Below are positions 1-64,000 of a stretch of 64,000 nt of DNA, piece by piece. The translations under genes and the position numbers were made by a program. Source of the stretch: Laccaria trichodermophora (taxonomy: Eukaryota; Basidiomycota; Agaricomycetes; Agaricales; Hydnangiaceae); NCBI GenBank assembly GCA_018417955.1, contig JACTVC010000031.1, positions 492,799 to 556,798 of the forward strand. Reading direction: 5' to 3'. Numbering within the stretch: the first letter of the stretch is position 1; every line of letters starts with the position of its first letter. Below the pieces are notes generated by a model. The model was not told the DNA's origin, ran no database searches, and saw only the letters and a program-made list of their open reading frames with translations.

Positions 1-1315
1 GAAGCTGGTGGATTTACTTGAAATGTGTCTTGAAATATTGGGCACATTCTGAATACATTTAATAATGGCTGGGCACATCAAAATCCAATATTGAATGAGC
101 TGCTGGGGAAATTTTGATGCACATTTTATGTTACAGGTGTTAAGTGTAACGGGTGGTTATTAGGCTTCGAGTTTGTTTGTTTGTTGGTCTGTTACGTTCC
201 CTTAATTCTACGAGACGACGTAGTCTTTCGCTATCACTTCGTTATGCCCTTAATAACGACAGTATAGGGTTCCGCAATGCTCTATGCCCAAAGGACTGTT
301 GTATAGAGATTCGGTATCTGTTCTTAAGTCGTATGCTGACAACGTTCTAATTCTTAAGTCTTCGATGTTGAAGACTTATTGGTTCAAGGTTTCAATAGAG
401 ACTCTAAGTCAAAAGACTATAGAGTTCAAGGGTGACTAAGATCTGAAGGTCTGATGTTGGGTTGAACTAAGCCTGTATTGCCTAGGTTCAAGCTACTGAA
501 CACAAACGAAAGCACCCTACTTATATACTATGACCATGAGTCAAGTACAAGTCAGAAGTATGAGTTTGTATGACTTGTATAGAGTCAGACGAATCATACT
601 GTGTCTATGTAAGTCTATATGAATCATATGAATCTATCTAAGTAAGTATGAATCATAGTAGAGAAATCTGACTGGGATGCGTGTCTAGAACTGTCCATTA
701 TGGTCTAGATACGTCTTAGGAATATGTAATTGTCTGCGCATGTTTATATGTATTGTAAAGAAAAGAGTTTGTAACATTTTACCAACAGTTCTCATGTAGT
801 CCCTTGTGCACATCCTAATTGCAGTTGATGTTCAATGTTGGGCATATTTTGAATTTACCCACCTGACAAATATGAAGTAAATTATTGAGCAATAATGCCT
901 CTGATCAACATATGCCTAGGATTTACTAATTGGACAAATCACTGTTTCACCCCTGTGTGAATGACAACATTTTTCTTGATGAAGTTCACAGAAATTTCAC
1001 ACACTTTGAGCTCCACTTAACCAAGCCCTGTCTGCAAAATACCTTGAGAAGTGCATATTGAGACTTGTACCTAGTTTATTTCTATGTACTCAATCTTGGG
1101 CTCCACCCAATATCCCTATCAATTAGTTACTTGTGTCCATGACCTAGTACTCATTCTTTCCTGATGGTTCTGCCTTTTTTTGATGAGTCTCATGGATGCA
1201 AGCCACAATAACAAAATCTTTATATGAAAAATAAGAAAGGAACAGCAAAAATACTCTAAATTCAGTGCTAAAGCATAGCTATTGGTCAAATTTTCTAATA
1301 CAAGTACAAAATGGT
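1..1315. other. AT-rich region without recognisable gene
   Basis: No coding segment is convincing here. The only sizeable open frame (153-350, +) has no recognisable motif. Around 530-720 the sequence is built from diverged copies of a short AAGTATGAATCAT/AGTCTATATGAATC-like word, so it is low-complexity. It lies 3' of the Rep-like gene. I looked for a capsid-like frame and for the geminiviral origin nonanucleotide TAATATTAC on both strands and saw neither. Confidence 0.5.
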
Positions 1316-2681
1316 TCAGAATGTGCTATCCCCTTCAACATACAGTTTGTGATCAAGATGAACAATCACAGAATTTGCCTGTAACCAATTCTGGTCCCAG
1401 CTAGAATAATTCATGGGATTGGAATTTGAAAGCCAGATGGCAGGCCCACCCCAAACCACCCTTCTTTTCTTGCAATATTTTTCATTGAGGGTGAACTCTC
1501 TTTGTGCCCCCAGCCAACACTTGTATTGAGGAAATGAGGCTGGGTCTATGTCATCCAGCACAATATAGGAAGCCTGATTTTCATCAAACTCAGATCCATT
1601 CATCTGGAAATTGTGGTAGGAATGAGGACCTGAAATAATGAGTATAATTGAGCAAATGAGGACAAAATGAATTTACCAAGGGATCTGGCCCATTCTGTCT
1701 TCCCAGTCCGACTTGGACCCCAAATAATCAAAGCCTTAGGCCTCTCAAGTTTTTTCATCTCATAGTTGGCCCAATCAGTGACTACCTGAGGCAGATGTGG
1801 AAAATGAGAATAGTTTGAGATATATCTTGGCTGGACTTTCTCATAACGATGAGCCATGTAGACACGGAGATTAGAAAAGTTGTTTGCATAGGCCTTGGGA
1901 TCAATTTCAGTGCACCTCATTGTGAAGTCCCCTGCTGTTTCTGCCTCAAGAATATATGTCCAGCCAGCTCTGGATGAAGTCAAGCCCTGTGCAACCACAT
2001 CAACAGGACCTGACCATGGGCCAAATCTCTCAGAAAATGGGTCCTTGTGGATATAATCCCAAGCCCGCTCAACATCACCTTGACGAGAAAGTCTGTGTTT
2101 TATTTGAGTAAAACAATCTGAAATTTTTAAAAAGAGTACATACAGTCGGATGTTGGGATGTAAGTGAAGGACATCAAAAATCCTTGATGCGGATCTGAAG
2201 CGGACATTGGGACTCTTTTCAAAAATGCAAATGATGTGCCAATGGAAGTGTCCATCTCCATGCATCTCCACCACTCCTGCCCACTGCACAGGTGGACGAG
2301 CCAGAGATTCAAGCATCATTTCAGCCTCAGAGACAGAAACATCTCCAACCTTAAGTCCAAAGTTAGTATATTCTCTGTACATTAATACAGCATGATTCTT
2401 ACCTGAGAGTAGGTCAATAAATACCTTGCTGCTTTGAGGCGAAAATTTGGTCCTGGTTCAGGTGTGAATGGTTTACCAGGGGGGCTCATAGCTGGAGCAG
2501 ACAAGGGTGGGATAGATCTTTGTCTGATGGAGTATGGAGTAGATTGCATAGATCTTTGTCTGATGGAGGATGGAGTAGATTGCCATCTGAAGGTTGTTGA
2601 AGGCTGAGAAGGAGTTCCCAGAGGTTGACTTTGAGGAGTAGAGTGATCAGGAGGTGGAAGTCTGAAGCGACCATAAGACAT
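1316..2681 (-). CDS. rep: Endogenous CRESS-DNA virus-type Rep (HUH endonuclease + SF3 helicase), intron-containing
   Basis: Replication initiator of the geminivirus/genomovirus lineage: the N-terminal HUH domain nicks and joins ssDNA, and the C-terminal domain is an SF3 helicase. Four exons fit: 2681-2403, 2349-2144, 2092-1677 and 1629-1316. The three introns (53, 51 and 47 bp) have GTAAGA/GTATGT/GTAAAT donors and AG acceptors, and the first carries a perfect TACTAAC branch point. The exons sum to 1215 nt, an uninterrupted frame of 404 codons. Motifs in order: motif I LLTYSQ at the end of exon 1; motif II HFHWH with a following geminivirus-Rep-sequence-like FDV...HPNI block; motif III YIHKD with the catalytic Tyr; Walker A GPSRTGKT; Walker B VLDDID; motif C WLSN. 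Every catalytic motif is present. The roughly 85-residue Pro/Ser-rich extension before motif I is unlike viral Reps, where motif I lies near the N terminus. A TATAAAAA box lies about 45 bp upstream. I infer an old integration kept as a host gene; no capsid gene is adjacent. Confidence 0.85.
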
Positions 2682-2724
2682 TTTGAGTGAGGAGATGATG
2701 AGAAGTACACAAGCAACACCACCC

Positions 2725-2732
2725 TTTTTATA
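2725..2732 (-). promoter_or_regulatory. TATA box of the Rep-like gene
   Basis: TATAAAAA on the minus strand, centred about 45-50 bp upstream of the ATG at 2681. Spacing and sequence match a core promoter, which suggests the Rep-like gene can be transcribed by the host. Confidence 0.5.
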
Positions 2733-2785
2733 CTGTTCTTTGGAGCATCATTTTTTCAAGGATAAGGATACCAACAAAACTTGAT

Positions 2786-3450
2786 CTACTTTATCAGAGA
2801 AAAGAGTTGAAATATATAAGGAGGTCCATAAGTTCCCACATAGTCCAAGCAGAAAGTTAAATTTCTGAACAATTCCAATGGAAGGCAATGGGCAGGAGAC
2901 TCAGTCATTTTGTTTTCCACTCCATTGGCATTGTTCAGAATGCGGGAGCCTCGTGGAACGGTTCCCAACGGCATCCGTCGGAGTGTGTGATTCCGCGGGA
3001 ACCCGCATGAGAAACTACATGGTAAAAATGGTGCACTCGGAGGAGCAGGAGTTGAAAACTCCGTTTCGCAGCCAATTACACCATTTGACATTTCAACAAT
3101 ACTGTCTACGGGTAAGTATTCGTCACTCAGACTCACGCTGTACTCATCATCCACCGCCTGCTTTGAAGTTTAATTATCTCTTTCAGCCAAATCTAAATGG
3201 CCGTTCGGTATTGGACGCTATGCGGAATATTTATGAGTTCTTCAAGAATGCACTCGGAAAGGGTAGATATCATTTACGTCAGCCAACACAAATTTTATGA
3301 TGAGCTAATCTTGCTTCGTCCTCACCGTCGCCTTCAATGATTTTCTTGGCGGCACGCCTTATCTCTTCATCCTGAACAGCTGCAACAGGCACCTTGAGGT
3401 GCCCCTCTAAACCAGGCTCGAGCTCACTAGCCATGTCCTTCGTTGGTATG
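2786..3450 (-). other. Possible unrecognised divergent gene (weak)
   Basis: Two minus-strand open segments (about 3279-3451 and 2786-3154) read as ordinary protein. The first begins at a CATG shared with the proposed ERT1 start and contains the charged stretch AAKKIIEGDGEDEARLAHHK. No motif is recognised, and I cannot find a clean splice joining the two segments. This may be a small multi-exon gene transcribed away from ERT1, or simply the promoter region between Rep and ERT1. Confidence 0.2.
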
Positions 3451-5036
3451 TGCTGGAACACCCACTGAGTTTTGAGTAGGCCCAGATCTTCTTTAGCAGA
3501 GGAAACGTCGGAAACAAGGCAACCCAGTAACGACGACGCTGGAAGGAAGAAGAAAACGGCGAAGAGAAAGAAGGTTAACCATGCATGTTTGTATTGTCGG
3601 CGTAGCCATATGACGTGTGACGATGGGAGACCATGTCAACGCTGGTGAGTCCAATGAAATTCGAGATTCAAAATCTGACGTCAACAGCATTAAGCGCGAG
3701 ATTGGCCACTTGTGCCACGATGAACATCGATCGCGACCTCCTGAAGCCCAACCTGCGACGACAGCAGCCTCTTCAAGCCAGGTGCGGACGTCCATGCCAG
3801 GTACCCACAGTTCACGTTTCCCCAAGGCTAGCATTGACAGCTACTCCAGTTACAGCGTATCAAGGTTCCCTACCACAAGCTACTTCCGCTTGGCCAATGG
3901 TCTTTCCCCAATCGTACCAGCCTCAGAACTTTGGCAACGAGTTTTCTGTCCTAACGCACGTTCCCGCTCTTTTTCTTCTGAATCTTTTCTCATACCCCCT
4001 CAGAGACTTTTTAGAAACACTCGACGACGGATTCTTTTTTACTCCCCCAACAACTGTTGCACCCGCCCTCATTTCAAATCCTTTCCCGACTCCGACGGAG
4101 GCAGCAGCAGCTCCTATAACGACCGAAGTCGCTGCTGCCGAGCCGCCACCCGTCCTTTTACCCGCTGACAAGACGGAAAAATTCCTTCTCACAGCTGCCG
4201 ATCAGGAATCGGGGTCCCGCGATGAACGGTTAAACCGCGTTATCAGGAGCAAGTACGAAGCGGGGTTACTGAAGCCGTACAACTACGTCAAAGGATACGC
4301 AAGATTGTCGCGCTGGATGGAGAACAACGTATCTCAGGAATCGAAACAGGCGATTTTGCAGCCGTTGTCGATTCTGCGGCCAAAGTTCCGAGTGAGCACG
4401 TTTGCATCGTTGAGCTATTCTGGGCTGATGGGTATAGGCTGTGGCGCAATCTTTGAGAGACCTCGACCTGGTATTCATTGAGGAGGCGTTTGAGCGCATG
4501 CTTCTCGACTACGATAGGGTGTTCCTTGCCATGGGGATTCCGGCCTGTCTGTGGAGAAGAACGGGGGAGATTTACAAAGGGAACAGAGCGTTTACTGAGC
4601 TCATTGGTTTGGATGGGCACTTGATGCGTGATGTACGTTTACTATCTGTCTACCCCCATCCATGACTTACTCGCACTCTAGGGAAGGTTATGCATTTACC
4701 AACTTATGGCCGAGGAGTCAGCAGTAAATTACTGGGAGGTCAGTCATTTCGCACATTGGAACTCGAACATTCTCACAATCGCTACAGAAATACGGCCACG
4801 TCGCATTCGACTCGAGCCAAAAAGCCGTTTTGACGTCGTGCGTACTCCGACACAAGCCACGGCTCCAGCTTGGCTCGTCAGCGACGTCGAAGAAAGACAA
4901 ATCGCTGGTGAAGGAAGAGAACGAGATCGGTACTCAGACTGAGGAAGGGTTTATCAACTGTTGCTTTTCGTTCACCATTCGTCGTGACGATTGGGGAATT
5001 CCGAGTATGATTGTGGGCAATTTTATCAGGTCGTGA
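3433..5036 (+). CDS. ERT1: Zn2Cys6 transcription factor, ERT1/AcuK type (gluconeogenesis regulator)
   Basis: Nuclear DNA-binding regulator of the ERT1/AcuK family, which controls gluconeogenic and respiratory genes. A basic KKKTAKRKK stretch is followed by the zinc cluster ACLYCRRSHMTCDDGRPCQ, then C-IKREIGHLC after a 43-bp intron (3645-3687); all six Cys are present. Downstream come the conserved SKYEAGLLKPYNYVKGYAR, the PAS-like LLDYDRVFLAMGIPACLWR, MAEESAVNYWE and the C-terminal NCCFSFTIRRDDWGIP. Introns: 3446-3499, 3645-3687, 3801 to 3840 or 3849, 3956-4003 (needs a GC donor), 4392-4437, 4633-4681, 4739-4787. The start at 3433 is inferred: exon 1 is only 13 nt, and its in-frame continuation hits a stop unless the 54-bp GTATGT...CAG intron is removed. 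The reading frame looks intact. Family identity is firm; the first two exons are less certain. Confidence 0.88.
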
Positions 5037-5239
5037 ACAGAAAATGAAGTATAGCTGTATGTAATATATTTTTTTCAGATTTTTTTGAGGTCGTCATGCC
5101 AGCGCCAAGACCTTCTGTGACGTCACGTCTTTTTTTAGCCACATCCCTCTGAACCAAGTCTCGTCCACCAAGGTTTCACAGCTCTCGTATTTAGAGGTAT
5201 GGCCTCCCTTTGAACGACAAACCTACCTGTCTCATCCCC

Positions 5240-6363
5240 ATGTCGGTGGTCTGGCTCTCAGTTTTATTGATATCCACCTTGGGTTTATTCTTTGGCCTGT
5301 TCTTTGGGCTAAATTATCCGGGTACGCGTCTAATCCGCTGAATCTAATGCACCTGCTTAACGATCCACATTCAGAAATACTAGACCATGAGTGGCCCGCG
5401 ACAACATGCAGCCTCGTGAACGCCGAAATCCCATCTCGCTACTGCTGCGAGGCATCACAATGCAATCAGCTATGCATCAACGCGGAATCTGGACTGCCGA
5501 AATGCAATACGATCATATCCCGACTGAACGAAAACTACGATCCACTTGCCTGCGCTGCTGATAGTGGACAGTGTCCGCCGACGGGGAGTACATGCGATGG
5601 AGGGTAAGTGTGTGCTTGAAACACGAAGCATGATCACCGTTCAAAGTTGGCGCAGGGTAGATAATTGCAACAGCTGTTGCTCGATATGTGAAGCCTGCAC
5701 GACTACGTGAGTATTTATGACCCTTTCGACCTTACCGCCTGCTTACTGATTTAAAAAGGTGTTCTGGAGATCCGCAGACATGTACATCGTCTTGTACCAC
5801 TTACCCGTACGATTTCTATATTCTTCTCCTTCCAAACGCTAAAAATAACATACATATTATTTATAGATGCGCCTGTCAGTGGGGTTGCGACAACTCATAT
5901 CACAGCAACTGCATCATATCATGCCCAAACTGCTACTCTGTCGTGCTTGCCTACGCTTATCGAACAATGAGCGGTAGCCTCGAGATCGTAACCCAATCAA
6001 AAGATTTTGAACAAAATAAGGATAAAGCGGGAACGTTCCTCAACGACCATCAGTTGAATACTACGTCTCCCTGCCGTTATAATCCGGACAATTTATCTCA
6101 GGCGCGTTTTACATTTTCGCTGATGTCAGACACACCCCTGACGCCTTTTCATTCAGATCGACTTCGAAATATCATATACGAGATGGAAATGGGCTATCAC
6201 CTCCGTTTTCGGAATAATCCCTCTGGCAATCGTTTTGCTCGTTTGTATTTTCTCTTACATTCGCTACAGGAAAAATCGCCCCAGTCGGCGGGAGATACTT
6301 CACATGGAGCCTCTTCCGGCTACTTCGGTTCAGCACAAAAATGACGGCCGTATTGGAGTCTGA
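5240..6363 (+). CDS. Cys-rich membrane protein with two TM segments (basidiomycete family)
   Basis: Begins with a hydrophobic segment (VLLISTLGLFFGLFFGL), then a long extracellular-type Cys-rich part: SRYCCEASQCNQLC, CPPTGSTCDGG, NCNSCCSICEAC and CNCIISCPNC-like pairs. A second TM helix (SVFGIIPLAIVLLVCIFSYI) ends in a short basic tail. This resembles a widespread mushroom family of unknown function with the same YNP...WKWAITxxFGIIP ending. At least five exons are needed. The last intron (6102-6156) must start with GC to join NLSQ to IDFEISYTRWKWAI in frame; its branch point CTGAC and CAG acceptor are good. No function can be assigned beyond a cell-surface location. Confidence 0.72.
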
Positions 6364-6768
6364 GGAAGGACGTCACTTCCCCCACTGGAGAAGAATATAG
6401 CTTATCTCCTACCATCTTCATACGCTCCCATTCTTAGTTAAAGTGGCATTTCCCGCAATCACAAAGAGGTTCATTCGCCCTTGTACCATCACTGTTCGTT
6501 TAAATTGATGCGCTGCAAGATATATACTTGTTTGAAGGTGAGTGGAATAATAAGATCCATTGCGCTGGAACTTTCGGATGTAATGTGGTTGCTCAGAGAC
6601 GACCACATGTCGACCCAGTTGCCATCGTACATCAACGAACTGGGGTCACTACTGAGTACTGAACTTCAATCAACGTTAATGCAATATTATTAACTGCTTA
6701 AATAAGAGAACAAAGGAAGGTGCGAAGTCGTAGGGCGAATGGTCCGTGATGTATTTCGACGAAAAAAT
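6364..6768. other. Intergenic, convergent gene ends
   Basis: Lies between the stop of the Cys-rich membrane protein and the stop of the peroxygenase, which converge. The short open frames (6418-6606 -, 6481-6693 +) carry no motif. No transposon end or tRNA was seen. Confidence 0.5.
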
Positions 6769-8165
6769 TTACTTTCCATAAGGGAAGATCTGTTCACAAT
6801 CCGACCCGTTGAGTGGGCTGTAAAAATTATTGAGATTCCTCTTCAAGGCGTCGAGCAAAACGCCTTTGGGATTGGGGTAGAGCGACTTTACGGTCTGATT
6901 GACGAAGTTGACGTAAAGCAAGCAGAAGTGGTCGAAATCCGCAGAAGTAGGGTCAAGGACATAGTTCCCAACTCCCTCGTTCTTTCCCGGCGCAATAGGG
7001 TGGGCACTAGCAATGGCGCTAATCCCATCGCCGATTGCGTTGAGGCCGATAGATTGATTGGGCCGGAAAAAGTCTTTGGGCATTTGGCTGTTTTGGAAGA
7101 ACCCACGCGCGTTCGGTAGACTAAGCCGTCCGTCTGATACGCGGCCGTCGACGAAGAATACCAGGGGAAACACGGACTCAGCATACGCCGTGAAGTAACG
7201 GGGGGAGATAAAAGAAAAGTTTGGGTTCGTCGCAATAGATTCTTGAATGCGCTTCCATCTAAACTCGGCTGCTACGCTCAGATTGTAGTATCCCCCGCCG
7301 AATTGGTTGCTGAAGGCAGAGAACTGTGAGGAGAATTTAGCCTTTCATTGCAAAAGCGTAGAATATAACTCACTTCATCAAATTGTGTCTCGTTAAAGCT
7401 GTGGTTGTCTCCGAAAAATGCGTCTCCTAAGGGCTCGAGTCAATTGTTATCTAATTGTCGGGGCAATGATCATACCTCGAGTCATACTCGCATCACCTTC
7501 AGTCAAATAAATGTCAGAAAATCTCCACGGTCGACAAATCGTGATTACATGCCTTCAAATACGGCGTGCGTGTTGAGACCACCGACAGTGGCAGGCGCAG
7601 GCGGGTCAGGGCCGGTCTGAGGGGTTTTTCCACCGATGCTAAGCAAGTCCGTGATCTGGTTGCCGTCAACGAGATGCGCAGCGTATGTAACGAAGACCGC
7701 CAAATCATTTCCCATATTGAATCCTGAGCAACAATCAATATCAATTGTCAGGAATTAATCGAACAACAAACCTTCCTGCACCGCGTTGACAATTTGTGCT
7801 GGAGTAGCGATGCCGTTTCGGGGAAGCCACTGCACGAATAAAACAGTCACACTTAACTCCGATGAAACGCAACCATAAATGTCCGAACTCACCCCATGGG
7901 AGGCCAGTGTGTTTAACCCAGGGCAAGGACCTCGAATATCGCCATATCCGAGAGGCTTCCAGGGGTGGTTCTTGTCGTTGACCAATTTTGTTGAAGTATT
8001 CTTCAGTGGTCCAGGAGGAGGGCCAGCGTTACGAGCTTCTAGCAAGGGAATGATACGGTCTAATTCCGCCTCTGAAAGCCCAGCAAGGGAACCGTATGAT
8101 GGGAATGCTACAGTGGTGGAAGATAATACCAGGGCAATAGCTGCGAGGAAAGTAAGGCGAGCCAT
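6769..8165 (-). CDS. Unspecific (aromatic) peroxygenase, long type, secreted heme-thiolate peroxidase
   Basis: Secreted H2O2-dependent mono(per)oxygenase of the chloroperoxidase superfamily that oxyfunctionalises aromatics and alkanes. Six exons (8165-7893, 7829-7772, 7723-7553, 7496-7476, 7426-7374, 7323-6769) give 376 aa, close to the usual length of long UPOs. Features: signal peptide MARLTFLAAIALVLSSTTVAF; heme-ligand motif RGPCPGLNTLASHG with the axial Cys; the acid-base motif E-G-D split across intron 4; FFGDNHSFNETQFDE; and the conserved Arg in PRYFTAYAE that marks long UPOs rather than short ones (His). The C terminus matches the family (YPNP...CEQIFPYGK). Intron 4 begins with GC (7552); no GT alternative keeps the EGD motif. 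Several N-x-S/T sites fit a glycosylated secreted enzyme. A TATAAGA lies upstream on the same strand. Confidence 0.93.
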
Positions 8166-9578
8166 TATGCACGACTAAATTGTTGGAAATCGACGCCTAC
8201 ACACACCTATCTTATACTCGTGACAATGATCTCAGAATGCTGTGAATGACCAGGGGCAGCTGCGCTAAGGTCACATCAACTCTAAAAGGCGATGCGGTGC
8301 TTTCAACTTCCGCAGTGGCAGGAAACGTGCCAGCCGTCAATGACTCGATCCGTAGATTTTTCATAGCGTCGACGACTTACAAGCGAAGTTAACGCGCAGG
8401 AGATAATAAATGCAGTTGACCTTTCGGGTCATAATTTTCAAAACCCGAGGGTGAACCGTGAGCGCTTGAGCTTGTACCAGGTTTGCACTATATAACCCAC
8501 GTCCAAGGTTAGTCCGCTTATAGTCCGTTCTATTTATAAACCGCACCTCCAGATCACCTGTAAATGGGCGAGACACGTTCTTGGGTATGGTACGAAGCCT
8601 GACCGACGCAGCAAATTACTCAACAATGAAAGGAGATATCTTCGAATAAGTATCCTAACCGGACACAGCGGAGATTTCTGTAGATCAGAAGGCCAGTCGA
8701 TCAAAAAACTTTGTCTCAAAATAAAGCCACCTGGTGCGCAATGCAAGGTCAAGACATAAGCGCCAAGGCCAAACATACCGATAGTAGGGTGATGCTGTCA
8801 GCATAGTTACCGCGCCTGCTTCGCTTTGTAGTAGCTGCGCCGCAGTGGGGTCATAGTATCTTACAGATAATGGTAAGATATCAGAATGGACTTGGTGTGG
8901 AGGGCCCCCGACACTGACCAAATGAAACTTTTCAGTAAGCACGTATGGCAATTTCTGTAGCAATAACGGGGTATATGTAAGTCACCATGATCAAGGAAGA
9001 AGGAAGGTCTTAGGTCAGAGCATCTAACATCGCACCCCTTGATGTGGTAACCGTGGCTAGCGGGGCTGAAAGTGGAAATGTGAAGCGGAGAAGTAAAGTT
9101 GCGACGAGCCCTCCCCTCCGGAGCCTCCTCACAGTGATGAATAGCGGAAATAACCGATGTCGACGGGGAATGCTTACGACTTGTTTATGAACAACCAAAC
9201 CGCTGGTCACGCTTGTTCAACTAGAGTCCGACGGTTGCGTCCTGTGGATGAGGGTCATCAGTCAAACGTAGTCAACCTTTTGACACCCGCATGATGTACA
9301 TAAATCGATACCTACCTCCTGAGGAGAAATGTAAGGCTAGATCCTAGACTGTCACCAGGCAATTTAAATTTGTCCAAGCTCCGCCGAAGTCGGATCCGGA
9401 AAAGGCCGACGAGTTCAAGCCCTTTGGAAAGCGAGAATAGAAATCAAGTAACGGAGCAGAAGACGAGTACAATTCCAAAAAAAAAGCTAGAAATACATGC
9501 AAGGAGAAAGATCCTCAGGCCTCAGGACTCATGGAGGATTGATTCTTGAGATGCGCCTCAAAAAAATGTGATGACAGT
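8166..9578. other. Intergenic region without recognisable gene
   Basis: This is the region between the peroxygenase promoter (the proximal part contains TATAAGA on the minus strand near 8210) and the 3' end of the next minus-strand gene. Open frames of 65-92 codons at 8361-9210 have no motifs and overlap in several frames, as expected by chance. No repeat structure was noticed. Confidence 0.4.
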
Positions 9579-10549
9579 TCAAGACGGCGGAGTGTCGTAA
9601 CACGTTACATCCTCAAATTCCCAGATACCGTAAACCCCTGGCTTGCCCTGTATGAAAAGATCATAAGGACAACTTATCTCCGGACGTGGGGGTATACTGA
9701 CCGAGTTTGTGCAAGTAAGGGGAAAGTTGGGCTTCTCAAAGTCAGCAGGCGTCGTGGCGCACATGATTTGCCAGTCGTCTCCCTCTCTCAAATTTTCGAG
9801 ACGAGATTCGAAGCGCTATCCCAAGGATTCATACGTCGCCAGTCAAGAACACGATGAAAAGCGCACCCTGGTATCCATGGTCGATCCATGGTCCACGCAT
9901 CCCTAGTAATCCCAACTCATTTATCAGCAGGATGAGATGGAGATAAGAAAAAGAGTACCCTATCCTCAAAATCGCCCCACCATGTTCTACAATCCGATTC
10001 ATCAAAGTCAATAATCCAGTGCCCCCACATGCCTCCCCATGAGCCCTAGAAGGTTGTGAGTATGGGGAAATAGTTGCAAGATGCAAAACTTACCAAATCC
10101 TGACAGAAATCTGGGATCAAAACCGTCCCGTGAATTCCCACAGGAGTTTCCCGGCACGTTTTCAAGGCGTCGGCACCTGAGGGAATATTAACGAGTTTGG
10201 CTGTGTATTCCCGCGTGGCATATCGTAAACAGTGTTCGCCGCCTTTGAGGCCTCCCCATGACGGGGCAGTGGTCCCGTCATCTGTCCAGATTTCCAAATC
10301 CTTTTGGGCCATCACCATCTGCATCGAAGTCCTCCACCACCCGCCCCGCTGTATTTCATCGTCTTCAGAAGGTAAATCACAGAAATGAGTCCGCTGGCAA
10401 GCCAATTTCCGCAAGATGAAGAGGGATTTCTCCAGTGCGAATGAACGGTCGTGATAGAAGAGAGGGTAAGCTGAGAGCACAAGCGAAAAGAGCCAAACCC
10501 CGACAACGGCTAGGAGCCCTAGATGTGATACTATTCGGCTTCGTTCCAT
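9579..10549 (-). CDS. Single-TM protein of a basidiomycete-specific family (WGHWIIDF / GIWEFED type)
   Basis: I choose MERSRIVSHL at 10549 as the start because a TM segment (LGLLAVVGVWLFSLVLSAYPLF) follows immediately; an upstream in-frame ATG exists at 10612. Conserved-looking blocks are AKLVNIPSGADALKTCRETP, then after introns GSWGGMWGHWIIDFDESDC, EGDDWQIMCATTPADF and GIWEFEDVTC. I recall this block order in many mushroom hypothetical proteins, with Trp/Cys-rich modules exposed on the lumenal or extracellular side. Four introns (about 50 bp each, all GT-AG) join the blocks in frame and the stop is at 9579. Function unknown. No broken frame was found. Confidence 0.7.
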
Positions 10550-12637
10550 GGGGGAGAGACGCTGGACCCTCCAAGCTCTGAATCCACATTTAAGAACCTG
10601 GGTTAAGATCATCGTCGGAGATAAATCGAGGATGATAGGGGTGCGCTCGCCCGCGGCATTTGAACGACATTGGTGATCTCGAAGGTCGAGACCCCTTATC
10701 TTCGAATTGGCTGATCCTATTCGAAGAGAAATAAGTACCAGATGACCAGTTATGCTTTGAACTGACGAGGATGATGACTTCTCGTCGACTCAAACAAACT
10801 TGAATGCCAAGGTCTCAGAATGAGTGGTTGGAGGCTGTTTGCAAGAAGAAAACCGATTAGCCTAATTCGACGGTGTGCCAGGTACACACCTGCGCTGCGG
10901 GAGCTGGGATAGGTAGATGTGCGACGCTATTCTGCCACAGGGGACGGTAGTTGGAACTTTGCAAGAAGCACTTAGCGTTGAATTGAGGATGGAACCAGGC
11001 TTGGCTAGCTGGCTGCCTAAATGAAAAGACACGTGGCATCTTAAGCAAAGTAACGCACCTCAACATTTCTCCTTATCTCGACCACCAAACCGCTGCAACA
11101 GCAGCTTAAAACTTGCAGTGAGGCTGTGTGGAAATATGACCTGCTCAAAAAATTGAAGCGCACAACTTGAGTTGTCGAGACTTGAGGTTGCGAAACTTAA
11201 CAGGATTCGAAGCGGAGGTACGCCGGAGAAGATGATCGAGGGAGGGCACAGCAGATCACCATCCGCTTGGGCTTGGTATCTCCCAAACTCTTCTCTCTCA
11301 TGATGAACGGGATGGAAGCCGTTTCCGAGGAAAGTCCGTGAGAGCTTAGATCAGATCATCCAATCAGGATTGAGCGGTCTTGCAAAACACGCGCAAGGCT
11401 TATTCGTTGCAAACCATCTCGCCAGCGATTACACAAGTACCGTCCAAGTAGACTTTTAATGTTTATCTCATTAATCCACTTTTTAATGAAGTCGTTGCGA
11501 AGCTGTTCCCTTCTACAGCACAACTCTTCTCCGATTCAGCACCCTGAGTTTTCTTTTGGTTTTCTTCTAAGCGGAAATTTCTTGGCGTGATGAGTAACTC
11601 ATATGCTGGAGATTCGTACCAGCATCACATTGAAAGGAACGTATTTTTTCGCGGTGTGGGGTATATAAAGATATAAAATGGGGAAATGCCGTTCCATCAT
11701 CCAAGGGAAATCCAAGTCAATTCTTAACGCACCTAATATCGTGAGTGGTCCCCGTTGAAAATCTCCCATTCCATGAGGCTAGTAATAAACCCTGACTGGG
11801 AGTGATGTGAAATTTATAAATTTAATGCTAGTCGCCCTTCTCACCCTCACCAACAGATCCCACTGGCAGGCGTCGTCAGGCTATTCCCACGACTGCTCGA
11901 CCAAGCTTCCACTCAGTGAATTCCTTACAGTTTCTGCGCATGAAAGGCCGGGTTCGATGAAGTTTATTATTGCTGAGATTTCCCGGCAAGTAAAAAGGGT
12001 ACGTTTTCTAAACGTTTTCTGATTGACCGTTGCTCTAAGAAATATTGCGCTGTTTTTTGTACTGATTGAACATGATGGCGGGTTGAGGCGGAAGGAGGTC
12101 AGATATCGAAGAACAGACTCAGAGTTGCCTTACTATATCAGTCTTATGACCCAATGTATACGTAAGAGTAGGTTGGGGGAACGTGAGATCTCCAGAGCCG
12201 ATGCCGATCGCAAGAAGGTTTTGCCAAACAGTAATTACAATCTTATCTTTTGTAAATTACTTCCACGTCCGTCGTCCATTTCCAAGTTCCGCCTCCTTTG
12301 GCCTACAGCCAAGAGACTTTACCCTGCTTCCCCGGACCCCAACCTTCCCCAATTACCCCGTGATTCAGAATGAGACGCGCTGCATAGTAGACCCGAGGAA
12401 ATTTATTTTCCAGCGGCTAGGTCGGACCGTATTCTGTAGTATGCTCAACAAGTACTAGGTTTGAACCTTCTCCAGGCCTATCAATCCTTCAACAAACATT
12501 GACGTTTCTCAGTCAGACTTCATCACTCAGCGCAGACGATGTGACCGGCTACTTAGCCCCTATCGTCCTGACCGTTCGACTTAAAATCGTATAATGGAAA
12601 GATGCAATCCTCCACTTAACGGACTCCACTCTCCATC
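10550..12637. other. Intergenic region; one weak small secreted ORF
   Basis: Mostly featureless. Around 11658-11678 there is a TATATAAAGATATAAAA cluster, and at 11807 (+) an ATG opens with MKFINLMLVALLTLTN, resembling a signal peptide, followed by SGYSHDCS. This could be the first exon of a small secreted protein, but I cannot extend it into a convincing gene. Other open frames here (10590-11066 -, 12023-12458 +) show no motif. Confidence 0.3.
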
Positions 12638-14955
12638 ATGGTTCGACCTCATTTGTTCTTATCAACTCTTCTCGCGGCCACTGCATCTGCGAGCCCATCC
12701 ATATATCCTCGCTCGACCCCCTCACCCATCAACCTTGGCATCCCTTCAGCTCTTCCTGCTAACGCATCACAAGCTCTCGACCCGTGCCTCATCTCCTTCT
12801 CAATCGAAACAGCATTCATTAACCAATTTCTTGGGAACAAGTCGAATCCGAATGCACTAACCCTCCAGCTCATCTCCAATATCGTCAATAGAACCGGTTC
12901 TGTTGCTCTCCGGTGAGTCATCTTTTCAATTTTATAACCGACCGTAGCTTGACCTACTACCCTTCTTCGCTTGTGAATGTATAGCCCTGGGGGAGCTTCA
13001 GTGTAAGTTTTAACGTGCCTCTCTCCTGCCAAATCTGAAGCCCAATTCATACTAGGGATTCCTCAATATTCGATTCTAGTCTCACGGGAAGTCAGATTCT
13101 TGACCTCTCTCCAGCAGGGGGCGTCTATCGCACAACCTATGGTCCTTCCTTCTTTGACACCATCAATCTCATGCCCCCTTCGACGAAGGTCATTTTGGAC
13201 CTAAATTTACTCAACAATTCGTACGAAGTTGCCTATAACCAAGCGGCTGCGGCAGTCCAGTACTTAGGAAGTAGATTGGACGCTCTGGAGAGTGAGTGAC
13301 TAGGGCCTCGTCCCTTGTCTTCAGCTCAAATCTGTAAATTCTACAGTCGGGAACGAGCCTGACCTGTATGTGCCCGATGGCCATAAGAACGCGTCAGATT
13401 GGGATCCTGAAATTTACACCCAAACATGGGTTGTAAGTTTCCATCGTTTCAATTCTTGTGATTCTTATGGTGACCGAAATCTGTAGAATTGGTCCACGAA
13501 CATCACTATGGGGCTCAACCTTCCCAAGAATTTCTTCCAACCCGGGGGATTCAGTACGTTTCCCCGTATTGACTTCACCTCGGGCCGTGTATTCATTTAG
13601 TGATTTAGTGCACGAACCCACTGTAGTGAATTTCACAACTACGAATATGATCGACGATGGTATCAACAACGCATCGACTGTTAAGACTTACTCGCAACAT
13701 GTATGCAGCACGTTCCCACATTTATTGAGTCGTACTTACTCCGTCGTCATTTAGATGTACAGGTTCGACACTTGCACCCCAGCCACAGATGCCATGGTCA
13801 CGTACGATAATCTCGTCAATCACCAAAATATCACGAGTCAGTTCATTCTTCTAGCCCCCGACACTTGGACATTGACCATTCTTCGCCTCTTTTAGCCTTC
13901 ATCGACCTTTACTTACCTCAAATTGCCGCAGCCCAGAATACTGGGTCTAACCTGGTAGTAGGTAAGTTGTGATGGCATAATATGATCTTTGAAAGCGAGT
14001 TAAGGAATCATAGGCGAATTCAACTCTGTTGGCTGCTCCGGAAAACAAAATATCACCAATACTTTCGGTCAGGCGTTGTGGTATGCGATGTCATGTATAT
14101 CGGGTCTTTTCAACTTAACGACTTTCAACTTTAGGCTTGCGGACTCCATCTTGTACTCAGCGTCGGTGAATATCACTCGGATGTACACACACCAAGGTAA
14201 ACCCTTTATCGGGTGGATGATTACCTTAGGCTGACACGTTTCTCGCAGGAGCTACCCTCCTCGGCCAGTCTTCCGTGCAACTCAACACCCCAGGTTTCAG
14301 CTGGTACTCCAGTTCTCCCTAGATATCTTACGCCAGCTGACGACTATCCAGGTACAACTTCGTCTACCCCTCTGACTCCGCTCGTAACGGCCCCGCCCGG
14401 GCCACTCCATCCTACCCTGGCCTTCTCCTCGTGGCTGAAGCGATGGGTACCTCCGCCAACACCACCAGGATCACCTCGTTCCCCCTGGCCGCCCACCCCA
14501 ACCTTGCCATTTACGCCATCTGGGATACGTCTGACCGCGTTAACGCCCCCGCCCGCATTGCTGTCCTCAATTTGGGCCCCGAATCAGATCTCAGCATCGA
14601 CCTCTCCTCGCTAGGTCCTACCGGCGTGAAGAGACTTCATTCCCCGACGAAAGATAACCAAGATTCCAACACTGTCACTTGGGCGGGGCAAAGCTACACG
14701 AATGGCACGGCGAATGGCACGGTGGTTGTCGAGAAGCCGCTTAGCGATGGAAGCGTCGCGATAGGATCGTATGAGGGGGTGTTGGTGTTTCTTGGTGGAT
14801 CCGTCAACGGGACCGTCAACGCGACACCTGTTGGTAACTCTTCGTCTTCTACGTCTACCTCAGCGAAGAGCAGTGCTACTCGGTTCGGAGGGCGGTCCTG
14901 GTACGCGTTCTCGTCTTGGTGTTCCTTGTTGGGTCTTGCGTTGTTTGTGCTTTGA
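12638..14955 (+). CDS. GH79-like beta-glucuronidase family glycosidase, secreted, possible GPI anchor
   Basis: Extracellular retaining glycoside hydrolase of the GH79 type (clan GH-A). The signal peptide starts MVRPHLFLSTLLAATASAS. The catalytic acid/base lies in LEIGNEPDLY, created exactly by splicing, and the likely nucleophile in VVGEFNSVGCSG. Other family blocks are RPGGASVDSSIFD, GGVYRTTYGPSFF, QTWVNWSTNIT and NITRMYTHQG, with a C-terminal beta-domain containing ITSFPLAAHPNLAIYAIWD. About ten short introns (first 12913, GT-AG) are needed and all joins tested stay in frame. The tail is Ser/Thr-rich and ends in a hydrophobic stretch (SSWCSLLGLALFVL), consistent with a GPI signal. Many N-glycosylation sequons are present. 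Intact as far as I can read. Confidence 0.85.
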
Positions 14956-15422
14956 GGGTCGTCGTTGATTTATTTTATTCATTTATTCGTGTATGTCGAG
15001 CTACTAAAGAAAAGGCATTCAATCTATTCTGAATACTACTCGTGGAGTCTTGCTCTCTCTTGCTGCGTAGACAGGTGATCATCGATCATCCCTGGAGTCT
15101 TTGAGGCTCTCTCGATAAACCCTACCTCAACAAAGGAATCATAGGGGGGATGGGGTCGTGTGCTCACAGATCGACGGATGTGTTACCCGAGCTGGTACAT
15201 TTTCCCCTTTTTTTCTTTATCAACGTCTGGTTATCGTACAAATTTGAAGTAGGGTTCCAAAGAAAAACGCGCAATATGAGCTGCCTGAGAATCAGCAAAA
15301 GCACATCCACCCTGATGCAGATGATATCATCAGTTCAAGAAATCTGAGTTGACATCAACTAACCAGAGATGACAACTGTGTGAAAAGGGTACGTTATTAA
15401 CAAATGGATTGCGGGTGATTGG
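14956..15422. other. Intergenic between convergent genes
   Basis: 3' flanks of the GH79-like gene (+) and of the next minus-strand gene. The small frame 15150-15347 has no motif. Nothing else seen. Confidence 0.45.
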
Positions 15423-16776
15423 TTATATCTTACGGGCTTGTTTTCCAGCCGAGTTTATTGCCATGTAGCTTGGGCGTTCTAAACTGTTGTCAAAGGGTTA
15501 TATCCTCAAAGTAAAAAAGACACGTACTCTCAGGCAGCAGGCCTGGAGTCATTTGTAACGTCCGTGTCCTTACTACTCCATCCGTCTGAAAAATCTCCCC
15601 AACAGTTAGATCGTGCCACGCGGAGTCAGGGCTCTTCCAATCTACTGTAAAAAAATATTAGGGTTGATGGACCACTGCTGGTCCTAGGAGTATAACCCAC
15701 CGCATCCAGGGAGTAGTTTGATTTGTTTCAAAAAACTTGGAGGAGGCTGAGGTAACGCAGAAATCTTGGGCTGTGATGTGCTGGCACTCTTCTCCCCTTG
15801 GTATACAACTGCTATCGGTTCATCTTCCTTAATTCCGGGAAAATCAGCAGAAGAAAGTGGTAAAGCATCAGCATCGTTCATAAAAGTCTCCCCGCAATCA
15901 TCCTCGAATATTTGAACAACTTGGTTCGAAGCCTCTTCCGCTTGAAGGAGGCGGGACCTTAAAGAAGAAACGTTGTGAGGCGGAGGGATGGAGAGAGTAT
16001 CGAGGCGACCCAAAGAAAGGTCGACCTTATTGAAGGATGTTTTCGAAGCGACGTCACCATCTTGATCATAGACGCGATAATAGACTAAAGGTCGACGATG
16101 GATAACGTCATATCTGTTAAATAAATAGAAAGGCGTACCGTAACGTGGTTCATCACTCCATTCAGGTAGTGTTTTCGGGTCCAGCGTACTCGCCGCCGTT
16201 GAACGTTTCTCAACTGCTGACACCTCAATCATCAGGGCCATTGGGTCAGTTTCAGATGATCCCGGACCAGGGTTTCCTCGCAGTGAGAGACGAGTAGAGT
16301 GTTCCAAGGGGAGCGTCTCCGACAGCGACGAGTACAACTTGCACGAGATGTCACTTCCACAAGGTTCAAATCCCTCGATCCGGAAGATGTACCTCTTCAC
16401 CGAAGCGACGGTGCGTGGAGGTGCCACGGATCTGGATAGAATGCGGCTGATGAAACGATCGTTAGAGTAAAGCGGATTGTTTGTTATCAGCACGCCGTTG
16501 TTGGTGTAGAGTCTGTAATATACTACATGCTGAAATCAGGAGGAAAGTGACTCATATGAATTCCAAAAGATTCTTACTGTAATCGTGTGGAGCTTTTCCT
16601 CGCCCAGGATGCCTAGCCGTCTGCACCTTGCGAGATGTCGTCAGGTCAGAGAGCATCGTCAAACAACAGGTCACAGTACACTGGGATCGTCCCCTCTGCC
16701 GTCTGACGAGTCTGACAACGCTGTACCAACAACCATTGCTTGATTGAACTTCAACAATGTAGTGCGGGGTTGACAA
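15423..16776 (-). CDS. Basidiomycete-specific cytosolic-type protein of unknown function
   Basis: The main exon (16493-15684 plus its splice-in) reads YYRLYTNNG...NPLYSNDRFISRI, YYRVYDQDGDVASKTSF, SIPPPHNVSSLRSRL and QIFEDDCGETFMND. A further exon encodes VDWKSPDSAWHDLTVGEIF followed by TDGVVRTRTL, and a last one YMAINSAGKQARKI with the stop at 15423. This block order (duplicated YYRxY...NPLYxxD modules, then a C-terminal WHxLTVGExxxTDGVxRT segment) is a pattern I know from many agaricomycete hypothetical proteins. No enzymatic motif or signal peptide is visible. The start is uncertain: MSTPHYIVEV (16776) opens a frame joined by a GTAAGA donor near 16580. Confidence 0.6.
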
Positions 16777-17148
16777 GGTTAGAACTTACATGTCGTTGTT
16801 CGAGATGTCCGCAAGAGGCCATCACGTAACAGCAAGGGGTGAGAGAGTTGAGAATCTTTTGTCCAGGCACTGCCTCACTCGCTTGCTCATTCGGGCTCTT
16901 GGGTCGCATGAATAAAGGGTTTCTCTGGACTGGTCGCTGTGCGTAGCTAAGGTTGTCAAGCAAGAATGCGCCAATACTAAGTAAGACCCATTCTTCGATG
17001 CTCTTCATCATTTGCACTGGTGACGTTGTCAATGTGAACGAGGTTTGAACAAAATTACTACAACGTTGACGAATTCGAAAGAGCAGAGATTCAAGGCATT
17101 GAAGGTAGTAGCTTTGTAAGATGCGTATAGGCGATGGATACTCAGTAC

Positions 17149-19230
17149 TCAGTGCTCGCACAGTGAAAACTCAGACGCAACGAAAGCCTCCCCATGCTTG
17201 ATCATGAGGTGCTTTCTCTCATCCATCAGCTCGAGCCTGGTCTCTTTCGCGTCCTCCAAAGTAATTGGGAAATCTTCGACGTTCCCAAAAACATGGTCTT
17301 GAAGTTCCATGGGGAGCTCCCCCAAACCCTTCCCTTTCTTCTTCACGCCACTAGAGGGCGCTGCCTGCTGCTGATTGATCAACGTTGCTTCTCTCCACCA
17401 ATCCATCCGTTGGACAGGGACATTGGCTGTGCTAATCACGCGAATGTTTGGGTCAACGAGGAAAAGTGCTAGAATTTTTCTGTGACCGGGTTTCGTTGGG
17501 TCCGCAAGCTCGAATGGTTGAACTTGGTGCTGGAGAATATTAGGGAAGGCAAGAAGGCGTCCTTGGCGCGTCTCGACGCTTCCGACGTCTTGAACAGCTG
17601 CTTCTTCCTGTTCAATGCCAAAGACGACAGGAAGCCAATCGTGGTGGTCTTGCTCGTAATTAATATCTACCGCAAATTCGTCTGAGGTTTGCTGACGGAA
17701 AGCAAGAGAGGAGGCCGTGATGTTCGACGTGGAATAATAGTACAGGGCGGTGGCGCAGATATGTTCGTTCTAGAATGAGACAGATCTGATTATCACGAGA
17801 GAAATATGAGAGATGTGAGACCACGTACCAGCTGGCCTTCGACATGCCACGTCCCACCCTCGTATTTCGGCTTTTCCGGAGTTAACTCAATGTTCGCGAG
17901 TTTGACGATGATTTGTAGCCCTCTGCTTGCGTACATCTCTCTTAGATTGAGAGGTTCGGACTCTGGCGGCGCTTGGAAATTCTCTTCTGCGTCGGGGAGT
18001 ACCACTTTTCTGACCGACTTATACCATTCCTCTCTCCGCTCCGCATACTCATCCTCATCTTCGTCCTCCCTCTGCTGCGGACCGTCTGTCTCGGGGCCGT
18101 TCTCCGGATCTGGGTCGTAAACGACATCCGTGTACTCGATGCGTGGTGTATGGGAGAAGTCAGGGATGAGAGGTGCCAGAGTGAGTTCCCATAGGGGAAC
18201 TGCTGCGGTGATGATTTGCTCAACGATGCCGTACAGTTTACGGTCTTTCACGGGATGGAGGTTGTTAATATACGTCGTAATTCTGATTTTAGCATCAAAT
18301 TATGATGACCGAAAAAGAAAGCAAAACATAAGACGAACTTTGCATTTTCCTCCCTGATGTCGACCTGGCATGGCAACCACTGAAAATTTTGACTGTAAGG
18401 ATTCTTCACTTTACTGTCGTTGTCGTAGCCATCATCCTCCGCAATCTGAGTCTCCGACTCCTTTGGCTGAGGTATCACCTCGCCTTCTCCGCACTTCGAA
18501 ATGCAATCTTCCAAAGTGGTCGTCTGCCCCGCCTCAAGAATTTTCGAGCGTCCGTAAACCAATGGGAATAAACTGGGGTGCACCAAATCTAAGACTTTCT
18601 CCTCCGATCCTGGGTGCCAATCCTTAAGGCGGTCTGGTATATCCTCCAAGGGCTTAACCGCCTCGATGAGTGCAAGTCGGACTGACTCCGGAACAGCGGT
18701 GTCTGACTTGACGACGTCGCCGTTATATACGCGGATACCGCCGTTTGGAGATTTATGGAATAGTGTGGCTTTGTGCTTGAGTTCTTCGATGCACCGATTT
18801 GCCATGGCTTCCGTGACGTCCTTATTTTTGTCGCCAAGGATTTCAGCCTTCCATTTTGAGGCGATTTTCTTGTCTTGAATCTGTTTCGTGATAAGTAAAG
18901 TACAGGAACATCAATGGTATGTATGGTGCCTTGACGTGCCAGTCCTGTTTATCCGTCACAGCGTTCATGATTTGTAGCATCGTAAATTCACGTAGAGTGG
19001 TGAGTGGAAGCCTATGGGGTGTGTAGCGTGTAATGACGCTGGGAAAAGCGCTATGCTCACTGGGTCGCACCGGCTCCTAGATCGTGGTAACACAAAGCAC
19101 TTGGAAATGGTTGCGCGATGTATTGGGGCTGGCCCTTCTTGGGCACATAGTTGAGCGGTAATCCAAAGCCTGGGAGGCCCATGTCCATTTGAGCCTTCTT
19201 CGTTGCTGATCTAGTCTTCTTGGGTGCCAT
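17149..19230 (-). CDS. DUF4246 family protein, copy 1
   Basis: Large fungal protein of the DUF4246 family. The first exon starts MAPKKTRSATKKAQMDMG; splicing at 19060-19012 (49 bp) gives Q then LPLTTLREFTMLQIMNAVTD. Then come MANRCIEELKHKATLF, GDVVKSDTAVPESV, DLVHPSLFPLVYGR, TYINNLHPVKDRKLYGIVE, VYDPDPENGPET, KLANIELTPEKPKYEGGTWH with VEGQ, NEHICATALYYYST, FPNILQHQVQPFEL, GHRKILALFLVDPNIRV and the C-terminal FSLCEH. The HxE of WHVE and the later GHRK resemble the metal ligands and the Arg region of 2-oxoglutarate/Fe(II) oxygenases. That link is inference, and no substrate is known. It carries a Gln/Lys-rich insert near the end (QQQAAPSSGVKKKGKG) that copy 2 lacks. The frame is intact. It is divergently arranged with copy 2. 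Confidence 0.85.
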
Positions 19231-19957
19231 AAGTAAGTCCTACGAGCCGTAGACCCAATGTAGACTTGTGTTGGATGAGAGCTTGGAGGGAATGGAAATC
19301 GAAAGATGCGCCGTTATAACGTGGATGATTGATGATCGATGACACATGATGCAGAATCTGATCTTGTAGGCGACTTACGCAAGTAAAGATCTGTAAAGAT
19401 TCAATATTCAGGGTTCAATGTCATGGACTCATAACTACCGTCTTTGACGGAGATTCATTCCATCGAAGATGAGGATATGGTCCCTGCGCAAACCTTTACC
19501 TAGCATCTCCTTCGGAAAACACTTCAAGAAGACTACACGGATTTAAAGGTGCAAGCCTACAAGTCGAACGAATCAAATGGGTTTTGACTTGCTGCCGAGC
19601 ATAAGCGGCCAGCCGCTTCATCTTCCAGTGTACATAGTTGTCATGGTGATGCAACGGTGAAGGTAAAGTCGCGTGGGCGTGCCAGTGGGACGTGGGAAAG
19701 TGCGCGACCGGCGGAACAGGCGGTCCGAGCCGGCGATAATCCTCTTCAGCCTTGTTCTGCCACAACTTTCAGTTGTGGCAAATCGACTCAGACCAGACGT
19801 TCAACTATGAGAATTTATAAGTTCCAAAAGTATGTGATGTTTTTCGACAGTTTTGATAACATAAAATCAACATAAAACTTAATTATTTTTCAAGCCAAAG
19901 GAAACAAGAGCTCTCAATTGGCTGGCTCTCAACCCATCACGGCCTTCACGCAGGCCA
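19231..19957. other. Divergent promoter region between DUF4246 copies 1 and 2, with a repeat
   Basis: Holds the upstream regions of two divergently oriented DUF4246 genes. At 19759-19780 a perfect hairpin (TGCCACAAC...GTTGTGGCA) precedes AAATCGACTCAGACCAGACG. A related block occurs downstream of copy 2 near 22390-22505 (see findings). Confidence 0.45.
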
Positions 19958-21931
19958 ATGGCTTCGGACACTGATATCCCAGGAATTGACCAGCCCCTCT
20001 CCTATGAACCAGAACGTAGTAGACTCCTTCCAAACCTCCTGCTCGATGACGACAGAGATTCTGATCGCAGCATCTTGAACGACGAACCGTCAACCAACCA
20101 ATTACCGCTCACCACGCTTCGCGAATTCACGATGTTGTACATCATGAACGCCGTTACCGATAAGCCAGATTGGAACACCAAGGTTCGCGTCATTTCAATT
20201 TCGTGCAGCCATGAATTGTGTATCAGTGTGTCACTTTCAGATTTTTGATGACGCGATAAGGTCGAGATGGAAGGCTGAGGCGTTAGCTATGCCTGGGAGG
20301 GATGTCACTGAGAGCATGGCTGAATGGTGTATGGAGGAATTGGAGTACAAGGCTACGCGCTTTGGCGGGATGCCAGGTGGCGCGATCAAGGTGTTCAATG
20401 GCGACGTGGTCAAATCGGACACCGCCGTTCCGCACTCAGTTAAAGCTAAGCTGCAAGCTGCTGTGAAGCCCCTTGAAGATGTCCCTTCATGGGAGAAGGA
20501 CTGGCATCCCGGATCGGACGAGAAAGTCCTCGATTTGGTTCACCCGAGTTTATTTCCTGTTGTTTATGGGCGGACAAGGGCTCTTGGGAAGGGAAAGGGG
20601 TTCGCGACGTTGAAGAACTGCATCACAAGGTGCGGCGAGGGCGGTGTGTTGGAAGAGCAAGACGTTTCGGACATGGATGATAGGTATAGCGCGGAATACC
20701 AGTGGTTACCTTGCGAAGTGGGCATTTCCCGAGGCGACGGGCGAGTCAGGTAAAATCCTGTTGAGAGGATTGCATCCTCTGACAATAATTTAACAGAATC
20801 ACAAGCTACATTAACAACCTACACCCAGCGAAGCATAGGCACCTCTATTGCATTATCGAAGAAATTATCACTGCCTCGATTCCCCTTTGGAACATCACCC
20901 TCGCCCCCCTCGCCCCCCTCTGGTACGACCAACACCAGCCTCAATACATCGACTGCTACGATACCATCCCACAAGACGGACGTGATGTTATCTTCCGGAT
21001 TCCTTATTACGAGGTGGAGTACGATCCCGACCCAGAAAACGCCCCAGAAACAGAAGGTCCACAACGTCTCGAATGCGAGGATGATCCATCCTACTGGGAT
21101 AGGAGGCAACAATGGATCGAAACAACGAGAAAGGTCGTGCTGCCAGAGCCCAAGAACTTTTGGCCGCTTGAGGAGCCCCCTCTTTTTAATTTGAGGAAGA
21201 AATTTTCGAAGCGCGGCTTGCAGGTAATTGTCAAGCTGGCGAATATTGAACTAACGCCGGAGAAACCTTTATATAATGGAGGAACGTGGCATGTTGAAGG
21301 TCAACTCGTGGGTTTATTCTTATCATTTATTTTTCACGATGTTCAATGTTTTCAGAACGAACATATTTGCGCCACAGCGCTCTATTACTACTCTTCAACC
21401 AATATTACTCCCTCGTCTCTCGTATTCCGGCAACACACGGGTGGTTTCATGCATGGTCGGATTGTCTCCCGCCGAGACCAACACGACTGGCTCCCTGAGG
21501 TATTCGGGTGCTTTCAGGACGGATCAACGTTTCAAAATGTCGGGGGTGTCGATACGCGCGAAGGCTGCCTGTTGACGTCCCCCAATATCCTGCAGCACCA
21601 GGTTCAGCCGTTTGAGCTCGTGGATCGGACAAAACCAGGGCACAGAAAGATTCTTGCGCTTTTCTTGGTGGATCCGAATATCAAGATTATCAGTCCCGCG
21701 AATGTGCCGTGTCAGAGGAAGGATTGGTGGCGAAAGGAGATTGGGCCTGGGTTTGGGGCGTTACTTCCGAGGGAAGTGAGTGATATTGTGTTTGAGGGAG
21801 TGGATGAGTTCCCGATTGGCTTGGAAGAGGCGAAGGAAATGAGGCTTGAGCTTATGGAAGAGAGGAAAGCTTTTGCTTTGGATTTGGTTGCGGGACTCGA
21901 GGAAGAGAGATTTTCCCTTTGTGAGCATTGA
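19958..21931 (+). CDS. DUF4246 family protein, copy 2
   Basis: Same family and block order as copy 1: QLPLTTLREFTMLYIMNAVT, MAEWCMEELEYKATRF, GDVVKSDTAVPHSVKAKL, DLVHPSLFPVVYGR, YINNLHPAKHRHLYCIIEE, EYDPDPENAPETEGPQRLE, KLANIELTPEKPLYNGGTWH, NEHICATALYYYSSTNITPS, PNILQHQVQPFELVDRTKPG, HRKILALFLVDPNIKIISPA and the terminal FSLCEH. Introns near 20183-20232, 20751-20795 and 21309-21356 are short GT-AG. The long open frame is intact and the start MASDTDIPGIDQPLSYEPE is shared with the decayed copy 3. Putative HxE...H ligands as in copy 1, function inferred only as oxygenase-like. Clearly closer to copy 3 than to copy 1. Confidence 0.87.
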
Positions 21932-22361
21932 TTTTCAGGGGACTACTTTTGTGAATGGGTTCAATGGGAATATACCGCTCGCTCACAAAACGTGTCCGTT
22001 GCTGTGTTTTCTAGCCTTGTGATGCTTCTCGACGAAGCATATGCTTTTTATTAACCATACTTTCTGGATCCGTCTTCCTACGAAGACCCTCCTCGACGCC
22101 AACATGTTTCCTCGACCTGACCCAGATTGGAATTTGGAATAAGGTAAAGGCCGCGTCCGAAATGCTACTCTGGAACGTACGGAGATAGCTCGATTCAATG
22201 AAAAATTCCCCCCTTCTGCATCAAGCACTTCCAGCATCTCGGAGCTATGCATAAGTTGCGAAAGCAATTCTGCGATTCTGCCCGGGCATCGTGACTCGCT
22301 TGAGGCCCTTACGACATTCCTCTTTCCAGGATTCAAGTCCTCACACGTTCCAAAACATCCG

Positions 22362-24167
22362 GTGATTGCCCCAGACTTTTCAATGCACATGGTGACCAGC
22401 GGAACAACCGGTCCGAGAAGCCGATGGATTGTTGGCAATCAGGCGTTGCTTTGCCACCGCTTTGTCTTGTGGCAAACAAGTGGCAAATCGACTCAAGACC
22501 AGCTCAGACCCCAATGCGCATGTGTAAGCAAAGCAACAGGTCAATGCGCACAAAACGCCATGCCATTGCAAGGCAACTGGCCACGCACGTCCTCGTGGTG
22601 TGGCCACATCCAACAACGTATAAAATCACTTTCAGAACTCCAAACTGCCCTTGCCACCCCACGATTGCAAAGTCTCCACATTATCTCCAAACTCCTCGTC
22701 ATGCCTAAGACAAGACATATCAAGCCGCTTCCCAGGCCCAATACCAGGCAGCAAAGTTACTCCTGCGCACGCGCTGAGGATTCGTCCAAGCGTCGGCTTC
22801 TCCCTCACAAGGTTCTTGCTAGGATTTTCACGCTAGCCAATTGTTCTTCGGCCATCCTTCCTCCAGCACCATGGGACATGCGGCTAAGACTCTCCCTCGT
22901 CTGCTCCGAATGGAAAGCCCTCGTCTTCTCGACAGAAACTCTCTGGAACAAAGTCATTTTTGCGCCCAAACTCGCCAATTATCGGAACCTCCCCCGCATC
23001 AAAGTCTTAATCGACACTTGGCTGTCTCGGAGCGGGAACACACCAATACGCCTCGATGCGCTCACGGACCCCATGACTGGACTATTCCGCTCAGAACCCC
23101 TCAACCCCGAGTTTTTTGGCCAAATATTCGTGCCTTTGCTAGCGAGGGCAAGCATTGTCCTGTGCCGTCTCGGAACATCTACTCTCCCGTCGTTCCTGAA
23201 CCTCCCTCCAGGTACCTTGTCCCCCAAGCTAGAGAGCATAAGAATCATTACGACAGGGAATCCCATGCCTGGAGCCGAAAACGTGCCTATCACGATCTTC
23301 GAAGGCTCATCAGTCCCAAAACTCAGATCCGTCGAATGGTCCCTCAAGAATCGGAACCCGCTGGATACCTTCCTTCCTTGGGGCCAACTGACAAACCTAC
23401 TGTTGAGCGAACCGATCTCCCCTACGACGTGCATGACACTGCTGCACAAGACTTCATCTTCCCTCGAAACCTGCTGCCTCAAAATCGAGTTCTCCGTGCC
23501 CACTTCCGTTTCTCGACTTACGGATCCATTGTATAAAGTCAGGATGCCGAAATTGCGGTACATAAGCTTCTCACTGATGAACCCGCAAAACGACCCGCGG
23601 ATGTTCTCCCTCCTCAAACTCCCCGCCTTGACAGTCGCATCCATCGCATTGCACGACAAGCAGGGGTGGTCGTTCGCACCCTTCACCCCCCTCTTCAAAC
23701 ACTCGAAAAAATTACAACATCTTCAACTGAAAACCCCTCCGTACAGCGATTTCCTTCGAAAATTGTACCCAGACATCGACAATCTCCTCGCCGCCGTGCC
23801 AAGCATTCAGAAACTCAGTCTACCTCTCGCGATAATCCTGGAAAACTCAACGCTCTCCAAAATCGAGGAAGGCGAGCTCCTCCCACGATTGGTTGAAGTT
23901 GATCTGGATATGCAACCCGACTTACCACGCTTTATTCGGCTGCTCGCGCGGAGGAATGTATTGTCCGACGATGTGTGGGCGCGTCCTGGGTCATCAAAGT
24001 GCAGGAAATGGCCTTTGTCGCCGGTGATGAAGGTGGCGGCTGGAGCGCCGTGTGAGAAATGCCCTGTCGATTGGAAGACGGCCGAGTGGCTGATAGCTCG
24101 CGGTGTTGTGCTCGTGCCTCGAAAATCGAAGCAGTTGCCCCCTTGGCATACGCATCCAGAGAAGTGA
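22362..24167 (+). CDS. F-box/LRR-like protein
   Basis: Substrate-receptor candidate for SCF ubiquitin ligases. One uninterrupted frame runs from 22362 (601 codons), but the likely start is MPKTRHIKPL at 22701, because the sequence upstream is repeat-derived. The F-box region is LLPHKVLARIFTLANC...MRLRLSLVCSEWKALVF, with the usual Trp ending (ETLWNKV). It is followed by a long C-terminal part with irregular leucine-rich segments (LRSVEWSLKNRNPL, LTNLLLSEPIS, LRYISFSLMNP, LQHLQLKTPPYS, IQKLSLPLAI). F-box proteins of this layout form huge families in agaricomycetes. No intron is needed. The N-terminal boundary is the main uncertainty. Confidence 0.75.
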   Translation: MIAPDFSMHMVTSGTTGPRSRWIVGNQALLCHRFVLWQTSGKSTQDQLRPQCACVSKATGQCAQNAMPLQGNWPRTSSWCGHIQQRIKSLSELQTALATPRLQSLHIISKLLVMPKTRHIKPLPRPNTRQQSYSCARAEDSSKRRLLPHKVLARIFTLANCSSAILPPAPWDMRLRLSLVCSEWKALVFSTETLWNKVIFAPKLANYRNLPRIKVLIDTWLSRSGNTPIRLDALTDPMTGLFRSEPLNPEFFGQIFVPLLARASIVLCRLGTSTLPSFLNLPPGTLSPKLESIRIITTGNPMPGAENVPITIFEGSSVPKLRSVEWSLKNRNPLDTFLPWGQLTNLLLSEPISPTTCMTLLHKTSSSLETCCLKIEFSVPTSVSRLTDPLYKVRMPKLRYISFSLMNPQNDPRMFSLLKLPALTVASIALHDKQGWSFAPFTPLFKHSKKLQHLQLKTPPYSDFLRKLYPDIDNLLAAVPSIQKLSLPLAIILENSTLSKIEEGELLPRLVEVDLDMQPDLPRFIRLLARRNVLSDDVWARPGSSKCRKWPLSPVMKVAAGAPCEKCPVDWKTAEWLIARGVVLVPRKSKQLPPWHTHPEK

Positions 24168-24467
24168 CGGTGGATACTCGACTCGGACCCCTTTATTTTA
24201 TTTGATGACGCTTGTAACTCTATAAATTCATTGACATGCTATGTAGATACCCTGTTTTTAATTTTTATATATAAGCCTTCCGTTTGGATTGATAACCTCT
24301 CAGGACGATACTACATTGCAAGCAGGTGTTCAACAATATGGACAAGGATAATACTATCGACATTGTAATACTGTATTTCACAAAAGATCCGACTCCAGGT
24401 ACTTACCTTCAGATCTATGCTTCGAAAATTCGACATTGTAATGAATATTGCGAGCATGTATTGCATT
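24168..24467. other. Short intergenic region with a direct repeat
   Basis: Contains two similar 60-70 bp stretches, each with TGTA(TA)TTGTATTTCACAAAA-TATCCGACT-CAGGTA-like sequence: one near 24365-24405 and a second, overlapping the 3' end of the next locus, near 24450-24495. No gene. Confidence 0.35.
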
Positions 24468-25738
24468 TCACAAAATATCCGACTGCAGGTATCTTTGAAT
24501 TTCTGGGTCGGTCTCGCTTTGAAGATGTGTAACTGCTCTCACAGAGAATTCAAACTTCACATGACTTGAAAGCCAAGTGAACTGTGAAGCTCTGATTTTC
24601 TCTAGCTCCTCTTTCAATGCCTCCCGACGGCGTTTTTCCTCAAGTTCCTCAGCGGAGAGACCTAAATCATCGTCAACCCAAACAACGATTTTGAGGGTTA
24701 CACGGCGAAGGGAATGAAAGGCGGACTGCGATAGGATATCATCAAGTCTCCCCCACATCGCATCGGTTCGGCAAGAGTGATGGTCCAGGACGTGAACGTT
24801 AATTAACAGTTCTTCAAGTACGTTGTCTCCCGACATCCCGGATAGCACATCTGGAAGACCAAGCAATGGATCCTGTAATTCGTCCCTAATTCCGAAGAGA
24901 AGTACCAAGGTTTTCAATGAGCGACACGCCGCCAAAGACGAGGGGACCTCTCTTTAACATTCAGTTGAGAATGACTTCGATGAGATTAGAGTTTACCTTC
25001 GCAATGAAGAATTGGTAAGTTTGGTGAGACCTTCATCACCTCTTCGAATGCGGCAACCTCATCCGCATGGTGCACAGTGAGTGAATGTAGATTTGAAAAG
25101 TCTATGGAGAGGGAATCCGTGGATATTCTGTCGCGTACGAGGGCCCGAATGCTGGAAAGTGGGGTGAGGCCAAAGTCGAAGGACTTTATGCGGGTTACAA
25201 TATTAGATGGAGTATTTTTGCGCTCGCGGAACTTGCTTCGACGGAATTTGGCGTGGTGTGTGGATAGTGTTGAGAAGCTAGCGGCACTTAGTAAAGAGAC
25301 TGGTAAGTTCTTGACATTCAAAATGGTGAGCTCTTCCAAGGTAGGGAGGCGAACGACATGCTGTAAGGCGGCCTGCAACTATGTTGGTAATTCATCCCAA
25401 TCCGCAGCAGGGAAATTGAACAGTTTGGAACCCAATATCAAGGATTCAACGTTAACATCAGAGGTCAGACGCAGGCGCTGAGGAAGGTCGCTATCCGCGA
25501 AAGAAGACCGCTCCACATCGAAGTGGAATGTGCCCGCCTCCAAATCTGTATCCTCTCCTCTGAATGTGTTATGAGGGAAGGGCGAAGGAGTGGGTTTCCT
25601 GGACCTTCTCGCTTTGAGAATCGATGAAGAGCAGATGTTTCTTCGGAAGTGGGAGAAAGGTCGACCCAAGCTCATTGATGAAGGGAAGGTTTCGGTTCCA
25701 GGTGGTTGTGTCAGGTAGTAGGTGGGAAACGCACACAA
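24468..25738 (-). pseudogene. F-box/LRR-family pseudogene (N-terminally truncated, in-frame stop)
   Basis: The C-terminal half of a mushroom F-box/LRR protein is recognisable: LQAALQHVVRLPTLEELTIL, SLKTLVLLFGIRDELQDPLL and SQFTWLSSHVKFEFSVRA. The reading frame running down from 25738 continues straight into the next segment, but a single TAG at 25379-25381 interrupts it between ELPT and LQAAL. One intron of about 45 bp (near 24980-24940) joins the last two parts. The F-box is absent: the upstream frame changes at about 25740 and nothing F-box-like follows. I call it a pseudogene. Translation restarting after the stop, or an undetected intron over the TAG, cannot be fully excluded. Confidence 0.65.
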
Positions 25739-26127
25739 GTTTCATTTTGTGCAATGACATAATCAAGCCCGTCTTTTTTGTTTGAGAATCATGTTCCGAC
25801 TTCGCACTCTGCATTGATTGTGCATTACAGATATTTTCCTATACGTTGGCATTCAAGACAAATTCAAGTACGTACTCACAAGTCATTATCAAATTTGGTC
25901 CTTGGGTAAATTTGGCTCGCATTTGGTCGCGCGTTCTGCGCCGACGTGGAGCTCTCATTCACGACCGTGAATTTTTTGACAGTAGATACCCTAATTTAAC
26001 GTGATGAGCTACCTGATGAGCAAAACGGATCAATCATAACGAACACCAAAATCCAGTATATCGTACACTCCCGCAGGTCTTCACTATCATACCCTTTTCT
26101 TCCTTCAGCTTCAAGCCTTTCATTCAT
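25739..26127. other. Intergenic; degenerate 5' end of the pseudogene
   Basis: The frame 25569-25814 (-) overlaps the pseudogene in another frame and may be a shifted remnant of its N-terminal part. Nothing else is recognised. Confidence 0.3.
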
Positions 26128-28745
26128 TCAATCATCCTCCGAGTCCTCCCTACCCACAGCCCTCTCAACCCACGCATCCCCTTCAAACCTCCTCATCCAA
26201 GCACTCCCCCTCTTAAACTGCACATATCGCAACTTTCGACAATAGCGATTCCAACCCAACAGATAACTCTCAAAATCCGTATCATCAAACGGCGTCAGAG
26301 TTGGGGTCGCGCTCGTCTTCGCTGCTTCTGCGGCGTCACTCGAAGAAGGTCCCGAGGAGGAGGAGTGGTTGTTGGGCAACGCTGGGATATGAGTGATGTT
26401 GGCGTGGTGGATATTGTTCCACGTCACACCCACACCTACTGCACCTGCGTTCAGGTTCGCGTGAGCAGCAGTGGGATGAGCACCGACAGGCCCGTTGCCG
26501 TCGTCGTCGTCGTCCGAGTCGTAGTCTTGATGATGATGCGTATTGTACTGTATATACCTGTTGACCCGTCCTTCCCGTGTGAGCGCGACGCACGAGCTTT
26601 CTTGTACGATTTTCAAGACGCGTAGGTTTTTGAGATCAGGAAGGATGTTTGCGCCGAGAGTTATTGCGAAGTTCTGTGTTGTGAGGGTGTGTGATTAGCG
26701 TTTGGCATGGAGGAGATGAAGGGAGAAAGAAAAGAAAAGAAAAGAAGAATGGGAGACGGGAACTTGTTGATCTCACCACTGGAAACATGGAACCGTGGCC
26801 CCTTACCAAGGAGGAATCAATGATGAAACACATCATCTCGACGCGCCCTTCCAGAGGAAAGACCCCTTCACAGAGAAGAATCGGCTTCAGGAGGGAACGA
26901 TCGCACCACCCGACCACACTCTCAACGTCGCCCCAGCACTGGGGCAATCCCCTCGAGTGCCAGAAAATCGCCACCGCAGCGGATGTCGGGGGGACCATCC
27001 AACGCGCGCCAGTCCAACACGAGTCGGAAACACCAACCACCAAATACCAAACCACAGAGAAAAAACTGGGAGAAGGTCGTCCCCTGCCTTCAACGGGAAG
27101 GAGTAGCCTCTCGAGGCAAATAAAGAGAAACCATGAGAACAATATGATGTTTCCGGATGCGCACATCATCTTCCCGCAGGAACGACATCGTCTTCCCGCA
27201 ACCGAGACATCTCCCACGTGTGGTTCCACTGCGAAAAAGGGATCCCAACGCCCCCCATCGTCTCCACACTGAAGAAGAGAGACGTTCTAGACATTGAGGA
27301 GAAACTCCCCCCCCAAAAAAAAAGAAAAGGGGAAGACGGGCCCGCCCTCTCGACACGTCAAATCCGCGACGACACCGCGAACGTCCCGGGTCACATCCTC
27401 CCACCACCCCCCAAAAAAGGAAGAAAAAAAGACGCAAAAACTCACCTCGTCAACACCCCCAACCCCAAACTCAACCCTAACCTCCTCCACACACTCCCTA
27501 AACAATCCGCGTATAGCATAAAGCACCTCGACATCCCACACATGCATCTTGACGCTCAACACGTTGATGTAGCTGCTGCCGCCGAGTCTTTCCAAGCCTG
27601 ATATGAGGGATTTGGTGCTTAGTGAGTCTGTTAGCGTGAGGTGTGAAATTGCGTTTTGATGTGTGTGGGGGGAGGGGGAGAGGAGTCGTAGAACGCCTAC
27701 GGGACCTTGATACTTCCATACATTCTTTATCCCCGCATGAGTGGTAGTGGTGGTGGTGGTGTCCGCACGATCACGAATTTCGGTATCGTATACCCTCAAG
27801 GAGACTTGTAGCTCTGAGTGTGTGCATAGCGCTAAAAAGGCGGCAATGGCGAGTTCGCCGTCTTGTGTTAGTTTAATAACCGTTAGTGAGATCGATTGGA
27901 TGCTTGGTAACCCCGTTGTTTTAAAGAGCGCGAATGGGTTGGCAGAGGGAGGGGGAGAGGGAGAGGTGAGGTCGCGTAGGCAGAGGAGGAAGGATACGCC
28001 GCATGTTAATGTGAGCGAGGTGAGTGAGGAGGAACTGATGATGTTGAATGGATGTAACGGCGCCAAGGGGCCCGTGGATAAATCCCTGAACGTCCCGAGT
28101 GCGAGTTCTTTGATGGATAGATTCGAAAAATCGAAATCGTCGATGTATTCGTAGGGATCGGAGGAGTCGGCGTTGTCGGGGGGAAGCATGGGAAGGGAGG
28201 AGTCGGACCATATGCCTGTGGGTGAGTAGGTGCAGTGTGTTATGGATAGGGTGTGTAGGGAGAGGGATGCGAGGATCGGGTAGAGGACGGGTGTAATCAA
28301 AGTGTTTTTTAGAATGAGGGAGTGGAGGCGAGTGAAGGAGAGGAGTTGGTGGTGAATCGTGTTGTATAGCGATGCGTTGATAAGCGGCTACGCAGTATCA
28401 GTACATGAAAACATTGAGAAAAAAGGAACATACACGAGAAGGAGTGGCAACCCACGTCGACCCACTCTTCGTCGTCTTATCCTCAAAGAGCAGCTTGATC
28501 GTTAGACTCCGCGGGATACCACACCACTGCTTCCAATCGCCCCTCCAATCCTCCACGTTCCTCAATGCGGCTTGTACGTTGGTCCATCTAATGTCACGTA
28601 GAAGACAACGGTGGGTGAGACGGTGGAAGGCGCTACATGTTTGTGCTAGAGAGGAGAGGGCGGATGGGGTTAGGTGTTCGAAGATGCAGAGCCAGACGTC
28701 GGCGGGGATCGTGCTGATGTCGAGTGTGTTTGTGTCTTGCAACAT
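26128..28745 (-). CDS. F-box protein with LRR-like C-terminal region and a long intron
   Basis: The start MLQDTNTLDISTI at 28745 is followed at once by the F-box (IPADVWLCIFEHLTPSALSS, LAQTCSAFHRLTHRCL). An intron near 28391-28344 (GTATGT...TAG) joins to PLINASLYNTIHH and a long LRR-like exon ending VEEVRVEFGVGGVDE at 27446. The last coding exon (from 26673) begins NFAITLGANILPDLKNL and ends EDSEDD. Between them lies an intron of 772 bp (27445-26674; GTGAGT donor, ACACAG acceptor), far longer than any other intron in the window. The final exon has an acidic DSDDDDD run and Ser/Ala-rich stretches typical of disordered tails. Likely an SCF adaptor of unknown substrate. Confidence 0.72.
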
Positions 28746-31045
28746 GATGGTATGTGACAACAAGTGTGGAATGCGCGGCGATGACTTGGCGGATCTTATC
28801 TGATCGTACGAGATTACGTGCCCGTGTGAAAAGTTATTCTTGGAGACGCAGACCACGACGACGACGAGCGTGCTAGACTCGAATCTCTCAACTTTGCACG
28901 ATGAAGGGGCAGGAAACAGCAATACCTCCTGTCCACCACCAATCTCACTTCTTTCATCAGTGCTTCATCAACGGCTCAAGATGGGAAACGGAGAGTGTTG
29001 AGAAAGAACACTCATGTGCACGGTGTGGAAGAACGAATGGTCAACACAAGGAGACGGAAATCGGTCGTCTACCTCGAGATGATTTCGAATAAAGGGACAG
29101 ACGAATTTAGACGATGAAGTAAGGGACAAGAGGGACTTCACGCAAGCTAGCGGTCTACTTGTGCAGTTGGTAATCTTATGTTTAAGTATATGCGCCTTTT
29201 CAGGGCCTTGCGTGCGTGAAACTTTCCAAACGAAAGCCGAAGCCGACAAGTTCAGGAGGGGGAAGAGCGTTGAACATAAAATGACTTAAAATTTTGAGAG
29301 TCTTGGTGACATAGTCTGGAGGGGGGGAGGGGGAAAGAATGTTTCATTCGTGAGGTGGGAGGACACCTTATATACTGTAAAAAAATGTAAGAATCACAAG
29401 CCAATGCACGTACTCTCATGCAGCTTGACCAAAACTTTGGGGAAAAGCATAAAAATTGAAATTGAAGAAATTGAAATCCTCACGGAAACGCAAAAGAAGG
29501 TATAAAAATAAAGATGACATCACTCACACGATTTCCTTGCAAAACCTTCAGACTAGGAATGACTCGGGGAACGTACAACGTCGGGAGAGGTCTATATGCG
29601 TGCGCTACTGCCGCCCTCAGTGCGGACATCCCAACCGTTGATGCTCGACCCTACCATCTAGCCGTCCGAAAGACTCCGAGCCGGTGAGTTTTGTCGTAGG
29701 TAATGAAACAAAGAAAAGCGATAAAATTAAAATAAAATAGAATAAAAGCGTACTCAACAAGTCCAAGTCCGATGCCTTCAAAAATAGAGCTGCGCAAGCG
29801 AAGCGGCAGAGTATGATGTCATCAGGCCCTGTTTCGGGGCTTTGCTGCGACGATTTGTCCCATCTTAAGTATCTTGTCTTACGAGATGTGTGCCTGAGCG
29901 TGACAAAATCATTCTGCGACGCCAACCACGACGACGGGCAGGAAACGGACCACTCACGTCGGCGAATGCCACGAGTCAACAAGAAGTGTGCCATCACTTC
30001 TTTCATCGGTGCATCAAGGGCTCAAGACAGAAAGAATGCCCATTTTCCCAGTTCGTCTTGCCGCTTTCCCATCCTCATGCACTGTTGACTCCGTATCAAC
30101 GTTTGTTTCTTGTGGCTCAGAATCTTGCAGAAATATATCGCGCATATCTCGCGCATAGCACGAGTGACGACGTGGTACAAAGGGCGGTATCCTTTTTAGT
30201 TTACCTTAGTCTCTTAGTAGACGTAGGCAGGTGTCTTATTGTAACATTTGTAACAAAAACGGCGTGATTGATGGCGACATATCTAGTTACGTTTACGTCT
30301 CAACTTGATCATCTGGACAGTGTTGGACGACCTCCACGTGCAAGCGTCAAACTGGGAGTCCTTATCTTAGTCCCGGGCATCAGGTACGCACGTTCTTATT
30401 AGTTATGACGGGAAACGGGAGATAACGCGAAAGAGTTTCAGCGTTAGGTGATTGTACTCACCGGATGGCGGTGTACGCAAGGTGTACGTATTAAACGGGA
30501 TGGCGTGTAAACTTTAGCGAGCATCAAATTTTTCTGCGGATCCCGCATTCATCACGGAATCGGAACCGGACCCTCCAACGTGAATTTTTGGCGTCAGTCT
30601 CTGGTCCTTTTCTAAAATTTGGAATGCACTGTTCGAGACTTGGATGCAATAGTCAAATTTTCATTTCAATCAGGTTGACATAATACTACTTTCAAGAAGT
30701 TTATTAGGAGGACGTTTGCAAATCGGAATTCAGGGCCCGCGCTTCTACACAAACGCGATGTTTCGCGTCAATTGACGATGCACCGCCGATGCTCCAGACC
30801 GTATGAAGATAGCCAAATTTGAATGACGGAAGGTTTATGTTAGCCTTTGCAAGCGCCAACCTTGGGAATGTTGTGTCTTTATTACCGGTCTCTGCCATTG
30901 CCGACAACAGCTTCATGATTGAAGCGCTCGGGGTTGTAGAAGAAGTTGAAGCGCTGCAACCTTTGGTAGGATAGGGCCAGTGTCCGACTCGTCGGACTCT
31001 GCAAACCACCGAACGTTCCAAAGCATCCAAAACTCAACCTTTTCG
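28746..31045. other. Long intergenic region with a partial internal duplication
   Basis: No convincing gene in 2.3 kb. Two stretches resemble each other: about 28905-29000 and 29929-30030. Both have GGGCAGGAAAC near the start and CACTTCTTTCATC-GTGC...GGCTCAAGA near the end, so one is a diverged copy of the other. Open frames of 60-130 codons on both strands show no motif and appear to be chance frames. Confidence 0.35.
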
Positions 31046-31052
31046 TATATAA
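31046..31052 (+). promoter_or_regulatory. TATA box of the sesquiterpene synthase gene
   Basis: TATATAA located 46 bp upstream of the ATG at 31098, in the expected core-promoter position. Confidence 0.5.
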
Positions 31053-31097
31053 CCAGGCTCACCGTCGCAGGACCACCAACACAGAACGCACTCTGCA

Positions 31098-32223
31098 ATG
31101 GCACCCACAACACAACAACAACTCCACATCCCCGATCTTCTCTCTATCCTTAACATCCAGAGCACCACCAACCCACACGAGGACGTCGTCCGACCAGAAA
31201 CAGAAAAATGGGTGTCCAGCTACGGGATATTCACCGGCGCCAGCTGGAACAAATTCCTTGCATCAGACGTTCCGCGTTTCTCATCGCGAACATTCTCCTA
31301 CGCCGATCGCGAAAAGTTGAGGGATTGTACCGATTTTTGTCTTTTGATGTTTGCGCTGGACGATATAACGGACGACGAAGACCAGAAGGAGGGGACGCTT
31401 ACTGGCCAGGCGTGTATTCGCACTATGCAGAGTGATGGCCCCTTGCTGTCGTCTTCGCCTGGTGAAAGGATGATTAAAGAGTACGTTGCCTTCTTAAACT
31501 CTCCTCCAAAAAATTAATTAAAATCTGATGTCGACTCCAGCTACCGAGCTCGATTCTTTAAATCGACGGGACCAATCCTTCAAAGGAGGCTTTTGAAGGA
31601 CTGGGAGGCGACTTTTAATGCCTTCCCCAAGGAGCTGGAAGTTCGTGAATCCAAGGAAGTGTTGTCGATTGAAGAGTATACCTTGATCCGTCGGGACAAT
31701 TGTGCGCTGCGCATGGGATTCACCCACATCGAGTACGCTCTCGGGATCGAGCTTCCCGACGAGGTATACCAAAATCCAGTGTTTAACGAGATGTACTTGG
31801 CAGCGTTAGACATGGCCTGGTTGTTGAACGTAAGTAACTCTACTTTTTCTTCTGGACCAAAATAGTAAGTAATGTCTGTTTTGTTAGGACGTCTACTCCT
31901 ACGGCAAGGAACACGCAAAAGGACAAGCGACATGGAATTATCTCACCTGCGTTATGCACGAAAAGTCCATCGATCTTCAAACTGCAGCAGATTACAGCGG
32001 CATCCAATTCCGCGAACTTTACGATCGCTTTATAGATGGAAAGTCGCGCCTGCCTTCATGGGGAAAACCACTGGATTCCGACGTTGCGGCATTTTTGGAG
32101 GGTTTGGGTATTTGGCTGGCTGGAACTTTACGGTGGTGCTTTGAGATGCCGAGATATTTTGGCCCTCGTTATGAGGATGTTAGATTTACGTACCTTGTTG
32201 ACCTTGAGGTTTTTGAAGGCTGA
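31098..32223 (+). CDS. Class I sesquiterpene synthase
   Basis: Cyclises a prenyl diphosphate, most likely farnesyl diphosphate, to a sesquiterpene in the cytosol. Three exons (31098-31480, 31541-31829, 31888-32223; both introns GT-AG) give an intact 335-aa protein, the usual length for basidiomycete sesquiterpene synthases. The Asp-rich metal site is FALDDITDDED (D88-D92 as DDITD). The NSE/DTE triad is created by splicing at residues N224, S228 and E232 (NDVYSYGKE). The RY pair near the C terminus is PRYFGPRYED. The product cannot be predicted from motifs. No P450, oxidoreductase or transporter lies next to it, so there is no obvious biosynthetic cluster within the window. Confidence 0.93.
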
Positions 32224-32897
32224 CGACACCTTTATTACGAACGTAGAACGCATTCCTGGTAGCATATGATTCTGAATAGTACTTTAGGTGTATCCGCTTT
32301 TGCGTAGAATTTTGAGTCACATGTCGGATCTTATCTGATCTTGCGTCCATTTCAATTTTTGCGTGAGGAATGACAAAGCGGCAGGAAAACGGGGAATTTA
32401 AGAATGTATCGAGGCGGAAAGGGAGGGAAAGGCAAGCCTGCCATGTTCGCGTTGGCTAGGATGAAAGTTGGAGTTTGTCGATCACGTGATGTGTAAATCA
32501 AGATTGTCGGTTTGTTCCGATATTCGATGTTCGTGCACCTTGTAATCGCCTGGTAACCTGGGGTACAAGCCCACAGGACAGACCCTTCAAAGATAATAAC
32601 AAGCAATGAGCGCCATGCGCCCGCAAATGCTATCTTCACCTCTTGTTGTCTTGCCGTTTCCATGACGAATCTATCTCTTGTTTTCAATACAGACGCCAAA
32701 CGGTTCTTGTAAGCTATTGTACTCCTCTCTACTGTCAATCCATCGCTGAGCAACGAAAACGGCGTTTTCAACCAGGATCGACATGGCACAGAAAGGTCGC
32801 GGGTTCTCCAAGCTACCTCGCACGACAATGCGTGCGAATCCTCCCCCCCGGCGTAGTATTTAATCTCCAAGGACGATATTCACCTTCCCCACCAAAC

Positions 32898-33600
32898 ATG
32901 AGCACCAAGACCGCCACCAAGACCACCACCACCACCACCGTCGTTTTAACCGACGACGTAAAGGAATTGAGGAAACAGAAGTACGAAGCTGCAAAAGCCG
33001 TTTCTGCCCCGACTTCTGCAGTTACACAAGGTTTATATCCCCTTCATACCCCAATCCGTCACGCCCGTTTGATAATGTGATATCTTCATAGCTTCCTCTG
33101 CACCACCCCCAGTCAGCACTTCAGCAGCCCGCGTTATAAGGTCTGACATGCTATCAAACGCGTCTGGAATCACACTCACCGGGGGAACCTTCAACAACGT
33201 CGGCGGAACCATATATCGCGAGATGCCAAAAAACTTCGCAGCGCCTATGCCCAACGCACCGCATGACGGGCAGGGGGAGGAAAACGACCATATTACAGCG
33301 ACCGCGTTCAACAATCTTAGCAAGTTGACGGTCACTGAAGGCGCAGATGTGGTGGTGGACAACTTTGGAGAAGAGTTGTTGCCTGGACAGAAGCCTACTA
33401 GCAAGAAAAGGGGAAGCATACATTCGACTATGTTTGAGGGACTTAAGGATTCTGTCATCGGAGGGGGGACATTTACGTGTGGGGGAAGAGTACAGTATTT
33501 CACTCCATCCAGTGGTGAGTCGCTCTTCGGGTTTACATCTTTCGTATCACGTTTAATTATGTTTGGTGTAGGAGTAAAAACTCCAGGCGAGGGAATCTGA
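32898..33600 (+). CDS. Small protein with GGTFNNVGG beta-repeat motif
   Basis: Starts MSTKTATKTTTTTTVVLTDD (Thr-rich). A 60-bp intron near 33029-33092 joins to SSAPPPVSTSAARVIRSDML. Then comes NASGITLTGGTFNNVGGTIY, followed by AFNNLSKLTVTEGADVVV and FEGLKDSVIGGGTFTCGGRV, which look like successive beta-strand turns. A last intron (donor GTGAGT near 33513) leads to VKTPGEGI and the stop. The motif FxNAxxxxITGGTFNNVGG is common at the N termini of mushroom NLR-like proteins and of small stand-alone proteins; here no NACHT or kinase part follows. Function unknown. No signal peptide is visible. Confidence 0.55.
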
Positions 33601-33855
33601 CGGTATAAAGAATGCGAGAGGTGTCCTTAGATTAGCCCCAATTATAATCCCCAGTTCCATTAAATGTAAATTGTAATTGGAGCATGGCATGTGGTTACTA
33701 TGCAAGGCGGTAGGGCCATACTTTAGAAAATGGTATGCACATACATCAATATCTTTTTCAGAAATAACTTTGAAATGATGGATGCAGGCTCAGCTGGAGA
33801 ACAGGAGGCTGGAGATCGGCAAGCGGAAGCCAATGTACAGTGCACAGCATGACTA

Positions 33856-34475
33856 TTATGACATGATGGGTCCATTTTCTTTGACATACAACATATACCG
33901 GCCCCCTTCAACCCACGAAGGCGTCTGGGGTTTCCCATCATTTGGTTTTGAGAATAACGGCTCAGTTGAATGAGACAATGTGGTTTTGGCATCGTCAGGG
34001 GTTGGGCTTGATGATGAACAAGGGGTAGCATGAGCGGGACACGGAATGGCTCTGGAGGGTAGCGCCGGTTCTCCCGTTGTCTAAATGGAAACCATGTAAA
34101 AAAAAGGAAATGGGGGAGTAAATTAGAGCGGATTGCACCTTATAGTACCAACAAGTTTTTGACTCATCAAATGCATTTGGTGCCGCGTATCTAACAAAGT
34201 TGGCACCATCAGCCACTTGGAACTGGAGTGAGAGATACTGGCACGTACATGCATTCAAATACCGAATATACCCCATTGTACCCCACGCCATCCATCTTCA
34301 AAATTAGACCGTGTCCTTCACTGTCCTGCAGTGGGCAAGAAAAAGCGCATGTAAGCGCTTTTGACCCATCCTCAGTTGATGGAGTTGTGGGGTTGGTGTC
34401 GATCTGGGGTTGCGGGAGAGCAAGAGCGGAGAGGAGGAAGAGGAATGAGAAGAGGAGGTAGTTGAACGCTGCATA
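33856..34475 (-). CDS. Small secreted Cys-containing protein
   Basis: Begins at 34475 with MYAAFNYLLFSFLFLLSALA, a clear signal peptide, then QPQIDTNPTTPSTEDGSKAL and CAFSCPLQDSEGHGL. Further exons encode FQVADGANFVRYAAPNAFDE, CWYYK and, after an intron with acceptor TTTAG near 34083, TTGEPALPSRAIPCPAHATP, running on to a stop at 33856. The Cys-rich CxFxCP...C(W/Y)YxTTG pattern matches a small secreted protein type seen in many mushrooms. An alternative frame of the last exon would end earlier. Role unknown; expression at interfaces is only a guess from the family type. Confidence 0.5.
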
Positions 34476-34628
34476 CATGATGGTCAGGACAGGGGCCAAA
34501 TATGGGCGACCGTTTTTCGACCAGACGTTTTGCTTATCACAACATCATGCATCAGTTTTGATTGGTCTTGTCATGATTGGTGACCGGCCCGTGACCAATT
34601 TGTGCCTGCATCGGAAACGTCGTCATAT

Positions 34629-35406
34629 GTCGGAAATTTCCCAGGCGCCTGATAAGGCTCCGGCCTTGCAATGTTGATCGCCGACATAATCAGGCCTTGC
34701 CAAAGTGAATCCAACCCTTGCAAGCCCTTGTCATTTCACGGCAAACCTGATGAGATGATGCCGGGAAAATCCGGGGGGCAGTTGCCTTATGTACAAGGCG
34801 ACCAGACGTCTGATGTAATGATTATTTCCACGTTACAAGTTTGATGATCTCGGGTAAGGTGTGATAAGGCAAATCGGGTCTGATAAGATTAGTCCAGCCT
34901 CGTAACATAGGCTCCAATTGCCTCTGCAGACAGGTCAAGGCTATGAACCAATTATTGATTTTTTGTGTGTCTTATAAGGTTACCTGTATCCTTTTGATCA
35001 TTTTCAGCTTGAAATGATACCACATTCCATGCAGAGAGTAAAGATAATGCTGTTGTAAGGTAGGCTTGAATACTAGATATATGGACGGCCTTGGGAAGTT
35101 TTTTATATGCCTTTGTAGTGTAGTGGTATGTTGCGACTACAAATTTGTAGTCTTCACGTGAGGATCGCACGAGCCCCGAGGTTTTTGGTTCAATCCTTGC
35201 TTGTTGCATTTTAATTTGCCGTGTAACATTGTTAAGTCTAGACTGTAACTATTTATAATTTGGATAACCTTATCAGGCCTGATAATCTGATCTTATTAAG
35301 TTAACCCAAAACTTAATAAAATAACTGCAACGTTGTAAGCCATTATTAGGTTAGGGGTGCCTTGGGTGCCTAATAACCCTTATTAGGCGCCAGGGAAATT
35401 TCCGAC
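34629..35406. mobile_element. 778-bp TIR element (MITE-like)
   Basis: Ends are near-perfect 29-bp terminal inverted repeats: left 34629-34657 starts GTCGGAAATTTCCC and continues GGCGCCTGATAAGG; right 35378-35406 is its inverse complement with two mismatches. The interior has no coding frame and is rich in GATAAGG/CCTTATC words. I could not define a clean target-site duplication next to the TIRs. It carries Pol III-like boxes (separate entry). Probably a non-autonomous DNA transposon. Confidence 0.7.
35105..35210 (+). other. tRNA-like Pol III box A/B pair inside the TIR element
   Basis: TTGTAGTGTAGTGGTATG (about 35112-35129) resembles a box A, and GGTTCAATCC (35188-35197) matches the box B consensus. 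The interval is longer than in a tRNA gene without a large intron, and no 7-bp acceptor stem can be formed. I read this as a degenerate tRNA or a tRNA-derived SINE head, not a functional tRNA. Confidence 0.4.
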
Positions 35407-35778
35407 AATTATATGCATGGTGCAGGTGCTGCAGCTGGAATTTGGACAGGTCTGCATGGACGGATATTTCGCTGGGCAAGTACCCTTGCGTAACACTTGA
35501 AAAATGAGTTGATCTGGTAAATGGATTAATGCTTACAAAAGAGACTGGTGGACGCCAGCGCCAAAACGTGAGGTCAGCTGACAAAGGCGTGGTACTGGTA
35601 CGTATCAGTGTCACAACCCTATCACCACCGCCTCACTGCATTGGACCAGCACTCGAATTGTGATGGTATAGAATGAGATGCGCAACTCACGAGGCTCGAA
35701 ATCACAGCAACGGACATGTTTTGTGAGCAAGTAGTATATTGAATTATATTCCCAATCACGAAAGTAGTGCCCAGAAAG

Positions 35779-37682
35779 TCAATGCTCACAAAGGGAGAAT
35801 ATTTCTTCCTCGAGCTCCTCAACCAAATCCAATGCAAAAGCTTTCATCTCTTCCATAAGCTCAAGCCTCATTTCCTTCGCCTCTTCCAAGCCAATCGGGA
35901 ACTCATCCACTCCCTCAAACACAATATCCCTCACTTCCCTCGGAAGTAACGCCCCAAACCCAGACCCAATCTCTCCCGCCACCAATCCTTCCTCTGACAC
36001 GGCACATTCGCGGAACCGATGATCTTGATATTCGGATCCACCAAGAATAGCGCCAGAATCTTTCTGGGCCTTGTTTTGTCCGATTCACGAGCTCAAACGG
36101 CTGAACCTGGTGCTGCAGGATATTGGGGAACGTCAACAAGCGGCCTTCGCGCGTATCGACACCCCCGACATTTTGGAACCTTGATCCGCACTGGTTGCAC
36201 CCGAATACCTCAGGGAGCCAGTCGTGTTGGTGTTGGCGGGAGTCAATCCGGCCGTATATCAAACCGTTGGTGTGTTGCCGAAATGCGAGAGATGAGGGGG
36301 TGATGTTGGTTGAAGAGTAGTAATAGAGCGCTGTGGCGCAAATATGTTCGTTCTGAGAACGTTGAACACCGTGAAAAATAAATGATACGAAGACACGCAC
36401 GATTTGACCTTCAACATGCCACGTTCCGACACTGTACTCAGGTTTTTCCGGCGTTAGTTCGATGTTCGCCAGCTTCACGATTATCTGCAAGCCGCCCTTG
36501 GGAAATTGCTTCCTCAGATCAAAATACGGGGGCCCCTCAAGCGGCCGAAAGTTCTGAGGCTCTGGCAACACGACCTTCCTCGTAGTTTGGATCCAGTGTT
36601 GCCTCCTATCCCAGTAGGATTGCGATCGAGGCGTTGTGGGCCTTCAGTAATTGGGGCGTTTTCTGGATCAGGGTCATACACCACCTCGTAGTAAGGAATG
36701 CGGAAGATAACATCGCGTCCGTCTCGTGGGATGAGATCGTAATCGTCGATGTTTTGAAGCTGGTGTTCATCGTACCAGAGGTGGGCGAGGGGGGCGAGGG
36801 GGAATTGAGGCAGTGATGATTTCTTCGATAATGCTATAGATGTGCCGATGCTTCGCTGGGTGTAGATTGTTGATGTAGCTTGAGATTCTGTATAAGTATT
36901 GTCAGAGGATGCAATCTTCTCAACAGGATCTTACCTGGCTCGCCCGTCGTCTCCGAATATGTCCACTTCGCAAGGTAACCACTGGTAATCCGCACTGTAC
37001 CTATCATCCGAAACCTCTTGCTCTTCCAATACATCGCCCTCGCCGCACCTTGCGATGCAGTTCTCCAACGTCGCAAACCCCTGTCCGCCCTTAAACAACG
37101 GGAAATAAACTCGGGTGAACCAAATCGCGGACTTTCTCGTCCGAGCCAGGATGCCAGTCTTTCTCCCATGAGGGAACATCTTCAAGGGGCTTCACAGCAG
37201 CTTGCATCTTAGCTTTGATTGAGTGCGGCACGGCGGTGTCCGACTTGACCACGTCGCCATTGAACACCTTGATCGCGCCACCTGGCATCCGGCCGAAGCG
37301 CGTAGCCTTGTACTTCAATTCCTCCATGCACCATTCAGCCATACTCTCAGTGACATCCCTCCCCGGCACAGCTAACGCCTCAGTCTTCCATCTCGACCTT
37401 ATCGCGTCATCGAAGACAGTGACACACTGATACACAACCCATGGTTGCACGAAACTGAGATGACGGGAACCTTTGTGTTCCAATCTGGCTTATCGGTAAC
37501 GGCGTTCATGATGTGCAACATCGTGAACTCGCAAAGCGTGGTGAGCAGTAATTGGTTGGTTGACGGTTCGTCGCTCAGGACCCTGCGCTCATCATCAAGC
37601 AAGAGGTTTGGAAGGAGTTTGCTATCTCTGGCTCGTAGGAAAGGGGCTGGTCGATTCCTGGGATATCGGTGTCCGAAGCCAT
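35779..37682 (-). pseudogene. DUF4246 copy 3, decayed duplicate of copy 2
   Basis: Very similar to copy 2 over its whole length, from the start (37682) to FSLCEH (35779) and about 90 bp beyond. It is broken at several points: a 1-nt deletion shortly after the 19th codon shifts the frame; near 37095 VYGRTRALG is replaced by a stop with an 18-20 nt deletion; about 14 nt coding LWNIT are missing near 36805; and another 1-nt deletion lies in the GHRK region near 36072. Intron positions match those of copy 2. It lies in inverted orientation, 16 kb from copy 2. Not functional as a full-length DUF4246 protein. Confidence 0.88.
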
Positions 37683-37808
37683 TTGCCTGTGTGAAGGCCG
37701 TGATGGGTTGAGAGCTTTTGGACCTTGGTTTGGCTTCGCTGGCAATTATCAAAACTGTAGGGCACATTGTCTTCCGGACTGAAGACAAAACAGTTCCTGT
37801 CCTTCCAG

Positions 37809-37890
37809 TCGGGTATGGTGTAACGGTTAACATTGCCGCCTCTCATATTTCAGCCACGCGGCAGCTCGGGGTTCGATTCCCCGTACCCGA
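37809..37890 (+). tRNA. tRNA-Glu(CTC) with an 11-bp intron
   Basis: 7-bp acceptor stem TCGGGTA/TACCCGA; anticodon stem GCCGC/GCGGC; anticodon CTC in loop CTCTCA; intron of about 11 nt (TATTTCAGCCA) at the canonical position one base 3' of the anticodon; T-arm CGGGG-TTCGATT-CCCCG. A TTTTT run for Pol III termination follows at 37895. CCA is not encoded, as usual for eukaryotes. Confidence 0.9.
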
Positions 37891-38415
37891 ACTCTTTTTG
37901 GAATGGGTCTTTCTTTGAAACGGGCCCCTTATTTCGATAACTAAACATATACATCTTTTGTCACATAGTAAGTGTTTGTGCCAAGCTCCCAATGTATGTA
38001 TGTCGTCTCGCTGTAAGTAACGGCTGTCAATGCATTCCGAAGTTCGCGCTGAACATTGAACAGACCTATGTCAATGTGTTCAATATCTCATTCACCCTTG
38101 ATTCCACGCGAACGTGGGCGGCCATATGCATCAAGATTCCGCAAAATTGCTCAGTGTGGGTTGGCACTCCTCTGAGCTCAGCTGCTCAGGTTGGAATTTT
38201 CGACTTCCCCATCACGACCACCCTGGACTGACGTCTATTTTTATAACACATTCCCAAGCAAACACCCCTCGTGGGATCGCTCTTCTGCTTCTTTTCTCTG
38301 AAATTTGAAACGTGCGTATCGGCGGACCACATGCTCGTCGAACGAGCGCTTCACTCATCCATCGCATATAACTGGCATAATAATTCCTGCTCCAACTTGC
38401 CATTGAAATATTGAA
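37891..38415. other. Intergenic between tRNA-Glu and the phosphatase pseudogene
   Basis: Contains the Pol III terminator and the presumed promoter of the phosphatase locus. A short frame (37992-38231, +) shows no recognisable motif. Confidence 0.4.
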
Positions 38416-38819
38416 ATGCACTTAGCCAAATTGGTCGCATTCCTGTCGGCAGGCTGGATTTTAAATGCGTTCGCCAACTCATCGCCGTACGTTACTTCTC
38501 TCGTTTATCAGGAGGTATGATAATTCTAATACCCCCCGCCCGACATCACCAGAGATTCAAAACATTCCAAACTCTCTGTTGTTCCGGGAAAGGCCTTCGA
38601 TTGATTTGTTACCATCTGGTTGGAGAACACGGACTTCAGTTCCGCGATGGCTGACAGTAAGAATTCACTTGTTCTGTTTGGGCTACAGCTAGTTATTCAT
38701 AGACGCTTTTCATCCTCCAGCAAACCTTTCAGCTCTCGCTTCCCAAGGCATTGAATTGACAAATTACTTCGCCCTCACCCACCCCAGTGAGCCGAATTAT
38801 GTCGCTTCTGTCGGCGGGG

Positions 38820-40393
38820 CATCAGGAAAAACAGGAAGTGGAAATTGTAGGTAATAACATGATATTTCCTTCGATTTCCTTGAATTTCCTTGAATTTCCT
38901 ATTTCCTCAAATTTCCTTTTTTTGAGCACCCTCTTTAGAAATCCTCAGGAAATTTTAGGAAATCGGAGGTAATAACAGGTGGCCTTTCTGCCAATTTCTC
39001 TTGTTTCCATTGAAAAATCCTGATCAGAAGCATTTAAAAAGACAAGTATTGATTGTGTATAAGTACTCTATCATACATCAAAAGTAATGACGGTGGGTCT
39101 ATCAAATTTACGGAATCAGAGTAAGTAATGAAGTTACTAATGAGCCTGTTCTTCCAGGAGGGAAGAAGACTGTTCGTCAACGAGGAAGGGAGGACACCAT
39201 TTGTCAAGGGAGAGAACCGTTGCTCAAGGGAGGGAGGACACCATTTGTCGACAACAGAGGGAGGACGCTGTTTGTCGACAAGGAAGGGTGGGAAGAGAGC
39301 CGTTTGGAGGGAGAATGCTGTTCTTCAAGGAGGCCGTCCTTCAAAGAGGGAGCCACTCATCGAAGGGGGGAAGATGCTGTTCTTCAGCGTTCTTCAAGGG
39401 AGCCAACAGAGGGAAGCCGCCGTTCGTTGACAAGGGAGGGAGAGTGCCATTTGTCGATGAGGGAGGGAGAGCGCCGTTCGTCAACAAGGGAGAGCGCTGT
39501 TCATCGACAAAGGAGGGAGAACACTGTTCTTCAGGGAAAGAGGGAAGGACGTTCATCGACGAGGGAGGGAGCCGTTCACAGGGAGGACGCTGTTCTTCAA
39601 GGGAGCATTTCTTCAGGGCAGGAGAACACCGTTTACCGTTTTTCAAAAAAGGAAGGGTGCCATTCGTCAACAAGGGAGCGAGGAGAACGTTCGTCAAGAG
39701 AGGGACGCTGTTCGTCGATGGAGGGAGGAAGCCATTCATCGAGGGACACCGTTCGTCGGGAGACACCGTTCGTTGAGGGATGCTGTTCGTCGATGGAGGA
39801 ACGCCGTCCACCGAGGAGGGAGAAAGAGCGCCGTTCGTCAAAGGGGATGCCACGTTTGTCGAGGGACACCGTTCGTCGAGAGACACCGTTCGTCGAGAGA
39901 CACCGTTCATCGAGGGAGGGACGCCGTCCACCGAGAAGGGAGAAAGAACGCCGTTCGTCAAAGGAGGGGACGCCGTTCGTCAACGAGGGAGGGAGGAGAA
40001 CAAAAGGCAGAGTGGGACGATGTGGGGGGAAGGAAGAACCATAAATTTCCGCGTTGGGAAATCAACATAATCACATGATGTCGGAGTTTCAATGGACTTC
40101 AACGAATTCGCGGCTCGCGACTTGTAGCTGTTCACTCGCCTGTCGCTGTTCTTTCATAGAAAGCGTGGCATTTAAGGTGGGCATACAAAGTTGTAGGTGG
40201 CACAACGTAATCAGGCAAATAGAAATCACATATTGGAAATCAACAAAAAAGTACTACAATTTCCAGGTCTTCTGAGAAATTTGCTGCTGTTACCCGAAAT
40301 TTCCTGGCCATTTCCACAATTTCCTGAGATTTTCTGTTTTTTGGAAATTGGCAGGAAATCGAGAGAGATTTCCAAATCCCGTTTTTCCTGATG
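38820..40393. mobile_element. 1574-bp TIR transposon in the phosphatase gene, GGGG target duplication
   Basis: Ends CATCAGGAAAAAC (38820) and GTTTTTCCTGATG (40393) are perfect inverse complements of 13 bp, and the similarity continues imperfectly inward. GGGG flanks both sides (38816-38819, 40394-40397). Removing the element plus one GGGG restores the frame VGG-EYFGMDN, which fixes the insertion site. Subterminal regions on both sides carry many GGAAATT/AATTTCC words. The core is a GA-rich minisatellite. No transposase is encoded, so the element is non-autonomous. The family cannot be named from a 4-bp duplication alone. Confidence 0.9.
39160..40010. repeat. GA-rich minisatellite core of the 1574-bp element
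   Basis: Tandem, imperfect short units around CGCCGTTCGTC(A/G)A and GGGAGGGA, repeated dozens of times. Stop codons are rare, so several frames on both strands stay open for 190-274 codons. The translated strings are purely repetitive (PFV-KG, SST-EGG) and I do not regard them as proteins. Confidence 0.8.
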
Positions 40394-41456
40394 GGGGAAT
40401 ACTTTGGAATGGACAACGACAACCTGAACAACATTCCAATGAATGTATCCACAATCGTCGACTTGCTTGAGGACAAAGGCATCACCTGGGCTGAGTACGA
40501 AGAGGACATGCCATCCACTGGTTTTACGGGTCTGCAGTTTTTGAATCCAAGGACTGGGGCAAACGATTACTATGTCCGAAAGCACAAGTGCGTTTCTTGC
40601 TTAGGTCTCTCGTATTGAATACCATGTGATGCAATTCCCCCAAGTCCACTTATTGTTTACAATTCAGTATCGGGAAACCCTGCCCGCAGCGCCAATATTA
40701 AAAATTTCACGTTGTTCCAACAGGATCTGGCTGCAGGGAAGCTTCCTCAATGGATCTTCATTACCCCAAACATGAGTGCGTTCATTCGATTTAAAATGTC
40801 CACTCTTTTTGACAAAACCACGCAGCCAACGACGGTCATGACACCAACGTTACTTTTGCCGCCAAATGGGTGAAAGGGTTCCTCACTCCACTGTTGTCTA
40901 ACACCAACTTCAATGGCGACCGAACGCTCGTCCTCTTAAGTCCGCCATGACATCTAATATTCACTTCTCCTCTGACCATTTCATAGCTTTTGATGAAAAT
41001 GAAACCTACGGCGAACAGAACCGAGTCAGAGCCATTCTCCTGGGATCGGCGATCCCCTCTGATCTCATTGGTTCAACCGATTCCAACTTCTACGATCACT
41101 ACTCCGAAATTTCGACTATCGAGGCCAACTGGGGACTTCACACCCTTGGGCGGTATGACGTCGGCGCGAACGTTTTCTCCTTCGTCGCCCAGAGGACTCA
41201 CGATACCATACGCACTTTGCAAAACCCACCGTTAAGCCAGACCTTCCTGAATGGCTCCTACCCTGGGGTGTTCAATACCAAAACAACAGCTCCGCTGCCA
41301 ATTCCGAACACCTCCTTAGTGGTGAACGGCAGAACGGTGTTACCTGGAATCGTTAATGTCTGGGGGAGCGCAGCGTTGCAGAGGTGCACATCGTACGCCG
41401 GTAAGCTAGAGATTCCGAGCGCGTCCAACCCCCCCATCCTCCCCGCCGGATGTTAG

Positions 41457-42552
41457 CACAACTTCGAGTAGTCAGTTGTACTATTTTTCATACGGACTAA
41501 GCTTGACCATTTGTTCTCCCTTTGCCTGAATCGAAGAACTATCTATGAGCAAAACATCCATCAAGAGCGGCATCAGTGACTCAGAATAGTTGGCTGCAAA
41601 ACCGACGCAGCGGAGGACAAGTGAATAGTAGACTCTTCCGTCTATGGAGCTACCGACGAGCGTAAGAGTCCAAAAAGCACGGAAGAATGACGCATTTCCT
41701 AGTGATTTGTTACGTCTCTGCGGCGCAAAACGTGTAACGAAATCACGTACAACATAAAAAGAGGGAGTTTGATTTTGTAGTTGGTCGTGAACAATAAGGG
41801 CTTAACAATGCGTGGCGATCAACTGGTGGAAGGGTACCCGGGATACAGGTCGAACACGTTAGCCTTTGAGATCAAGTAAGTCGCCCAGGGTGTAGCCTAG
41901 TAGTGAAAAGAGGTGGCAGGACATACATAGGCTAGCTACGGCCACGTCACCTCTACCCGCTAGCTCGTAACGAACACCTGGGCCTCCACAAGCAAGCATT
42001 CGTAAGGATCGAGGTGACGAATGTCCTTCCAAAGTAAGTTTGAGTCTCTATGGCCATCAGCAAGTTGATGATCGTCCTATGTCTATTGCAAACCAATTGC
42101 AAACTCACCCACTTTTTTTTGACTTGTTGACAATCTCAACATGCCTTCCAGATAGAGTTCTCTTCTCCTCTTCGGAATTTCGTGGAAAATATGGGACAAT
42201 GGAGCGACCAAACCTCAGAGGTACGTTTAGGCGGAGATCAAATGTTGGGTGAGATTTTCTATTTTCTCAATATTTTCTCGCCTAACTTCAATACAACTTC
42301 AATAACCTCTTGTTGAGGATTTCGGACGAATCTTTACTTTGGAAAAAAAAACGGAAAAAATAGGCCAGTATTTATTGCAACTAGATATATAAAGTCGTAT
42401 AAGAAATCGTTGTCTATGGATCGTCAAACTCGCAGATGAGGTAGAGTTCGTTGTTTTGTGTCGGGGCCATACAATGTCGTAAATCTATCGAGTTGAAGTG
42501 TAAAAAATCTGTAACGGCCACAGAAATACAGGACACTTACGTTATTCATTTC
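41457..42552. other. Intergenic region without recognisable gene
   Basis: 1.1 kb between convergent loci (phosphatase pseudogene + and ICMT -). No motif-bearing frame; 42040-42252 (+) is the only frame above 60 codons and lacks features. No TIRs or tandem repeats noticed. Confidence 0.4.
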
Positions 42553-43310
42553 TCAGATGAGTCCAGGGAAAAACCACCACTGAACGTCCGCCGCGTAGAG
42601 GTCCCATTCATCCAAAAACAGTTTTCTCATCTGCCTATCTTCAGCATCTGCCCTGCTTATCCCCACGCAAAAAGTCCACAACCACCAAATGGCCCAAACA
42701 ACAATGGCGCTCCCCGTCGGTCTCAACGGACCGCACTCCGTCATCCAGCTTCCCCTGGTGAGGTGGGAGAATGCCAGACCAAACACAAGGAGAAGAGAGC
42801 CTGTGTAGGCGGGATGTCTGACGTACGCGTAGAACCTAGAGGTGACGAGCTTGTGGTCGGGATGGACTGTCAGATCAAAGGTGAACATTTGTCCTAGCGT
42901 GCGGAAGCAGTCGAGGCGGATGTACGCTCCCAATACAACTGCTAGAACGCCAATGACGAAAAAAGGCGTCAAGCGGACGTTAGGCTGCTCTGGAAGGCAA
43001 ACTAGGGAGGTGGCAAACGGCGCTGGTGAGGAGATGGGGACCGTGGTTCTGAGATAGAAGAGAACTTCAAAAATGGCACAGCCCCAAGCAATGAATTGAT
43101 GGCACTAAAAAAAGAGAGAGAGAAAGAAACATTAGCTATTGGCTGACGATCATAGAGATATCGTACTTTAAAAATTAATGGCGCTATCTGGAGGATGTAC
43201 ATTTCGTCGGTGTGATAACGACCCTTCGACGGCGTAGGGTTCGGAGGTGTGCAGGCGAAGTGATTGCATAGGGCTTGGATGACGACAAGAATGACCCTAG
43301 CAGCGGACAT
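42553..43310 (-). CDS. Protein-S-isoprenylcysteine O-methyltransferase (ICMT/Ste14 family)
   Basis: Integral ER membrane enzyme that methylates the C-terminal prenylcysteine of CaaX proteins such as Ras-like GTPases or mating pheromones, using SAM. Two exons (43310-43167 and 43104-42553) are separated by a 62-bp intron with a long pyrimidine tract. Signature segments: YAYVRHPAYTGSLLL (the RHPxY SAM/substrate motif) and RADAEDRQMRKLFLDEWDLY with the ER...W-like C-terminal motif, then VQWWFFPGLI. Several TM helices are visible (VILVVIQALCNHF, FFVIGVLAVVLGAYI, IVVWAIWWLWTFCVGI). The length (about 230 aa) fits the family. Intact. Confidence 0.9.
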
Positions 43311-44438
43311 GATTACTGCGCGAGAGAGAGGAGAGCTGTGAAGATGAGGGAGACGAGTAGGAGAAGGTCAAACCAACAGCTTCCTATTTATACGCAGAGC
43401 TGGCGTAGGCAGCAAAAGTTAGTCGAGCGTGTAAGACGGCAAATTTCCGTCGTCTCCCCCAATCTTGACCCTTCTTTACATCAGTACTTCTTCAAGTCAA
43501 ATAGATTCTCGCTGTGGATCTTTTTAGGCATTGTCATTACTCACAAACGATGCCGTCAAGATGTTGTCTTGCCATTCCGCGGCATCTGAAAGTTGAGTCG
43601 TTTGAGGTCGCTATATCCCCGCCAATTCATAAGATCTTACCCAGATAAATGTGTACCTTCTGCTCGAATTCGACTGGTCCACGGGAGATGAGTGTGCATG
43701 GCTTGAATGAAAAAACAAAATTGTCGTTCCACATTGCGGAGTCTCATTCTGGTCGGTAACTGCCGATCACTGTCCTCCGTTCCGAGGATACCAATAGGCT
43801 TTCTCGCTCGAAGCCACCACCTTTGAAAAGGCTATCATCTCTACGTCCGTAACTCCCGCCGCGATACCATTAATGACAGCTTGGTTAGCACAATATCAGT
43901 GCTGTAAGAGTAAAAAGGATTGATTGTGGCTCGACTCTTTGACCTTCGTAAATTTCCAAAACAAACAGAAGATTGCTACGGATTCTGAGCTTCGCCCAAT
44001 TTCCTTGAGGTAAACAAGTCCAAAGGTGCGCTGCATAAACCTACGTGGATCTCCGCACGATTGAAATCTATCTTTACTCAACTGAATCTGCACAGATCGA
44101 ACGAATCAGTTTTCACTACTACCTCGTTTACCTGCAGTGAGGTGTTTTATCCCCGTCGTTCGCTGAGGATGATGAGAAGAGAACGTCGAAGCACGCTGTT
44201 CATCTTTGTACGTCAAAAATGTGCTTCTATCCCCAGACCAGCAGACGCAGAAGACTCGCCTCTCCTCGAAAATCGGCCTTTCCTTGGTACCACCTTCACA
44301 GCTGTGACAAACCGCGCTTTGCTGCAGGTTTCTGGGTCGAAGCTTGGTGGGTCCAGATTTGTTGAAACACCGACCGCTTATTCATCAAAACCCTAACCAG
44401 AACAATCAAGTTTTTTTGTTCTTTTGCTACCGTCCAAT
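43311..44438. other. Intergenic (divergent promoters of ICMT and DAHP synthase)
   Basis: 1.1 kb between two divergently transcribed housekeeping-type genes. The frame 44061-44396 (+) lies just upstream of the DAHP synthase start but has no motif and is not needed for that protein. Nothing else seen. Confidence 0.4.
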
Positions 44439-46697
44439 ATGTCCGATACCTGGTTGCCGTCTTCCTGGAGAGAGAAACCGATAGCACAGGTACGCTATGT
44501 CATCTTATCGCTTGAGCAACGAGCTGACAAGTCGGTAGGATGTCAAATATCCGGACGAAAAGCATTTAGCAACGTATGGTGCCGATCGGTGAATCTCGAC
44601 ATGGCTCACCACTTCCTTAGCGTCCTCTCGAAGCTCTCCACGCTGCCTCCCATCGTTACTCCACAAGAGGTTCGAAAAAGAGCTACATGGATCTCTTACT
44701 GATTGACTGAGATCCCAACCTCAGATCGAGAGGCTGCGCTATCAACTCGGCCTCGTTCAGCGCAATGAGGCTTTCCTCCTTCATGCAGGTGATTGTGCCG
44801 AGAGTTTCGACGCGTGCACACACGTACGTCACCCCTGCATTACTCTCTCTCATTCTTATTCATTCTCATGGTTCTAGGAAAATATCTCCTCGAAAATCGG
44901 CCTTATCTTGTCTTTCTCGTTGATTCTCATCTGGGGCGCCCGTTTGCCTGTTGTACGTCGCTATTTGTCTACATTTTGACACTAACCACGGAGATCACAA
45001 GGTCCGAGTCGGGCGAATCGCAGGCCAGTACGCTAAACCACGTAGCAGCAGTTTCGAAAACGTAGGTGGCCGAGAGGTACTGAGTTTCAGGTGAGGATCG
45101 TACCCTTTTTTTACTTGGTTTCCTCGGGCTGACGTGATATCAAGAGGTGACAATGTAAACGGGTACGTAGTTTATTTGACAATTCGGCCAACCCTTAAAA
45201 CGCAAAAAAAAGACTCGACGTCAACGACCGCACCCCAGATCCAGAGCGTCTCCTTCGGCAGGTGGAGGTTCTTTTGAATGATGATATGCGTCTCACTTGT
45301 ACAGAGCTTACTTTCATTCGACGACAACGTTGAACTACCTCCGTGGCCTTCTCACATCTGGCTTTGCCTCTCTGCACCATCCTCGGGATTGGTCGTTAGC
45401 CCATGTCCGCTCTCCATCTTTACGGTGAGCACTATCAACCATCAAGCTTATTGTCATACAGAAGGTTAGCCACGCAGACGCGAGTTTGAGACTATCGTAG
45501 ACGGTCTTTCGGACGCTCTAGATTTCAGTCGCACGATAGGAGTGGAGTCGAATAGCACGTCGTACGAACGAGGTGGGGGACGAGGAACACTCGGAGAAGT
45601 GGATTTCTACACAAGGTGCACGGCATGCTTTCGCGCTTTTCGGCTTACCAAATAAACTAACCAACAGCCACGAGGGCTTAATGCTCGCCTACGAAGAAGC
45701 GCTCACCCGAGAATTCACGAGTTCGAATAAGAAGCATCACTACAATACCTCGGCACACTTCCTTTGGATTGGAGACCGCACTCGCCAGCTCACGGGTGCT
45801 CATGTGGAATACTTTAGGGGAATCAGGAACCCCATTGGAATCAAAATTGGACCTAGCATGGAAGCTGGCGAGCTGAGCAGGCTTCTGGATAGTGAATTGT
45901 GTTATTCTTGGCACATTTCCCTCTACTGACTATACATACTCTAGTCGTCAATCCAGACAAGGAGACTGGAAGGGTGACGTTGATTACGCGCTACGGGGCT
46001 CGGAAGGTATGGACCGATGATTCTTCGATTTACCCCTATCTAATTCTAGATACAGATCGACGACCACCTTGCTGGGCACATCAGCGCCGTCCAAAAGTCA
46101 GGCCATCCAGTCGCTTGGATATGCGATCCAATGCATGGGAAGTAAGTAGTGTGCTGGATCTGATGATCTCGACCTTACTTGACTTCAAACCTTCTAATCC
46201 TAGCACCCTCACCTCCAGTAGTGGGTTGAAGACGAGGAACTTTGGTACCATCATCGAAGAGCTTACTGCGTGTCTCAGAATCCATAATGCGTGTAATTCT
46301 CGCCTTGGAGGTGTAAGTCTTGAATTTACTGGGGAGTTGAACGAAGAGGGCTTTAGTGTTACTGAATGTGTTGGGGGGAGTATGGAGCTCTCGGAGGAGG
46401 AACTTGGATTGAGGTATCAGGTGTGTACCTCTCCCCGCGCCTTGTTGGCTTTGTTTAAAATCTCGTCAATATCTAGTCGTTCTGTGACCCACGACTCAAT
46501 TTCGAGCAGAGCCTTGGTATGTTGTTCTAAGACCTATTCCTCATATTGTTTCGCTGACATGTTCAGACGTTGCGTTCCTTATCTCCAATCACTTCAAACA
46601 AGAACGCCGGAATGGAAACAAGCCTGGGGCTGTCGACGGTACTGACGTACTCTACTCGGAGCTCGGAGGCCGTCCTCAGACTCCCAACGACGTATGA
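44439..46697 (+). CDS. 3-deoxy-D-arabino-heptulosonate-7-phosphate synthase, class II
   Basis: First step of the shikimate pathway: PEP + erythrose-4-phosphate to DAHP. The start [17 protein letters not shown] is family-typical. Then [49 protein letters not shown] (metal/PEP site region), [146 protein letters not shown] and [11 protein letters not shown]. It ends [11 protein letters not shown] at 46697. At least a dozen introns of about 45-60 bp are required; one (45258-45304) must start with GC to give LLR-AYFHS. All conserved catalytic blocks are present and the frame is intact. Confidence 0.92.
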
Positions 46698-46926
46698 TAC
46701 AACTCTACATCTTGTACTTTTGTGTCTACAAGGCTTGGTTGTCGAAAGTTTTGTTTGGTGGGGCACTCCTAGACCCACCATGGCTTTCCCCCGTTTCAAG
46801 AAAGTACAGAGTCTACGCGGAGCGTGAGATTAGATGAGATTGAATTACAATAACAGCAACAAGTCACGAGATGTTCTGGCGTGCGCCATCTCGTTGATCA
46901 AGTTGACAGCAGGATCGTAATACCCT

Positions 46927-48776
46927 TTGACATCCACCATATATCCCGCTCGGACGACAATGCTCAACGCGTTGAAAGTCTCCACTGGGAGAAGTGAAAA
47001 GCTCCCGATTGACGAGTTCGAGCACATAACACATCCAATTTCAAGTCATTCTCAAGGTTATGCTCCCTTGCCAACGGGGCCTGGACAGCCTCGGAGCGAC
47101 ACGGATCTTCTTGAAGGGGACCCCGACAGGAAAGAAAAAAGGCGTCGGTTTTGGCCCTTCCTCGCCACTCTCCTCGTGCTCCCTTGTCTCCCCATTCTTT
47201 GGTCCTCCAACCATTTTTGTCGCACCTCGAAACTAACGTATCGATATCCGTCCAACAAGGACTATTATTGGGCGGCATACAATCCATATTTTCCTGTCGA
47301 AGGATATCCACCCCCGCCTATTGGATGTCAAATAGATCAAGTATGCCTTGTGATTATCCACGTACTCCGTTCTCATCCTTATTCTTCTAGGTCAATATCG
47401 CAAGTATTGCTCTATAGGGCCTGGAATTTGATCTCAACAGTTTAAACAACAGATCCAGAGACACGGTGCCCGTTTCCCAACAGTGGATGCCGCAGCGCGC
47501 ATAGCCGGCGCTCTCTCGAAACTTCAGTCAGCGGGAGAATATTTGGATCCGAAACTTGACTTTTTAAAAACCTACACGTATTCTCTCGGAACGGATGATC
47601 TTGTTCCATTTGGTGCAATGCAGTGCGTTCTTATCGCCTCCGATGAGTTATTATCTGCTAATTATTGTTAGATCTTTGCAGGCCGGTGGGGAATCTTACG
47701 TGCGATACAAGCATTTAATCTCAAAAAAGGACCTGCCTTTCGTGAGGGCGGCAAGCAGCAAAAGGGTTGTAAAATCTGCTAGGAAATGGACTCAAGGTAC
47801 ACAGTTAGAATCACCCCTTGGTCACGCTTTTTATTTCCCGGATCTTCAGGGTTCTCGCTTGCGAGCCACCACATTCACAACCCCAGCTTATCTGTGATCA
47901 TCTCTGAACATGTGAGGCTTTTCGTTAACAATAAAATATGGCTGATGAATGGCGGTCAGGGAAACTGTACTCTAACTAACAAAATGTGTCCAAACTCGGG
48001 GGAACCTTCTGAGCAGACGGACGCCTGGGCACGCATTTATGGTTCCCCCATTGCCGCGAGACTTAACTCAGTCGCCCCTGGAGCAAATCTTCTTCCGGAG
48101 GATATCCCTGACCTCATGCCGCTCTGCCCATTTGAAACCGTAGCGACAGAAAAGAAGAGCCCCTTTTGTGCTCTTTTCACCAAAGAAGAGTTCCAGAATT
48201 ATGAGTATTACATGGATTTGGAAAAGTATTATAGAACCGGGTATGCCTCATAGTTTTTGAAGTTGACAATTTGACAATTTTTGTACCAGATACGGCCAGG
48301 CGTTAGGCCCCGTCCAAGGGGTTGGGTACGTCAATGAACTCCTCGCACGCCTCACGGGAAAGCCTGTTCGCGACAATACGCAAACAAATAGAACTTTGGA
48401 TTCCTCTCCCATTACGTTCCCGCTGAACCATACGATCTATGCCGACTTCTCGCACGATAACGAGTTGATCGCTATCTACTCTGCTATAGGTCTGTTCAAG
48501 CAGCCCGAACCCTTGGATCCGACGAATCCTAACCCAGGAAGAACGTGGGTAGCGAGTCACCTGGTACCATTCAGTGGGAGAATGGTGACGGAAAGGCTTA
48601 GTTGCGCGGACCGCGGGAGAAAGTATGTGAGGATATTGGTGAACGATGCATTGCAGCCTTTGGAATTTTGTGGAGGTGGTGATGGTTTGTGTCTGCTTGA
48701 AGCCTTCGTCGACAGTCAAGGGTATGCTCGAAGCGATGGCGCTGGTGACTTTGAAAAATGCCGACCAAGGAAGTAA
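46927..48776 (+). CDS. Phytase-type histidine acid phosphatase
   Basis: Branch-2 histidine phosphatase, most likely releasing phosphate from phytate outside the cell. The catalytic RHGxRxP is in IQRHGARFPTVDAAAR and the proton-donor HD in FSHDNEL. Substrate-proximal blocks: RAASSKRVVKSARKW, CPFETVA, YYMDLEKYYRTGYGQALGP, VQGVGYVNELLARL. The last exon ends in the Cys-containing GGGDGLCLLEAFVDSQGYAR. The N terminus is cytosol-like and then has a TM segment (FWPFLATLLVLPCLPILW), so the protein may be a type II membrane protein or use an internal signal anchor. The alternative start MLNALKVSTG lies at 46960. The intron just before the catalytic motif (47400-47452) has the classical GCAAGT donor. 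Intact. Confidence 0.9.
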
Positions 48777-49244
48777 ATAATTATACCCCCTCAAGAGATT
48801 TGTACTTGGTGATATCAGCTTTCTCTCAAGGCTTTGCGCCGTTTTTCTTTGTGACGCCATCCCCCTAACCCCGTATCTCCCTATTCTTCCCCACTCCAAT
48901 CCAATTCAGTTCTTTTCCAAATCAAACATTTTTTTTTTTTTTTCACCGACAAACCGGAATCCACGGTCGAGGTGCACTATTTTTACTAACGTCGATTTCA
49001 GTCTTGCAGTCTGAATTCTTTCGAACCATGTGTGGAACGGAAATTTTGCTATATCTCATGTCGCTTCTAGGGATACCCAGATCCGCCTTCAGAGCGTGCG
49101 TCACAAGCTTTGTGCGCATTGCTCATAATATATGTACAGGAATATCTTCTGGTTTGAATATAAATGCTTTGTGGTGTCGCAACATTGAAGCTTGATTTCT
49201 TGTTAGACTTTACCAACTTGCCTCCGTAATTCCAATCTGTATCT
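48777..49244. other. Intergenic, with a poly-T tract
   Basis: Contains a T homopolymer of about 16 bp at 48930-48946. The left border of the duplicated segment (see 49213 onward) lies in this interval. No gene. Confidence 0.45.
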
Positions 49245-51470
49245 TTACTTCGCCCCAGCAAGCCGCGTTACATACTCAACCAACGCCCTAAAAAGCCCAC
49301 CATTAATCCAAGTCCCACTAAGCATTCAAAGCCAAGTCTCACCTCACAGGCCGACCAGTCATACCCTTTTCTTGGTACGGCGTGGGCCTCGTAGCCTACC
49401 AAAGGGAAGAACTGAGCAACAGACTTGAGTAAAAGATGAAGAAGAAACAAACCTCCATGGATCCAGCAATATCTATGTGCGCCCATTTCATCTCTGGTTC
49501 TTTACCCTCTTCGGGGCTGGCGCCCTCAGCGAAGGCTTTGAGGAACAGCGCAGCTGTGCATGAGCCTGCGGGTCTACCTCCGGTCTGAAAAGTGGAGGTA
49601 GTTATTAGTTGACGGGAGGGAAGGGATGAGGCGAGGGGAGGTGAAGCGGGAGGTGTGAAAGAGAACGCACATTTTGCAAATCGGCATTACTGGAATAAAT
49701 TTGCGGGCCAAAATCTTCATCCAACGGCATGCGCCAGAACCTATCGTACTCGACCTCACCCGCAGCGTGGAGCTCGTTCCACAGTTCATCTGAAGTCTAC
49801 AAAACGATTCACGTCATATCATCATTGAGGGAAAAGGTCAGGAATAGACGGACTGAGAATACGCCGGAGTACACCTCGCCAACAGCGATCACCATGGCTC
49901 TAAGAAGCATGAGATCAACATGGCGGCCATGGAGGAGGGGGTAGATCTCACCCTGTGAGAGTGGCGACGTCGATAAGTGTATGTGGTTTATACTCAGTTG
50001 CCGTGTAGTAGATCGCATCTGCCGAACTAGTCATGTCTTTGTGCAATGGAGAGCCAAGGACGAGACGTACCAGCAAGAACCAACCGCCCCTCGGCGTCCG
50101 TGTTATCCACTTCTACCGATTTACCGTTCATGGCGTAAAATCTATGGGTACAACATCGTAAGCATCAATGAAGAAATATAGAGGGCTCACATATCACCAG
50201 GCTTAGTAGCGCTGGGTCCGGGCATGTTCTCGGTCAGAGGAGTAGTGACAACGAGATTGACACTAACAAAAGTTAAGAGAGGTTCGGAGAAAGCTGGAGA
50301 AAATACAGTACGGTAGCTGCAATTTGGCGATGGCCCATGCGGCCGAGACGACGGCCGCCGCGCCTCCCATGTCTCCACGCATCGGTTTCATACCCTAACC
50401 AAGATGAGTGACGAGATGATAGGACTTGAGGGATGGACGTACCGCTCCAGGCTTCAAGCTGATGCCGCCCGAATCAAACGTGATGCCCTTTCCGACAAAG
50501 GCCAGTGGTGGGGCGTTTTTGTCTGAGGCGCCTTTGTAGTGACTGGTGGAGTTAAGTACGACGTGGGGGATAGGAGGAGCTGGACATACATCTCGAGGAT
50601 TTTCGCTGGCTCTGTGGTGCCTTGTGTAACGGAAAGAAAAACGTTCTGAAATGACGATGAGATCAGGTAGATTTATTGAGTCCAAATGAGGGTTACCATG
50701 TTTTTTGAAGCGGCCCAGGCTTCGTCTCGGACGATGATCTCGACGTTTGGAATGTCAGCAAAATTTTCCTTCGCTCGCTTGGTAAACTCCTAAAGCGGAT
50801 GTCAGGATCTCGCGTCACACCTTATGAGGAGATACAAACCGTTGGCGTAAGGATGTTAGCTGGGAGTTCCATGAGCTGCAAGAGTATGGGTAAGATACAT
50901 TTCATGACGTGTCATGAGTACGCACCGTACGAGCAAAGTTTTGGGCCTGGGCGAAAATAACACCTCGATCCCATTCCTTGGAGGTCTGAAGAGGCGCAAA
51001 GGTAAGCTTCGGAGGAATGGGTTCTGTGACATTGGGGTTGAATCGCGATGGCGGAGAGGTCTTCAGGGTGAAGCTGTACAGAGCCAGATGTGCGGCGACA
51101 GCTAAAGTAGTCGATCAGATAGATGGCTACGCAAATGCGAGGAAAACTGACCAGCAGCGTGAGGGTCTGCAGACTCATCCACGATGACATCCTTGACGCC
51201 TTCCAACTCCTTCAACGCCTTCACGCCGTTTCCAACAGACTTCCTGACCAATTCCCTCTTGGCGTCGGCACTCTTCTCCGCGAAGCCACTGCCCAAAGAC
51301 GATACAGTCGTGACCTTGCCCTGTGGGGTGTTGTAGAACGTCCGGGTCGTCCCCACTTTTGGTGGCTTGTCTCCCTGCGGAGTTGAGTTCCAGAGCTCTG
51401 CAACGTCAGTTGCAGGCGCAATCTGGACGGGTGTCTTGAGGTCGTATGGAACGATGAATGCGGAAGACAT
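49245..51470 (-). CDS. Leucine aminopeptidase, M17 family, copy A (intact)
   Basis: Cytosol-type, two-metal aminopeptidase that removes N-terminal Leu and similar residues; a hexamer in known members. Start [19 protein letters not shown] (51470). An in-frame upstream MLRSVTRLLPPSSYRISHRT (51529) looks like a mitochondrial presequence, so two starts may be used. Key blocks: [48 protein letters not shown] (metal-binding Lys/Asp), [17 protein letters not shown], the M17 signature [32 protein letters not shown] and [15 protein letters not shown]. The end is [11 protein letters not shown] with stop at 49245. Ten or more short introns, all GT-AG where checked. The catalytic residues of the family are kept. 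Confidence 0.9.
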
Positions 51471-51659
51471 TGTACGATGGGATATCCGATAAGAAGATGG
51501 TGGCAACAGTCGGGTGACCGATCGGAGCATGGAATGAGATGTAATATTGTGTGTTGACTTGTATGCGTGCCATCCTTCTTTCATGATCACCTTCACACTT
51601 CGTGCATACATAACAAGTTGGTGGTACGAACAGTTCCTCCCATTCGCCACCCTCGTTCT

Positions 51660-53800
51660 CTAATCCCCAGATAACCCTTCACCGCGATGGGCACCTATCC
51701 GTCCACAACGACCGAAGCAGCTGTTCCTGCTCTGCTTGAGCAGCGCCATCGACTTGGCGCGTTTCACGTTGTTCCCAACCAGCGACCGATGGTACACCTT
51801 CTGATACACACACGGAAAGGTAAGCTACAAGTCCCCCTGGCTCGGATTGACGATAACTCACCTCATAATCTTCCCAACCTACGCCGACCCCTCTATCCGC
51901 TTCCACTCTTCACCCCCTTCAAACGCCTGCCGAATGGGCTCAAACACGCTCCCAACCCCACTCAACGTGACCATCGCCTGCAAATACCCTGGGTGAACCT
52001 TCTTCTCCCCAAATCCATCCCTTCAATGACAGTAACGCGACGCGCCTCCGAGTTTCGCATCGTATTCAACGGTGAACACGATTCCAGAGGGCGTGGCGTT
52101 GGTCGTCTAGGCCAGGTTCGAGCTCCCCACGCAAAAGGGCGGCCTTCTAAACGACGTTGGGAGAGTTGAGAACGTTGGATTTGGGGTGGGACACGGACCT
52201 TGCCTATTCGTTAGGTGTGGCGTTTGGCGTAATCGAGTCAGGGAGCGTAGGATTCCGCGATTGTGACGATGTTGCGCGGGTGGAAGAGCTGTTGGCCTGG
52301 AAACGGAGAGGAAGAGGGAGACGTGAGTTTCAGTGAACTATACACGACGTTAGGGGGCACGTACCATTCTTTCCCCTCCCTTTTCTACGCTGCGTGCTCG
52401 TCTATCCACCCGTACTCCCTCGATGACCGAGTTTTTCCGAAACGTTTAGCGTTGTCGACGTCCTGGTGATCACGGTAAGCGTACACGAAACGTCTCGCGT
52501 TAGGAACGACTTACCAGCATACATCTTGAAGAATACGTCGCGTGCATCGTGCTGCGTGTTGGAAATGCCGACGATGAAGTCTTCGTGTCCAGTGGAATGG
52601 ACGACGGACGACGTGGGCAGCTGGTGGTGGTAAGAGGTAAGTCACTAGCGTCACACGTTACAATGTTACTGTCTGCTCACCATTTCCCACAGCCGCAACG
52701 CCCAACTTCAGCCACCCTTGAGATCAGTTGATTTCTATCGGGATTCGTACACGAAGACTTACGTTCTGTAGGTGTTCACGCCATCGCAAACGATGTCGAC
52801 GCTATAACGCACAGGTAAGTGATCAGTACAAACGCGGAAAGACACTAACGTACCTTCTAGAGTTTCATCATCGGCACAGCGCTGTCGTTACGCAGGAAAC
52901 GCGACGAACGAGCTGGAAACAGGCTTCCAGGTGAGTAAACCTTGTGTACTCCAGGAGACGTTGACGAAATGGCGTACTTTTTGCAGAATCAACGTATCCA
53001 CGACGTCCACACCTCGCACCGCCTATTCTGCCCATCCAGACCATCCGATGGTGCACGTCGCGTAGAAACAAGGCGGAAAAGTTGACGATGGGGACCTGAG
53101 GGGCACGAGTAGCGTGGTAAGTAAGGACCAGGTGCAGAACTCATGTTAACGAAAACTCACCGTTGTCGTCAGCGCCGTCACAAACAACCTGCGGAAAAGG
53201 GATATCAGCAAGGGTAAGTCAACGTTGTGCACCACAAAAAGGACGTTGATGTACCTGATTTCCGTCTAGCATTCCGTTACGCTTGACGTCGAAGGGAAAG
53301 TCCTAAACGTCGATGAGCAACGTCAAGATCAGCGGACGACGAGACGACTTACCAGTCAATGACGACGACGATTGGAGGACGACGAGGAGAGGGGAGCGGA
53401 CGTTGACGACGAAAGAAGAAGAGCGGGAGGAGGAGAGGGAATGTAAGTAAGTGGGTGCTGATGAAAGATATTGGACTAACCAGGTCGTCTTTATAGGTCT
53501 TCTCGCTTGGCGGTAAGTAGCCGGGTTGTGACTGACGTGACGCAAAAACGTTGTGGAAGCAGGGTCTTGTTTCGTGCAGGGTTCGGATCCAAGGAACCGG
53601 GGACGGAGGATATGGTCTTTGCGTAAGTTTCGTATCCATCCATTCCATTGGTTTCTTAATTCACTCCGGCGTCGTCTAGTGTACTTTTTCATTAGGTATC
53701 ACTCAAGGTACATTCAATCCATCTATGAAAGAAGTACCGACTAAATTACACAGACAGATATTTTCATTACTACGCGGGAATCGCTCCCATTCACGAAAGG
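51660..53800. other. Duplicated intron-like/exon-like region, gene unrecognised (copy A)
   Basis: The first part (51679-52170, minus) reads VTLSGVGSVFEPIRQAFEGG and TVEYDAKLGGAS with several frame changes, and looks like a decayed gene. The following 1.6 kb (plus) alternates GTAAGT-like and TTGCAG-like signals every 50-120 bp, with words such as CGACG in between. I could not build a continuous protein. Copy B (61570-63740) has the same layout with indels, including a run without the interruption around IGWEDYEV. Probably remnants of a multi-exon gene. Confidence 0.35.
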
Positions 53801-54000
53801 CGCAGAACGCTTGAAGAAAATCCAAGCCACATCGTTCAATATCAAAGTACGTACATTCATCAGACCCTTGATGAATTATTTTCTGATAGTTGAAAGTTCA
53901 GAACGCCGTTTTTCGATTCGGAATCGGGAGAGGAGATGGAGGACACGTTCAGCGCCCAAAGAACTTACACGCTTTGGTATTTCCTACGCGAGTGAGTGTA
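53755..54000 (+). other. Exon-like pair of unrecognised gene (copy A)
   Basis: ACAG at about 53752 followed by an open segment (in one frame IFITTRESLPFTKGAERLKK, in another RYFHYYAGIAPIHERRRTLE) to a GTACGT donor at 53847; then an acceptor TTCAG near 53899 and a second open segment to GTGAGT at 53992. The second segment shares its AATCGGGAGAGGAGATGGAGG core with the tandem array that follows. Identity unknown. Confidence 0.3.
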
Positions 54001-55520
54001 CTATAATTCTACTACATTAATAAACAAATTTCGAAACTTTCTTTATTCAAGAAACGCGAAAGCGTATTACAACAAATGGTGAATTTGGACGATAAACACT
54101 TTAGTGAGCACACACTCGCTCACAAACTTCTTACACCAGAACTTCTGATTTCCTAAGTGCAGGGACACCGGGGATACTACCCGAATAGCACCCTGACACG
54201 TCAAGATGGAAAATCCGTGTGTGCGGTTCAAGCGCGATGTAGAATCGGGGGAGGAGGAGCAGATCCTCACCTATCGCTCGGAAGGTACGTCCGCTGGCTC
54301 TGTCAACGTCTCGAATCACTGATACTATTGAGGAATTAGGCAAAGATACATGAGATGTCATTGTGCACATCTGGCATACGGCGAATGGAGGAACTTCAGG
54401 AATGGTACGAAATATGGAAAACTACGCGCCCGCCGTAATCTTTCGCTGACGGAAGGTTACAGGTATCCAGGCACACAGATGGCATTGTTCCAAAGAAGAC
54501 CCTGACGTGTAAAAGCGTCAGTTTCGCCAATTCGTTTGAAGCGCGATGGATACGGAATTGGGTGAGGAGGAGGAAGTTATCATTATATGTACGTTTTTGC
54601 GTGCTCGACTGTGCTACCATTTGTTGAGAAGTCTTGAATAGATTTAGGAATAGATATCCGAGCTACACTTGGACGAAAAGGATGCATTACGAATGGAGGA
54701 AGTTAGAGAGTGGTTCGGAATACTGGTAAGTTGTGCACGCATGCTAGTATCTTCCACTGACAAAAGCTCTGGAAATTCAGGTACATACTTGGCAGGGTTT
54801 TGAATAAGACCCTGACACGTAGGACTGTCCACTTTACGAACCTGTTTCAAGTGAGATGGGGAAATGAGATTCGGGGGAGGAGGAGACCATTGTCCTCACT
54901 TCGAATATTCTCGCTCCATTGGGTTTATACGTTGTTGTGAAGCCTCTACAGTACGTAGGTATGCATTTATGAGTCGTAGCTTGATAGAAATTGTACACTA
55001 TGAATGGAGCAAGGTCATTCAAGTCCCTTGCATTGTATATGAATATCGGGCGCGGATTCCGCACTCGCATCTTCCGCTCGCAAAAGTTCTGCAAGTTCAG
55101 GCACAGGGTTGGCAGGGTTCCGAAGAAGACCCTGATGTGTAGAATGAATCGTTTTGAGAATGTGTTTCAAGCGTAATGAAGAAATCGGAATCGGGGGAGG
55201 AGGAGATCATCCTCCATACAATAGATATCTGCACGTCTGCGCACTCGTTCATTGCTAGAATATGTCAAATACATTTATGAATATGCATATGAGTTGCAAA
55301 TTGTAGACTACGAATAGAAAAAGGTAGAGGATTGTATAAGTAGAATGCAGGGGATGATGGGCGCAGTGCGCCCAGGTTACACCTTCCACTGGCCAAAGCA
55401 CTGGAAATCCAGGTACAGGGTTTACAGGGTTCCGAGGGTTCCGAAAAAGAACCTGAAATGTTCATTATACAGATGCGTTCCAAGCGCGTTGAAGAATCAG
55501 GAAACGAGGAAGTCGCGTTC
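53880..55520. repeat. Diverged tandem array, period about 311-320 bp
   Basis: Anchors AATCGGG(G)GAGGAGG at about 53925, 54244, 54555, 54870 and 55190, and A-GACCCTGACACGT-like anchors at about 54189, 54500, 54811, 55125 and 55450, give five to six copies with a constant spacing. Units are strongly diverged. The first unit overlaps the exon-like block at 53.9 kb. Only the start of the matching array is inside the window for the second duplicate. Confidence 0.65.
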
Positions 55521-56999
55521 TAATCTCTTTCAATCCTTGTCAAAACCGTCATGTTAGACCGTTGAGTAGTTTATATTTCAAATGACTACGTAAAACATGG
55601 GGGTACAGAATTAATTGAAAGGCAAAGTAGGGGAAACAAAATGGCAGAAGAGCCGTGTTTGAAGTACACATCTCCGCTCCAATCTTGCGTTACGCAAAAT
55701 GCCCAGACTTCAAGACACGTGTACTCGGATAATATCTCCGACTAACACTGCGAGGTGACCTGTACGGAGCTGTTCTAATAAAGCTCCAAGAGCGCACAAT
55801 CATGAACGACGAGGAGACTGCTTAAATAGTGACGTGGTAGCCTCAGGTTTCTGCTCGTACCGTCATCTGCAGGCGCTAAATTTCTGAATGTCAAGGATAA
55901 AAAAAATTAGGTTTGAAGGGTAAGAACGTTCTCAAACGTACACACCGGTGGCGACAGCTGACCACTTATCTCCCAAAAAAGTTTCACGCTCACATGCGAC
56001 GACTCGGAGTTGAGAGGCGTTTGCGAGATGTACGCTGTAAACCTAAAAACAACACGCATGAGATAATTTTGTTCCTGCAGAGCAATTACTTACCATTTGG
56101 CATAGATTGTCCTTGACAACAAAATCCCCACTGATTTGCAAAGCGCTGGACCTGGAGAGTAGAATTTATGGTAAGTATGGTAAAATATGGCAGACACATT
56201 GAATTAGATACGAAGCGCATGCATTTTCGGAGTAGCTGGAAAAGACATGGTGATGAGAGTGGAGTCGTGACTAGCTATCCAGTCATTCGGGATTTACATA
56301 CCACAGGTGGAGGGTGAAAGATTCATATCCCAGAAAATTTACATAAGCAGAATTAGCGAGGGCAAGAATTTGAGTGGTGAGGGGAGGAGGAATGGGGGGA
56401 AAAGCTGAGCCACAGAAAATCGAACACACAAAGTTTGATAGCTCCGGATTTTTGATTCGAGGTGCGTGTCCCTAGAATATTCTCCTGATCACTCTATTCC
56501 TGGAATGTTGGCAAGCTAAAATTGCAAGGTCCCCGTGCATTGTTTGTCGGCTGGTTACTTCCGACAATACTTACTCACACTAAACCTTGTTGATTTTCCT
56601 TGGCACTCAGAGGTATAAGTAGATTCAGAAATATGTGAATGCTCGCCCTTCCCCTTGCCTTCATTATGCCTCTATGCTGCCCTGCTCTCATCTGAATTGT
56701 CACGTAAGTTGCTTGGCAAGTTGTTGTTACATTTTCACTCACCATCACCATCCAGTCAGAAGTTGTTGTTGACGACGTTCACATATCCCGCTCTGGTGGG
56801 TCAAACTTTGTTTGTTCTTCCCCAAGTTGACTAACAATTCCATTTTGGGCCAAACAGCTTTGCTTTCCTCCACCACCTCTGCGCTCGTCGTCTCAGCCAT
56901 TATGCATGCCCAGGTCATGCAAGTCAACTTGGTCTGTGATCCTTCACTTCTGTTTGCTAATGAAACCTCACAACAATGTATTGCCTCCCATAGAACTCG
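55521..56999. other. Intergenic/repeat-flanking region without recognisable gene
   Basis: No motif-bearing frame in 1.5 kb. Frames at 55913-56116 (+) and 56812-57009 (+) show no features. Confidence 0.35.
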
Positions 57000-57850
57000 A
57001 AGTGACTAAGTTTGGCGAGGGGAACAATTTCAATTTGATTTTTGGTGTTCCGGGGATTGCTGTCATGAGGACATCTTCTCATGTAAGTTTTATGTGTGTT
57101 TTTACTGTCTTGAACCCTCGTTTACCTTGCCGCAGGCTTTGTGTAAATCTGTTTTTTGATTTTTCGACGTCTGCAGACCGGTATCGTTCCTCCAACCTTA
57201 CCTCTGGATTGGCCCGACACAATGTATTGCTTTCTGGGAAATGTGGTTCCACCGCTGTGTCTTTCGAACACCATTCAAACTTGATATTTCGACGTCCGGC
57301 AATCGGTACAGGATGCTACAGCATTTTCTTTTTACAATACATCCCCTCACCGTTTAAATTCGATTTTTCGAGTTCCAGCAATCGCCCTCACCGTACCCAC
57401 CTTCCTAGCTATGGTAAGCTTGTTCCTACACCCTCTCTTTGTTCTGCTTTTCTCATATCACCCTCAAGATTCACTGTTGCAATTATTTTTTGATTTTTAC
57501 AAGTCCGGCCATTGCTACGTGGCAGCACATAGTGCTGCTTGTCATTTTCTTGGTGTAACTCCACCCCATGGCTCAAATTTGTTTTTTCGAGTTCCAGCAA
57601 TCGCGCTCCTGCTACCCACCTAGACATTGTAAGCTTTTTCCTACACCCATCTTTTGTTCGTCTTTTCTGATATCACCTTCAAGAATCACTCTTGCACTTA
57701 TTTTCAAAGTCTGGCCATTGTTACGTGGCAGCACATAGTGCTGTGTTTCATTTCCTTTGTGTCACACTCCACCCCACCGTGTGTCACACTCCACCCTGCC
57801 GCTGAAATTCGATTTTTTACGTTCCGGCAATCGCCCTTCTGCTACAACTC
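57000..57850. repeat. Tandem repeat array, period about 210-220 bp
   Basis: GTTACGTGGCAGCACATAG-like words at 57516 and 57720, GTAAGCTT at 57414 and 57628, and TTCGAGTTCC(A/G)GCAATCGC at 57366, 57586 and 57815 define two and a half clear units. Two more degenerate ones precede them (TTCGACGTC-GCA-ACCGGTA near 57165 and 57288). Long T-rich stretches keep the plus frame open, but the translation shows no protein character. Confidence 0.65.
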
Positions 57851-57859
57851 CCCGTTGGT

Positions 57860-58829
57860 CATGCGTCCCACAGCACTCAAATCACAGGCACCACTCTCGC
57901 CTCCCCCCATGCAACCTACATTGACCCTGGCCTTGCTAGCAACCAACGCTTTTCGCGACATCACGCATGCCGCGTCATCATCATCCTCATGTCTCCCCCA
58001 TTTTATCTGCGCAGTGCCTCTCTCCTATATTATCTAGTGCAGACTTGCTGGACGGCACCGATACCGCATCATCATCATCATCCCAATCCACCTTGTGCCT
58101 GAAGTCCAAAGGCGTAGACCCTCTGCTCTCACCTCTCTCCAGAGTGGGACAGCGGAGCATTCTTATCTCTTATGCGATATCCCATCTACGTCGACATCGT
58201 CACCCCCCCTCTGCTATCATCGGTGTGAAATTGCAGGGCCCTCGTACCGCCCGTTCCTGCCCCTCCTTGACATACCCCATGCAACCCCCAGATATTTGGG
58301 ATGAACCCAGTCCGGAATCGATGCAAGTCGATCACGACTGTATCAGCACAAAAGCTGGAGAATCGAGTACTGCACTCTCACCTCTTTCCACACCATCCAT
58401 TTCTCCATCAACGCCTCCACCAATTCCCTGTCGATACCACATCTCCCCTCTATAGATGATGAAGACATGAAGCTCAGCTCTCCCTCTTCCCCTTCAATGC
58501 AGTCATTCACCCTTCTACCCACCAACAACGACGCTATGAGCATCTTGCCATCATTTCCGGGCCTTCCTGTCCACTCACTGCCTGGCGCAGACACAGGCGA
58601 CGATCTCCTATCAGAGGAGCTAGGTCCCTCTAGACGTACATTCACCCCCAACTCACTCTTCGTCCCCGCGACACTTTCGCCAACCGCTCGAAGTTTGTTA
58701 CTTCTTGATGACCCAAACGACGTACCACCACCACGCTCCCCGTCCCCTGAAAACTTCCACTTGGATCCAGCCTTGTTGGCGGAGTATCCGGACCCTGATT
58801 TGCAGAAATTACATGGACCGCATCATTGA
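57860..58829 (+). pseudogene. Ser/Pro-rich regulatory-type protein fragment, frame-shifted and C-terminally short
   Basis: The segment 57967-58455 reads QCLSPILSSADLLDG and MQPPDIWDEPSPESMQVDHD. The segment 58467-58829, in another frame, reads LPSIDDEDMKLSSPSSPSMQ, FPGLPVHSLPGADTGDDLL, SLLLLDDPNDVPPPRSPSPE and NFHLDPALLAEYPDPDLQKL, then stops. The LLLDDP-DVPxPRSPSPE...LQKL string resembles the middle of a low-complexity agaricomycete protein whose longer Arg-rich C terminus is missing here. No good intron joins the two frames. It lies directly before the second duplicate. The family link is from memory of the pattern only. Confidence 0.35.
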
Positions 58830-59130
58830 CCCTCCTCTAGGCCTTTTCTGAGAGTAAATAGTACCCCTTCACGTCGGTAGTCAGTAAAATATGTCACGCC
58901 GAACCACGTCTGGCCGTTGCACGAAAATTGCAGTGGCCAGACTTTTTTAATTGAAATGAGCTCCCTGCGGGGAGGTGAAACTATGATTAGACATTGTAAA
59001 AAAGTAGAACTTTTTTCAACTTATGCTTCAATTTTCGCTTGGTCTGACTTTTTTCCGATAGCATGGCGGCTCCCATCCAGCCAACTTCCCTGTTTGAAAC
59101 AAAGACAAACTACTTCTTGTCTTCTACACG
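58830..59130. other. Spacer before duplicate B
   Basis: Separates the Ser/Pro-rich fragment from the duplication border at 59131. No gene or repeat was recognised. Confidence 0.4.
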
Positions 59131-59167
59131 CAGAGCCAACTTGCCTCTGTAATTCCAATCTGTATCT

Positions 59168-61379
59168 TTACTTCGCCCCAGCAACCCGCGTTACATACTC
59201 AACCAACGCCCTATAAACCCACGATTAATACATGTTCCACTAATCATCCAAAGCAAGTTCTCACCTGACAGGCCGACCAGTCATACCCTTTTCTTGGTAC
59301 GGCGTGGGCCTCGTAGCCTACGGGGGGGAAGACGTGAGCAACAGACTTGAGTAAAAGATGAACAGGAAACGAACCTCCATAGATGCAGCAATATCTATGT
59401 GCGCCCATTTCATCTCTGGTTCTTTACCCTCTTCGGGGCTGGCGCCCTCAGCGAAGGCTTTGAGGAACAGCGCAGCTGTGCATGAGCCTGCGGGTCTACC
59501 TCCGGTCTATAAAGGGAAGGTAGTTAGTATTTGATGGAAGGGAAGGGATGAGGCGAGGGGAGGTGAAGCGGGAGTTGTTAAAGAGGACACACATTTTGCA
59601 AATCGGCATTACTGGAATAAATTTGCGGGCCAAAATCTTCATCCAATGGCATGCGCCAGAATCGGTCGTACTCGACCTCACCCGCAGCGTGGAGCTCGTT
59701 CCAGAGTTCATCTGAGGTCTACAAAACAATTCACGTCATATCATCATTGAGGGAAAAGGTCAGGAATGGACGGACTGAGAATACGCCGGAATACACCTCG
59801 CCAACAGCGATCACCATGGCTCTAAGAAGCATGAGATCAACATGGCGGCCATGGAGGAGATGGTAGAACTGACCCTGTGAGAGTGGCGACGTCAATAAGT
59901 GTATGTGGTTTATACTCAGTTGCCGTGTAGTAGATCGCATCTGCCGAATTAGTCACGTCTCTGCGCAATCGAGGGGTCAAAGAGGGACATACCAGCGAGA
60001 ACCAACCGCCCCTCGGCGTCCGTGTTATCCACTTCTACCGATTTACCGTTCATGGCGTAAAATCTATGGGTACACCATCGTAAGCATCAATGAAGAAATA
60101 TAGAGGGCTCACATATCGCCAGGCTTGGTAGCGCTGGGTCCGGGCATGTTCTCTGTCAGAGGAGTAGTGACAACGAGATTGACACTAACAAAAGTTAAGA
60201 GAGGTTCGGAGAAAGCTGTAGAAAATACAGTACGGTAGCTGCAATTTGGCGATGGCCCATGCGGCCGAGACGACGGCCGCCGCGCCTCCCATGTCTCCAC
60301 GCATCAGTTTCATACCCTAACCAAGATGAGTGACGAGATGATAGGACTTGAGGGATGGACGTACCGCTCCAGGCTTCAAGCTGATGCCGCCCGAATCAAA
60401 CGTGATGCCCTTTCCGACAAAGGCCAGTGGTGGGGCGTTTTTGTCTGAGGCGCCTTTGTAGTGACTGGCGGAAGTAAGTACAATGTAGGGGAAAGGAAGA
60501 AGTGAACTTACATCTCGAGGATTTTCGCGGGTTCTGAGGTGCCTTGTGTCACGGAAAGAAAAACGTTCTGAAAGAACGATGAGATCAGGTAGATTTATTA
60601 AGTCCAAGTGAGGGTTACCATATTTTTTTCAGCGGCCCAGGCTTCGTCTCGGACGATGATCTCGACGTTCGGAATGTCAGCAAAGTTTTCCTTCGCTCGC
60701 TTGGTAAACTCCTAGAGCAAATGTCAGGATCTCACGTCACACCTCATGAGGAGATACGAACCGTTGGCGTAAGGATATTAGCTGGGAGTTCCATGAGCTG
60801 CAAGAGTATGGGTAAGATACATTTCATGCCGTGTCATGAGTACGCACCGTACGAGCAAGGTTTTGGGCCTGGGCGAAAATAACACCTCGATCCCATTCCT
60901 TGGAGGCGCAAAGGTAAGCTTCGGGGGGATGGGTTCTGTGAGATTGGGGTTGAATCGCGATGGCGGAGAGGTCTTCAGGGTGAAGCTGTACAGAGCCAGA
61001 TGTGCGGCGACAGCTAAAGTAGTCCATCAGATAGATGGCCACGCAAATGCAAGGAAAACTGACCAGCAGCGTGAGGGTCTGCAGACTCATCCACGATGAC
61101 ATCCTTGACGCCTTCCAACTCCTTCAACGCCTTCACGCCGTTTCCAACAGACTTCCTGACCAATTCCCTCTTGGCATCGACACTCTTCGCCGCGAAGCCA
61201 CCTCCCAAAGACGAGACAGTCGTGACCTTGCCCTGTGGGGTGTTGTAGAACGTCCGGGTCGTCCCCACTTTTGGTGGCTTGTCTCCCTGAGTGGAGTTCC
61301 AGAGCTCTGCAACGTCAGTTCCAGGCGCAATCTGGATGGGTGTCTTGAGGTCGTATGGAATGATGAATGCGGAGAACAT
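59168..61379 (-). pseudogene. Leucine aminopeptidase M17, copy B (frameshifted)
   Basis: Same gene structure as copy A: start MFSAFIIPYDLKTPIQIAPG at 61379, with the upstream MLRTVTRLLPPSSYR presequence-like extension kept; [28 protein letters not shown]; stop at 59168. A 10-bp deletion at about 60906 (TCTGAAGAGG between two GAGG words, absent here) removes codons of APLQTSKEW and shifts the frame, so [13 protein letters not shown] is no longer in phase with the N-terminal part. [10 protein letters not shown] has become MKLMRGDMGG. An unusual splice could in principle bypass the lesion, but none is obvious. I call it a young pseudogene. Confidence 0.8.
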
Positions 61380-61569
61380 TGTACGATGGGATATCCGATA
61401 AGAAGATGGTGGCAACAGTCGGGTGACCGTTCGGAGCATGGAATGAGATGTAATATTGTGTGTTGACTTGTATGCGTGCCATCCTTCTTTCATGATCACC
61501 TTCACACTTCGTGCATACATAACAAGTTGGTCGTACAAACAGTTCCTACCATTCGCCACCCTCGTTCTC

Positions 61570-63740
61570 TAATCCCCAGATAGACTTTCACCGCGATGGG
61601 CACCTATCGTCCACAACGACCGAAGCAGCTGTTGCTGCTCTGCTTGAGCAGCGCCATCGACTTGGCGCGTTTCACGTTGTTCCCAGCCAGCGACCGACGG
61701 TACACCTTCTGATACACACACGGAAAGGTAAGCTACAAGTCCCCCTGGCTCGGTTTGACGATAACTCACCTCATAATCTTCCCAGCCTATGGTACGCTGA
61801 CCCTCTATCTGCTTCCGCTCTTCATCCCTTTCAAACGCCTTCCGAATGGGCTCAAAAACACTCCCAACCCCACTCAACGTGACCCTCGCCTTCAAATACC
61901 CCGGGTGAACCTTCTTTTCCCCAAATCCATCCCTTCAATCACAGTAACGCGACGCGCCTCCGAGTTTCGCATCGTGTTCAACGGTGAACACGATTCCAGA
62001 GGGCGTGGCGTTCGTCGTCTAGGCCAGGTTCGAGCTCCCCGCGCAAAAGGGCAGTCTTAGCTGCCCCTGGAACGACGTTGGGAGAGTCGAGAACGTTGGA
62101 TTTGGGGTGGTATGCGGACACCTTGCCTTTTGCGAGCCATCGCGTTTGCTACGTGTGCGCATTCGGCGTAGTCGAGTTGGGGAACGTATAGTTCCGCGGA
62201 TGTGAAGGTTTGGCGCTGGTCGAATGGTTGTTGGCCTGAGAACGGAGAGGGACAGGGAGAGGTGAGTTTGAGGCAAATGAACACGACGTTATTGCACACA
62301 TACCATCGTTTCCGCTCCCATTCACTACGCCTCCTGCTCAGCTATCCACTCGCTTCCCTCAACACCTGCGTTTCTCAAAATTTTTAGCGTTGTCGACGTC
62401 TAGATGATGGTACGCCATCACGGTAAGCATACACGAAACGTCTCGCGTTAGAAACAACTTACCAGCATACATCTTGAAGAATACGTCACGTCCATCGAAA
62501 TACGCCTTGGAGTCGCCGACGCTGAGGCTTCGTGTACTAAAAACCCAGTGGAATGGACGACGACGTGGGCAGCTGGTGGTGGTAAGAGGCAAGTCACTAT
62601 CGTCACACGTTACAACGTTACTCTCTGCTCACCATTTCCCACAGCCACAACGCCCAACTTCAGCCACAACCTTCAGATCAGTTGATTTCTATCGGGATTC
62701 GTACACGAAGACTTACGTTCTGTAGGTGTTCACGCCATCGTAAACGATGTCGACGCTATAACGCACAGGTAAGTGATCAGTACAAACACGGAAAGACGTT
62801 AACGTACCTCTTAGAGTTTCATCGATGGCCCAGGGCGCTCGTTACGCGGGAGATGCGACGAACAAGCTGGAAACAGGCGAGTAAACATCATGTGCTTGAG
62901 TTGAAATGGACGACACTGACGTACCTTTTGCAGATCCATCATCCACACGTCCTCCACACCTCACAACGCTTATTCCGCCCTTCCAAGCTATCCGTAACGA
63001 TCCGATGGTGCACGTCGCGTACAAACGGGGCGGACAAGTTGACGATGGGGAATCTGAGAGGCACGAGCAGCGTGGTAAGTAAGGACATGTGCAGCACTCG
63101 CGTTGACGAAAACTTACCGTTGCCGTCAGCGCCGTCACGAACAACCTGCGGAAAAGGGATGTCAGCAAGGGTAAGTCAATGTTGTGCACCACAAAAAGGA
63201 CGTTGATGTACCTGATTTCCGTCTAGCATTCCATTACGCTTGACGTCGAAGGGAAAGTCCTAAACGTCGATGAGCAACGTCAAGATCAGCGGACGACGAG
63301 ACAACTTACCAGCCAATGACGACGACGAGGAGAGCGGAGCGGACGTTGACGACGAAAGAAAAAGAGCGGGAGGAGGAGAGGGAATGTAAGTAAGTGGGTG
63401 CTGATGAAAGATATTGGACTAACCAGGTCGTCTTTATAGGTCTTCTCGCTTGGCGGTAAGTAGCCGGGTTGTGACTGACGTGACGCAAAAACGTTGTGGA
63501 AGCAGGGTCTTGTTTCGTGCAGGGTTCGGATCCAAGGAACCGGGGACGGAGGAAACGATCTTTGCGTAAGTTTCGTATCCATCCATTCCATTGGTTTCTT
63601 AATTCACTCAGGCGTCGTCTAGTGTACTTTTTCATTAGGTATCACTCAAGGTACATTCAATCCATCTATGAAAGAAGTACCGACTAATTTACACAGACAG
63701 ATATCTTCATTACTACACGGGAATCGCTCCCATTCACGAA
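61570..63740. other. Duplicated unrecognised region (copy B)
   Basis: Counterpart of 51660-53800. The minus frame 61895-61569 is longer than in copy A: VTLSGVGSVFEPIRKAFERD then RTIGWEDYE, followed by a GTGAGT donor. This suggests copy B preserves this part of the gene better. The rest alternates donor- and acceptor-like signals as in copy A. No protein family recognised. Confidence 0.35.
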
Positions 63741-64000
63741 AGGCGCAGAACGCTTGAAGAAAATCCAAGCCACATCGTTCAATATCAAAGTACGTACATT
63801 CATCAGACCCTTGATGAATTATTTTCTGATAGTTGAAAGTTCAGAACGCCGTTTTTCGATTCGGAATCGGGAGAGGAGATGGAGGACACGTTCAGCGCCC
63901 AAAGAACTTACACGCTTTGGTATTTCCTACGCGAGTGAGTGTACTATAATTCTACTACATTAATAAACAAATTTCGAAACGTTCTTTATTCAAGAAACGC

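Follow-up and report, generated by a model that had tools for sequence, protein, structure and literature searches.

A geminivirus/genomovirus-type Rep gene of Laccaria trichodermophora belongs to an Agaricomycete clade and is best read as long resident

Endogenous Rep genes are known from fungi, mostly as scattered sequences, and the genomes of the Genomoviridae are circular molecules of about 2.2 kb with a capsid gene and a stem-loop origin. In the passages drawn on here, Liu et al. (2011; PMC3198968) report five Rep-like sequences in Laccaria bicolor, place fungal Reps near SsHADV-1 and propose co-option for some endogenous Reps. The same passages describe 42 Rep genes or remnants in Tuber melanosporum, which with a single exception group in one clade, as well as a reconstructed Tuber element with 37-bp terminal repeats. 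According to the excerpted text of a 2017 study (PMC5618006), the Reps of Serpula, Pisolithus tinctorius and L. bicolor match each other first, and such Reps were present in 3 basidiomycetes and absent from 45 others (3/48). Botrytis cinerea ssDNA virus 1 has a spliced genomovirus Rep with a 381-nt intron, as given in the extract of its description used here (PMC8262958). Endogenous Laccaria Reps are already known; what may be new is that the related mushroom copies form one family that follows host orders. Among the literature matches listed, there was no earlier report of an order-wide Agaricomycete Rep clade.

The gene described here lies in the window, which is the whole stretch of DNA analysed (64,000 nt) and forms the end of a contig of 556,798 bases, one of 77 in a 59.0-Mb genome. 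It is found about 494 kb into the contig, where four exons on the - strand (window 2681-1316) sum to 1215 nt, or 404 codons plus a stop, and encode an HUH/SF3 Rep protein of the geminivirus/genomovirus type. The motifs stand in the expected order of I, HUH, GRS-like, III, Walker A, Walker B and C (Table 1). Motif I, HUH and a single catalytic Tyr with a Lys in motif III are all present, as looked for in a CRESS-DNA Rep, and so are Walker A, Walker B and motif C of an SF3 helicase. The sequence-only reading had called this an intact gene of that type, and the ordered motifs, the catalytic residues and a Pfam match agree. With exon 3 alone, Gemini_AL1_M (PF08283) is matched at E=3.8e-14 (53.1 bits vs a cut-off of 24), making the resemblance to Rep more than chance. 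The exon 2 piece alone reaches Gemini_AL1 at E 0.0038 (17.7 bits, below the cut-off of 24), and neither exon 1 alone nor exon 4 alone has a Pfam match. Searches of the PDB by sequence gave weak matches only (E 0.22 and up). By fold, the helicase part alone was informative, the fold of the L. bicolor counterpart being consistent with an SF3 helicase. The best PHROGs match had an E of 0.013.

Table 1. Features of the Rep gene and its upstream flank in the window, in the order of transcription.
Feature	Window position	Strand	Description
TATA box-like TATAAAAAG	2724..2732	-	about 43 nt upstream of the ATG (2681)
Rep exon 1	2403..2681	-	279 nt, 93 codons; S/T/P-rich N-terminal extension; 86/93 residues identical to L. 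bicolor P0002
Motif I LLTYSQ	2403-2420	-	end of Rep exon 1
Intron 1 (putative)	2350..2402	-	53 nt, GTAAGA..AAG
Intron 1 branch site TACTAAC (putative)	2368-2362	-	
Rep exon 2	2144..2349	-	206 nt; 45/46 residues kept by the L. bicolor model identical
HUH motif II HFHWH	2236-2250	-	in Rep exon 2
GRS-like stretch	2146-2205	-	in Rep exon 2
Intron 2 (putative)	2093..2143	-	51 nt, GTATGT..CAG; in frame, stop-free
Rep exon 3	1677..2092	-	416 nt; central domain; 130/138 residues identical to P0002
Motif III YIHKD, catalytic Tyr	2041-2055	-	in Rep exon 3
Walker A GPSRTGKT	1696-1719	-	in Rep exon 3
Intron 3 (putative)	1630..1676	-	47 nt, GTAAAT..CAG, directly 3' of ARSLG
Rep exon 4	1316..1629	-	314 nt, TGA stop; 98/103 residues identical to P0002
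Walker B YIVLDDID	1544-1567	-	in Rep exon 4
Motif C IWLSN	1424-1438	-	in Rep exon 4

The gene appears to be spliced, as judged from comparison with related proteins. Intron 2 is open in frame, which means that the genomic sequence could also be read unspliced here and that comparison is needed to call the intron; intron 1 has an uncommon acceptor, AAG. The closest counterpart, compared at the protein level, is LACBIDRAFT_333195 (P0002) of L. bicolor S238N-H82, located on a 423-kb contig and identical at 359 of 380 residues (94.5%). It shares the N-terminal extension and introns 2 and 3, lacking exactly the residues of those two introns, and in an environmental protein, P0001, the reading frame continues into part of intron 1 and across introns 2 and 3. 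The L. bicolor model differs in dropping 22 further residues at intron 1, as if the acceptor were the CAG at window 2284. This leaves 11 residues between motif I and HUH in the model, vs 33-36 in 12 other clade proteins and 32-42 in the 55 non-clade proteins measured, so the 53-nt intron 1 fits the spacing of the family and of other Reps better than the shortened model does. The proposed 404-codon spliced frame, with three introns of 47-53 nt, one of them carrying TACTAAC, agrees with the exon sums. A TATA box-like sequence is likewise present upstream.

Across the family, introns were read from proteins, not DNA. An apparent intron at the intron 3 site is found as read-through peptides in P0001, P0005 and the Pisolithus-like P0022. 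It is also apparent in P0136, a 233-aa protein from a virus-sized contig of 2,226 bases that groups with Genomoviridae-named rows (95/91), and P0135 stops there or immediately beside it. Because P0136 seems to splice there, intron 3 may be derived from a virus. Both P0135 and P0136 come from contigs of about 2.2 kb and stop at the Walker A arm or just past it, as would a RepA whose translation continues into the intron. Going by the lengths given in the extract used (PMC8262958), intron 3 sits farther back in its gene than the intron of Botrytis cinerea ssDNA virus 1 does. No extra residues were seen at the intron 1 site in 55, or at the intron 2 site in 77, measurable non-clade proteins, a comparison that truncated viral proteins may escape through the search length limits. 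P0137 (Russula-like) shows by eye no break at the positions of introns 1 and 2, and an apparent intron lies elsewhere in it, so these two introns may postdate the clade. The sequence-only reading had taken host-style introns as an argument for long residence; that argument is weakened at site 3 by the apparently spliced, virus-sized P0136. The window gene shares with Genomoviridae Reps the HUH and SF3 architecture and, through P0136 and P0135, an apparent intron at or next to the end of Walker A. It differs in being chromosomal, in its long N-terminal tail, in having introns 1 and 2 and in falling outside the Genomoviridae-named rows. A viral contig collection, which seems poor in such Reps, held no confirmed locus for P0002 or P0136; a Walker A DNA pattern had 0 matches there, and query A2 gave five weak helicase loci at 26-28%.

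Three protein searches (7 proteins returned, the best 120 of 325, and 50) yielded 141 distinct proteins overall. A first tree held 118 rows from 121 proteins, with P0005, P0014 and P0114 left out, and a second held 60 rows that we chose from the 141 (15 fungal, 15 environmental and 30 others taken as viral). An Agaricomycete clade appears in both, with 21 rows and a support of 99 in the 118-row tree, and with 24 rows and a support of 100/98 in the 60-row tree, where every one of the 14 Agaricomycete rows falls in it, along with 10 environmental rows. In neither tree does the clade contain a row named as a virus, and the Tuber brumale Rep falls outside it in the 60-row tree. The window gene is assigned to the clade through P0002, which is the tree row, rather than through its own exons. 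Phylogeny with genomoviruses had been proposed earlier as a check; the Genomoviridae rows are separate from the clade in the 60-row tree, and a joint clade with them is neither shown nor rejected (p=0.425).

The Reps of Serpula, Pisolithus, Suillus, Russula, Lactarius, Lactifluus, Amanita, Flammula, Trametes and Cerrena share this one supported clade and its catalytic motifs, while the Amanita and Serpula proteins differ from the window gene in having only 36-49% identity per exon. The catalytic columns examined are kept in the 19 aligned clade rows wherever a letter is present, with one Walker A Thr changed to Ser; P0075, a clade protein outside those 19 rows, has DE for DD in Walker B. The clade proteins, 27 when P0005, P0014 and P0137 are included by our own assignment, were also compared for their ends. 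Later placement put P0005 and P0137 in the clade, and P0014 equals P0010 at 380 of 406 residues. An N-terminal extension of 34-135 aa precedes motif I in the 11 clade proteins with both a start and motif I, vs a median of 11 in 68 others, four of which reach 34-39 aa and another four 56-156 (P0141, P0138, P0027 of Tuber, and P0096). The extensions are mostly rich in S/T/P (29-44% in 9/11, 19-21% in two), and the window gene has the long tail. At the C terminus, a YLED-like motif, Y[LM][EAG]D, a pattern set after the sequences were seen, occurs in 13/27 clade proteins and 0/114 others. Many clade Reps carry this motif, whereas Laccaria, checked in P0002, lacks it.

Within the clade, support is 99/99 for Russulales, 91/79 for Boletales and 92/80 for Agaricales. 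The two Polyporales rows form no resolved grouping, and their joint clade with P0075 is not rejected (p=0.33). Order labels on the 14 rows change 3 times, the minimum for four orders, vs a shuffled mean of 7.74; host orders were checked for five species, and those of the remaining species are our assumption. The order congruence, the long N-terminal extension and the C-terminal motif together favour old residence. At a finer scale Lactifluus falls among the Russula rows, and monophyly of Russula is rejected (p=0.02) in a test chosen after the tree was seen.

These same trees bear on an unlikely but substantial alternative, in which unseen basidiomycete CRESS viruses that track their hosts were copied in again and again, each copy lasting only briefly, and the window copy is young and has no host function. 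The nesting of Lactifluus and the rejection of Russula monophyly fit repeated capture, as do the intron 3 position common to a virus-sized contig, the decayed copies in the same genome, the second, slightly different Serpula form and the dN/dS values given below. The sparse distribution, 3/48 basidiomycetes in the excerpted text of PMC5618006, fits it as well. Against it stand the congruence at the level of orders and the lack of any protein named viral within the clade in both trees. Environmental clade members come in 7/10 cases from contigs of 3.7-11.7 kb, which also counts against it (P0006 is on 2,100 bases, P0016 on 1,537, and one has no contig given). The two broken copies in the Laccaria genome argue in the same direction, one having its 5' flank and exon 1 (C13) and the other its intron 1 (C17) in common with the window gene.

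The two Serpula lacrymans forms, S7.9 and S7.3 (P0010 and P0014), differ at 26/406 aligned residues, and by our count 21 of the 26 differences could each arise through one C-to-T or G-to-A change (for example R to Q, D to N, S to L or P to L), as if one copy were decaying by cytosine mutation.

At least three unlike Rep loci are found in the 59-Mb genome, namely the window gene and two partial or broken relatives on other contigs. One, on C17 at about 829569-829850, retains the end of exon 1, intron 1 (12/53 differences) and exon 2, has stops inside, and has lost the HUH histidines to a deletion in exon 2. The other, C13:324471-324955, has the 5' flank with its TATA-like box in altered form, followed by an exon 1 that is open for 134 codons and by the very start of intron 1. 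Homology in the C13 copy stops just inside intron 1, and its frame is open despite the absence of the remaining gene. Exon 3 has no second match in the genome. Exon 4 has one weak match with a stop in it, on C21 (E 0.68, 30%), which is taken as chance. Searches of the genome with PF08283 and with the Amanita protein returned the window gene only.

The surroundings speak to two further explanations. A chromosomal transposon Rep, like the geminivirus-like element of Tuber melanosporum, is very unlikely. Both are chromosomal Reps in ectomycorrhizal fungi, and the passages of PMC3198968 drawn on above describe its 42 Rep genes or remnants and 37-bp terminal repeats; the window gene also has repeats on both sides. 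The Tuber element differs, however, in its roughly 40 closely similar copies, its terminal repeats and its transposase ORFs (PMC3198968, same passages), whereas here the loci, at least three in 59 Mb, are unlike and two of them partial. No repeats of >=16 nt frame the Rep gene in window 1-6000, and the flanking repeats are present elsewhere, where Rep was not found with them. Window 1-958 consists of repeats present at many other genomic places; a Rep gene belonging to them was considered and set aside, as they reach no further than about 958 and are present by themselves at other places. At several other loci pieces 1-128 and 774-958 are directly joined; here an element of about 650 bases (129-776) is inserted between them, and an overlap of roughly 8 bases resembles a target-site duplication. 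Upstream of the Rep gene, window 2863-2940 holds a 20-nt inverted repeat with a 38-nt spacer, and a diverged relative of this stretch lies at C1:1934117-1934192, a contig on which Rep searches gave no match; as a candidate viral origin the repeat was therefore set aside.

Contamination of the assembly by a virus or another organism is practically negligible, as the sequence-only reading had also held, and no observation speaks for it. The gene sits inside a 557-kb contig near a + strand neighbour with an ERT1/acuK-family PAS domain, followed by frames with peroxidase family 2 domains; its relatives lie on two further contigs, and the L. bicolor counterpart is on a long contig of its own. Elsewhere in the window, a DUF4246 frame (20789-21928, E=3.1e-97) is accompanied about 14 kb away by a similar-looking shorter frame on the other strand (35915-36643). 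A repetitive 317-codon open frame rich in Arg, Ser and Glu (39091-40044) is of doubtful coding nature, and Rfam, at its gathering threshold, matches nothing in the window but a tRNA gene (37809-37891).

The age of the gene and the selection on it can be approached through its broken relatives. Silent divergence is 0.233 and 0.228 against the two copies, or about 0.23 per silent site. The dN/dS proposed earlier as a comparison among related fungi was run against these relatives only. It is 1.04 vs C13 (exon 1, 83 codons) and 0.69 vs C17 (28 codons of exon 2), figures to which both a broken lineage and the window lineage contribute and which span a probably disordered tail and one short stretch. 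They neither exclude nor demonstrate selection on the remaining gene. Identity to P0001 is 158/206 (76.7%) in exons 2-3 vs 30/43 (69.8%) in introns, which is not different (p=0.34); the intron value is raised by the splice signals, which leaves room for weak purifying selection. In simulations, which assume that the relatives arose by chromosomal duplication, a 404-codon frame stays open over about 0.115 neutral changes per site (half the paralog distance) with a probability of about 0.002 under substitutions alone, and in 0/20,000 runs when indels are included at a rate that we chose.

Survival of the frame argues against a neutral relic, in which a single old integration was duplicated and is decaying, the window copy being open by luck. 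Two of the three loci found are partial or broken, dN/dS is 1.04 and 0.69, and identity to P0001 does not differ between exons and introns, all as a relic would have it. But the open frame would rarely last that long, and the gene is intact in two species, the window fungus and L. bicolor, with its catalytic residues. A neutral relic is improbable on balance. The earlier claim of long residence under selection is in part sustained, by frame survival at half of the silent divergence, but gains nothing from dN/dS or from the exon/intron comparison. Domestication, as proposed in the sequence-only reading, would be a further inference.

The best reading is that of a virus-derived nuclease-helicase gene, long resident in the chromosome and probably retained by selection. 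The whole explanation, an old virus-derived chromosomal Rep with mainly vertical descent, a probably active nuclear protein and an antiviral use, is given a probability of roughly 0.5. Its source would be a circular ssDNA virus related to geminiviruses and genomoviruses, or a close viral cousin, captured long ago by an ancestor. The Rep lineage, seen here in Agaricomycete genomes and environmental sequences only, would have passed mainly by descent, with duplication, decay and loss. If expressed, the protein would be expected to nick a DNA hairpin or origin through its HUH domain and remain joined to it via the motif III tyrosine, and its SF3 ATPase would form a ring and unwind DNA. The N-terminal tail, missing in most viral Reps examined, may tie the protein to host control. 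The most likely use, we infer, would be to bind the origins of incoming related ssDNA elements, or to mix into their Rep rings, and so block replication.

A fuller version of this reading is doubtful. In it, one capture preceding the split of Agaricales, Boletales, Russulales and Polyporales gave rise to a domesticated rolling-circle initiator that acquired a regulated tail at its N terminus and a docking motif at its C terminus, and scattered lineages kept it as a working nuclear nuclease-helicase, perhaps as an antiviral decoy. Several observations count against the best reading, namely the dN/dS values, the exon/intron comparison, the sparse distribution and the Russula test, along with a perhaps viral intron 3, the lack of introns 1 and 2 in P0137, the missing C-terminal motif in Laccaria and the DE of P0075.

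Either outcome would be informative. Vertical descent would make the clade an example, across several orders, of hosts retaining a viral replication initiator as a gene of their own, and one open to test in a mushroom that can be cultured. Without such descent, the tree implies that a large group of ssDNA viruses of mushrooms, tracking host orders, is still unseen, and the sequences that decide between the two should exist in public fungal genomes.
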